From a virus: DNA of 27,652 bases. How positions within the stretch are numbered: position 1 is the stretch's first letter; each line of letters starts with the position of its first letter. The notes below the pieces were generated by a model. That model did not search any database, had not been told where the DNA came from, and was given only the letters and a program-made list of their open reading frames with translations. This document shows positions 1 through 27,652 of the stretch, piece by piece. Both the position numbers and the translations under genes were made by a program. The stretch is from positions 1 through 27,652 of IMG/VR virus record IMGVR_UViG_3300035659_000082; one strand, written 5' to 3'.

Positions 1-2
1 CT

Positions 3-698
3 GGGGTGTCTGCAAGAACACTCGGCAAAGCCGCGAAGGTGGTTGAGGCTGCCGAGGCAGACCCGGAGAAGTTCGCGCCACTCCTTGAGGAGATGGATCG
101 GACGGGGAAGGTTGATCCGTCATACCGAAAACTCGTGAAGGCCGAGCGCAAGGCCAATCCTCCTCTACCCACGGCTGGCAAGTATCGGGTGCTCTACGCT
201 GACCCGCCGTGGCCTTATGAAGATCACGGCGCCACCGTCTCCGAGAACTACGGCGGCGCGGTCAAGCACTATCCCACCATGACCATCGAGGAGATATGCG
301 CATTACCCGTGGCGCAGATCGCGGAGAAGGATAGCGTCCTGTTCCTCTGGGCGACTTCGCCGAAGCTCAACGAGGTCTTCGCGATCATCTCGGCGTGGGG
401 ATTCGCCTACAAGACCTCGATGGTCTGGAACAAGGACGCGCACAACTACGGCTATTATGTGAGTGTTCGCCACGAGTTGTTGCTGATCTCCACACGCGGA
501 TCGTGTCGCCCGGACATAGAGGAACTGCTTCCATCGGTCGTCACCATCAAGCGGTCCAACGTCCACTCCGAGAAGCCGGAGCACTTTCGCGGGATGATTG
601 ACCGGATGTACACCTACGGCAATCGGATAGAGCTGTTCGCCCGTGGCGCTGTTCCCGGTCCGTGGGTTGCTTGGGGATTGGAGGCCGACCATGCCTGA
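3..698 (+). CDS. MT-A70 family adenine DNA methyltransferase, 5' end cut by window
   Basis: MT-A70 enzymes transfer a methyl group from S-adenosylmethionine to the N6 of adenine; phage members methylate DNA, often to evade restriction. The catalytic DPPW motif is at about residues 66-69 counted from the GTG at 6, followed by the family's YGGA..HYPTM and LFLWAT segments. The frame is open to the window edge. The first visible residues (GVSARTLGKAAKV) look like the end of a ParB/Spo0J-type helix-turn-helix, which some phage MT-A70 proteins carry at the N-terminus. I therefore think the GTG at 6 is internal and the gene starts upstream. Its last 8 bases overlap the next gene. The family call is firm; the target site cannot be read from sequence. 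Confidence 0.88.
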   Translation, partial: GVSARTLGKAAKVVEAAEADPEKFAPLLEEMDRTGKVDPSYRKLVKAERKANPPLPTAGKYRVLYADPPWPYEDHGATVSENYGGAVKHYPTMTIEEICALPVAQIAEKDSVLFLWATSPKLNEVFAIISAWGFAYKTSMVWNKDAHNYGYYVSVRHELLLISTRGSCRPDIEELLPSVVTIKRSNVHSEKPEHFRGMIDRMYTYGNRIELFARGAVPGPWVAWGLEADHA

Positions 699-1257
699 GC
701 AGGTCCGACACGACGGTCGGAAGTTGCTGGAGGAAGTCAACTCCAAACCGGTGCGCAACCTGATCCGCTACATACTCAGGACGCACCTGCCACTGACCAA
801 GCATCTGACGTTTACCTTTGGGGAGTGGCGGGGCGGCGCGGATACCGACGTGACCGTGCGGCTGGACGATATAAAGGTGGAGGTCAAGTACCGCTTCCCC
901 GATAGTTTCCGGTATGCGAAACGCGATCTCCTGATGGAGTGTGTTCACCGAACCGACCTCCACACTCCGGGATGGGCGTACTACTCCGACGACGACTACC
1001 TGCTCGTGATCTTCGCCAACGGTCGGTCGGGTTGGGTGTTCCACCTGTTCCGCTGGAAAGGGTGCCTCAAGGATTGGTGGCTTGACCACGCGGCGGAATA
1101 TGCGGATACCGAAAGACCCGCTCTGAATACGAATCTCAGGGGCGAAGATACGACTACCCTCAATCGGTTCGTGCCACTCGGCGACATCCCGATCCGCTTC
1201 GTGGTAGCACTTAACGGTTGGATCGCCGATCCGCGAGCACGGGAGGAAGCGGCATGA
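691..1257 (+). CDS. Unknown protein with PD-(D/E)XK-like EVK motif
   Basis: A 188-residue protein I cannot assign to a named family. The ATG at 691 is chosen because GGAG lies 8 bases upstream and it overlaps the preceding stop by 8 bases; an upstream in-frame start at 643 would lie deep inside the methyltransferase gene. Residues 51-66 read DTDVTV...KVEVKYR. This D-x(n)-E-x-K pattern on adjacent strands recalls the PD-(D/E)XK nuclease core, with aromatic-rich strands after it. A nuclease paired with the methyltransferase just upstream could be a restriction-like pair, but that is inference. The gene ends in an ATGA overlap with a possible start at 1254. Confidence 0.62.
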   Translation: MPEQVRHDGRKLLEEVNSKPVRNLIRYILRTHLPLTKHLTFTFGEWRGGADTDVTVRLDDIKVEVKYRFPDSFRYAKRDLLMECVHRTDLHTPGWAYYSDDDYLLVIFANGRSGWVFHLFRWKGCLKDWWLDHAAEYADTERPALNTNLRGEDTTTLNRFVPLGDIPIRFVVALNGWIADPRAREEAA

Positions 1258-1433
1258 CAGTGAATACTTTGGCCCGCGCTACAGCTTCGTGCAGCACTCC
1301 AACGACCAGCCAAGGGTGCGGGCCTTCAATTTGCCCTGCGCAAGACAACAGAATACCGAGTCGGAGAGCAGATCGAGCGGAGCAGACGCGCGGGGCAATT
1401 CAATTCAGACAAACAGACGAGGAGGCAAACGAG
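1258..1433 (+). other. Intergenic stretch, possible decayed gene
   Basis: No confident gene. The ATG at 1254 is coupled to the upstream stop and has a good ribosome site, but its frame is low-complexity. Two other frames look more like protein: one reads EYFGPRYSFVQHSNDQPRV from about 1263, the other reads FALRKTTEYRVGEQIERS near its 3' end. A gene broken by indels would give this picture, though chance open frames in GC-rich DNA could too. An 11-base helix with one G.U pair (1331-1341 with 1388-1398) is the only clear structure. Confidence 0.3.
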
Positions 1434-1694
1434 ATGATTAAACTGGGAAGCATGGTCCGCGACAAGATCACCGGGTTCGTCGGCATCGCCATCGGGCGTA
1501 CGACGTGGCTCAACGGATGCAACCGGTGGGGCGTTCAGGGGCTGGACCTGCATGAGGGCAGACCAACGGAAGTCGTGTGGATTGACTCGGTGCAGCTTGC
1601 GGTGGTTCCCGACGAGCAGACGCCAGCTACTAAAGCGACCGGGACCGAGGTAGGGGGCCCGCAGCAAGATCCTCCCCCATTGACGGGAGGTTAG
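1434..1694 (+). CDS. Small conserved phage protein (GF.GIA-type)
   Basis: An 86-residue protein. The stretch VRDKITGFVGIAIGRTTWLN followed by NGC.RWGVQGLDL resembles a widespread small phage protein of unknown role, whose members read roughly V.DK.TGF.GI...RT..LNGC..YGV. The start at 1434 follows GAGGAGG at 1418-1424. An alternative start at 1254, in ATGA overlap with the previous gene and behind GGGAGGA, would add 60 residues in the same frame. Those residues are low-complexity and not protein-like, so I prefer 1434. The C-terminus (TPATKATGTEVGG) looks disordered. Function unknown. Confidence 0.72.
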   Translation: MIKLGSMVRDKITGFVGIAIGRTTWLNGCNRWGVQGLDLHEGRPTEVVWIDSVQLAVVPDEQTPATKATGTEVGGPQQDPPPLTGG

Positions 1695-1698
1695 TTTT
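1671..1698 (+). terminator. Weak terminator-like hairpin
   Basis: CCTCCC (1671-1676) can pair with GGGAGG (1685-1690), and TTAGTTTT follows at 1691-1698. The hairpin overlaps the stop of the upstream gene. The stem is short and the T-run is interrupted, so termination is likely to be partial at most. Confidence 0.35.
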
Positions 1699-1835
1699 CG
1701 GCGAAGCCAGGTCGGAGGACTCGCCAGCGTCGGAGGGACCAGTGAGAGGCAAAATCGTTCGGCGACGGTGTACAACGGTGACTGACAAACTAAGGCTTTG
1801 CGCCGAACTACTGGCCTTCGCGTGGTCCCTCCGGC
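1691..1835 (+). ncRNA. Possible divergent third copy of the crossed three-helix RNA
   Basis: Three complementary pairs again appear in parallel order. A is 1691-1697 with 1787-1793 (7 bp). B is 1701-1708 with 1813-1821 (8 bp, one bulge). C is 1729-1741 with 1823-1835 (13 bp, one G.U pair). The A-B gap (3), B-C gap (20) and B'-C' gap (1) fit the copies at 3328 and 6901. The C-A' gap (45) and A'-B' gap (19) do not, though an extra 8-bp helix (1757-1764 with 1801-1808) would shorten them. No promoter is visible just upstream. This is much weaker than the other two copies. Alternative pairings exist, and a protein-like frame (FAPNYWPSRGPSGNQMWTL) overlaps the region. Confidence 0.35.
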
Positions 1836-1910
1836 AACCAGATGTGGACGCTCACGGACGAGCGAGTCTTGCCACGGATGGCACCACCACCTTATCGAGA
1901 GGAGGCGTGA

Positions 1911-2102
1911 ATGCTATACATCGTTCTTGAGGAGGAATGCCCGACCTGTCAGGCGGGCCGAGTCTATGATCCCTCTGTCTGCCCGATCTGCTACGGAGAG
2001 GGATTCGAGGTGAGGCGCTTTAGCTTGTCGGACTTCAAGGCATTGCTGGAGAGTGCGGAGGAGGGCAAAGGCGATGAGACTCCGATTCCAGTTGCGGGTT
2101 GA
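1911..2102 (+). CDS. Small zinc-ribbon-like protein
   Basis: A 63-residue protein with two CxxC knuckles (CPTC near residue 10 and CPIC near residue 24) followed by YGEGFE. This spacing resembles DnaJ-type or rubredoxin-like zinc knuckles. The ATG directly abuts an upstream TGA and follows GAGGAGG. Its C-terminal acidic stretch (SAEEGKGDE) overlaps the start of the next small gene. The role is unknown; such proteins are common in phage accessory regions. Confidence 0.7.
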   Translation: MLYIVLEEECPTCQAGRVYDPSVCPICYGEGFEVRRFSLSDFKALLESAEEGKGDETPIPVAG

Positions 2103-2211
2103 CGAGTTGATGCATCGCGGGGTGCTGTGGCTGGGGCTGATGCTGGCCTGGGCGCTGAGTCCGGGGATAGGCAAACGAGATGTGGAGGCACTAGATGACC
2201 AAAGTGACTGA
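2074..2211 (+). CDS. Small single-pass membrane protein
   Basis: A 45-residue reading frame with GGAGGG upstream of its ATG. It overlaps the preceding gene by 29 bases and the following gene by 17. Residues 14-33 (HRGVLWLGLMLAWALSPGIG) form one hydrophobic helix, with a basic N-terminus and an acidic C-terminus. No family is recognised. The ribosome site and the coupled layout support translation, but the gene is short and could be spurious. Confidence 0.45.
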   Translation: MRLRFQLRVDELMHRGVLWLGLMLAWALSPGIGKRDVEALDDQSD

Positions 2212-2431
2212 AACACAGTGCGATTGCGGATGTGGGGCGTCCACGTCAGACCGCATGACCCTTGGGTGGATTGATCTATGGGTGCGCTCGGCGTTCGTGG
2301 TTGTTGAGACTCTCGGTGACGACGTTGAGGACGTGACGATCATGTTCGAGGACCATTACCACTTCCGCTCTCCTAAGTGCATCACCCGATTCATAACCGA
2401 TGCGATTGCCGACGCGAAGGAGTCGCACTGA
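2195..2431 (+). CDS. Small cysteine-rich protein, tandem paralogue 1
   Basis: A 78-residue protein with an N-terminal CDCGCG cluster and a later SPKCITRF segment that may complete a metal site. It ends ADAKESH, nearly the same as AEAKESH in the next gene. The two also share a D/N-terminal cysteine pair, a central strand region and a late cysteine near RF/RNW, so they look like diverged tandem duplicates. GGAGG precedes the ATG. Function unknown. Confidence 0.7.
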   Translation: MTKVTETQCDCGCGASTSDRMTLGWIDLWVRSAFVVVETLGDDVEDVTIMFEDHYHFRSPKCITRFITDAIADAKESH

Positions 2432-2658
2432 TGAGCAGAGTTGAGGTCTTCAGATGCGACGGTCCCGACTGTTCGGAGTCGTGCGAAGGACAACTGGGTG
2501 ATGGTTGGATCACGGCCACGGGCGGCACAATCACCTTCCTTGCGCGGGATGCCGAGGACAAACATATTCCCAAACCTTCGAGTCATTGGTGCTCGTCTGC
2601 CTGCCTGAGGAACTGGGCCGATATGATGCTCGCCGAAGCGAAGGAGTCGCACTGATGA
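2414..2658 (+). repeat. 21-base direct repeat at two gene junctions
   Basis: The 21 bases at 2414-2434 recur exactly at 2638-2658, and the first 11 bases recur once more near 2789. Each full copy encodes the AKESH C-terminus, carries AAGGAG and supplies the TGATG junction to the next gene. The repeat probably dates from the gene duplication and is kept because it starts the next gene. Confidence 0.8.
2431..2655 (+). CDS. Small cysteine-rich protein, tandem paralogue 2
   Basis: A 74-residue protein that starts in a TGATG overlap with its neighbour. It has cysteine pairs CDGPDC and HWCSSACLRNW, typical of a small zinc-binding fold (the C-terminal WCS.C...W pattern recalls MYM/TRASH-like knuckles). 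Its ribosome site AAGGAG lies in the end of the upstream coding region. Because of a shared 21-base repeat, the same site starts the gene after it. Function unknown. Confidence 0.7.
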   Translation: MSRVEVFRCDGPDCSESCEGQLGDGWITATGGTITFLARDAEDKHIPKPSSHWCSSACLRNWADMMLAEAKESH

Positions 2659-2819
2659 AACCACCTGATTGGACGGGCGCTTTATGCGTCCTTACCGGCT
2701 TGATGATAGCGGCCCTGTTGGGCCTGCTCGTAGATTGGCTACACGAGCGGCGGGCGGCGCGTGAGTATTGGGCGCAGGATCATCGCGGCGAAGGAGTCCG
2801 CAGGAAGGAGCGGCGATGA
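2655..2819 (+). CDS. Small single-pass membrane protein
   Basis: A 54-residue protein. Residues about 8-28 (ALCVLTGLMIAALLGLLVDW) form a transmembrane helix, followed by a highly basic tail rich in arginine. The predicted topology is N-out, C-in. It starts in a TGATG junction with AAGGAG upstream. It is too short and too isolated from lysis genes to call a holin. Function unknown. Confidence 0.6.
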   Translation: MKPPDWTGALCVLTGLMIAALLGLLVDWLHERRAAREYWAQDHRGEGVRRKERR

Positions 2820-2908
2820 CGCAATTCGACAGATAGACCGAGAGCCGCAAGCCCTCACGGGTAGCGGCCCTCAGCGGACAACCCAATTGTCAAAGGAGAT
2901 CATAGACG
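2820..2908 (+). other. Short spacer with hairpin and 12-base repeat
   Basis: A GC-rich hairpin forms from GCCGC and GCGGC around an inner CCC/GGG stem, at about 2846-2874. A 12-base direct repeat (CCCAATTGTCAA) occurs at 2882-2893 and 2916-2927, on either side of the next start codon. The ribosome site AAAGGAG follows the first repeat. No T-run follows the hairpin. Confidence 0.4.
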
Positions 2909-3268
2909 ATGGAATCCCAATTGTCAATACCGATTCAGAACAACGAGACGAACCGCCAGATTCACGCGGCGGTCGAGTGGATCACCAAGTGCCTCGGTAG
3001 GATGGAGACTATCGAGGACCACACCTATCATTACCGCCTCGACGATCTCTCTCTCGTCTGGTGGCGAGATGAGGAATCTTCGACCATCTATCAGGACTTC
3101 CAGGTCCTATTCGCCGGGCGCGGCACGACGTGGACCTTGATTCATGATGGTGATTGGATTGCCAGATTACTGACCTTTGCGGAGGACCAACGGCGACTCG
3201 CCGAGGAGCGCTTTCGCGACGGAGAACAGTTCAGGACCAAGCTCAGGACCGGATACGCCGTGCGCTGA
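2909..3268 (+). CDS. Unknown soluble phage protein
   Basis: A 119-residue protein starting behind AAAGGAG. It has a tryptophan-rich central beta region (LVWWRDEESSTIYQDFQVLF) and a charged C-terminal helix (EDQRRLAEERFRDGEQFRTK). No family is recognised and there is no signal peptide or membrane segment. It is the last gene before the first strong promoter. Confidence 0.65.
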   Translation: MESQLSIPIQNNETNRQIHAAVEWITKCLGRMETIEDHTYHYRLDDLSLVWWRDEESSTIYQDFQVLFAGRGTTWTLIHDGDWIARLLTFAEDQRRLAEERFRDGEQFRTKLRTGYAVR

Positions 3269-3293
3269 CTATGGCGCGTCGTGGGAATTTGGC

Positions 3294-3322
3294 TTGACAC
3301 TACGAGCCGATGGTGATACAAT
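3294..3322 (+). promoter_or_regulatory. Consensus sigma-70 promoter
   Basis: TTGACA at 3294-3299 and TACAAT at 3317-3322 are separated by exactly 17 bases. The -35 box is perfect and the -10 box has five of six consensus bases. Predicted +1 is about 3329, the first bases of the left arm of the structured leader. It should be active with host polymerase alone, which suits early expression. Confidence 0.85.
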
Positions 3323-3327
3323 ATGCC

Positions 3328-3422
3328 TGTCGAGGGAACGAACAAGCCGCCACATACCAAACTCTTTGTGCCTGATCGGGCGAACGTTCCCTCGACAAGA
3401 ACGCGGCTTCCCGGTCGGGCAC
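3328..3422 (+). ncRNA. Structured leader RNA with three mutually crossing helices, copy 1
   Basis: Three complementary pairs occur in parallel order. A is 3328-3340 with 3385-3397 (13 perfect pairs). B is 3344-3350 with 3403-3409 (7 perfect). C is 3368-3380 with 3410-3422 (13 pairs, two of them G.U). The gaps are A-3-B-17-C-4-A'-5-B'-0-C'. Every helix crosses the other two, so this is a pseudoknot, not nested hairpins. The G.U pairs point to function as RNA, not DNA. Transcription should begin at the first base of A. C' ends 20 bases before the HNH start codon and just before its ribosome site, so it may act in cis on translation or as a free RNA. The same layout with different sequence recurs at 6901-7014. 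I do not recognise it as a known RNA class. Confidence 0.72.
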
Positions 3423-3442
3423 ATTCCGTTTGGAGGTATCTG

Positions 3443-3922
3443 ATGACTCTCGAAGAACGGTTTTGGTCGCATGTCAAGAAGGGCGGTCCTGATGAATGCT
3501 GGGAATGCTCAGGTTCCCCGGGACCGGGTGGCTACGGCCGCATTACGATTGGACGAAAAAACATTGCGGCACACCGGATGGCATATCAACTCGCAGTTGG
3601 TCCCATCCCCGACCGTCTCTACATATTGCACTCGTGCGACAATCGAAGGTGCTGCAACCCCGCACATCTACATCCAGGGACTCACCGAGAGAATGCGCGC
3701 GAGGCGGTGGATAGGCTCGGCATGAATTGCGGGGAGCGCAACGGTCAGGCGAAGTTGACCCCTGCGGATGTCCTCGCTATCTGCCAACTCTACGTCCCCA
3801 GGCGCGTAACCTATCGAGAACTGGCGAGCCGATTCGGAGTCTGCCCGATGCAGGTATGTCGGATTGTCCAGGGCGAACGGTGGGCGCGGGTAACCAAGGT
3901 GGCGCATGTGGCCACACGCTGA
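3443..3922 (+). CDS. HNH endonuclease, homing-type, with C-terminal helix-turn-helix
   Basis: A 159-residue HNH_3-type nuclease like the free-standing homing endonucleases found in phages. The core LHSCDNRRCCNPAHL at residues 62-76 supplies the HNH residues (H63, N72, H75) together with cysteines. The upstream YGRITIGRKN..AHRMAYQL strand-helix is typical. The C-terminal part (residues about 107-150, TPADVLAIC...TYRELASRFGV) is a DNA-binding helix-turn-helix. The ATG at 3443 follows TGGAGG; longer in-frame starts would lie in the structured leader. It is expected to cut or nick DNA at a recognised site. It has its own promoter and leader, which suggests an independently acquired unit. Confidence 0.85.
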   Translation: MTLEERFWSHVKKGGPDECWECSGSPGPGGYGRITIGRKNIAAHRMAYQLAVGPIPDRLYILHSCDNRRCCNPAHLHPGTHRENAREAVDRLGMNCGERNGQAKLTPADVLAICQLYVPRRVTYRELASRFGVCPMQVCRIVQGERWARVTKVAHVATR

Positions 3923-4142
3923 CCCCGGAGCCTCCTGGGAGCCTGTGGGTGCCGGTTGGTGGCTCTACACGAAATCTGATGGCGAAGGATATGTCGTCAA
4001 GGGGTTCGACGGGCAATGCAGTTGCTTTGGCTATAAGCGATGGGCGCACTGCAAGCATATTGATTGGCTGGAGGAATATTATGAACAACGGAGATACGAG
4101 CAAGGCGCTCGCGCCGCGCGAAAACGCGGACGAGCTGCGTAG
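3906..4142 (+). CDS. SWIM-type zinc-finger protein
   Basis: A 78-residue protein with the SWIM pattern CxCx(n)CxH in CSCFGYKRWAHCKHI (residues about 38-52), preceded by the usual strand GYVVKGFDGQ. SWIM fingers bind DNA or proteins and occur in recombination-associated factors. The C-terminus is strongly basic. It overlaps the HNH gene by 17 bases and the next gene by 62. The neighbours (directionality factor, Gam-like protein) suggest a role in recombination; that is inference. Confidence 0.75.
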   Translation: MWPHADPGASWEPVGAGWWLYTKSDGEGYVVKGFDGQCSCFGYKRWAHCKHIDWLEEYYEQRRYEQGARAARKRGRAA

Positions 4143-5343
4143 CAGGATAGAATCAGAAGTGCCGGCGTTGGTCGGCGGATTCCAACTGGGACCGCGCCGG
4201 CTGGCGAGGGTTGGAAAATTGCATCTGGGCTACAAGGTGAGTCAGGTGCGAGCCTCGGACGGCAAAGAAGTCACCTACCCGAAGGAGTGTAGTTGGTTCG
4301 TCTTCGAGGACTCCGAGGTCGAGGCGGCCCTGGTCGCCGCGGCCAAAACCTCGGATGTTGTCGAGGTAGATGGCGCCGCGCATGTCACGGCACTGGAGAT
4401 CATCTTCCCCCTGAACATTATCAAGGAGAACGCGGAGGTAGTCTTCGCGCAATACAACAGCAAACGCCAATGCCTCTGCACGAGCAGGGATGGCGTGACC
4501 GCCCGGCAGATGAACCCAGAGACGGGGAAGATCACGGAGATTCCGTGCCTCAACGAGCAATGCCCGAAACGGCAGACGACTGAGAAGAAGCGGGCCGATT
4601 GCTCGGAGGTCATGCGGATGAGATTCATCATCCCCTCTATCCCGCCCCTGGGCGTTTGGCAACTCGACACTGGTTCTACCTGGTCCAAGAACAGCGTGCT
4701 CGGGTATATGCGCACGCTGCAAGCGGAGATCACTTGCGGGCAACTCTCCGGTATCCGGCTGAGGCTGTCCCGTGCCTCGCAGATGATCCCGGACAAGAAC
4801 ACAAAGCGGCTCCAACAGCACTGGCCCCTTCACCTCGTGGCCAACATCAGCTACGACAACTACGCGGAGACACTGGCCAAGGCAAGGGCGATGACCTATA
4901 AGCCGGAGGATGTTGAAGAGTTCGACGAGGAGCCGGACGAGACCATCGTCCCGACGAACGGCGATGGTGTGATAGTTGACCCGGAGAGTGGCGAGATCCT
5001 GCTTCCCGAGGAACAGCCGATGGACGCGGAATTCACACCCGCCGGTGAACCCGAGGATGAACCCGTGGGCGAGCCGCCAGCACCAGCACCCGCGGTGGAA
5101 CCCAAGCCGCCGGGAGACAAACCCACCAACAACGAGCAGGTTAATGTCATCCTCGGATTGGCCGAGCGAGTCTGGACCGACCGGGAGACGGCGGCGAGCG
5201 AGTTCAAAGCGTGGCTCGCGCAATCGTTCGATGGTGCGGAGACCGTACGCCAGTTGACCTACCAGCAGGCGATGCGCGCCATCGCTGGCCTGCAGAAGAT
5301 ACTAAACGATCGGGCGAGAGCCGGGAAAGGGGCAAAGCGATGA
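4081..5343 (+). CDS. phiC31 Gp3-like recombination directionality factor family protein
   Basis: A 420-residue protein. The N-terminal 300 residues follow the Gp3-like family: RRLARVGKLHLGYK near residue 40, a KEVTYPKECSWFVF strand, an FPLNI...FAQY segment, a cysteine cluster (QCLC, PCLNEQC, ADC), FIIPSIPPLGVWQLDTGS and IRLRLS. In phiC31, Gp3 binds the serine integrase and switches it to excision; many lytic phages carry relatives of unknown role. An acidic, proline-rich linker is followed by a C-terminal helical domain (NNEQVNVILGLAERVW...LTYQQAMRAIAGL) like those at the ends of phage recombination proteins. GGAGG precedes the ATG at 4081. The frame is open further upstream, but that part overlaps HNH and SWIM and is not protein-like. 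Confidence 0.72.
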   Translation: MNNGDTSKALAPRENADELRSRIESEVPALVGGFQLGPRRLARVGKLHLGYKVSQVRASDGKEVTYPKECSWFVFEDSEVEAALVAAAKTSDVVEVDGAAHVTALEIIFPLNIIKENAEVVFAQYNSKRQCLCTSRDGVTARQMNPETGKITEIPCLNEQCPKRQTTEKKRADCSEVMRMRFIIPSIPPLGVWQLDTGSTWSKNSVLGYMRTLQAEITCGQLSGIRLRLSRASQMIPDKNTKRLQQHWPLHLVANISYDNYAETLAKARAMTYKPEDVEEFDEEPDETIVPTNGDGVIVDPESGEILLPEEQPMDAEFTPAGEPEDEPVGEPPAPAPAVEPKPPGDKPTNNEQVNVILGLAERVWTDRETAASEFKAWLAQSFDGAETVRQLTYQQAMRAIAGLQKILNDRARAGKGAKR

Positions 5344-5696
5344 GCAAACGCATAATCCACGGGGTCGAGGTAAACGTAAGGACGAAGCCGCTGGCTTCTG
5401 ACAGTTACAAGAAGTATCCCTGCGAGACGCCGGGATGTACCGACAAGGTGGAGGGTCACTGCGGACAAGAGAACTGGGTAAGTGCCTGGAAAATCCGCAA
5501 AGCATCTATCAAGGAGTTCGGGGCAGTGCTTTGCCTGGGGTGCCGGATGGAAAGGCGAGAGGACGCACGCGATCCTGCCGAGGTTGAGGCAGATCGGCGA
5601 TACTGGGAGGGGCGGAACAAACAGCTTGAGACCCTGACGCTTGATGATCTCATCAACGGCAGAACTGATGGCGGAGCGAAAGGGGCGAAGCGATGA
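5340..5696 (+). CDS. Unknown cysteine-containing protein
   Basis: A 118-residue protein coupled to the previous gene by an ATGA overlap, behind AAAGGGG. Cysteines in YPCETPGCTDKVEGHCGQ and VLCLGCRMER could form a zinc site. The C-terminal half is charged and helical (DPAEVEADRRYWEGRNKQLETLTLDDL). No family is recognised. The tail GGAKGAKR resembles the RAGKGAKR tail of the gene before it because both encode the ribosome site of the next gene. Confidence 0.65.
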   Translation: MSKRIIHGVEVNVRTKPLASDSYKKYPCETPGCTDKVEGHCGQENWVSAWKIRKASIKEFGAVLCLGCRMERREDARDPAEVEADRRYWEGRNKQLETLTLDDLINGRTDGGAKGAKR

Positions 5697-6307
5697 GCAC
5701 ACCAGAGCTGTCCTTCAGTGAGGTTGACCACCGACTTGCGGAGTTCCGGGCCGCGTGCCCGCACTCCGAGATCGTCTACGACGAGGAAGTCGGCGCGATT
5801 CTTGATACTGAGACCGGCGAGTTGCTCTGGGTGGCGCCGCCCGATCCCGCCCTCAGTGAGCGCGAGATTGCCGAGTGGGTTGGCGAGCGCCGGGCCAGGG
5901 CAAACGCGAGGCTGGCGGGGTTGGTCGCCGAGAAGGACGCGTGGTTGGAGAAGGTCGCCGCGCAATTCGACTCGCTCATCACCCGCAAGGTGAAGTATAT
6001 CGAGCACCTGGATGAGTCGTTCAGGCCAGTGCTCGACCGGCTGGCCCACCAGGAGCTCGGCGGCCGCAAGGAGCGGACCTGCCGGATCGGGCTATTGACG
6101 CTGCGGCTGCGGCGGACCAGGCCGCGGATTGATGTGGAGATCGAGCAGGTTGCGTTGGAGTGGGCGCGCGAGCACTGCGCCGGCGCGATCCGCACGACCG
6201 AGCGGCTACTAAAGTCGGAGATCCCGCCGGAACTGATCCAGGAGTTCGGCATCGAATCCGGCCTGAGCTATTACCCGGGCGGCGAGGACGAGCTGATTAT
6301 CGAGTAG
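5693..6307 (+). CDS. Mu Gam-like host-nuclease inhibitor
   Basis: A 204-residue protein. Mu Gam-type proteins bind double-stranded DNA ends and shield them from RecBCD-like exonucleases. The match lies in residues 60-180: a long coiled-coil helix (EREIAEWVGERRARANARLAGLVAEKD, given here in part), a second helix ending in SFRPVLDRLAHQEL, then GRKERTCRIGLLTLRLRRTR and EWAREHC..AIRTTERLLKSEI, the strand-plus-helix end typical of the family. It sits with the recombination genes, as expected. Other coiled-coil phage proteins such as Gp157 are less likely because they lack the RTCRIGLLTLR segment. Confidence 0.75.
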   Translation: MSTPELSFSEVDHRLAEFRAACPHSEIVYDEEVGAILDTETGELLWVAPPDPALSEREIAEWVGERRARANARLAGLVAEKDAWLEKVAAQFDSLITRKVKYIEHLDESFRPVLDRLAHQELGGRKERTCRIGLLTLRLRRTRPRIDVEIEQVALEWAREHCAGAIRTTERLLKSEIPPELIQEFGIESGLSYYPGGEDELIIE

Positions 6308-6317
6308 GAGGAGTTTG

Positions 6318-6626
6318 ATGCGAGTTCGGGATTTGACTCTCAAGAAGTCTGAATACAAGGGGCGTCCGACCGATGCCAGCGACGAAGCCTGCCCATGCCG
6401 CCCATGCTACAACGCGCACGACTGTGGCAATCCCAAGCCTATCTACAAGAACGGCCTTCACGTCTCCAACAACTACAAGGCCGGAATAGACATGCAGTGC
6501 GCCACTCGATATAACCGCGGATGCCCTGGTCCAAAGCCGGAACCTGTGCATCAGTACTCGGGTCAGCGCGGGCAGAAATGCCTGCGTTGCGGTCAAAGTC
6601 GGGGCAGGGTTTGGGGGGTGCATTGA
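6318..6626 (+). CDS. Cysteine-rich small protein
   Basis: A 102-residue protein with many cysteines (ACPCRPCYNAHDC, MQCATRYNRGC, KCLRC), likely to bind one or two zinc ions. The ATG at 6318 follows GGAGGAG. It lies between the Gam-like gene and another zinc-knuckle protein. No family is recognised. Confidence 0.68.
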   Translation: MRVRDLTLKKSEYKGRPTDASDEACPCRPCYNAHDCGNPKPIYKNGLHVSNNYKAGIDMQCATRYNRGCPGPKPEPVHQYSGQRGQKCLRCGQSRGRVWGVH

Positions 6627-6892
6627 TGGGCATCGTAACCCGAATCCAATGCGATGTTTGCGGCGAGGAGGTGCCACCGGGCGGGATCTACCTCGCCATA
6701 AACCGAACGATGGTGGCGGAGATGCCTGCCGGCTCGGGGTCGGGCAGGATCGTCATTGATGATCTCGAAGAGCCAGTCCAGGTCTGTGGCCAGAAGTGTT
6801 ATCACCAGTGGCACGCGCGGAAACTGGCGGAGTTCTACGAGCCGAAGCGGGAGTCTGAAAAAGCGCTTGACAGGGGTGCCGTGGCGGAGTAG
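6626..6892 (+). CDS. Small zinc-knuckle protein
   Basis: An 88-residue protein starting in a TGATG overlap. CDVCGEEV near the N-terminus and VCGQKCYHQWHARKL near residue 55 make a treble-clef-like pair of knuckles, as in small phage zinc proteins. Its last codons contain the -35 region and stop of the second strong promoter, so transcription of the next unit starts inside this gene's end. Confidence 0.68.
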   Translation: MGIVTRIQCDVCGEEVPPGGIYLAINRTMVAEMPAGSGSGRIVIDDLEEPVQVCGQKCYHQWHARKLAEFYEPKRESEKALDRGAVAE

Positions 6893-6895
6893 AAT
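6867..6895 (+). promoter_or_regulatory. Consensus sigma-70 promoter
   Basis: TTGACA at 6867-6872 and TAGAAT at 6890-6895 are separated by exactly 17 bases, the same design as the promoter at 3294. Predicted +1 is about 6901-6902, which is the first base of the left arm of the second structured leader. The promoter overlaps the end of the preceding gene. Confidence 0.85.
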
Positions 6896-6900
6896 GGGGA

Positions 6901-7014
6901 TGGTAAGATCACGATGATAGACAGACGGGTAGCAAACTGCATAACGACACCCCCAGTGCCGGGATTCCAGACTCGTGATCTTACCAATTACCTGTCTGTC
7001 GGAGTTCCGGCACT
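6901..7014 (+). ncRNA. Structured leader RNA with three mutually crossing helices, copy 2
   Basis: The architecture matches 3328-3422, with unrelated sequence in the helices. A is 6901-6914 with 6973-6986 (14 perfect pairs). B is 6920-6931 with 6989-7000 (12 pairs, one G.U). C is 6955-6968 with 7001-7014 (14 pairs, two G.U). The gaps are A-5-B-23-C-4-A'-2-B'-0-C'. The 4-base C-A' gap and the zero B'-C' gap are identical to copy 1. The single-stranded segment between B and C carries CAAACT in both copies (3358-3363 and 6933-6938). C' ends 29 bases before the ATG of the PD-(D/E)XK gene, whose ribosome site lies between them. Two copies with the same fold and different bases are covariation-type support for an RNA structure. 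Confidence 0.72.
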
Positions 7015-7043
7015 TACTTTTGTACGGGGACAAGGAGCCACGG

Positions 7044-7583
7044 ATGGCTGTCAACATCTCCAAGTTTAGTATCCCGACGGAGTTCAACGGCATCCGTTTT
7101 CGCAGTAAGTTGGAAGCAGATTGGGCGGCCTTCTTCGAGCGACACCGAATCATCTACGCCTTCGAGCCGGAGGGATTCGATCTTGACGGTGTGTATTACC
7201 TCCCGGACTTTTGGCTGCCCCGACTCCGCACGTTCGTCGAAATCAAGGGTTGCCTGGACGGGAACGACGAAGCAAAGCTCGAAGCGCTGGCGCGGCACTG
7301 CGCCGATCCGCACGATTGGGAGGATAAGCGCCCACTCCTGATTCTTGCCGAAGCGCCGGTTGGTGAGGAGTTCACGAATCCCTATTGTTCTCCTTCCGGC
7401 TTCTACATCATCTCACGCCGCGCCGGATTGTACCAGTGTCGGAGATGCGGCAACTGGTGGTTCGCGAATCCTTCGGGGCCGCTCAAGTGCCGCGCCTGCG
7501 GCGAGTGGCGGAGTGACGACCACATAACACGGATACACGGATACCACGCCTGCCCGGATTGCGAGGCGCTCTGCGATGCCTGA
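7044..7583 (+). CDS. PD-(D/E)XK nuclease with C-terminal zinc ribbon
   Basis: A 179-residue protein. Residues 17-68 carry the nuclease core in order: FRSKLEADWA (E24), YLPDFWL (D55) and FVEIKG (E66, K68). This is the E-D-ExK arrangement of phage and T7 endonuclease I/Holliday-resolvase-type PD-(D/E)XK enzymes. Cysteine pairs CRRCG, CRACG and CPDC in residues about 131-175 form a zinc ribbon, presumably for DNA binding. AAGGAG precedes the ATG at 7044. It has its own promoter and structured leader and overlaps the primase gene by 8 bases, so the same transcript should continue into the primase. A replication or recombination nuclease, or a mobile endonuclease, are both possible. Confidence 0.78.
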   Translation: MAVNISKFSIPTEFNGIRFRSKLEADWAAFFERHRIIYAFEPEGFDLDGVYYLPDFWLPRLRTFVEIKGCLDGNDEAKLEALARHCADPHDWEDKRPLLILAEAPVGEEFTNPYCSPSGFYIISRRAGLYQCRRCGNWWFANPSGPLKCRACGEWRSDDHITRIHGYHACPDCEALCDA

Positions 7584-9738
7584 TGTGTTCGATAATTCCG
7601 ACTGCCTCGACTTCCTCATGTGGTACTTCAAAGGGCGCGAGGATGTAATCGCCGAGCAGCGACCTACCGGGGCATATATCAAGGTGCTTCAGCCCTGGAC
7701 TGAGGCGCTGGCGAAGTTGCACCTCACCGGCAAGCGGACCTTCGGGTTGTACCTGATCTCGGATGCCAAGGAGTCCCTGACCTATCACACAGTCATAGAC
7801 ATAGACGAACTAGACCAGACCAAACTCATGGCGCTCACGGGAGCGCTTACCAAGATCGGGTTGACCGATCAGTACTACGTTCTGGAGTTCTCCGGCTCCA
7901 AGGGATACCACATCTGGATTCGTTACGAGGATGCAGTTCCCGCGCGGGAAGCACGCGCTTTCGGGCACCTGATTGTGCGCTTGGCCAATCTCAAGGTTGA
8001 CGACGTAGAGGTATTCCCCAAGCAGGACACGATAGCCAGCACCGGATTCGGCAATCTGGTAAAGCTGCCGCTGGGCCTGCACCAGAAGAGCGGCAAGGAG
8101 AGCGCAATCCTCGGGCCTACCCCGCTGGACTCAACGCGCCTCCTCTCTGGAGATGAGTTGCGGCGCTTCTTAGTCGAGCATGATGTAGTGCCGGAAGTAG
8201 AAAAGGCACCGCCGCCGAACGAAGAAGTAGACGGTCGGCCCGGCAAAAGTCGCCAGTTGCCCTGCGTGACGGCGATGCTACGCGGCGTCGGAGAAGGGAA
8301 GCGGGATAACGTCCTCTTCCAGCTGATCCTGCATCTGCGGCGAACACTCGACCAGGCAGGCACGATTGCCGCGCTCAGACAATGGGATGCTCGAAACAAG
8401 CCGCCACTGGGAGCAGACGTTATCGAGCGCAAGGTGCGTAATGCCTGGAACTCGCCTGCGCGGGGGCTCGCCTGCGACAAGGATTGGATGGCGCCCTTCT
8501 GCAAGCGCGATAACTGCCCGGTCTTCGCCAAGCCGCAGGTCAGACCTCTTCCCCCTCCTGCAAACGGACGCGGCGGGCTGGAGGAGCAGAGGACGCTCCT
8601 GGCGGAGGCCGTCCCCGAGTCTGGCTTCTTGCATGACTACGTAGCATTTGCGATAGAGGCGACGGATGCGCCGGAAGTCTTCCATCTATTCTGCGGCCTG
8701 AGTGCTCTGAGTGCATTGATCGGGCGCCGGATCTGGCTGCCTTTTGGCGATGGCGAGATATACCCGAACCTCTGGACCGTTATCATATCCGGTTCGAGCC
8801 TATACCACAAGACGAGTAGCCTGAACATCGCCGTGAGGATGCTGCGAGAGATAAGCGAGGGGCCGGGGTTGATACTGCCCAACGAGTTCAGCCCGGAGGT
8901 GCTGATATCCAACCTGGCCGAGCAGCCGAACGGCCTCTTTGTGTGGTCCGAGATCAAGAGCGCCCTGTCTATGATGGAGCGATCCTATATGGCTGGCACG
9001 AAGGAACTGCTTACCGAACTCTACGACTGCCCCGATAGATACACGCGCCGCCTCAAGGGGCAGGAGTATGTAATCGTGAATCCCGTCGTCAGCGTCCTCG
9101 CGGCAACTACGTTGGACTGGCTGATTGCCGGAATCAAGCAAGGAGATGTGGCGGGAGGGTTCCTGGCCCGATTTATCTTTGTACCGGCCACGGCAAAAGC
9201 GCGAGAAGAGGCACTGCCCCCGCCGACGGACAAGCGCCGTCGAAGGGAAATCGCGCAGCAGCTCGCACGATGCGGACTCGCCGACGGAGCCGTTGACTTC
9301 ACCCTCGTTCGCCGGACATACGAGGACTGGTACTATAAGACGGTTGACGACCTCAACCAGTACCCGGATAGGGAATTATTCGCTCCCTTCTGGAGTCGCC
9401 TGACCATCTACGCCATTAAGATCGCGATGCTGTTGGAAGCCTCCAGCACCCGCGATGTGCTGATACGGCCGGAGACCATGCAACAAGCAATCGCCGTCAT
9501 CGAATACCTCAAGGCGAGCATACGGAATCTGCTCACGCGGGAGTTGCAGTTGTCCAAGGAACACAAGTCCATCGAGTCCGTATTCCGCGTTATCGAATCT
9601 ATGGGGGCGGCGACCAATCGAGATATATTGAGGCAGACGCACATGCTGGACAAGGATGTGCAGCCGATACTGCAAACACTATGCCGGGCCGGACGGGTGA
9701 AGTGCGAGAACAGAACGTACCAGATAGTGGGCGCGTAG
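7576..9738 (+). CDS. Primase-helicase: AEP-type primase fused to DUF3987-like ATPase
   Basis: A 720-residue replication protein. Residues about 60-200 are an archaeo-eukaryotic-type primase of the kind found in TOTE systems and phages: DID at 75-77, SGSKGYHIW at 106-114 and VKLPLGLH further on are the catalytic and nucleotide-binding motifs. Residues about 225-320 look like a PriCT-type domain with a closing C/H cluster (CKRDNCPVF). Residues about 350-620 resemble the DUF3987 helicase-like ATPase (YPNLWTVIISGSS, GLFVWSEIKSAL, GGFLARFIFV). The Walker A loop reads GSSLYHKTS (406-414), with histidine where the second glycine of GxxxxGK[ST] is expected. A C-terminal winged-helix-like segment follows. 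It should prime and unwind phage DNA. Confidence 0.82.
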   Translation: MPDVFDNSDCLDFLMWYFKGREDVIAEQRPTGAYIKVLQPWTEALAKLHLTGKRTFGLYLISDAKESLTYHTVIDIDELDQTKLMALTGALTKIGLTDQYYVLEFSGSKGYHIWIRYEDAVPAREARAFGHLIVRLANLKVDDVEVFPKQDTIASTGFGNLVKLPLGLHQKSGKESAILGPTPLDSTRLLSGDELRRFLVEHDVVPEVEKAPPPNEEVDGRPGKSRQLPCVTAMLRGVGEGKRDNVLFQLILHLRRTLDQAGTIAALRQWDARNKPPLGADVIERKVRNAWNSPARGLACDKDWMAPFCKRDNCPVFAKPQVRPLPPPANGRGGLEEQRTLLAEAVPESGFLHDYVAFAIEATDAPEVFHLFCGLSALSALIGRRIWLPFGDGEIYPNLWTVIISGSSLYHKTSSLNIAVRMLREISEGPGLILPNEFSPEVLISNLAEQPNGLFVWSEIKSALSMMERSYMAGTKELLTELYDCPDRYTRRLKGQEYVIVNPVVSVLAATTLDWLIAGIKQGDVAGGFLARFIFVPATAKAREEALPPPTDKRRRREIAQQLARCGLADGAVDFTLVRRTYEDWYYKTVDDLNQYPDRELFAPFWSRLTIYAIKIAMLLEASSTRDVLIRPETMQQAIAVIEYLKASIRNLLTRELQLSKEHKSIESVFRVIESMGAATNRDILRQTHMLDKDVQPILQTLCRAGRVKCENRTYQIVGA

Positions 9739-9950
9739 ACTGTCCCAAGGTGTCGCATTTGAGCGTGGGACACTCTGTGACACCTGGGACAGAGGCGAAA
9801 ACTGTCCCAATTTGTCCCAGCCTGTCACACCGTAACAGTGACAGATTATCCGTTACATACAAGAACAAAATACCTTTTAGAATAGTCACTGTCCCACTAT
9901 ATATACACATACTTACCACCCACCCACATATACATGTAATAGAGAGGGTA
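9739..9950 (+). repeat. Repeat-rich non-coding region, candidate replication origin
   Basis: The 7-mer TGTCCCA or its complement occurs six times in 160 bases: 9741-9747, 9766-9772 (-), 9785-9791 (-), 9803-9809, 9813-9819 and 9890-9896. GTGACA or its complement occurs at 9777-9782, 9823-9828 and 9838-9843, and again downstream at 9978-9983 and 9985-9990. Inverted pairs form hairpins, for example 9785-9792 with 9802-9809. The 3' part (9846-9940) is markedly AT-rich compared with its surroundings. Iterons beside an AT-rich stretch directly after a primase-helicase gene suggest an origin. An operator array or a partial terminator is also possible. Confidence 0.5.
9878..9883 (+). promoter_or_regulatory. 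Weak -10 candidate (TAGAAT)
   Basis: TAGAAT lies in the AT-rich part of the region. The best upstream match to a -35 box, TTACAT at 9853-9858, is 19 bases away and poor. It may start the transcript for the modification genes, but support is weak. Confidence 0.25.
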
Positions 9951-10037
9951 ATGAGAGTGGATACATGGAGGAGACTTGTGACACGTGACACTTGGCGCTT
10001 CCTTGAGATCGAGGAGAGGCAGAAGGAGGCAGCCTGA
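9951..10037 (+). CDS. Possible 28-residue peptide
   Basis: ATG at 9951 opens a 28-residue basic and aromatic frame (MRVDTWRRLVTRDTWRFLEI...) that ends one base before the next gene's ATG. Its end contains AGGAGG, the ribosome site of that gene. A GAGGG lies very close upstream of its own start. It may be a translated leader coupled to 10039; it could equally be chance. Confidence 0.3.
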   Translation: MRVDTWRRLVTRDTWRFLEIEERQKEAA

Positions 10038-10038
10038 G

Positions 10039-10239
10039 ATGAGTGAGGAACGCTGGCGGATTGTGTTCACAAAGAAGGGTCCGGTGCATTACGACTTTGG
10101 GACGGAGAGCCGAACGACACCATGCAAGATATTCTGGTATGCGTGTGAGTGTTTGCCCGATGAAGATGCAATCAAACGCCGCCATTGTAAGAACTGCAAC
10201 CGGATCCTGGCGGCGAGGAAGCGAGGTAAACGAGCATGA
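10039..10239 (+). CDS. Small zinc-ribbon protein
   Basis: A 66-residue protein with AAGGAGG before its ATG. Cysteines in PCKIFWYACECL and HCKNCNRIL form a probable zinc site, and the C-terminus is basic (AARKRGKRA). It ends in an ATGA overlap with the next gene. No family is recognised. Confidence 0.65.
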   Translation: MSEERWRIVFTKKGPVHYDFGTESRTTPCKIFWYACECLPDEDAIKRRHCKNCNRILAARKRGKRA

Positions 10240-10631
10240 GAGACCATCTTGCCGAACTGAAGAATCAAATATCTGCCGCGCTGGATGAACTAGACCGGTC
10301 TGAGGGTGGAGAAACCCGATCTGGCAGAGAACGAGCGACTCCGCCTGCAGACCGAGTGGTGCGGCAGGTGGACGGGCAATTCAGGCGATCCGGCGCGAGG
10401 CGCGCGAGTCCAAAGTTCCCGCGGAGGCCGACCAACGCGGCCAAGGCGCCGATTGATGACGGCAGGCCCCGTTGCTGCGAATGCGGCGCGGTGCTGACGA
10501 ACTGGCCGGACGGAGTGGCCGCGAGGAACGTGAGATGCAAAAAGTGCGAGTTGAAGAGGAACCCGGACGCCTATGGAGGCACGATACCGCACGCAAGGTC
10601 GCACCTGGTGCGGTGCGAGGTCTTGGGGTGA
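10236..10631 (+). CDS. Zinc-ribbon protein, possibly frameshifted
   Basis: A 131-residue frame. The ends look genuine: an N-terminal helix (HLAELKNQISAALDELDRS) and a C-terminal zinc ribbon (RCCECGAVL...RCKKCELKR). The middle is an arginine/proline-rich stretch unlike its surroundings, while the other two frames there read VEKPDLAENERLRLQTEW and AIQAIRREARESKVPAEAD, which look more like normal helices. Two compensating indels (real or assembly errors) could explain this; GC-rich shadow frames could too. Function unknown. Confidence 0.5.
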   Translation: MRDHLAELKNQISAALDELDRSEGGETRSGRERATPPADRVVRQVDGQFRRSGARRASPKFPRRPTNAAKAPIDDGRPRCCECGAVLTNWPDGVAARNVRCKKCELKRNPDAYGGTIPHARSHLVRCEVLG

Positions 10632-10641
10632 GGCCAAAGAG

Positions 10642-11880
10642 ATGACACCATACTTCGAGTCGGCGAACGTCGTCATCTACTGCGCAGACGCACTTGAGGC
10701 GCTCCGGGAGATGCCGAACGAGTCGGTTCACTGTATCGTGACCTCTCCTCCATATCACGGTTTAAGGAGGTATATTGACGATGACGATCCGGCTAAGAAG
10801 CATGAGATCGGCCTCGAATCCACGGTCGGTGATTGGGTAGCCAAACTGGTTGAGGTGTTCGCCGAGTGCAAACGGGTGCTGCGCTCGGACGGCACGATGT
10901 GGATATGTTGCGGAGATGCCTACGCCAGCGGCAAGGGAACATGCTTCAATCCCGGGGGCGGGAACGGTTCGCTCGGCAAAGAGCGCAAGGCGGCGGGCGC
11001 GCATCCGCTGAACCGTGGCAACGTATCCGACTTGGTGAAGATGGGCCTCAAACCAAAGAACTTGTTGGGCCTCCCGTGGCGCTTGGCGTTCGCGCTGCAG
11101 GAGGACGGGTGGATACTTCGGAGCGACATAGCAATCGTGAAGCGCGCACCTATGCCGGAGTCGGTAAGGGATCGCCCCTCAAAGTCGTGGGAACACCTGT
11201 TTATGTTCGCAAAGTCGAGCCGGTACTATTGGGATGGATTCGCCGTTCGAGAGAGCGGCAGTGAGGATAGCCACGGTGGGGGGCGTCCCTCTAACGGCAG
11301 GAAGCATCACCTGGGGGGCGATCCGTCCAGGCACAGCGGCCTGGATACCACGGAACCCGCTGGGGACGCCGGTCGCAACATGCGTGACGCCATCTGGCTG
11401 AGTCCCGAACCCTCGAATCTCCCGCATTATGCGGCTTACCCCCGCGCCCTTGTGCGTCCTTGCATACGCGCAGGCACGAGCGAGAGGGGCGTATGCCCGA
11501 AGTGTGGGAAGGGGTGGGAGAGGATTGTGGCTCTCCACGATAGCGGCAGGCGGCAGAAGATGGGTGACGGATGGGTGACCGGCGCCGGCAGCCACGGCAC
11601 GATTCACCCCAACGGAGCTGAACGCGGCGAAGGCGGTAAGCCTGTATTGGCGGCGACGACCCTCGGCTGGCGTCCCTCCTGCACCTGCGAAGATGCTGGC
11701 GATCCGATCCCGGCAACGGTACTCGATCCGTTCGTCGGCAGCGGAACAACTCTCCTCGTGGCGGTTGAGGAGAGCAGGCGAAGCATCGGCATAGACTTGT
11801 CCGAGGCGTACTGCGAGCTGGCAGTCAAGCGGCTTTACGACAAAGCCCCCCTATTGGCGGCTGCGGAGGCCCGGCGATGA
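10642..11880 (+). CDS. Beta-class N4-cytosine/N6-adenine DNA methyltransferase
   Basis: A 412-residue enzyme. The catalytic TSPPY motif is at residues 34-38 and the AdoMet-binding motif LDPFVGSGTTLLVA near 362-375, so motif IV precedes motif I with the target-recognition region between, the beta-class order. TSPPY fits the N4/N6 family; which base it modifies cannot be told. The middle contains a CxxC zinc-like pair (CPKCGKGW) and YPRALVRPCIRAG, usual in this family. The ATG at 10642 lies 10 bases after the previous stop with only a weak GAGG-type site. It modifies phage or host DNA and likely protects against restriction. Confidence 0.88.
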   Translation: MTPYFESANVVIYCADALEALREMPNESVHCIVTSPPYHGLRRYIDDDDPAKKHEIGLESTVGDWVAKLVEVFAECKRVLRSDGTMWICCGDAYASGKGTCFNPGGGNGSLGKERKAAGAHPLNRGNVSDLVKMGLKPKNLLGLPWRLAFALQEDGWILRSDIAIVKRAPMPESVRDRPSKSWEHLFMFAKSSRYYWDGFAVRESGSEDSHGGGRPSNGRKHHLGGDPSRHSGLDTTEPAGDAGRNMRDAIWLSPEPSNLPHYAAYPRALVRPCIRAGTSERGVCPKCGKGWERIVALHDSGRRQKMGDGWVTGAGSHGTIHPNGAERGEGGKPVLAATTLGWRPSCTCEDAGDPIPATVLDPFVGSGTTLLVAVEESRRSIGIDLSEAYCELAVKRLYDKAPLLAAAEARR

Positions 11881-12170
11881 TAACCGCCCGCGTCACCAAC
11901 CTGCGGATCGAGCAGCATGCCTTCTCACTGACGGGCGGGATCGCCGAGGCTTACGTGTTTGACTGGACGGTGCACACAGACACCTGGGCGGTTGACGCCA
12001 AACTCGTCCGCGAAGCCCTGAAGCGCGAAGTGCCCGCGGCTGATCGCGACTGGGATCCGGTCGGGCGGCGGTGGTCGGTGAAGGTGGAGTATCACCAGGC
12101 GCTCTGCCGGATATTCGACAGGTTCAATGAGGACGTGAAGGCGCTGGCGAACCAGCCGGCGCTGTTTTGA
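11877..12170 (+). CDS. Small HARP-like protein of unknown role
   Basis: A 97-residue protein in ATGA overlap with the methyltransferase. The segment REVPAADRDWDPVGRRWSV recalls the P.R.WDP..R.W.V pattern of HARP-type modules next to SNF2 helicases and of small phage proteins. No catalytic motif is seen. Being coupled to the methyltransferase suggests a shared task, but this is inference. Confidence 0.6.
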   Translation: MITARVTNLRIEQHAFSLTGGIAEAYVFDWTVHTDTWAVDAKLVREALKREVPAADRDWDPVGRRWSVKVEYHQALCRIFDRFNEDVKALANQPALF

Positions 12171-12182
12171 AGGAGGGAGAGA

Positions 12183-12494
12183 ATGGCTCTAAACAAGACT
12201 GGGATTGAATATTTGGATCGGAGCTGGAACCCTGCCCACGGCTGCACCAGGGGTTGTGGCTATTGTTGGGCAGCGAAGATGGCGAAGCGCCTGGCGGCGA
12301 TGGGTGTGCGCGGATACGATCCGGCTGACCCGATGAGACCGACGGTGCACCACGAACGATTGCAGGAACCAGCTCGGCTGAATAAGGCGTCATGTATCGG
12401 CGTCGGGTTCATGGGTGATTTGTTTGATCCGGCGTTTTCCGACGAGATCATCTGGCAGGCAGTAGTGGAGGAAATAACGGAGATACGCCCATGA
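12183..12494 (+). pseudogene. N-terminal piece of a Gp37/Gp68 (DUF5131) gene
   Basis: A 103-residue frame behind GAAGGAGGGAG. It matches the start of the phage Gp37/Gp68 family: TGIEYLDRSWNPAHGCTRGC, the CxxxCxxC radical-SAM-like cluster (CTRGCGYC), AKMAKRLAAMG, DPMRPTVHHERL and CIGVGFMGDLFD. Full-length relatives are about twice as long and continue with a FLTKRP-type motif. Here the frame stops at ITEIRP, exactly where the next gene's ATG begins (ATGA overlap). The missing C-terminus reappears downstream at 13158-13280 in the same phase. The fragment keeps the metal cluster and a good ribosome site, so a short product may still be made. Confidence 0.78.
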
Positions 12495-13885
12495 GGCTGC
12501 TCGATCTCTTCTGCGGAGCTGGTGGCGCAGCCAAGGGATACCAACGTGCGGGATTCTATGTCGTCGGCGTAGATAATCGCCCTCAACCACGCTACTGCGG
12601 AGATGAGTTCTACCAGGCCGACGCCCTGGAGTTCGTGGCCGAGCACGGTAAGGAGTTCGACGTGATCCACGCGAGTCCGCCGTGCCAGGCATACAGCCGG
12701 ATATCCGGCAGATGTCGCAAGGCGGGCAGGAGGATATACCCGGAGGTTATAGAGGCGACGCGACAGGCGCTCAGGTGTGTTGGCGTGATCTACGTCATTG
12801 AGAACGTGCCGGAAGCCCCGCTGGAGCGGTCTCTGGTCCTCTGTGGCTCCTCCTTCGGGCTGGATGTGCGTCGCCACAGGGTCTTCGAGTCAAACGTTCT
12901 GATGCTGGCGCCAGTGTGCGAGCACTCAAGGCAGTCGCCTCGGTTCCGTACGTTGGACAACCGGCGCAAGGGCAGGCTGGCGTGCGTGGTGGGCGTTCAC
13001 GGGCATGTCAACTATAAGGGCGAAGCTAGATTGCGCGAGGGCGCTATGGGCGTTGACTGGATGACGGTAGCCGAACTAGCCCAAGCGATCCCGCCAGCGT
13101 ATACCGAGTTTATCGGCAAGCAACTGATGGCTATGCTCGACACAACCGAACAACCCGCCGGACTCGTGGTGGGTGAAGACACTGATCGGATACGCGAGGA
13201 AGGAGGGGATTCCCGTCTTCCTGAAGCCCAACGCCAACTATCGCGAGATGATCCAGGAGTTCCCGGAGGCACAGCGATGAGCACGGTTATCCTTGGCCTC
13301 GACCCCGGCGCCAGTACCGGATTCGCCAAATGCACCTTCCAGGGCGAGACCGTGACGATACTCGACTATGGAATCGTGCCTATGCCTGGTGATGATGTGG
13401 CCTCGCTGGCGAGAGGGATCTCCTGGTGGATTCAGCATAACCACCTGCCCGGGCTCACGATGGTCTTCAGCGAGATTCCCTATCTGCCGAAGCGCCGGAC
13501 CCATCTCCCTTCTGTCGAGGTCCAGGGCGTGATCCGGGCAGCCGGCGGGATCGGTTACAATCCGATGACCATCCACTCGCAGCTCGGGACCAGGCGTAAG
13601 GCGGACACAAAGGCATTCGTCAAGCGCGTGCTTGGCTTCTCCCCGACGGGGATTGACCACATAGCCGATGCCTTCGCCGTCTGCTTCTGCCACGCGCTGA
13701 AGATCGGAGTCTGGCAGCCGCATCTGAAGGCGGCGCCGGTGAAAACTCACCAGCCTGGTTTCAAGGCCGGCCGAGCCCGCGGAGAGCGTGAGCCAGTGAA
13801 AACTCACCAGGAGGATATGACGCAGGAGGAACTGCGCGAGGCATTATTCAGCGGAGAGGCGAGAGTGGCGGGTGGAGGGCGATAG
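12491..13885 (+). CDS. C5-cytosine DNA methyltransferase, reading in frame into RuvC-like resolvase
   Basis: A 464-residue open frame. Residues 1-216 are a compact but complete C5 methyltransferase: LFCGAGG (motif I), SPPCQ with catalytic C65 (motif IV), ENV at 104-106 (motif VI), RRHRVF near 127 (motif VIII), a short target-recognition region, and IPPAYTEFIGKQL (motif X). A natural end is expected near residue 217. Instead the frame runs through about 46 residues that look like out-of-frame sequence and then into the resolvase at 13277. The joining stretch is the remnant of the Gp37/Gp68 C-terminus read in the wrong frame. Either a fusion protein is made or the resolvase is started separately. 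The ATG overlaps the Gp37/Gp68 fragment's stop and has only a GGAG-type site. Confidence 0.82.
   Translation: MRLLDLFCGAGGAAKGYQRAGFYVVGVDNRPQPRYCGDEFYQADALEFVAEHGKEFDVIHASPPCQAYSRISGRCRKAGRRIYPEVIEATRQALRCVGVIYVIENVPEAPLERSLVLCGSSFGLDVRRHRVFESNVLMLAPVCEHSRQSPRFRTLDNRRKGRLACVVGVHGHVNYKGEARLREGAMGVDWMTVAELAQAIPPAYTEFIGKQLMAMLDTTEQPAGLVVGEDTDRIREEGGDSRLPEAQRQLSRDDPGVPGGTAMSTVILGLDPGASTGFAKCTFQGETVTILDYGIVPMPGDDVASLARGISWWIQHNHLPGLTMVFSEIPYLPKRRTHLPSVEVQGVIRAAGGIGYNPMTIHSQLGTRRKADTKAFVKRVLGFSPTGIDHIADAFAVCFCHALKIGVWQPHLKAAPVKTHQPGFKAGRARGEREPVKTHQEDMTQEELREALFSGEARVAGGGR
13158..13280 (+). pseudogene. C-terminal remnant of the split Gp37/Gp68 (DUF5131) gene
   Basis: In the phase of the 12183 fragment, and different from the methyltransferase frame, this stretch reads PPDSWWVKTLIGYARKEG, then IPVFLKPNANYREMIQEFPE and a stop at 13278-13280. 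The pattern W...(I/L)...R..G(I/V)PVF.K......EFP is the usual end of Gp37/Gp68 proteins. There is no start codon of its own, and a stop lies at 13125-13127 in this phase. Homology appears to begin near 13140, just after the methyltransferase's expected end. The TGA overlaps the ATG of the resolvase, as expected of the original gene order. Confidence 0.75.
13277..13885 (+). CDS. RuvC-like Holliday-junction resolvase
   Basis: A 202-residue protein starting at an internal ATG with GGAGG 8 bases upstream. It has the RNase-H-like catalytic set of phage RuvC relatives: GLDPGASTGFA (D9), VFSEIPYLP (E66) and GIDHIADAFAV (D127/D131 with H128). These enzymes cut four-way DNA junctions before packaging or during recombination. 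The start overlaps the stop of the Gp37/Gp68 remnant (ATGA), so separate translation is likely even though the upstream methyltransferase frame runs in without a stop. The basic C-terminal tail contains a repeated PVKTHQ. Confidence 0.78.
   Translation: MSTVILGLDPGASTGFAKCTFQGETVTILDYGIVPMPGDDVASLARGISWWIQHNHLPGLTMVFSEIPYLPKRRTHLPSVEVQGVIRAAGGIGYNPMTIHSQLGTRRKADTKAFVKRVLGFSPTGIDHIADAFAVCFCHALKIGVWQPHLKAAPVKTHQPGFKAGRARGEREPVKTHQEDMTQEELREALFSGEARVAGGGR
13739..13810 (+). repeat. 15-base direct repeat, each copy self-complementary
   Basis: GTGAAAACTCACCAG occurs at 13739-13753 and 13796-13810, encoding VKTHQ twice in the resolvase tail. Each copy also forms a small GTGA/TCAC hairpin. The in-frame spacing of 57 bases and repeated peptide suggest a short internal duplication. 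Confidence 0.6.
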
Positions 13886-13888
13886 GGG

Positions 13889-14089
13889 ATGAGCAAGCCC
13901 CGATCCCCAATCATAGAATGGCATCTTTGCATCTCGCTCAACTATTCGTCGTCGGTGGCTGGTAGCGGCAAAACCCCGACGGAGGCCCGCCGCGATCTGA
14001 TGGCTAACGCGCTAAGAACTCTCAAGGAGCCGAGCCTGCGGCGCGTGGAGGCGGCTCTGAACCCAAAGGAGGATACCGATGGCGACTGA
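13889..14089 (+). CDS. Small unknown protein
   Basis: A 66-residue protein starting 4 bases after the resolvase gene, behind GGAGGGCGATAGGGG. A beta-like N-terminal half (IIEWHLCISLNYSSSVAGSG) is followed by a helical half (TPTEARRDLMANALRTLKEP). It overlaps the next gene by 11 bases. No family is recognised. Confidence 0.6.
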   Translation: MSKPRSPIIEWHLCISLNYSSSVAGSGKTPTEARRDLMANALRTLKEPSLRRVEAALNPKEDTDGD

Positions 14090-14303
14090 GAAGGTGACGA
14101 TCACTCCGGCATATTATGACTGCTACAGTAGCGACATAGGCAATCCGCGAACGGCGCAGATACTCAAACGACCGAGCGGCTGGCGTATTGAGTGTTGGGG
14201 TAGCAAAGATGCCACAAAAGAGCCGATTATCATAGTCGCCACGAGTCTTACCAAAGCCAAGGCGAAGGCGGCGGCGTGGGTGCTATGGGGTGAGATCACA
14301 TGA
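14079..14303 (+). CDS. Small unknown protein
   Basis: A 74-residue protein with a near-perfect ribosome site (AAAGGAGG) before its ATG. It is beta-rich (ILKRPSGWRIECWGSKDATK) with an alanine/lysine-rich C-terminal helix (SLTKAKAKAAAWVLWG). It is coupled by ATGA to the PAPS-reductase-like gene. No family is recognised. Confidence 0.62.
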   Translation: MATEKVTITPAYYDCYSSDIGNPRTAQILKRPSGWRIECWGSKDATKEPIIIVATSLTKAKAKAAAWVLWGEIT

Positions 14304-15070
14304 GAGACTTGTTCGACGGCAAGGATCATGTCGAGCGAACGATAGAACGACTACGCGCCTATGAACCGACCGAGGGGTACTGGCTGGGATTCAGTGGCGG
14401 CAAGGACTCGATTACGCTCCTTCGCCTTGCCGAGATGAGCGGCGCCAAGTTCGAGGCACACTTCTCCCTGGCAACGGTTGATCCCCCAGAGATAGTCCGG
14501 TTCGTGAGGCAGGTGTATCCGCAAGTGGCGTGCGATAGGCCACCAAAGAGTATGTTCACCCTGATTATCGAGCACGGCACGCCACCAACGCGGATGTTTC
14601 GCTTCTGCTGTGAAGACCTGAAAGAACGTGGTGGTTCTGGGCACGTCGTTCTGACTGGCATCCGTTGGCAGGAGTCCGTTCGCCGCAAGGCGCGCAAGAT
14701 GGTAGAGACATGTTTCCGAGACGCCACCAAGACCTATCTCCATCCGATCATAGACTGGACGGAGGCCGAGGTGTGGGAGTTCATCCATCGCGAAGGTTTG
14801 CCAGTCCCGGCACTTTATTCGGAGGGCTGGAAACGGATCGGGTGTGTGATGTGTCCGATGAGTGGACGCAGGGGGATGGCGCGGGATATGGTGCGGTGGC
14901 CCCGGATCGCCAACATGTACCACCTGGCTTGCGAAGCAGTATATCAACGGCGTCGGGAACGCGGCGACAAGATGATCTGGACGAGTGGCGAGGATATGTT
15001 CAACTGGTGGATCAGCGGCGGGCGCGGTAATACTGTGAACGCCGAGCAGGAGGTATTTGTCTATGAGTAG
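14300..15070 (+). CDS. PAPS-reductase/DndC-like PP-loop protein
   Basis: A 256-residue member of the phosphoadenosine-phosphosulfate reductase family. The PP-loop SGGKDS is at residues 32-37. FRFCCEDLKE near 100 and GCVMCPMSGRRG near 177 can bind an iron-sulfur cluster, as in DndC-type and phage PAPS-reductase-like proteins. The family activates a substrate by adenylation, often for sulfur transfer. Phage members are common but mostly unassigned. Its place among four DNA methyltransferases suggests nucleic-acid modification. No other dnd genes (DndD, DndE, the cysteine desulfurase) are seen, so phosphorothioation is not shown. Confidence 0.82.
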   Translation: MRDLFDGKDHVERTIERLRAYEPTEGYWLGFSGGKDSITLLRLAEMSGAKFEAHFSLATVDPPEIVRFVRQVYPQVACDRPPKSMFTLIIEHGTPPTRMFRFCCEDLKERGGSGHVVLTGIRWQESVRRKARKMVETCFRDATKTYLHPIIDWTEAEVWEFIHREGLPVPALYSEGWKRIGCVMCPMSGRRGMARDMVRWPRIANMYHLACEAVYQRRRERGDKMIWTSGEDMFNWWISGGRGNTVNAEQEVFVYE

Positions 15071-15689
15071 GATACTCACATCAATCGTCGAGCGCGCCAG
15101 TATATACAACGCTACATATGGCGACAAATATCCCCGGTCCAGATTGACCGTTACGCACGGCAAGGATGGAGTAACGATAGATGGTGTGTGGTGGCTCGGT
15201 AATGACTACCGCAAGAAGTCGGACTTCTATGGGGCGTACCCCGGCAACTACCTCCCACGCGTGATGTCCCTATTCCCAGATGCAGAGCGGGTGATGCACC
15301 TATTCAGCGGGAGTTTGCCGGAGGGAGATTACGTGCGGGTGGACTCGGACCCGGACTCCGGGGCGGAATACATCTTTGACGGTCACACCATGTCTGGATG
15401 GTTTGCCGCTGAAGCCTTCGATCTCATTCTCGCCGATCCGCCTTACTCCGCCGAGGATGCCGCCAAGTACGGCACGCCAATGATACGGCGTAAGACGGTA
15501 GTTGCCGAGTGCGCAAAAGTGCTTCAGCCGGGGGGATTCCTCGTTTGGCTTGACACCGTCTTGCCCCAATGGAAGAAAACGGAGTTTCGATGCATCGGCG
15601 TAATCGGGTTGATAACATCGGCGGGGCATCGAGGACGGTTCATCACGATATTCGAGCGGCAGCAGGAGGCGACGGATGACAAAGGCTGA
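15063..15689 (+). CDS. DPPY-type DNA methyltransferase
   Basis: A 208-residue protein. ADPPYS at residues 124-129 is the catalytic motif of N6-adenine/N4-cytosine methyltransferases, preceded by VMHLFSGSLPEGDYVRVDSD, a motif-I-like AdoMet-binding region. CAKVLQPGGFLVWLDT further on is the usual strand after motif IV. AGGAGG sits 9 bases before the ATG at 15063; a TTG two codons upstream is a weaker option. It overlaps the previous gene by 8 bases. It lacks an obvious target-recognition domain, so it may be a short non-specific enzyme or need a partner. Confidence 0.78.
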   Translation: MSRILTSIVERASIYNATYGDKYPRSRLTVTHGKDGVTIDGVWWLGNDYRKKSDFYGAYPGNYLPRVMSLFPDAERVMHLFSGSLPEGDYVRVDSDPDSGAEYIFDGHTMSGWFAAEAFDLILADPPYSAEDAAKYGTPMIRRKTVVAECAKVLQPGGFLVWLDTVLPQWKKTEFRCIGVIGLITSAGHRGRFITIFERQQEATDDKG

Positions 15690-15867
15690 GATTGCGAAGA
15701 AGTGGCGCGGTGAGGCGATGGCGGCGGACAAGTTGAGAGATAAAGCCGCAACGGATACTCATAACCACTGGATTTGGAACGAGGAGGCGATCACGTTGCG
15801 AAGATGCGCCGCCGAACTCGAAGCGTTGTTGAACGCGGAAAGGACGGACAAGGATGGTATTCGTTGA
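15676..15867 (+). CDS. Small helical protein of unknown role
   Basis: A 63-residue, mostly helical protein (AEIAKKWRGEAMAADKLRDK, ITLRRCAAELEALLNAE) that may form a coiled coil. AGGAGG precedes the ATG. It overlaps its neighbours at both ends by 14 bases. No family is recognised. Confidence 0.62.
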   Translation: MTKAEIAKKWRGEAMAADKLRDKAATDTHNHWIWNEEAITLRRCAAELEALLNAERTDKDGIR

Positions 15868-16036
15868 GCAGATACCGCTGACAAACAAGTGGGGAATATA
15901 CCAAACGATACCATCCTGGTCGTCGGTCTCCGGCGTTCTCTCGCTTGGAGTTTATCTCACCACCAATGCGGAGTATGACACCCGCGCCGAGGCGATTGAG
16001 GCGATGGAACGGATGAAGGAGGACAAGGATGGATGA
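15854..16036 (+). CDS. Small unknown protein
   Basis: A 60-residue protein with a beta-rich first half (NKWGIYQTIPSWSSVSGVLS) and a C-terminal helix (TRAEAIEAMERMKEDKDG). Its end DKDG is read from the GGACAAGGATGG that also forms the next gene's start, the same arrangement as at its own start. No family is recognised. Confidence 0.58.
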   Translation: MVFVEQIPLTNKWGIYQTIPSWSSVSGVLSLGVYLTTNAEYDTRAEAIEAMERMKEDKDG

Positions 16037-16238
16037 CGCGAACTTCGATGAGCACGTGAGGATGATCATGTCCATGTGCCTTGAGTGTCTGCGTGGTGGT
16101 ATATCTCGGCAGACGTTCGTCGCCAATTTGGAAATGGTATCGAGAATACTGCTCAAGGAGGCAGCCAAGGATGGCGATAGCACTGATGGCGCTGGTGGTA
16201 GCCAGCCTGAACGTAAGGAGTCCGGCGATGGTAACTGA
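16029..16238 (+). CDS. Small unknown protein
   Basis: A 69-residue helical protein (FDEHVRMIMSMCLECLRGGI, ANLEMVSRILLKEAAKD) with a disordered C-terminus. GGAGG lies upstream of its ATG. It is coupled to genes on both sides by overlap. No family is recognised. Confidence 0.58.
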   Translation: MDDANFDEHVRMIMSMCLECLRGGISRQTFVANLEMVSRILLKEAAKDGDSTDGAGGSQPERKESGDGN

Positions 16239-16470
16239 GACCGGATGTGTGGAGGGCGTCATCGTCTGCGGCGCGTACGACTCCTGCGGCTGTGCCACTC
16301 GCTTTGATGTCAGGCTGGAGGATCATACCATCGTGCGTCTATTGCCGGTGATCTGCGTCGGCTGGCCCGCACAGGTGAAGATCAGGGCGCGGATCAGGGC
16401 GGGTAGTGACGATGCTGGCGGGGTGTGGGTGGATAAGATCGAGGTGATAGGATTCGAGGAGGTAGAATGA
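16228..16470 (+). CDS. Small beta-rich unknown protein
   Basis: An 80-residue protein with GCVEGVIVCGAYDSCGCATR then strands (RFDVRLEDHTIVRLLPVICV). AAGGAG lies 7 bases before the ATG at 16228. An in-frame ATG at 16171, also with AAGGAGG upstream, would add a hydrophobic leader (MAIALMALVVASLNV) and could direct the protein to the membrane. I prefer 16228 because the overlap with the upstream gene is then 11 bases and not 68. No family is recognised. Confidence 0.55.
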   Translation: MVTETGCVEGVIVCGAYDSCGCATRFDVRLEDHTIVRLLPVICVGWPAQVKIRARIRAGSDDAGGVWVDKIEVIGFEEVE

Positions 16471-16679
16471 GCCGCGTTCGCACCTTCATGCGGATCGGAG
16501 TTCCCTGCCCGATGCTGGCGAAGCGGTTTGACTATGAAGCACCGAGGGGGTGGAGAATTGTTTACATCTATCGCTTGGACTGCGGTTGGTTCTCTGTACT
16601 TTTGGAGAGGAGACCGTGGTTGACTCGCATGTGGGAATGGATTAGCAAGAATAAGCGCCCGCCGGCATCCCGGGCGTAG
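16467..16679 (+). CDS. Small basic unknown protein
   Basis: A 70-residue basic, tryptophan-rich protein (GWRIVYIYRLDCGWFSVLLE, WLTRMWEWISKNKR) in ATGA overlap with the previous gene. It is the last gene of the modification block. A CGCCCG/CGGGCG hairpin lies in its final codons without a T-run. No family is recognised. Confidence 0.58.
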   Translation: MSRVRTFMRIGVPCPMLAKRFDYEAPRGWRIVYIYRLDCGWFSVLLERRPWLTRMWEWISKNKRPPASRA

Positions 16680-16688
16680 ATACCGGCA

Positions 16689-16740
16689 AGCGCCCTCCTG
16701 GTGGAAAACTTTGGCAAGCAATTATACCAGGAGGTGCGCT
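16689..16740 (+). promoter_or_regulatory. Hairpin burying the ribosome site of the late regulator
   Basis: AGCGC (16689-16693) plus CCTCCTGGT (16694-16702) pairs with ACCAGGAGG (16726-16734) plus GCGCT (16736-16740): 14 base pairs with a single bulged T at 16735 and a 23-base loop. The AGGAGG inside the right arm is the ribosome site of the GTG start at 16745. When folded, the site is fully paired, so translation should be low until something opens the stem. The absence of a following T-run argues against a terminator. Confidence 0.72.
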
Positions 16741-16744
16741 CATC

Positions 16745-17137
16745 GTGCAAGAAGACCTTCTCTTTCGAGCGATTCGACGCTGGGAGCGGCCCGGCGGCCT
16801 GCTTCTATCCGACCCGCCGGAGGAGGCGAAGGATATTCATGACCTGTGCGCCTTCTTCTGGCATCTGATCTCCCGCGAACGACGTATGATAGGGCGAGAG
16901 GCACGCCTTAGTCCAAGGGAGCAGGACGCTTGGGAGTACGCCATGCAGGGCGGCGACTGCCCCTACATCGCGAAGCAGATGAGCATCACCCGGCAGCGGG
17001 CGCACAGATTGCTGCAGCAAGCCTGCTTCAAGGTGGCCCGAACGCCTACGATTGGCATCTTGACGGTCTACTGGGAGGAGGTCCACAGGCACGGATACCG
17101 GACGCCCCGGCAGGAGTCACTTCATCTCGTGAAGTAA
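16745..17137 (+). CDS. Sigma-region-4-like (ArpU-type) late transcription regulator
   Basis: A 130-residue protein starting with GTG behind AGGAGG. Residues 55-98 (LSPREQDAWEYAMQGGDCPY, IAKQMSITRQRAHRLLQQA) form a helix-turn-helix like sigma factor region 4 and ArpU-type phage late regulators. The N-terminal part is charged and helical. Its location just before the terminase genes is where phages place late-gene activators. The ribosome-site hairpin upstream suggests that its synthesis is tightly controlled. It could instead be a small-terminase-like DNA-binding protein, but the separate terminase small subunit downstream makes that less likely. Confidence 0.7.
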   Translation: MQEDLLFRAIRRWERPGGLLLSDPPEEAKDIHDLCAFFWHLISRERRMIGREARLSPREQDAWEYAMQGGDCPYIAKQMSITRQRAHRLLQQACFKVARTPTIGILTVYWEEVHRHGYRTPRQESLHLVK

Positions 17138-17300
17138 CAATCTCCTTAAGTTTTGGGGCCTTACTATTGACAAATGGCCGTTTTTTGAGCTTTCTATATA
17201 TAGGGGACTCTTTTTCTGCGATGCCTGCCGCCGCCCTGGGGACACGACGATGCCCGACGACCTGAGACCCAAAACGGATAACCGCGAGGACGGCGCATGA
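17138..17300 (+). promoter_or_regulatory. Late leader region with promoter candidate and tiny frames
   Basis: TTGACA at 17167-17172 is followed by an AT-rich stretch with TATATA at 17195-17200. The 22-base spacing does not fit sigma-70, so a phage-modified polymerase or a coincidence is possible. Two very short frames lie downstream: 17221-17265 (14 codons) and 17250-17300 (16 codons, ending directly before the terminase ATG). GTTTTGGG near 17153 and CCGTTTT near 17178 can each pair with the CCCAAAACGG near 17269, so two alternative folds compete. No gene of normal size is present. Confidence 0.35.
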
Positions 17301-17885
17301 ATGGCACGTCTTACCTCCTACGACCCGATAGCCACGCCCTTGCTGGTCAAATACTGGACGCGGGATGGTCTGACGATTGCGGAGATAGCCGGGCGGCTCG
17401 GCGTCAGCGACCGAACGATTTTCCGTTGGCAAGCGCAATATCCTGATTTGTGTCAGGCCCTAAAGGAGTCGCGGGAACTGGCCGACGGTAAGGTCGAGGA
17501 CAGTCTGTTTCGGCGTGCCTGCGGCTATGATGTGGAGGTCGAGGAGATTGATGGCACCCTCGGCGAGGATGGCAAACTGGTCGGCGGACGGAGCCACAAG
17601 ACTACCAAACATGTCCCGCCCGATCCCACCTCCTGTATCTTCTGGTTGAAGAACAGGCGGCCAGATAAGTGGCGCGATGTCACCCGGCAGGAGAATACCG
17701 GACTCGATGGCGGTCCGCAGGAAGTCCGCGTCACGCTCATAGACCAGATTCGAAATGAACTCAAGGGCGCTGCACAAGCAAGACGGAGCGGATCCGATAG
17801 AGCGCCTGAAGGTGGCGAAGGCGACGTGGAACTGGGAGCCGCACCCGACGCAGCGCCAATGGCTGCTGGACAACAGCCCGATTAA
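17301..17885 (+). CDS. terS: Terminase small subunit
   Basis: A 194-residue protein. The N-terminal helix-turn-helix (LTIAEIAGRLGVSDRTIFRW, residues about 25-45), followed by YPDLCQALKESRELADGKVE, VEDSLFRRACGYDVEVEE and FWLKNRRPDKWRD, is the standard layout of a common phage small terminase family, which binds the packaging site and loads the large subunit. Its last 131 bases overlap the large-subunit gene in another frame. The residues there (PEGGEGDVELGAAPDAAP) are low-complexity, so the tail may be dispensable. The ATG follows directly on the stop of a 16-codon leader frame. Confidence 0.85.
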   Translation: MARLTSYDPIATPLLVKYWTRDGLTIAEIAGRLGVSDRTIFRWQAQYPDLCQALKESRELADGKVEDSLFRRACGYDVEVEEIDGTLGEDGKLVGGRSHKTTKHVPPDPTSCIFWLKNRRPDKWRDVTRQENTGLDGGPQEVRVTLIDQIRNELKGAAQARRSGSDRAPEGGEGDVELGAAPDAAPMAAGQQPD

Positions 17886-19083
17886 GGTAGCCGCCTGCGG
17901 GCGGCGCTGGGGCAAGTCGGAGAGCGCCGCCGTTGACATGCTGACCTTCGCAATAGCCGCGCCCCACAGCGTTCAGATAGTTGTCGCGCCGACATACGAC
18001 CAGGCGAACATCCTATTCACGACCTGCGAGCGGCTGGCCCGGATGAACCCTGAACTGGCCGGATTTGTGCAGACCCGCCGCTCCCCGTATGCCGAGCTGG
18101 TCGTCCACGACGGCCGGATCATGTTCCGCACAAGTGGAACGGATGGGCGAACCCTCCGGGGTCACGCCGCAGATAGGATCATCGTTGACGAGGCCGCCTT
18201 CGTCTTGGGCGGTGTCCTTGACGAGGTCATCGGCCCGATGCTCGCCGACCGTGAAGGGCAACTGATCATGGTCAGCACGCCCTGGGGCCGGAACCACTTC
18301 TGGAAGGCGTTCGTGACGGGGCAGGACCCGACGGAGGCGGAGCATGCGAGCTTTTGCTTCCCGACGTGGGCGAATCCCTATGTGGCGCCGGCTTACATCG
18401 AGCGCCAGCGGGCTGATCTGCCGGCGCGGGCGTTCCAGGTCGAGTACGGCGCGGAGTTCATAGACGACGTCAGCTCGGTCTTTCCGCACGAGATGATTCA
18501 GGCGGCGATAGGCGAGCCTTCCCTGGACCAGCGCGGCCCGATAGCCGTCGGCGTGGACTGGGCCAGATACGGCGACTACACAGTCGCATTGGCCGTAACC
18601 TGCCAGCCGCCTTTCCAGGTCGTGGACTTCGTGAGGTTCCAGGGATTGCCCTGGACCACTCAGATCGAGCGCGTGGCCGCGTTCATTGGAAAACATCAGG
18701 CGAAGGTCGTCCTGACCGACCAGACTGCGGTAGGTGATCCGCTACTTGAGCAGCTTCGGGCCAAACTATACGAAGAGCATATCTCAAGCGACGTTCGCGG
18801 CCTGGTATTCACCAACGCCAGCAAGCGAGAACTCATTGACACGCTGGCCATAGCCTTCAGCAAGGGCGAAGTGCGGATCCCGCCCGATCCCGATCTGATT
18901 CGGGAGCTTGAATACTACGAGTATGAGATGACGCCAGCAGGCGCGGTGAAGATGAACGCGAGGGTCGGATACCACGACGACCTGGTGATCGCCCTGGCCC
19001 TGGCCGTCTTCTCGGCAGAGCACAGCGTGAGCACCCTGGCCATAGGCGTCGGGGTCGGCAAAGCAAGGCCGATGTGGGATTAA
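17755..19083 (+). CDS. terL: Terminase large subunit (ATPase-nuclease)
   Basis: A 442-residue packaging motor. HPTQRQWL near 30 is the adenine-binding Q-type motif, GRRWGKS at 49-55 Walker A, IIVDEAAF at 142-149 Walker B, and STPWG the coupling motif. The nuclease half has D268 (VGVDWARYGD), D322 (VVLTDQ) and HDD at 407-409 (YHDDLVIALALAV). All catalytic residues are present and length is normal. The ATG at 17755 has no clear ribosome site. A GTG at 17812 also precedes the Q motif, so the overlap with the small subunit is at least 74 bases whichever start is used. Confidence 0.93.
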   Translation: MNSRALHKQDGADPIERLKVAKATWNWEPHPTQRQWLLDNSPIKVAACGRRWGKSESAAVDMLTFAIAAPHSVQIVVAPTYDQANILFTTCERLARMNPELAGFVQTRRSPYAELVVHDGRIMFRTSGTDGRTLRGHAADRIIVDEAAFVLGGVLDEVIGPMLADREGQLIMVSTPWGRNHFWKAFVTGQDPTEAEHASFCFPTWANPYVAPAYIERQRADLPARAFQVEYGAEFIDDVSSVFPHEMIQAAIGEPSLDQRGPIAVGVDWARYGDYTVALAVTCQPPFQVVDFVRFQGLPWTTQIERVAAFIGKHQAKVVLTDQTAVGDPLLEQLRAKLYEEHISSDVRGLVFTNASKRELIDTLAIAFSKGEVRIPPDPDLIRELEYYEYEMTPAGAVKMNARVGYHDDLVIALALAVFSAEHSVSTLAIGVGVGKARPMWD

Positions 19084-19087
19084 CCTT

Positions 19088-21292
19088 ATGAGCTTCAGAG
19101 ACACCCTGCGGAGAGCAATAGGAGCGGCGAAGGAACCGGCACCGACGCAACAGCCGTCCGTGATCGTCGTTCCGGCTCAACAGACGCGGGAGTCCTGGAA
19201 TCTCGATTACCTCTTCTCCGTGAGCGGCCTGCGGGACAACTACAGCCCGGAGTTCTACAAGCTAATCCGGCTGACGATCCCGCCGCTGGCCGCCGCCGTG
19301 AGGAAGCTGACGCTCCTATGCGGCGACCTTGAGCCGAGCGGACCTGACGCGCTGGTCCAGGACCTTGCCCGCTGGATGCAGACGGTCGAGGTGAACCGGG
19401 TAGAGCGCGGCTTCAACTTGTGGGAGAACAACGACTGCCGCGACCTGCTGACCTACGGCCGGGCAGCCGGCGAGATCGTGCTGACGAACGACCGCAAGGA
19501 CATATACCGGCTGGTCAACATCGAGCCGCCGACACTCAGGCTGATTCCCAACAGGGACACCGGAGAGATCAGCATCGGACAGGCGCAGGCGGCTGGCCAG
19601 ATCGTCATGCTGGATCGGTCCTTGGTGACGTACGAAGTCCACCAGTCCGAAGGCGGCGATCCGAGGGGCACCAGTTTGTTCAGCGGCATACAGTTTCCGG
19701 CGGAGATCGTCCTGACCATCGAGCACGCAGTAAAGCGCAACTGGGAGCGGATCGGCGCGCCGGGATTCCTGCTGGTCATTCAGCCCGGAGCGAACTGGTC
19801 GGGCAATCCCGATATGGCGCAGGCGACTGCCGACGCGGTGCTCACCAAGTGGAACGATGCCCAGCTCGCCAGGCGGCAGGGGAAGATTCAGGACTTCTCG
19901 TTCGTGGGCGACCTGAAGGTTATCACCATCGGCGCTGACGGCCAGGTGCTCGATATGGCCGTGCCGTACCGATCCCTGATGGAGCAGATCATCTCTCAGA
20001 CCGACCTGCCGCCGTGGATGTTCGGCTTCTCGTGGTCTACCACGGAGCGGATGAGCAGCACACAGGCGGAGATGCTTGTGGCGACGATAGAGGGGCTGCG
20101 CTCGGAGCGACGATCCGCTCTACTCTATGTCCTGGAACTGAGGCAGAGGCTGGCAGGTCTGCCCTTCGAGGAGATCGAGTGGAAGTGGAGCAATATCACG
20201 CTCACCGATATGCTCGATGAGTCCCGGGCACGGCAGACTCATGCCCTGGCTCATAAGGTCGAGATTGAGAACGATACGATGGCGTGGCGCAACGGCTGGA
20301 TAGACCAGGTGACTGCAGCCCAAGGCGCTGGATACGACATAGAGGAACCGGCGACACCGATGGATACGCCGCCCGCTCCGGCTCCGGTAGCGCCTGCTGG
20401 CCTGAGCGCGCCGGTCAAGCCGCAGGCAGTGTGTTCCTGTGGAGCAATCCACGACAAGGCCGAGTGGGGCCGAGTCACCTACGGCAGCGGCGAAGAGCCA
20501 AACGACGAGCGAATACGGAACTTGATTGACTCGCTTTACGGCGACCTCCGACGCAGCGCGCAGAAGCTCCAGGATCGGGTCGAGCAGGTGCTGCGGCTGC
20601 CGGCCGAGTCTGCCGCGGCGCAGGCTACTGGCCGACGCAAGGATGCGCTTGAAGATTTGACCAAGGCCCAATGGAACGCCTTCGCTGATGCCTTCGAGCA
20701 GCACTTCCGGGAAGTGGCGGGGATGAAGCGCGATCTCGATGGCTTCGTGTCGCCGACCACAGGCGACGGAATCATCCAGGACTACTACCTGACCGGGATG
20801 AGCCTCGGAGTGCTTCGAGCGAACGAGGGTACTCAGACCGGGGCGGCCAACGTGCTGATAAGCCGTGATGCCAATTCGGTGCAGCAGTTTATGACGAACG
20901 CCTTCGAGCGGCTGTCAGATCAGGGCGCGCTGCGGCTTGAGCAGATACTGCCGGAGGTGAAGCAGATTATCCAGCAGGGGATCTCGCTCGGTGAGAATCC
21001 GTTGGAGATTGCCCGCCAATTGAGCAGCCGCTTCGACGAATATAAGACTTGGGAGTTCGAACGGCTCGTGCGGACGGAAGTAGCGTTCGCGCAGAATGCA
21101 GGCTTCATCGCTGAGTGCGAGGCAGAGGGTGTTGACTGTAGTCGAGTAGACCACCACGCCTTCCCTGCCCATCCTCATTGCGGGTGTGATTACGCGCCGG
21201 TTGACATAGGCGGTAGGTTGACACTGATATACGACGTGGCAGCAAACGCCTGCGACCAATGCCTTGCGATCAAGGCCACGAATCCAGTTTGA
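19088..21292 (+). CDS. Portal protein fused to MuF-type minor head protein
   Basis: A 734-residue protein. The first about 430 residues are a portal: LDYLFSVSGLRDNYSPEFYK, a LTYGRAAGEIVL strand, and SQTDLPPWMFGFSWSTTERM, typical of the portal stem region. A proline/alanine linker with a cysteine pair (CSCGAIHD) follows at about 430-460. Residues about 480-734 match the phage head morphogenesis (SPP1 gp7/MuF) region, with FERLVRTEVAFAQNAGF and the closing HPHCGCDYAP. The portal is the DNA entry ring of the head; MuF proteins sit inside or at the portal. They are usually separate genes, so this is a natural fusion. Confidence 0.87.
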   Translation: MSFRDTLRRAIGAAKEPAPTQQPSVIVVPAQQTRESWNLDYLFSVSGLRDNYSPEFYKLIRLTIPPLAAAVRKLTLLCGDLEPSGPDALVQDLARWMQTVEVNRVERGFNLWENNDCRDLLTYGRAAGEIVLTNDRKDIYRLVNIEPPTLRLIPNRDTGEISIGQAQAAGQIVMLDRSLVTYEVHQSEGGDPRGTSLFSGIQFPAEIVLTIEHAVKRNWERIGAPGFLLVIQPGANWSGNPDMAQATADAVLTKWNDAQLARRQGKIQDFSFVGDLKVITIGADGQVLDMAVPYRSLMEQIISQTDLPPWMFGFSWSTTERMSSTQAEMLVATIEGLRSERRSALLYVLELRQRLAGLPFEEIEWKWSNITLTDMLDESRARQTHALAHKVEIENDTMAWRNGWIDQVTAAQGAGYDIEEPATPMDTPPAPAPVAPAGLSAPVKPQAVCSCGAIHDKAEWGRVTYGSGEEPNDERIRNLIDSLYGDLRRSAQKLQDRVEQVLRLPAESAAAQATGRRKDALEDLTKAQWNAFADAFEQHFREVAGMKRDLDGFVSPTTGDGIIQDYYLTGMSLGVLRANEGTQTGAANVLISRDANSVQQFMTNAFERLSDQGALRLEQILPEVKQIIQQGISLGENPLEIARQLSSRFDEYKTWEFERLVRTEVAFAQNAGFIAECEAEGVDCSRVDHHAFPAHPHCGCDYAPVDIGGRLTLIYDVAANACDQCLAIKATNPV

Positions 21293-21303
21293 CGGAGGTT
21301 TCG

Positions 21304-21822
21304 ATGGAACACAAACATGCTTTTCCAGCGCAGGAATTGAAACTCGCGAAGATCATCGGCGGCGAGATCGCGATTGACGGCACGACCTACCGGCCTTTCA
21401 ACATCGCGGGCTACGGCGGGCGATTCGAGGGCAAGGTGATGTGCTGGGCTGTCACGGACGACGGGCTTGCCTTCCTGTGGGGCACGGCGGACGCGATGGC
21501 CGAGAAGCAGGCCGAGTCCGAGCCGACGCACGTGATGATCCCGGAGGAGTTCCGAACGGGCGATTGGCGATGGTGGGGGCCCGAAGGTTGGATACCGCCA
21601 GCGGAACGCCCCTTGGAGCAGACGCTCGAAGATTTGACGAAGGCACAGCTCCTCCAACTCGCGTCAGATCAGGGGATGGACGCCTCGAAGATGAACAAGG
21701 CAGAGATCATCGCCGCGATTCGGGCGAACGAGGTAGCAACGGAGGCGCCAGCGCCGGAGCCTCCTTCCGATCCGAACGCCGACAATCCCGACCCTACAAA
21801 GGACTTACCGCCAGCACCATAG
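21304..21822 (+). CDS. Unknown head-region protein with SAP/HeH-like C-terminal motif
   Basis: A 172-residue protein. The first 110 residues are beta-rich and contain WRWWGPEGWIPP. Residues about 118-145 (LEDLTKAQLLQLASDQGMDA, then NKAEIIAAIR) form a SAP/HeH-type helix-extension-helix, often found in small phage proteins and thought to bind DNA or protein. A disordered proline-rich tail follows. GGAGG precedes the ATG. The SAP-like LEDLTKAQ is also found in the portal-MuF fusion near residue 519. Confidence 0.68.
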   Translation: MEHKHAFPAQELKLAKIIGGEIAIDGTTYRPFNIAGYGGRFEGKVMCWAVTDDGLAFLWGTADAMAEKQAESEPTHVMIPEEFRTGDWRWWGPEGWIPPAERPLEQTLEDLTKAQLLQLASDQGMDASKMNKAEIIAAIRANEVATEAPAPEPPSDPNADNPDPTKDLPPAP

Positions 21823-21862
21823 GACTGTCCGTTCAGCTACGGGTCTCCTGCACCGGGCAACT

Positions 21863-21902
21863 GAAGGGCGCACTTCCTAGTGAGGCGCGCCCTTCGCTTT
21901 TT
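21863..21902 (+). terminator. Rho-independent terminator
   Basis: GAAGGGCGC (21863-21871) pairs perfectly with GCGCCCTTC (21887-21895), with a short inner stem in the loop, and TTTTT follows at 21898-21902. It lies in a 90-base gap within the head gene cluster, so it probably lowers expression of downstream genes relative to upstream ones or is overridden by antitermination. Confidence 0.78.
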
Positions 21903-21912
21903 GAGGCTAACG

Positions 21913-22071
21913 ATGACGATGACTCACTACCAGCACCACTGCCGGAGCTGCGGGCACTACTGGCGTTCCCCCGATCGACAGTCGAAATGTCCAAACTGTG
22001 GCAAGGAGAGCCGAATCAAGGGGCATGACTTCCGACGCCCCGATCTTATCCAGAAGGGGGCGAAGAGATGA
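21913..22071 (+). CDS. Small zinc-ribbon protein
   Basis: A 52-residue protein with CRSCGHYW and CPNCGKES, a classic two-knuckle zinc ribbon, and a basic tail ending in GAKR. It starts 10 bases after the terminator's T-run and ends in an ATGA overlap with the protease gene. The role is unknown; a small regulator of the head genes is possible. Confidence 0.65.
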   Translation: MTMTHYQHHCRSCGHYWRSPDRQSKCPNCGKESRIKGHDFRRPDLIQKGAKR

Positions 22072-23732
22072 AGGACAACGGAGGGCTGCCGCAGGTCTAC
22101 CGTTATGTCACGCAGGTCCACGCCAAGGCGTTGACGCTGACGGACAAGGACATCGCGGCGATTCAGGAACGGGCGTTGACGCAGCTCGACCCCGAGAGCA
22201 TCTGGGCGAGAGAGTTCTACATCGCCAACGACCAGGTTGACCGCCACTTCGAGCACTTCGACCGCGGGCACTTGCAGCGGTTCGCGGACACCCTGGTGGA
22301 CAAGAGCCTCCTGATCGGCCACGAATACGAGGGCCGGATGGCCGAGGGCTTGTTCTACAAGGCGCGCACTGGCCGAGAGCAGGGCGTCCTGTGGACACTG
22401 GGAACTGCCTACACCATCAAGACCGCGGCCAACGAGCACATCCGGGCGTTGGTGGACGGCGGGGTGCAGAGGTACGGCTCGATTGGGTTCAAGCCCGACT
22501 GGGCAGCGGCCTTCTGCGATATCTGCGGGCTACCCTACTATATGCCCGGCAAAGAGGGCGACTGGTGCGAGCACTTTGCGGGCGAGGCATACGACGGCGA
22601 GGTCTGCACGGTCGCTTGGAACTGGAAGAAGGCCCGGCCAGAGCAGGTCGAGGCTTACGAATACAGTTTGGTCTACCTTGGCTCCCAGTATGGGGCGGGG
22701 CCGAAGAAGGGGGCCGAGGACGACGAGTTGGCGATGCTGGACGCCGGGATAGTCCCGGCGGCAGCGCGCAAGTCAGCACTACTGCCAGAGCGAAAGAAGG
22801 TGATGCTTGTGAAAGACAAAGAGCTGACGGACATAAAGGGAGCGGTTCCGGTTCACAGGCCGAAGACGGCGGACCGGGAACTGGCGTGGGACGGCAGCAA
22901 GGCCGTCTCTGATCTCAAGGCATTCGCTGGAGGGCCGGACAAGGCCGACGTTGACTGGGCGAAGTACCGACAGGGCTTCGCGTGGTTCGACGGCGAGGCG
23001 GCGGAGGACTTCGGGAGCTACAAACTGCCCCACCACTACGTCGAGGATGGGGCGCTGGTCACGGTCTGGAGTGGCGTCACGGCAGCCGGCGCCGCGGTTC
23101 AGGGCGCACGGGGCGGTGTGAACATCCCAGAGGGCGACATGGAGGGCGTGAAGCGTCACCTTGCGGCGCACTACGCGCAGTTCGAGGAGACGGCTCCTTG
23201 GGACCAGCAGGGGGATGCGGCTGATGCTGCGGACGATCCGCCGAACCCGCAGACGCAGGATACCGACGACGCCTTGAAAGCGATGTTCGTGCAGACAGCG
23301 ACCGAGCGAGACGCAGCCATCGCCGAGCGCGACGTGGCGCTTGCCGGCCTGGAGAAGTCAACCGAGGCGGTCGGCGATCTGATCGCTCAGGTCGAGCAGA
23401 AGGGCCGAGAGCTTGCGGACTCCGAGGCTCGGATCGCCGAGGCGGTCGGCGATCTGATCGCTCAGTTGGAGCCAACGGCGGCTTTGGCGGACTCCCTGCT
23501 CGCTGAGCGCAAGGCCGAGGTCGAGCGCAAGGCAAAGGCTTCCGGGGTTGACGAACTGATCGGCGACCTCGGAGCCGTGACCGATCTGGAGCGGCTGCAC
23601 GAGGTCGAGAAGGCCGTGAGCGCAGCCTTTGACGAGAAGTTCCCGCCGCAGGGCAGGGCGAAGATACCCGGCCCGGGCGAGGATACGAAGGAAGTGGCGG
23701 CGGATGTCGTGATCGGCGGGCCGCCGAGATAG
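22068..23732 (+). CDS. Prohead protease fused to scaffold-like coiled coil
   Basis: A 554-residue protein in the protease position directly before the decoration and capsid genes. The N-terminal about 220 residues (REFYIANDQVDRHFEHFDRG, LVDKSLLIGHEYEGRMAEG, YGSIGFKPDW) resemble phage prohead proteases, with an added cysteine cluster (FCDICGLPYY, DWCEHF). Residues about 260-380 are the module often attached to such proteases (FGSYKLPHHYVEDGAL, ARGGVNIPEGDMEGVKRHLA). Residues about 400-510 form a long coiled coil, the likely scaffold, with an internal repeat. I cannot assign the catalytic Ser and His with certainty. Confidence 0.75.
   Translation: MKDNGGLPQVYRYVTQVHAKALTLTDKDIAAIQERALTQLDPESIWAREFYIANDQVDRHFEHFDRGHLQRFADTLVDKSLLIGHEYEGRMAEGLFYKARTGREQGVLWTLGTAYTIKTAANEHIRALVDGGVQRYGSIGFKPDWAAAFCDICGLPYYMPGKEGDWCEHFAGEAYDGEVCTVAWNWKKARPEQVEAYEYSLVYLGSQYGAGPKKGAEDDELAMLDAGIVPAAARKSALLPERKKVMLVKDKELTDIKGAVPVHRPKTADRELAWDGSKAVSDLKAFAGGPDKADVDWAKYRQGFAWFDGEAAEDFGSYKLPHHYVEDGALVTVWSGVTAAGAAVQGARGGVNIPEGDMEGVKRHLAAHYAQFEETAPWDQQGDAADAADDPPNPQTQDTDDALKAMFVQTATERDAAIAERDVALAGLEKSTEAVGDLIAQVEQKGRELADSEARIAEAVGDLIAQLEPTAALADSLLAERKAEVERKAKASGVDELIGDLGAVTDLERLHEVEKAVSAAFDEKFPPQGRAKIPGPGEDTKEVAADVVIGGPPR
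23362..23465 (+). repeat. 29-base direct repeat in the scaffold coiled coil
   Basis: The 29 bases at 23362-23390 recur exactly at 23437-23465, offset by 75 bases (25 codons). Both copies encode EAVGDLIAQ in the coiled coil. Perfect identity suggests a recent internal duplication that changed the scaffold helix length by about 25 residues. Confidence 0.85.
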
Positions 23733-23768
23733 ACACAGACCCGGGAGACCGGGGAAAGGAGCAACGCA

Positions 23769-24218
23769 ATGTTGACTATTGGTGGACCAGTAAGCGGCCC
23801 GACCGAAGCCGGAATCATCAACACCGGCACCCCCTACGTCGGGGATCTGGTCAAGCGGTCGTCCGGGCAGAACTGCGAGTGGACGAAACTCACAGCGAGC
23901 ACCGACCCGGTGGAAGGCCGCATCATCGGCGTGGACGGCGCGTACATCACGGTCGAGAAACTGGAGGCGCAGGCCATCATGGAATTGCCGTACGACGGCA
24001 ACTATGTCCCCGGCGCAACCGGCACGATGACCGCGGAGACTATCGCCCTCGGCCAGGCCGTCATCGCGGGTGCCGCTATCACCGTGAAGGGCGTCGCCAG
24101 CCGGGTCGTGACTGCCAAGGGAGCAGCCTATACGCGGTTCTCCGCATCGTGCATAGGCAAGGTCATCGCCAAGGACCATAGGACGGGCTTCGTGCTCGTA
24201 TCCGCAGGACCTGTATAA
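23769..24218 (+). CDS. Probable capsid decoration protein
   Basis: A 149-residue, beta-rich, glycine/alanine-rich protein located between the protease and the major capsid gene, the usual place of head decoration proteins. Strands such as GRIIGVDGAYITVEKLEAQA and VIAGAAITVKGVASRVVTAK fit a small beta-barrel like the DUF2190/decoration families. GAAAGGAG precedes the ATG. The position is the main support; the fold is inferred. Confidence 0.68.
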   Translation: MLTIGGPVSGPTEAGIINTGTPYVGDLVKRSSGQNCEWTKLTASTDPVEGRIIGVDGAYITVEKLEAQAIMELPYDGNYVPGATGTMTAETIALGQAVIAGAAITVKGVASRVVTAKGAAYTRFSASCIGKVIAKDHRTGFVLVSAGPV

Positions 24219-24233
24219 AGGAGGGTCGTCAAC

Positions 24234-25418
24234 GTGAAAGACAAAATCAAGCAGTTCGTGAAGGGCCTCGACGATCATTTCTACGCTCAGATGCGGGGAG
24301 AAGGGCGGTACACCGACCACCTCGCCGCGTTCGCTGGAGAGATGAAGAAGTCGCTCGAGGACTTCGAGCCAAACCCGGAGTTCGTCAACGCCAGGACGAC
24401 CTTCTTCGCCAGAAGGATGGGTCAGACTCCCGGCGTACATTTCGACCCGGCATCAGCCGCGGCGGAACTCCCGCTCATAGCGGAGTATGCTCGCCAGAGC
24501 TGGTACTTGGAGAAGGCCGCAGGCGCCTTCGGCCTGGAACTCTACGGGCCGAATAGCTGCCTGGTCAAGGACATCCTGGCGGGCGACGCGAACGCGAACC
24601 TCCCGGTCCTGTTCGCGGCCTACATCGACAGCGCGGTGATGGAGGGGCTGATCGCAAACAGCCTGGTGCCCATCCTGTGCTATTCGACGCAGAACATCAG
24701 CAACTTCGACTACCAGGGCGTGGAACTGAAGGACGAGGATAGGCCGAGCATCGTCCCCGACGGCTCTCCGCTTCCGGAAGTCACGATTACCATCAGCGAG
24801 CACACAATCCGCACGACCAAGTTCGGGAAGCTGATTGCGGCGACCTACGACGCGCTGGCTTACCAGCGGGTTGACGTGTTGAGGCCGAAGATCGCCCGGT
24901 GCGTGGCCAGAATCGGGATTGACGAGACGAACCTCGCGCTGACTTCGCTCTATTCCGGCGACCGACCATCCGACGCCAACGTTACTGCGGCGACTGTCAT
25001 CACCACCGCCGTGAGCGGAACCGTGGAGTTCGCTGACTTCGTGAGTCTCGGCGTGGCCTTCAACGACGGCTACAACGCCGACGTGGGCGTGATGGGAGCA
25101 GCGATGATCGCGGACACGATGGGCATAACGGAGTTCAAGACTCCGCAGAGCGCCACGATCCAGGTCATCGCGGGCATTCCCAACCCGCTGAAGGTCCGCT
25201 GGCTGAAGTGGACGGATTCGCAGTCTCCGATTGCGGCCGACCGCTGCCTCCAGCTCGACACTCGCCGCGCACTCCTCAAGGCCCAGTCAGCCGGACTGCT
25301 CCAGGAGGAAGACAAGGTCATCCGCTCGCAGTTCCGAGAGTTCGCGATCTCGGAGCGCGTCGGGTTCCCTGTAATGGACCAGGCGGCCACCAAGGCTCTC
25401 GATGTGACGCACGCCTAA
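24234..25418 (+). CDS. Major capsid protein (HK97-fold type)
   Basis: A 394-residue protein starting with GTG behind AAAGGAGGG. It follows the protease and decoration genes. An N-terminal charged helical region of about 60-100 residues may be cleaved by the protease. The body contains NLPVLFAAYIDSAVMEGLIA, TTKFGKLIAATYDALAYQRV, IGIDETNLALTSLYSG and ISERVGFPVMDQAATKAL, typical of HK97-like capsid proteins. The capsid is built from hundreds of copies, and the hairpin after this gene may stabilise or limit its mRNA. Confidence 0.82.
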   Translation: MKDKIKQFVKGLDDHFYAQMRGEGRYTDHLAAFAGEMKKSLEDFEPNPEFVNARTTFFARRMGQTPGVHFDPASAAAELPLIAEYARQSWYLEKAAGAFGLELYGPNSCLVKDILAGDANANLPVLFAAYIDSAVMEGLIANSLVPILCYSTQNISNFDYQGVELKDEDRPSIVPDGSPLPEVTITISEHTIRTTKFGKLIAATYDALAYQRVDVLRPKIARCVARIGIDETNLALTSLYSGDRPSDANVTAATVITTAVSGTVEFADFVSLGVAFNDGYNADVGVMGAAMIADTMGITEFKTPQSATIQVIAGIPNPLKVRWLKWTDSQSPIAADRCLQLDTRRALLKAQSAGLLQEEDKVIRSQFREFAISERVGFPVMDQAATKALDVTHA

Positions 25419-25432
25419 CCCGCGTGCCGAAT

Positions 25433-25478
25433 AGGGCAACTTAGGGGGATCAGGTGAAGCTGATCCCCCGCCTGCCCT
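25433..25478 (+). promoter_or_regulatory. Strong intercistronic hairpin after the capsid gene
   Basis: GGGGGATCAG (25444-25453) pairs perfectly with CTGATCCCCC (25460-25469) around a 6-base loop. AGGGCA (25433-25438) and TGCCCT (25473-25478) extend the stem outward across an internal loop. No T-run follows, so it is more likely an mRNA-stabilising or processing element than a full terminator. Confidence 0.7.
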
Positions 25479-25494
25479 TGGAGGGACAAAACCA

Positions 25495-26199
25495 ATGAAG
25501 CGAATATCGGTTCTTCTGATAGCGGGCCTCTTGGCGCTGGCCATCTGCGCGCCTTCCTTCGCCGTTGCCCGGAATCTGGTGAACACGGCGCCGGCGATAG
25601 GCGGCAAGAACGGGACGTTCAGTTGCTACCAACTGGCGAACACGACCTACGTCGCTACGGCGCTGTCGCTTACTGATGCAACCCTCACAACGACGGGTTT
25701 CATTGATCCGCCAGCGCCCGCGAAGATTACAATGGATCCGGCGGCTGCTGCTGCTGGGGCAGACACGACTACGATTACCATAGTGGGCACGGACCATGCC
25801 GGGGTTGCGGCCACAGAAACGCTGAGTTGGACGAATAGCACGCATACGCCGCTGACTACGACGAAATGGTACAAGACGATCACCTCGTTCAAGGCAGCAA
25901 CTTCAGCGGCTACGTATCCCGGCGCTACAGCCGTCGGCTACGCGGCAATCACACAATTCTACGTGCCCGCTAACACCCAGTGGGTTGATATGCAGTATGT
26001 GGGAACGACGGCGGTGCTCTACGTCGGCTTCACGAGCACGGCTATCACTCTGCCGCTTTGCTCGTACGTCTTTCCGCTGCTTGCCTCAACTGGCCCGGTG
26101 ACTAGGCAGATGGGACTATCAGGCGGCACGATGCTCTACTTCGGCGTGAGCACCACGGCCCATGCCGCTGACCAGTTGAAGATTCAATGCTGGAAATGA
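25495..26199 (+). CDS. Threonine/alanine-rich protein with Sec signal peptide
   Basis: A 234-residue protein with a textbook signal peptide (MKRISVLLIAGLLALAIC then APSFAVA, cleavage expected after AVA near residue 25). The mature part is beta-rich and full of T, A, S and G (TLTTTGFIDPP, TITIVGTDHAGVAATETLSW), like virion or surface beta-sandwich proteins, with two conserved-looking YPG/YVG strands. TTGGAGGG precedes the ATG. A signal peptide on a gene next to the major capsid gene is unusual; it may be a surface-exposed or host-derived protein. No family is recognised. Confidence 0.7.
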   Translation: MKRISVLLIAGLLALAICAPSFAVARNLVNTAPAIGGKNGTFSCYQLANTTYVATALSLTDATLTTTGFIDPPAPAKITMDPAAAAAGADTTTITIVGTDHAGVAATETLSWTNSTHTPLTTTKWYKTITSFKAATSAATYPGATAVGYAAITQFYVPANTQWVDMQYVGTTAVLYVGFTSTAITLPLCSYVFPLLASTGPVTRQMGLSGGTMLYFGVSTTAHAADQLKIQCWK

Positions 26200-26208
26200 C
26201 AGACACCC

Positions 26209-26247
26209 GGAGGGCCGCGGACTCGCTCCTCCCAGCCCCGGCCCTCC
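26209..26247 (+). promoter_or_regulatory. GC-rich intercistronic hairpin
   Basis: GGAGGGCCG (26209-26217) pairs perfectly with CGGCCCTCC (26239-26247) around a 21-base loop. No T-run follows. With the hairpin at 25433 it brackets the signal-peptide gene, suggesting separate control or mRNA processing of that message. Confidence 0.6.
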
Positions 26248-26276
26248 TCCCGATACCGGATAAGGAGGCGTCAACA

Positions 26277-27652
26277 ATGAGCAATACTAGAGCGAAGATC
26301 ATAACGGCGATTCTCCTCACCGTCGTGTGCGCCTCCTGCTGGGGGGCATACTGGGATGGTGGGACGGTCACGAAGCCGATCCAGATAAGGCTCCCAAGCA
26401 CATACGGCAAGGCACCCTTCGAGATATTCTTGGGCGGCAGCAAGCTCTTCGGGGTAGGGACGGACGGCAAGCTGAGCGGTGTGGCTCCTGGCAGCGACCT
26501 CGGCGATAACGTAAAGATTGTTGACCCGGGCGGGCCTGGATACACCACGATAGCAGCAGCGTTGGCGGCAATCACCGATGCGAGCGTGGTGAATCCCTAT
26601 GTTATCCTAGTCGCTCCGGGAGTTGCCACAAAGTCCTTCACCGGCAAGGACTACGTGAGGGTCGTCTTCCTGGACCAGACCTCCGCCGCAGCGGGCGACA
26701 CGTCTCTATACGCCACGAAACCTTTCGGTGACCTGACCGACCTGACAGCGGCTGAGATAGATACGACCCCAACAGGGATAGGTACCAGTGGGAATACTAC
26801 TGGACACGTAGTCGGCATTGACTTTGCTAATGTTCTGAGTAGAAACCTATACAAGGATGACGGGGTGACCCAGATTGGTGTAACCTCCAATCATACCACC
26901 ACCGCTCAGGTCATGGCTGACATCGTTGCCGTCGGTGGATTCCCGTACCTGGCTCACCAGGACTTCATCGCCGATGGGTACTGGAGCCAGGCGGGCATCA
27001 CGACTCTATGGGCTACATATCCAGCAGTCACTGTCAGCATGGCGCAGAATATCAACACTGCGATGATTCGCGAGAGTGCATATCTCAAACCACTCGAAGA
27101 TGCACTTTATGCCACAACCAACTATACCTACAATCTGCGAGTTTTGGGTGAGGACGACGCTCACTACAGGAACATGACAGGTTTCTACACAGGTTCGGGT
27201 TATGGGTTCGGTCCGAAGAGCTACGTCTGGCCCTCGGCAAAGACCAAGGCGGCACTGAAGACCGCTTTGGATAGTGGTTGGTTTATCTACGCCACTCCAC
27301 TCTGCAACGACACAACCAACGGGGTGGTTGTACCGGGCGACGACCTGATATTACCCTACAATTGGTGTCAGGTCACGTCGGAAGGAACACCGGCCCATAC
27401 TACCTTAGAAGTCACCGCGTACTGGACACCAGGTTTTAATCACCAGTGGCAAGTAAGTGGTGGTAGTGCTAGTACATCTCAGGTGGAGTTGGCTTACGCT
27501 GGCTATGACGCCACCTTGTTCACGAGTGGTCCTCACAAAGGTCACTACGGTCATACCTGGACTCTGGGTCCATTTCCAATTACAGGGCCACCGGCTCCGA
27601 CAAAATATCTGCGTGTGATAATACGGAACGCCTCCAGTAATACGCTAGTCGC
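26277..27652 (+). CDS. Exported or virion protein with PHP-like domain, 3' end cut by window
   Basis: The frame is open from ATG 26277 (AAGGAGG upstream) to the window end, at least 458 residues. The N-terminus (MSNTRAKIITAILLTVVCAS) looks like a signal peptide. Residues about 80-115 (VKIVDPGGPGYTTIAAALAA, then NPYVILVAPGV) resemble the opening of beta-helix pectate-lyase-like tail-spike proteins. Residues about 190-345 resemble a PHP phosphoesterase: TSNHT near 206, GGFPYLAHQDF (H227), LGEDDAHYRN (DDAH at 293-296) and ALKTALDSGWFIYAT. The usual first HxH motif is not clear, so activity is uncertain. From about 26760 the DNA is less GC-rich than upstream, suggesting a grafted domain. Confidence 0.68.
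   Translation, partial: MSNTRAKIITAILLTVVCASCWGAYWDGGTVTKPIQIRLPSTYGKAPFEIFLGGSKLFGVGTDGKLSGVAPGSDLGDNVKIVDPGGPGYTTIAAALAAITDASVVNPYVILVAPGVATKSFTGKDYVRVVFLDQTSAAAGDTSLYATKPFGDLTDLTAAEIDTTPTGIGTSGNTTGHVVGIDFANVLSRNLYKDDGVTQIGVTSNHTTTAQVMADIVAVGGFPYLAHQDFIADGYWSQAGITTLWATYPAVTVSMAQNINTAMIRESAYLKPLEDALYATTNYTYNLRVLGEDDAHYRNMTGFYTGSGYGFGPKSYVWPSAKTKAALKTALDSGWFIYATPLCNDTTNGVVVPGDDLILPYNWCQVTSEGTPAHTTLEVTAYWTPGFNHQWQVSGGSASTSQVELAYAGYDATLFTSGPHKGHYGHTWTLGPFPITGPPAPTKYLRVIIRNASSNTLV

Follow-up and report, generated by a model that had tools for sequence, protein, structure and literature searches.

A stretch of viral DNA (IMG/VR virus record IMGVR_UViG_3300035659_000082, 27,652 bases, analysed over its full length and called the window below) carries the same arrangement twice on the + strand, the strand that holds most of its genes: a strong promoter, then an RNA whose predicted helices cross one another, then a nuclease gene. 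The nuclease is of a different kind each time. What, then, is the RNA, and what might it do for the gene behind it? A preliminary description of the locus took the RNA to be the constant partner of the arrangement and considered that it could be a translation switch, a decoy or inhibitor, or a guide or cofactor for mobile nucleases.

Two RNAs predicted to interlock and the genes that follow them

The first unit opens with a sigma-70-type promoter, TTGACA-N17-TACAAT, at positions 3294 to 3322 of the + strand, and the second with TTGACA-N17-TAGAAT at 6867 to 6895, also +. Each agrees with the consensus at 11 of 12 positions, and between positions 1 and 16000 they rank first and second among promoter matches on the + strand, with no other strong match there. 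The stop codon of the gene upstream of promoter 2 falls inside its -10 box. In both units helix A begins 6 nt beyond the last base of the -10 hexamer. Helix A should therefore open the transcript, with a predicted +1 of G3329 for RNA 1 and G6902 for RNA 2. The initial claim that both RNAs start at the +1 of their promoters is borne out in this sense.

RNA 1 (3328 to 3423, +) and RNA 2 (6901 to 7014, +) are each predicted to form three interleaved helices in the order A-B-C-A'-B'-C', with about 34 and 40 base pairs, respectively. In a complementarity scan, RNA 1 pairs 3328 to 3340 with 3385-3397 (helix A, 13 bp), 3344 to 3350 with 3403-3409 (B, 7 bp), and 3367 to 3380 with 3410-3423 (C, 14 bp). 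RNA 2 pairs 6901 to 6914 with 6973-6986 (A, 14 bp), 6920 to 6931 with 6989-7000 (B, 12 bp), and 6955 to 6968 with 7001-7014 (C, 14 bp). This is the order of an L-type pseudoknot, or pseudotrefoil, and judged by complementarity it is found in RNA 1, in RNA 2 and in the further members described below.

Such an order is not expected by chance at this strength. In a scan of both strands of the window, RNA 1 and RNA 2 scored 95.5 and 87.0, compared with best scores of 69.5 to 75.5 in 12 dinucleotide shuffles. When the geometry was held tight, the third-best place in the window scored 65.0, and the maximum over 1.68 Mb of shuffled phage DNA was 72. The duplex energies sum to -60.7 and -65.6 kcal/mol for RNA 1 and RNA 2 (knot penalties not included), while folding the same two stretches without a pseudoknot gives -35.5 and -36.0 kcal/mol at best. 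The predicted three-helix knots are thus confirmed at both loci as a property of the sequence that shuffled sequence does not give. A cluster of inverted repeats at 1696-1835 was considered as a third copy and set aside: its score lies in the range of the shuffles, and a nested fold explains it.

The two RNAs have almost no sequence in common, so their shared helix order, spacing, and position relative to the promoter do not come from a recent copy. The spacers are 3 nt in RNA 1 and 5 nt in RNA 2 between A and B, 4 nt in both between C and A', and absent in both between B' and C', a spacing that brings the three helices together at a single junction. The linker between A' and B' is 5 nt where B has 7 bp (RNA 1) and 2 nt where B has 12 bp (RNA 2), as would be expected if B lies alongside A.

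Past helix C of RNA 1 comes a U-rich, terminator-like tract (TTCCGTTT, 3424 to 3431, +), weak and among the weakest of the set, then a Shine-Dalgarno sequence (GGAGG, 3432 to 3436, +) and, 19 nt past C', the start of a gene for an HNH_3 endonuclease of 159 aa (3443 to 3922, +; Pfam PF13392, E 1.4e-13; PHROG endonucleases). In the second unit, the U-rich tract (TTACTTTTGT, 7014 to 7023, +) lies past the GC core of helix C and is followed by a Shine-Dalgarno sequence (AGGAG, 7033 to 7037, +) and by a gene of 179 aa that starts 29 nt past C' (7044 to 7583, +). A nuclease gene within 30 bases of each RNA had been claimed, and these distances agree with it. The HNH assignment holds by Pfam. For the second gene, the assignment to PD-(D/E)XK nucleases gained support from PHROG, where it matches endonuclease and Holliday-junction-resolvase families, and from the residues E24, D55, E66, and K68, invariant in an alignment with six phage relatives; a search against Pfam profiles gave no match for this gene, and its zinc ribbon is a matter of CxxC pairs recognized by eye only. 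The gene overlaps the primase gene next in the operon (7576 to 9738, +), which encodes an AEP primase and DUF3987 protein (Pfam PF22548, PF13148).

In its phage relatives, the PD-(D/E)XK gene is packed among early or replication genes, in many cases with a primase or helicase gene immediately behind it, and at these loci no leader RNA stands before it. The gene therefore looks, by its sequence neighbourhood, like a resident of the replication module rather than a mobile gene. The tight, leaderless packing in the relatives also means that the RNA is not simply part of the family of this gene. Relatives of the window itself, sought through its primase, terminase, and portal, amounted to one 9.6-kb contig (L056) with late genes only; the others found by these searches were distant terminases, and no prophage was among them.

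Members of the family in other phages

The search for further copies began at the loci that surround relatives of both nucleases. The RNA was found in none of the 54 loci of HNH relatives but, with the same promoter and knot, in three of the 80 loci of PD-(D/E)XK relatives (L096, L100, and L101). The first extra matches of a loose scan (L045, L010, and L008) were dropped because they lacked a matching promoter or lay inside open frames. Next, 2.9 million viral contigs were searched with a blind DNA pattern (promoter, 6 nt, GTC, gap, GACARGMA). Of the 50 loci that matched, most were unrelated promoters, and three proved on full inspection to be new members (L165, L169, and L187). Scans of the whole contigs of member phages added L220, L220b (a second copy in locus L220), L226, and L227, and the contigs of HNH phages added L251, which the three-helix scan missed because its A' lies further away and which was recognized by eye and by a two-helix scan.

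Altogether, seven unrelated phage contigs contribute 11 further members, which makes 13 members in 8 phage genomes when the window is included. One genome (G003) carries three copies, and the window, G004, and G005 carry two each. The window and the first six member contigs represent unrelated phages, of 51-61% G+C, alike only in scattered proteins with mostly 22-60% identity. Anchored on the promoter, the three-helix scan gave 99-128 for clear members and did not exceed 83 over 2.48 Mb of shuffled DNA, while the two-helix scan gave 85-109 against 74.5 in 3.62 Mb of shuffled DNA; in 1.14 Mb of other phage DNA the three-helix scan found nothing above the null. L101, L169, and L187, in which helices are interrupted or promoters weaker, are each less secure taken alone; the case for them is the pattern, the spacing of six nucleotides, and the shared helix order. 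A second candidate in G001 (L214, 52322-52435) scored 93 but was weak on inspection and is not counted, and six near-identical strong promoters in G010 have no knots behind them.

All 13 members have the same topology and promoter, with exactly 6 nt from the -10 box to the +1 G, and in every one this G is paired within helix A. Two helices usually have at least 10 base pairs each. Compensatory pairs are seen in helix A (GTCGAGGG/CCCTCGAC, GTCGAAGG/CCTTCGAC, GTCACAGG/CCTGTGAC, and GCTGAGGG/CCCTCAGC) and in helix B (TTTGCC/GGCAAA and TTTACC/GGTAAA). The spacers at the junction are short in most members (2-5 nt between A and B, 0-4 between C and A', and 0-3 between B' and C'). In L101, L187, and L220 there is almost no gap between helices B and C, and the outer part of C may therefore fail to form. 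Each member has a single RNA unit, with no tandem repeats, and the gene after the RNA runs in the same direction.

The members are kept more in structure than in sequence, with little sequence in common beyond short stretches. Nonetheless, many pairs of members align with scores that exceed those of shuffles (up to 29.5 vs 6.5), which supports their common descent. DNA similarity searches with RNA 1, RNA 2, and the RNA of L100 against phages, with RNA 1 against plasmids, and with the L227 stretch (RNA plus gene) against phages gave chance matches or none. Since helix sequence varies while order and spacing are kept, searches by homology, and covariance searches that exclude pseudoknots, would miss a family of this kind. 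Covariance models of Rfam 15, at gathering score, matched nothing in the window and nothing in the eight loci that carry members apart from one tRNA elsewhere in them; RNA 1 drew only sub-threshold matches to miRNA and snoRNA models. No description was found in the open-licence literature on phage leader RNAs, homing endonucleases, and pseudoknots.

The crossing order itself is uncommon: the ABCABC L-type or pseudotrefoil accounts for 51 natural sequences in one survey, as against 1688 of the H-type (PMC3390330), and the ABCABC pseudoknot has been called exotic (PMC4708108). The RNAs described here share that order with the surveyed L-type pseudoknots and are marked by two helices that usually have 10 or more base pairs and by their link with a promoter and with nuclease genes. 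Together, these sequence comparisons point to a previously undescribed family of phage leader RNAs.

The genes behind the RNA

The gene directly behind the RNA encodes a nuclease recognized by profile in 9 of the 13 members: five HNH proteins (HNH_3 behind RNA 1 and in L101, HNH in L165, HNH_3 with AP2 in L169, and NUMOD4 with HNH_3 in L227), two of the PD-(D/E)XK type (behind RNA 2 and in L100), a TnpB-like protein with a Cas12f1-like TNB domain (L096), and a T5orf172/MUG113 protein (L220), which we take to belong to the GIY-YIG superfamily. L220b precedes a protein of 129 aa with a GIY-YIG-like motif seen by eye and no profile match; with it the count is 10 of 13, over four unrelated folds. 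Whether other copies of the RNA also precede nucleases had been put forward as the check on the first proposal, and the outcome is that most do, though not all: the remaining genes encode an N6/N4 DNA methyltransferase (L226), a replication-initiation protein (L251), and an unknown protein (L187).

RNA 1, RNA 2, and L100 were given, or were chosen for their gene, and were left out of the test for enrichment. Among the ten members not chosen for their neighbour, six precede a profile-supported nuclease, plus one probable case. The chance of six in ten is 5e-9 with 12 nucleases among about 550 genes, 1.5e-6 on the conservative assumption that as many as 5% of genes are nucleases, and 1e-4 at 10%; genes were counted as greedy ORFs, which makes all these figures approximate. 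None of the 56 other strong promoters in seven contigs precedes a nuclease, though 30 of the 56 have no gene start within 350 nt.

Likeness between the RNAs crosses the types of nuclease: L169 (HNH) resembles L220 (GIY), L101 (HNH) resembles L220b (GIY), and L100 (DXK) resembles L169 (HNH). Most of the HNH or PD-(D/E)XK genes and phages scanned are without the RNA. With 11 more members and four nuclease folds behind one RNA design, the original supposition is supported, in that the RNA stays constant while the nuclease varies.

What the RNA may do

Intrinsic terminators are typically recognized by a GC-rich stem followed by a U tract. In 11 members, the sequence after the final G-C pair of the C' core is U-rich, with T at 74 of 110 positions (both the count and its p value are to be read with an anchor chosen after looking). 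The helices end upstream of the Shine-Dalgarno sequence in all members examined, and the computed accessibility of that sequence is about the same in most of them whether the knot is held or the RNA folds freely (0.14 to 0.22 in RNA 1, 0.64 to 0.48 in RNA 2, and 0.39 to 0.46 in L226), with a clear rise only in L101 and L220, towards an open site. With accessibility so little changed, simple sequestration of the Shine-Dalgarno sequence does not fit.

This weighs against the proposal that the RNA is a translation switch, hiding or exposing the ribosome-binding site in the manner of the hairpins of MobE, SegB, and I-TevI. The RNA does stand as a leader before nuclease genes, and in T4-type homing endonuclease genes (I-TevI, mobE, and segB) the structure of the leader RNA is known to limit expression (PMC3014915). 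Those leaders cover the ribosome-binding site, however, whereas here it is outside the helices, which show no consistent effect on it, and we regard a switch of this kind as improbable. The leader of T4 gene 32 also places a pseudoknot before a phage gene of DNA metabolism (PMC3014915), but one of two coaxial helices serving autoregulation by gp32, a topology unlike ABCABC. Perhaps the knot does not regulate at all: a paired, knotted 5' end could block 5'-end-dependent decay or exonucleases and so shield the nuclease message. The paired G at +1 in every member, the keeping of structure over sequence, and a Shine-Dalgarno sequence about equally open with and without the knot would all be consistent with such a stabilizer or insulator, but a plain hairpin would suffice for it, and both the U tract and the link to nucleases would be left without explanation; it is rather unlikely. 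Antitermination, for which HK022 put is the comparison system, would have the structured RNA bind RNA polymerase so that later terminators are ignored. The position at +1 of phage promoters, including that of the replication operon behind RNA 2, and the replication-type genes behind L100 and L251 suit it, but an RNA read by polymerase should keep some common sequence and these keep little, and it too says nothing of the nucleases; we think it very improbable. Least probable of all, to the point of being remote, is a guide or cofactor RNA for the nucleases, or an element acting as DNA (interleaved inverted repeats) in homing. A constant RNA does adjoin nucleases, one of them TnpB-like, but that cargo occurs in only one of the 13 members, no Rfam model (OMEGA and HEARO guide RNAs included) matches, and four nuclease folds make the role of guide or cofactor, as first suggested, unlikely. 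We know of no use of guides by HNH_3, PD-(D/E)XK, or GIY-YIG enzymes of these families, and the fixed position of the promoter at +1 speaks for an element that acts as RNA and not as DNA.

Closer in layout are the type III toxin-antitoxin systems (ToxIN, CptIN, and TenpIN), in which a promoter, a pseudoknotted RNA, a terminator, and a nuclease gene follow one another (PMC5086642). By analogy, the promoter and the terminator-like helix C might yield a separate, abundant, compact RNA of about 90-115 nt that acts in trans, binding and restraining the nuclease produced by read-through. The shared order of one promoter, pseudoknotted RNA, terminator-like end (here the GC-rich helix C and the U tract after C', as sequence features), and nuclease gene speaks for it, as does nuclease cargo in 10 of 13 members. 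On the other hand, type III antitoxins are tandem repeats folded as H-type pseudoknots, but each member here is a single ABCABC unit; the type III toxin is a ToxN-like endoribonuclease, but here the RNA precedes DNA nucleases of the HNH, PD-(D/E)XK, TnpB, and GIY-YIG kinds as well as three non-nucleases, and the likeness of the RNAs is independent of the type of nuclease. Action in trans is accordingly unlikely, if worth keeping in mind. Its broadest form, that the promoter and the interlocked trans-acting RNA make up a mobile module that restrains any DNA nuclease placed behind it, is doubtful; if true, phages would tame HNH, PD-(D/E)XK, GIY-YIG, and TnpB enzymes alike with one knotted RNA chassis.

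The reading we tentatively prefer, at somewhat short of an even chance, is that the family works in cis, as a structure-programmed attenuator before endonuclease genes. It is preferred because helix C is GC-rich and followed by a U tract, because the Shine-Dalgarno sequence is not consistently sequestered, and because two defining features of type III systems fail. The preliminary description did not include a terminator-like leader among its options; such a leader best fits the U-rich tract after C'. Attenuator leaders consist of a promoter, a structured leader, a GC-rich stem with a U tract, and then the gene. The RNA described here would differ from them in that an interlocked pseudoknot supplies the terminator-like stem as one of its arms, with no known ligand or leader peptide. 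Several points count against attenuation. The U tract of RNA 1 is weak, helix C may be incomplete in the three members where B and C lie so close, and the U-rich stretch before the Shine-Dalgarno sequence could instead serve ribosome binding. A simple hairpin is enough for a terminator, so attenuation alone does not explain the knot.

The promoter, the fixed +1, the order and spacing of the helices, the U tract, and the cargo are there to be read in the DNA. According to the attenuator model, the leader has its own promoter, a paired G at +1, and three interleaved helices that would meet in one three-way junction; it ends with GC-rich helix C, the U-rich tract, and then the ribosome-binding site of a gene that usually encodes a DNA endonuclease. 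During transcription A', B', and C' would emerge from RNA polymerase one after another, each pairing with its partner A, B, or C. Because the junction would keep C beside the emerging C', C-C' would close at the U tract and end most transcripts, leaving only a fraction to extend into the nuclease gene. The message would also gain protection from having its 5' end locked up in helix A. In this way the unit could allow mobile nucleases and those of replication modules alike to keep a strong promoter while little enzyme is made. We infer, then, that the fold forms, that it stops transcription, and that it limits the output of nuclease; the RNA family probably throttles the genes behind it.

A rare pseudoknot order is here bound by a strong statistical tie to four unrelated endonuclease folds in unrelated phages. 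A search by descriptor may reveal many more members. The family offers a natural system in which to ask how an interlocked RNA folds during its own synthesis, and it provides a testable answer to the question of how phages control nucleases that are potentially self-destructive or selfish.

Separate knots within one phage contig

The phage contig G005 carries two homing endonuclease genes, HNH_3-AP2 (at member L169) and NUMOD4-HNH_3 (at member L227), on opposite strands and about 3.5 kb apart. A separate knot, that is, a pseudoknot of the interleaved ABCA'B'C' type, lies ahead of each, and the sequences of the two knots differ. A further member of the knotted-RNA family is possible in another phage contig, G001, where positions 52322-52435 on the minus strand present a perfect TTGACA-N17-TATAAT promoter, then GTCGGCCAGGGC, with a weaker ABCABC pattern upstream of a 79-aa frame. 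This candidate was left out of the member count.

Promoters and inverted repeats

Within the window, the -10 hexamer TAGAAT (6890-6895) of the promoter ahead of RNA 2 includes the preceding gene's stop codon, and at member L220 the -10 box similarly overlaps the end of the upstream gene. An 11/12 promoter match, TTGACA-N17-TATGAT, lies on the minus strand of the window (2927-2899), at the start of a plus-strand gene.

Six near-consensus promoters were seen in the phage contig G010 (loci L233 and L234), at positions 23906, 25019, 27798, 41653, 44292, and 45475, with initial sequence repeated among them; GTAAGGTTGATnAAGCAA follows four of the six. These promoters are a distinct repeated set, with no knots behind them.

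In the intergenic stretch at window 1695-1870, upstream of a small gene at 1911, segments 1729-1741 and 1823-1835 form a 13-bp inverted repeat, alongside further complementarity in crossing order; the stretch has no promoter, and its knot score is within the range of shuffled sequence.

The portal gene of a relative

Contig L056 comes from a phage related to that of the window. In its stretch 930-3950, the portal gene contains an intein-like insertion, running from CLLGSTPCEAPGG... to ...NGVVSSNC, which the portal gene of the window lacks. Inside the insertion and antisense to the portal gene is a 248-aa frame (3776-3030) that on visual inspection resembles a VSR-type homing endonuclease.

A motif ahead of helix C

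Six of the knotted RNAs (RNA 1 and RNA 2 of the window and members L096, L100, L165, and L226) share a short CATA motif in the loop ahead of helix C, the B-C linker. It may represent a tertiary or protein contact.

Follow-up and report, generated by a model that had tools for sequence, protein, structure and literature searches.

Homing endonuclease expression in T4-like phages is tightly controlled by RNA structure, and hairpins that sequester the ribosome binding site have been described for I-TevI, segB and mobE of Aeh1 (PMC2988022). The leaders analysed here are similar in that an RNA structure immediately precedes a homing endonuclease gene of a phage and is thought to restrain its expression. 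However, the T4-type elements are simple hairpins that form only on long early transcripts and are absent from the late-promoter transcript, whereas each of our leaders has a dedicated promoter, the transcript from which would always carry a three-helix pseudoknot and a terminator-like end.

The type III toxin-antitoxin systems (ToxIN, TenpIN, CptIN) and AbiF/RCd22 have a comparable layout, in which a promoter is followed by an RNA that is pseudoknotted or otherwise structured, then by a hairpin resembling a terminator (a prediction for the leaders) and a protein gene. The type III antitoxins are tandem repeats and form H-type pseudoknots, whereas the leaders are present as a single unit per promoter, with no tandem repeat among those listed for the window (the whole 27,652-nucleotide stretch of DNA analysed), and have the arm order ABCABC. 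The downstream proteins also differ, being ToxN-like endoribonucleases or AbiF in those systems and DNA nucleases of several superfamilies here. Since tandem repeats and ToxN-like proteins are both absent, the leaders do not qualify as type III systems.

Two further systems share individual features. The put element of phage HK022 (PMC9378689) is likewise structured, located at the 5' end of a phage transcript and present more than once per genome. put is composed of two stem-loops without long crossing helices. It acts in antitermination, which has not been shown for the leaders. The HEARO/omega RNAs of IscB/TnpB are structured RNAs beside a mobile nuclease gene, and one leader, at locus L157, does precede tnpB. 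Membership of that group is nevertheless not met, as there is no Rfam match in the window and TnpB is the partner of only one of ten clear copies; unlike HEARO/omega, the leaders lie directly 5' of their genes with their own promoter and terminator-like end, and are also found before HNH_3, GIY-YIG and PD-(D/E)XK nucleases.

The topology itself has been named: ABCABC is the class 1C genus-1 'pseudotrefoil', to which 51 RNAs in RNA STRAND belong (PMC3390330), and the arm order of the leaders is identical, so that they meet the definition. The pseudotrefoil is, however, a topological class and not a family, whereas the leaders have helices of 6–22 pairs, a 5' end fixed by the promoter and a T-rich 3' end.

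Architecture of the two leaders in the window

The virus record that makes up the window is 27.6 kb long, and its genes include those for terminase, portal, capsid, primase and methylase. Three disjoint helices in the order A-B-C-A'-B'-C' are present at two places, 3328–3423 (copy 1) and 6901–7014 (copy 2), and the positions of their arms are given in Table 1. When the window was searched for this order, requiring at least 11 bp for A and C and at least 7 bp for B, exactly these two places were found on the + strand (three matches in all, copy 2 having an alternative B), and there were none on the reverse strand or in 130 dinucleotide shuffles. The two copies have little sequence in common. 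Their arms never overlap, B' and C' are separated by no nucleotides, C and A' by 4 nt, and A and B by 3 or 5 nt; in plan, the segments A-B, C-A' and B'-C' bring the inner ends of the three helices together as a three-way junction.

Table 1. Positions of the promoters, leader helices and downstream genes in the window.
Feature	Positions	Strand	Remarks
Sigma-70 promoter 1	3294–3322	+	TTGACA-17-TACAAT with TGn extension; 11/12 consensus
Copy 1 helix A, 5' arm	3328–3340	+	13 bp; predicted +1 at 3328/3329
Copy 1 helix B, 5' arm	3344–3350	+	7 bp
Possible extension of copy 1 helix C (CCAAAC)	3357–3362	+	pairs with 3428–3433; would cover two Shine-Dalgarno bases
Copy 1 helix C, 5' arm	3367–3380	+	14 bp, 2 G.U
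Copy 1 helix A, 3' arm	3385–3397	+	
Copy 1 A'-B' linker (AGAAC)	3398–3402	+	homologous leaders have a similar linker (GACA-ARGAA)
Copy 1 helix B, 3' arm	3403–3409	+	
Copy 1 helix C, 3' arm	3410–3423	+	abuts B' directly
Copy 1 T-rich tail	3424–3433	+	5/10 T, weak terminator-like; last bases overlap Shine-Dalgarno
Shine-Dalgarno of copy 1 gene (GGAGG)	3432–3436		
HNH_3 endonuclease gene	3443–3922	+	behind copy 1; homing-type, C-terminal helix-turn-helix
Sigma-70 promoter 2	6867–6895	+	TTGACA-17-TAGAAT; 11/12 consensus
Copy 2 helix A, 5' arm	6901–6914	+	14 bp
Copy 2 helix B, 5' arm	6920–6932	+	13 bp, 2 G.U
Copy 2 helix C, 5' arm	6955–6968	+	14 bp, 2 G.U
Copy 2 helix A, 3' arm	6973–6986	+	
Copy 2 helix B, 3' arm	6988–7000	+	
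Copy 2 helix C, 3' arm	7001–7014	+	
Copy 2 T-rich tail	7015–7024	+	6/10 T
Shine-Dalgarno of copy 2 gene (AAGGAG)	7032–7037		
PD-(D/E)XK nuclease gene	7044–7583	+	behind copy 2; phrog_21138, Holliday-junction-resolvase profiles

The summed helix energies, with the initiation penalty included in each, are −60.7 kcal/mol for copy 1 and −66.2 kcal/mol for copy 2, some 20 kcal/mol lower than the −40.6 and −44.8 kcal/mol, respectively, of the best nested folds. These sums were taken before any pseudoknot or loop penalty, and the formation of all three helices at once in one molecule is an inference.

The predicted promoters preceding the two copies are the two best sigma-70 sites on the + strand of the window, and a pattern describing the promoter-leader unit matched at these two places only, with no match in 100 shuffles. 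Helix A begins 5–6 nt past the −10 box in the window copies (4–10 nt in the scans described below), which puts the predicted +1 at the first or second base of A. Starts at 3328/3329 and 6901/6902 are thus inferred, and of each pair the G (3329 and 6902) is favoured by the standard spacing. The promoter is upstream of the entire structure in every copy that we found.

A preliminary description, made from the sequence alone, had assigned copy 1 three crossing helices of 13, 7 and 13 bp with two G.U pairs in helix C and a transcript beginning at the first base of helix A. All six arms held at the positions it gave, as did the G.U pairs, with helix C one pair longer (3367/3423) than claimed; the start held as the first or second base, as predicted from the promoter. 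Its further remark that it knew of no RNA class with this layout and these long helices is qualified by the topology, which is named and has precedents. Rfam 15 gave no match in the window, a relaxed search returning only a chance match to mir-182 (E 0.4). The leader RNA was also not found in the open-access literature searched. What is already known is the topology, and structured leaders restraining homing nucleases as a kind of role; what appears to be new is the RNA family, together with its link to homing-type nucleases and its presence in several copies per genome.

Several other features of the window were recorded. The gene at 2909 has CCCAATTGTCAA twice about its start (2881–2930), beside an 11/12 sigma-70 promoter on the minus strand (TTGACA-17-TATGAT, 2927–2899); this may be an operator or an antisense start. 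A 27-nt repeat (2408–2434 and 2632–2658, 96% identical) lies over the Shine-Dalgarno/start codon of consecutive small genes, and a 36-nt direct repeat (23362–23397 and 23437–23472, 94%) is found within the large open frame 22068–23732. The single open frame at 12491–13885 begins with a match to C5 DNA methyltransferase, and its second half matches a RuvC-like resolvase.

Related leaders and their covariation

Close relatives of the window phage are rare. Only one was recovered (L056, with 80% TerL identity), in which the available sequence starts at TerL, and searches with the primase, PD-(D/E)XK and portal proteins gave nothing beyond it and no upstream region. Its portal/MuF homologue (930–3950) has an insertion of approximately 270 aa towards its C terminus, bounded by intein-like ends (..VVSSN/C), that is absent from the protein of the window. 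Because of this scarcity, loci were instead collected around relatives of the HNH, TerL and PD-(D/E)XK proteins. The resulting 3.55 Mb, containing 4830 promoter-like sites, was scanned for stacked stems, allowing small internal loops, with helix A starting 4–9 nt past a promoter-like −10 box.

Eight sites, of which six are distinct, scored −65 or lower: copy 1, copy 2, L162 (= L227), L208 (= L209), L286 and L157. At this cut-off one shuffle of the whole scan set gave no site and seven others gave 0, 1, 2, 2, 2, 1 and 3. Between −50 and −60 the real set had no clear excess over the shuffles, and matches in this range were therefore ignored unless there was other evidence for them. To the six we added L238, upstream of a PD-(D/E)XK gene, with helices of 9 (A), 6 (B) and 15–22 bp (C); L155 and L237 are looser forms.

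Reading of the whole records of the hit phages revealed further copies in the phage that carries L162 (G003), at L339 minus 6967 and L339 minus 8904, and a covariance model of helix C, derived from four leaders, located a fourth, L337m, on the minus strand of L337 at approximately 2379–2530, with A of 16, B of 9 and C of 21 bp. The A'-B' linker of this last copy is 0. An idea that the linker offsets the difference in length between A and B, which is true of the two window copies, fails here and was dropped. The phage with the TnpB-associated copy (G004) has in addition a looser one, at L341 minus 17359, whose helix C is 20 bp and is followed by TTTTTTG. Overall, the promoter-leader unit is present in five other virus records, one of which has four, giving ten clear and four looser copies.

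No further leader was found among the TerL relatives or the HNH relatives of P0001, which gave only low-complexity repeats, or beside the HNH homologue of a huge phage. Isolated phages yielded no leader either; the nuclease homologues retrieved from them sit within operons without a separate promoter region, and blastn of leader DNA against isolated phages gave no meaningful match.

Two other structured leaders were noted. At L190, approximately 150 nt before a PD-(D/E)XK gene and after TAGTATAAT, there is a related but different leader of two hairpins whose loops kiss via ACTTCCCC/GGGGAAGT, the second hairpin having a 17–18 bp stem followed by TTTTTT. At L225 (position 5270, + strand) a consensus promoter is followed by a strongly structured leader, upstream of a zinc-finger-like gene, that contains a 13 bp helix (CGCGGTGGGG.../CCCCACCGCG) and has a fold that is not clearly ABCABC.

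Covariation was assessed in four leaders, three from G003 and one from the L238 phage, aligned with plain MAFFT and not fitted to any structure. Without the structure being supplied, the two strongest column-wise stems were the mutually crossing C (22 columns) and A (9 columns). Over all three helices, 91.8% of cells were paired compared with 40–46% when the partners were slid, there were 23 doubly changed pairs compared with 2–4, and the covariation score was 0.612 compared with 0.09–0.18. Changes on both sides were seen in 10 of the 15 pairs of helix A and 13 of the 22 pairs of helix C. Helix A often has GUC...GAC at its outer end, at the start site, and ARGAA often follows A'. Helix B is present in all copies; it is nearly invariant in this alignment (UUUGCC/GGCAAA, off by one column in L339b) and varies only among more distant copies, the B helices of copy 1, copy 2, L157, L286 and L337m being unrelated. 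Four aligned sequences are few, and three are from a single phage.

That the leader is a real RNA family with three conserved crossing helices is well supported, their simultaneous folding being inferred. The RNA-level reading of the preliminary description is thus supported by compensatory change. It would have been refuted by homologues lacking such change; homologues were found, and the changes are present in the crossing helices A and C. Its hope of compensatory change in all three helices is met for A and C, B varying only across distant copies. It had overlooked the nuclease genes that follow, the end resembling a terminator and the occurrence in several copies and several phages.

Nuclease genes and the 3' ends of the leaders

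All ten clear copies precede nuclease genes, and the families represented are several and unrelated: HNH of two types, PD-(D/E)XK, GIY-YIG/T5orf172 and TnpB. HNH_3 proteins are encoded behind copy 1, L162 and L286, and PD-(D/E)XK-like proteins behind copy 2 and L208. For the latter protein of the window, the AlphaFold model is of low confidence (pLDDT 61), and its top Foldseek matches, Bax1 and VSR endonuclease, are weak and fit at superfamily level only. Among the G003 copies, the protein downstream of L337m is a zinc-finger HNH, that of L339 minus 8904 has T5orf172/MUG113 domains (E 1.6e-14), and that of L339 minus 6967 (L339a) has a GIY-YIG-like motif by eye without a family match. The L157 product is TnpB by its Cas12f1-like TNB domain, the NCBIfam guided_TnpB profile falling below cut-off. 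In this locus (940–2593), a phage tnpB has both a near-consensus sigma-70 promoter of its own and a 5' leader that is structured.

As loci were gathered around nuclease genes, the association is partly a consequence of sampling. Each of the six distinct scan sites lies 60–300 nt upstream of a nuclease gene start, against a background of 44 in 4830 sites, and in scans of whole records eight of nine leaders precede nuclease-like genes (one of the eight by motif only). These comparisons reduce the sampling bias and do not remove it. A strict nuclease-only rule has one possible exception, since the looser L341 copy precedes an unrecognised primase-like protein of 240 aa.

The ten bases after C' contain 5–8 T in the seven copies measured, a content reached by 0.7–8% of the surrounding 10-mers, and T-rich runs also follow C' in L155, L237 and L190. 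The GC-rich helix C followed by a T run resembles an intrinsic terminator; termination itself is inferred. The terminator-like end is strong in L157 and L238. The T tract is weak in copy 1 (TTCCGTTTGG) and broken in copy 2, so that termination there may be poor.

The start codon lies 7 to approximately 45 nt past C' in most copies. Sequences resembling a Shine-Dalgarno (GGAGGG or GGGGGG) are located within C' in L337m and L208, with ATG 7–8 nt further on, and in both window copies the Shine-Dalgarno is outside the perfect helices. The leaders showed no alternative pairing of the antiterminator type and hence no switch is evident.

Possible roles of the leader

Our preferred reading, to which we give a probability of only roughly 0.48, is that the leader acts in cis to limit nuclease expression through terminator-like attenuation combined with shielding of the start site. 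This function is inferred, and there are no expression data. Counting against it are the poor T tracts of the window copies and the position of their Shine-Dalgarno, the lack of an evident switch, and the gene behind L341, which is not recognised as a nuclease. Transcription would begin with the first pair of helix A and, as the RNA emerges, A would close a loop of 44–58 nt, into which B' and C' would pair back to give a compact knot resembling a three-way junction, flush with the end of helix C. Helix C and the T-rich tract would then look like an intrinsic terminator, with C' directly upstream of the start site or, in L208 and L337m, holding the Shine-Dalgarno. Given the terminator-like C and the position of C' at the start site, the folded leader would most probably limit both readthrough and translation, and the promoter, otherwise very strong, would then yield only little of a homing-type nuclease that may be harmful. 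Termination or repression, and any relief of either, remain inferred.

The alternative that survives best, and remains possible, is that the leader is a noncoding RNA of approximately 100–150 nt acting in trans on its nuclease as an inhibitor, cofactor or guide, with helix C and the T tract serving as a terminator that sets the ratio of RNA to nuclease, as in type III toxin-antitoxin systems and AbiF. The layout shared with those systems is in its favour (PMC5086642, PMC12373285), as are the pairing of most nucleotides and the conservation of fold, not sequence, among the copies of one phage. Against it, the nucleases come from unrelated superfamilies (HNH, GIY-YIG, PD-(D/E)XK, TnpB), which makes one common RNA shape binding all of them hard to picture; there are also no tandem repeats, and sequences differ among the several copies of a single phage.

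It is unlikely that the leader is a put- or nut-like element, in which the nascent knot, with or without a phage factor, makes polymerase ignore downstream terminators. The location exactly at predicted transcript 5' ends, the several copies per genome at separate promoters (two in the window, four in G003) and the single strand shared by all downstream window genes are compatible with this. However, the known antiterminator RNAs of Rfam gave no match by sequence or by structure, the leaders end in a terminator-like element of their own, and they are associated with nuclease genes and not with long operons generally.

Similarly doubtful is a role as a 5'-end protector, whereby a paired +1 and the knot would block pyrophosphohydrolase and 5'-3' exonuclease to give a long-lived nuclease mRNA. 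5'-terminal stems stabilise mRNA, and in nearly all copies the predicted +1 is where helix A begins, but a plain hairpin would suffice, leaving B, C, the T-rich tail and the nuclease association unexplained.

Finally, although simultaneous folding has not been shown, it is very unlikely that the helices never coexist, whether as mutually exclusive pairings or as a repeat at the level of DNA, for instance an operator for the nuclease, as the arms are non-overlapping, follow closely on one another (B' and C' without a gap) and include G.U pairs, A and C both covary within the same homologues, and the helix sums beat the nested folds by the margin given above, pseudoknot penalties excluded.

A bolder reading, which is no more than possible, is that a pseudotrefoil class of small RNAs is the shared physical partner of selfish nucleases from unrelated superfamilies, as inhibitor, cofactor or targeting scaffold, and spreads with them as a promoter-RNA-nuclease cassette.

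The association of the leader with nuclease genes of unrelated families makes it possible to test how phages or nucleases restrain homing-type enzymes placed under very strong promoters. Long, mutually crossing helices are kept by covariation in several unrelated phages, at up to four per genome, in an RNA that searches for nested structure would miss. The leader is also a natural, short RNA in which the co-transcriptional formation of a knotted fold may be studied.

Follow-up and report, generated by a model that had tools for sequence, protein, structure and literature searches.

Two copies of a crossed three-helix RNA element at the predicted 5′ ends of phage mRNAs

The sequence studied here is an uncultivated phage contig of 27,652 nt (IMG/VR record IMGVR_UViG_3300035659_000082; this whole stretch is called the window below). 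It carries two copies of one structured RNA element, which most likely represent the extreme 5′ ends of two phage mRNAs. This position is indicated because a predicted promoter sits 5 nt upstream of each fold, and each fold ends before a Shine-Dalgarno sequence and an ATG. The pairing segments of both copies follow one another as A B C A′ B′ C′, with every helix crossing the other two.

Results

Anatomy of the two copies

The initial annotation had proposed three helices of 14, 12, and 14 bp within positions 6901–7014 (copy 2), and these were reproduced base for base. Copy 1, whose coordinates that annotation did not give, was found independently at positions 3328–3423. Copies 2 and 1 thus span 114 and 96 nt, respectively, and comprise the following parts:

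3328–3340/3385–3397, plus strand: copy 1 helix A, 13 bp
3344–3350/3403–3409, plus strand: copy 1 helix B, 7 bp
3367–3380/3410–3423, plus strand: copy 1 helix C, 14 bp including two G-U pairs
3357–3362/3428–3433, plus strand: copy 1, tentative helix D (CCAAAC/GUUUGG), weak (−5.3 kcal/mol), overlapping the Shine-Dalgarno sequence GGAGG at 3432–3436
6901–6914/6973–6986, plus strand: copy 2 helix A, 14 bp, no G-U pairs
6920–6931/6989–7000, plus strand: copy 2 helix B, 12 bp including one G-U pair, or 13 bp with a terminal G-U pair (6932/6988)
6955–6968/7001–7014, plus strand: copy 2 helix C, 14 bp including two G-U pairs
6932–6936/7019–7023, plus strand: copy 2, tentative helix D (GCAAA/UUUGU), weak (about −1.4 kcal/mol)
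3358–3363 and 6933–6938, plus strand: the hexamer CAAACT in the B-C loop of copies 1 and 2, respectively

With copy 1 located, the equal spacing claimed previously was borne out: the gap between C and A′ measures 4 nt and that between B′ and C′ 0 nt in both copies, and CAAACT indeed lies between B and C in each. The helix sequences are unrelated, as had been noted, and a BLAST search of copy 2 against the contig returned copy 2 alone. The linker between A and B is 3 or 5 nt long in the two copies. At their inner ends, A, B, and C converge on a three-way junction in both, and the 0-nt joint between B′ and C′ suggests that B stacks end to end on C. The stretch leading from A′ to C′ (12 nt in copy 1 and 14 nt in copy 2) nearly matches helix A in length (13 and 14 bp). 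The B-C loop comprises 16 nt next to the 7-bp helix B of copy 1, and 22 nt next to the 13-bp form of helix B in copy 2. Computed energies were approximately −22 to −26 kcal/mol for helices A and C, and −11 and −20 kcal/mol for the two B helices. Nested folding retained helix A in three out of four runs and helix C in the remaining one.

We also noted an alternative, terminator-like hairpin at 6997–7012, drawing on the 3′ portion of B′ and the 5′ portion of C′, with CTTACTTTTG after it. In copy 2, this hairpin and the fold would be in competition; none was reported at copy 1, and a single such hairpin is within chance expectation.

Chance expectation and strand

In a search of the window for mutually crossing triples, each helix having 9 bp or more, the segment 6901–7014 came out best. 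With shorter helices, and with gap limits set around the two copies, copy 1 was the only other comparable site in the window. For scoring we used an explicit three-helix scanner, which is more specific than a covariance model; covariance models cannot represent crossing helices. The scanner scores pairs by their strength and allows generous gaps, whose limits were chosen post hoc from the two copies and therefore somewhat favor them. The copies scored 96.8 and 87.4. When the whole window was dinucleotide-shuffled 240 times and searched on both strands, the top score was 72.3 and the median best score 55.5; among 20,000 local shuffles, none reached a score of 85 for either copy. The margin over the shuffles is large despite the post hoc gap limits. 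Crossed triples of this score thus never arose under shuffling, the check that the initial annotation had suggested.

The real complementary strand reached a top score of only 54.2 and held no comparable triple. Across both copies, six of the 75 pairs are G-U, on the strand that the predicted promoters transcribe; on the opposite strand they would become A-C and break the helices there. The lack of other mismatches arises partly by construction, the helices having been defined as unbroken runs. Taken alone, the strand asymmetry of the five internal G-U cases corresponds to approximately 1 in 32, and the placement of the promoters is the stronger argument for RNA.

Predicted promoters and downstream genes

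Both copies are embedded between a predicted promoter and a gene, as follows:

3294–3322, plus strand: predicted sigma70-type promoter of copy 1 (TTGACA-17-TACAAT, 11 of 12 consensus positions)
3432–3436, plus strand: Shine-Dalgarno sequence GGAGG of the gene downstream of copy 1
3443–3922, plus strand: HNH_3 endonuclease gene downstream of copy 1 (159 aa, no RuvC domain)
6867–6895, plus strand: predicted sigma70-type promoter of copy 2 (TTGACA-17-TAGAAT, 11 of 12)
7032–7037, plus strand: Shine-Dalgarno sequence AAGGAG of the gene downstream of copy 2, read from the sequence
7044–7583, plus strand: gene for a PD-(D/E)XK or Holliday-junction-resolvase-like nuclease downstream of copy 2

Helix A starts exactly 5 nt past the −10 box in both copies. 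On the plus strand of the 27.6-kb window, the two sites preceding the copies are the only ones matching at least 10 of 12 positions; counting both strands there are three, the third being a minus-strand site with no fold downstream. Transcripts usually start approximately 7 nt past the −10 box; in both copies this is the second nucleotide of helix A, a G. From the end of the fold, the ATG follows after 19 nt (copy 1) or 29 nt (copy 2), each with a Shine-Dalgarno sequence of its own. After C′, copy 1 has no terminator and copy 2 has a weak one at most. Each copy stands at the 5′ head of a long array of genes on the same strand. These promoters and the leader position had not been part of the initial annotation, and they say most about the nature of the RNA.

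Assignment of the second nuclease to the PD-(D/E)XK fold class is read from a sequence motif. A primase gene follows at 7576, and in several phages relatives of this nuclease have genes for primase, helicase, or other replication functions as neighbors. Because the relatives, as here, adjoin replication genes, it is probably an ordinary replication gene. A link between the element and the nuclease family was considered and rejected: 54 relatives of the HNH protein and eight phage relatives of the second nuclease lack such an element. Given this lack, and given that the second nuclease mostly adjoins replication genes in those phages, it is probably a coincidence that both copies precede nuclease genes. 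Two known types of system were likewise rejected. Type III toxin-antitoxin loci (ToxIN) combine tandem RNA repeats with a ToxN-type endoribonuclease; such repeats are absent, and the downstream genes resemble DNA nucleases. An IscB-associated omega-RNA (HEARO) does not agree with a 159-aa HNH_3 protein devoid of a RuvC domain, nor with the absence of an Rfam match.

Several other features of the window were noted. Two copies of the 12-mer CCCAATTGTCAA (minus strand, TTGACAATTGGG) lie at 2882–2927, in the region of the Shine-Dalgarno sequence and first codons of an ORF at 2909. The pair overlaps a minus-strand promoter-like site (TTGACA-17-TATGAT) and could be an operator. Positions 4084–5343, in the array that follows copy 1, encode a protein carrying a Gp3-like recombination directionality factor domain (PF18897). 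In the ORF at 12491–13885, the N-terminal part resembles a C5 cytosine methyltransferase and the C-terminal part a RuvC-like resolvase (matches to phrog_363 and phrog_159); this single frame is either a real fusion or the result of a lost stop.

Modeled topology of the full fold

Each helix entered the models of the copies as a rigid A-form duplex, bead chains made the connections, and excluded volume was imposed. Runs started from random configurations; knots were called by Alexander invariants of the closed chain, and the model contains no energies. Two sampling sets yielded acceptable models for copy 2 in 51 of 60 and 99 of 110 cases, and for copy 1 in 58 of 60 and 100 of 110. Among the acceptable models, 51 of 51 and 98 of 99 were knotted for copy 2, as were 54 of 58 and 92 of 100 for copy 1. 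The invariants were mainly those of 5_2, 7_4, and the trefoil, with 5_2 and 7_4 making up most. In a control, a nested three-way junction of similar size, 2 of 50 models were knotted. A single long hairpin was knotted in 5 of 11 models because the starts allow chains to cross one another, so that the absolute fractions are inflated for long free loops and it is the contrast with the nested control that counts.

According to these models, the full fold is sterically feasible with rigid helices, the route by which it would be reached lying outside the model, and the RNA would be physically knotted if all three helices form. Forming all three together requires threading of a chain end, which is a kinetic barrier. 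The knot would be reachable because transcription is predicted to start at helix A, leaving a free 5′ end to thread. That the leader is a natural knotted mRNA leader, i.e. a true topological knot with all three helices formed, we regard as doubtful, although more than a marginal prospect.

Search for further copies

Viral collections were probed with the HNH protein, the second nuclease, the primase, the terminase, the methyltransferase, a terminase alignment, and two patterns combining promoter and CAAACT; genome collections were probed with the terminase and a promoter pattern. Loci were fetched by sequence or pattern and then scanned for structure (3.4 Mb in total), a procedure that possibly excluded near relatives of the window. 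No third copy was detected in these 3.4 Mb of loci (for the pattern searches, among the matches listed). The only strong structural match among them (L001) was copy 2 of the window itself. Other matches were at background level: L170 (74.4, with DnaA-box-like repeats), L140 (70.5, repeats), L392 (70.5), and L150 (63.5). At positions 921–1013 of L170, direct and inverted TGTGGATAACTT/GTTATCCACA repeats resemble DnaA boxes, and their repetition mimics a crossed triple. One locus, L175, is a real relative (80% in the terminase and 73% in the capsid protein); its contig starts within the terminase gene, which leaves no early region for comparison. Rfam gave no match at the gathering threshold for Alpha_RBS, introns, HEARO, ribozymes, or other models, and permissive matches were mostly to microRNA hairpin models far below threshold.

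The fold itself is well supported as a shared one, the two copies combining unrelated sequences with the same topology, the same junction spacing, and identically placed promoters. The family that the initial annotation saw implied thus holds within this contig, where there are two copies, and not beyond it, since no third member appeared in the sequence scanned. Further members in other genomes were not found among the fetched loci, an absence that is weak evidence. "Family" consequently rests on two copies in one contig, and covariation is limited to two sequences.

Discussion

The reading we favor, at somewhat less than even confidence, is that of a cis-acting leader that shields the 5′ end of the mRNA from decay and insulates the ribosome site, possibly also tuning translation. 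Transcription would begin at helix A from a strong host sigma70-type promoter, and the nascent 96–114 nt would adopt the interlocked ABCABC ("pseudotrefoil") fold, in which A, B, and C would join in a three-way junction and B and C could stack. The 5′ terminus would then be locked inside a helix of 13–14 bp. Acting in cis, the leader would protect this end from decay and keep the ribosome site clear of other structure, and it may tune translation. We infer action in cis because the element ends just before the Shine-Dalgarno sequence. Three points count against this reading: relatives of the nucleases in other phages lack such a leader, threading poses a barrier, and there is no third copy. 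Moreover, the present evidence does not discriminate among mRNA protection, antitermination, and protein binding.

The main rival is a put-like cis-acting antiterminator, in which the nascent RNA would fold as it emerges from RNA polymerase, bind the enzyme, and cause terminators to be ignored along long operons; we consider it unlikely but worth keeping in view. Phage HK022 likewise possesses a pair of such RNAs, putL and putR, which follow its two early promoters, and putL lies directly at its promoter, is approximately 70 nt long, and pairs from nucleotide 3 onward (PMC9378689). As the nearest functional precedent, they share with our element the number per phage and the position downstream of sigma70 promoters (here predicted, on a possibly incomplete contig); in our case, both copies head long same-strand arrays. 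However, the put RNAs consist of two stem-loops with mutually similar sequences in approximately 70 nt, whereas here three mutually crossing helices with unshared sequences occupy 96–114 nt. Between 2.8 and 8 kb of the window, only one terminator-like site was found versus 3.9 expected by chance, and a need for antitermination is therefore not evident there. Less probable again is a translational operator or riboswitch, in which a protein or small molecule would bind the fold and control the ribosome site. The E. coli alpha-operon leader, a complex pseudoknot adjoining the start codon and bound by ribosomal protein S4, provides a precedent for this, but it differs in that our element has no Rfam match and leaves the ribosome site outside the three main helices. 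In both copies, CAAA in the B-C loop is matched by UUUG 4–5 nt past C′, and in copy 1 the resulting helix D has 6 bp and covers part of the Shine-Dalgarno sequence GGAGG; in copy 2, however, it amounts to 4–5 bp and stops short of the Shine-Dalgarno sequence. Beyond CAAACT there is also no conserved unpaired core, which a ligand pocket would need.

A slightly smaller probability still is given to the helices not coexisting, A, B, and C being used in turn (e.g. as a timing switch during transcription) or pairing between two RNA molecules. A simpler subset of helices would be kinetically easier, given that almost every model of the full fold is knotted, and the nested folding runs kept either A or C. 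Against this, the helices share no bases, so that exclusion is not forced, and a switch would have no need of the gap lengths (0 nt and 4 nt) that both copies share. It would be very improbable for the element to be a stable trans-acting non-coding RNA, e.g. a decoy for a host RNA-binding or defence protein, placed before genes by chance. Its compact size of approximately 100 nt and its own predicted promoter would suit such an RNA, whereas the lack of a clear terminator after C′ and the direct passage of both copies into a Shine-Dalgarno sequence and an ORF would not. Least probable of all, and hardly to be expected, is that the pairing is fortuitous or that the signal acts at the DNA level, for example as a binding site or cruciform. 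Inverted repeats do occur as DNA features too, but the outcome of both the local and the whole-window shuffles, the fixed 5-nt promoter offset, and the absence of a comparable triple on the other strand all speak against it.

The pairing order itself is familiar. ABCABC is a known topological class, the pseudotrefoil, with 51 RNAs of a mean length of approximately 74 nt in RNA STRAND (PMC3390330). It is identical to the pairing potential of both copies, a likeness of topology only, as the class is not a family. Natural RNA was long considered free of knots, and the bacterial small RNA RydC, whose solved structure contains a trefoil, was recently reported as the first exception (PMC11218946). 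RydC differs from the present element in being a small RNA with a trefoil, whereas our invariants are mostly 5_2 and 7_4 and come from models. Structured mRNA leaders and the ABCABC topology are thus already known, and natural RNA knots are nearly unknown.

Two copies with unrelated sequences, both knotted in models, would make the evolutionary use of RNA knots testable on an RNA of approximately 100 nt in vitro. If the leader is truly knotted, the knot may serve as a mechanical cap against nucleases or act on the polymerase, and knotted leaders would form a structural class new among cis-acting phage RNAs. If the cis-acting leader reading is correct, the element would represent a new way for phages to control their own mRNAs.
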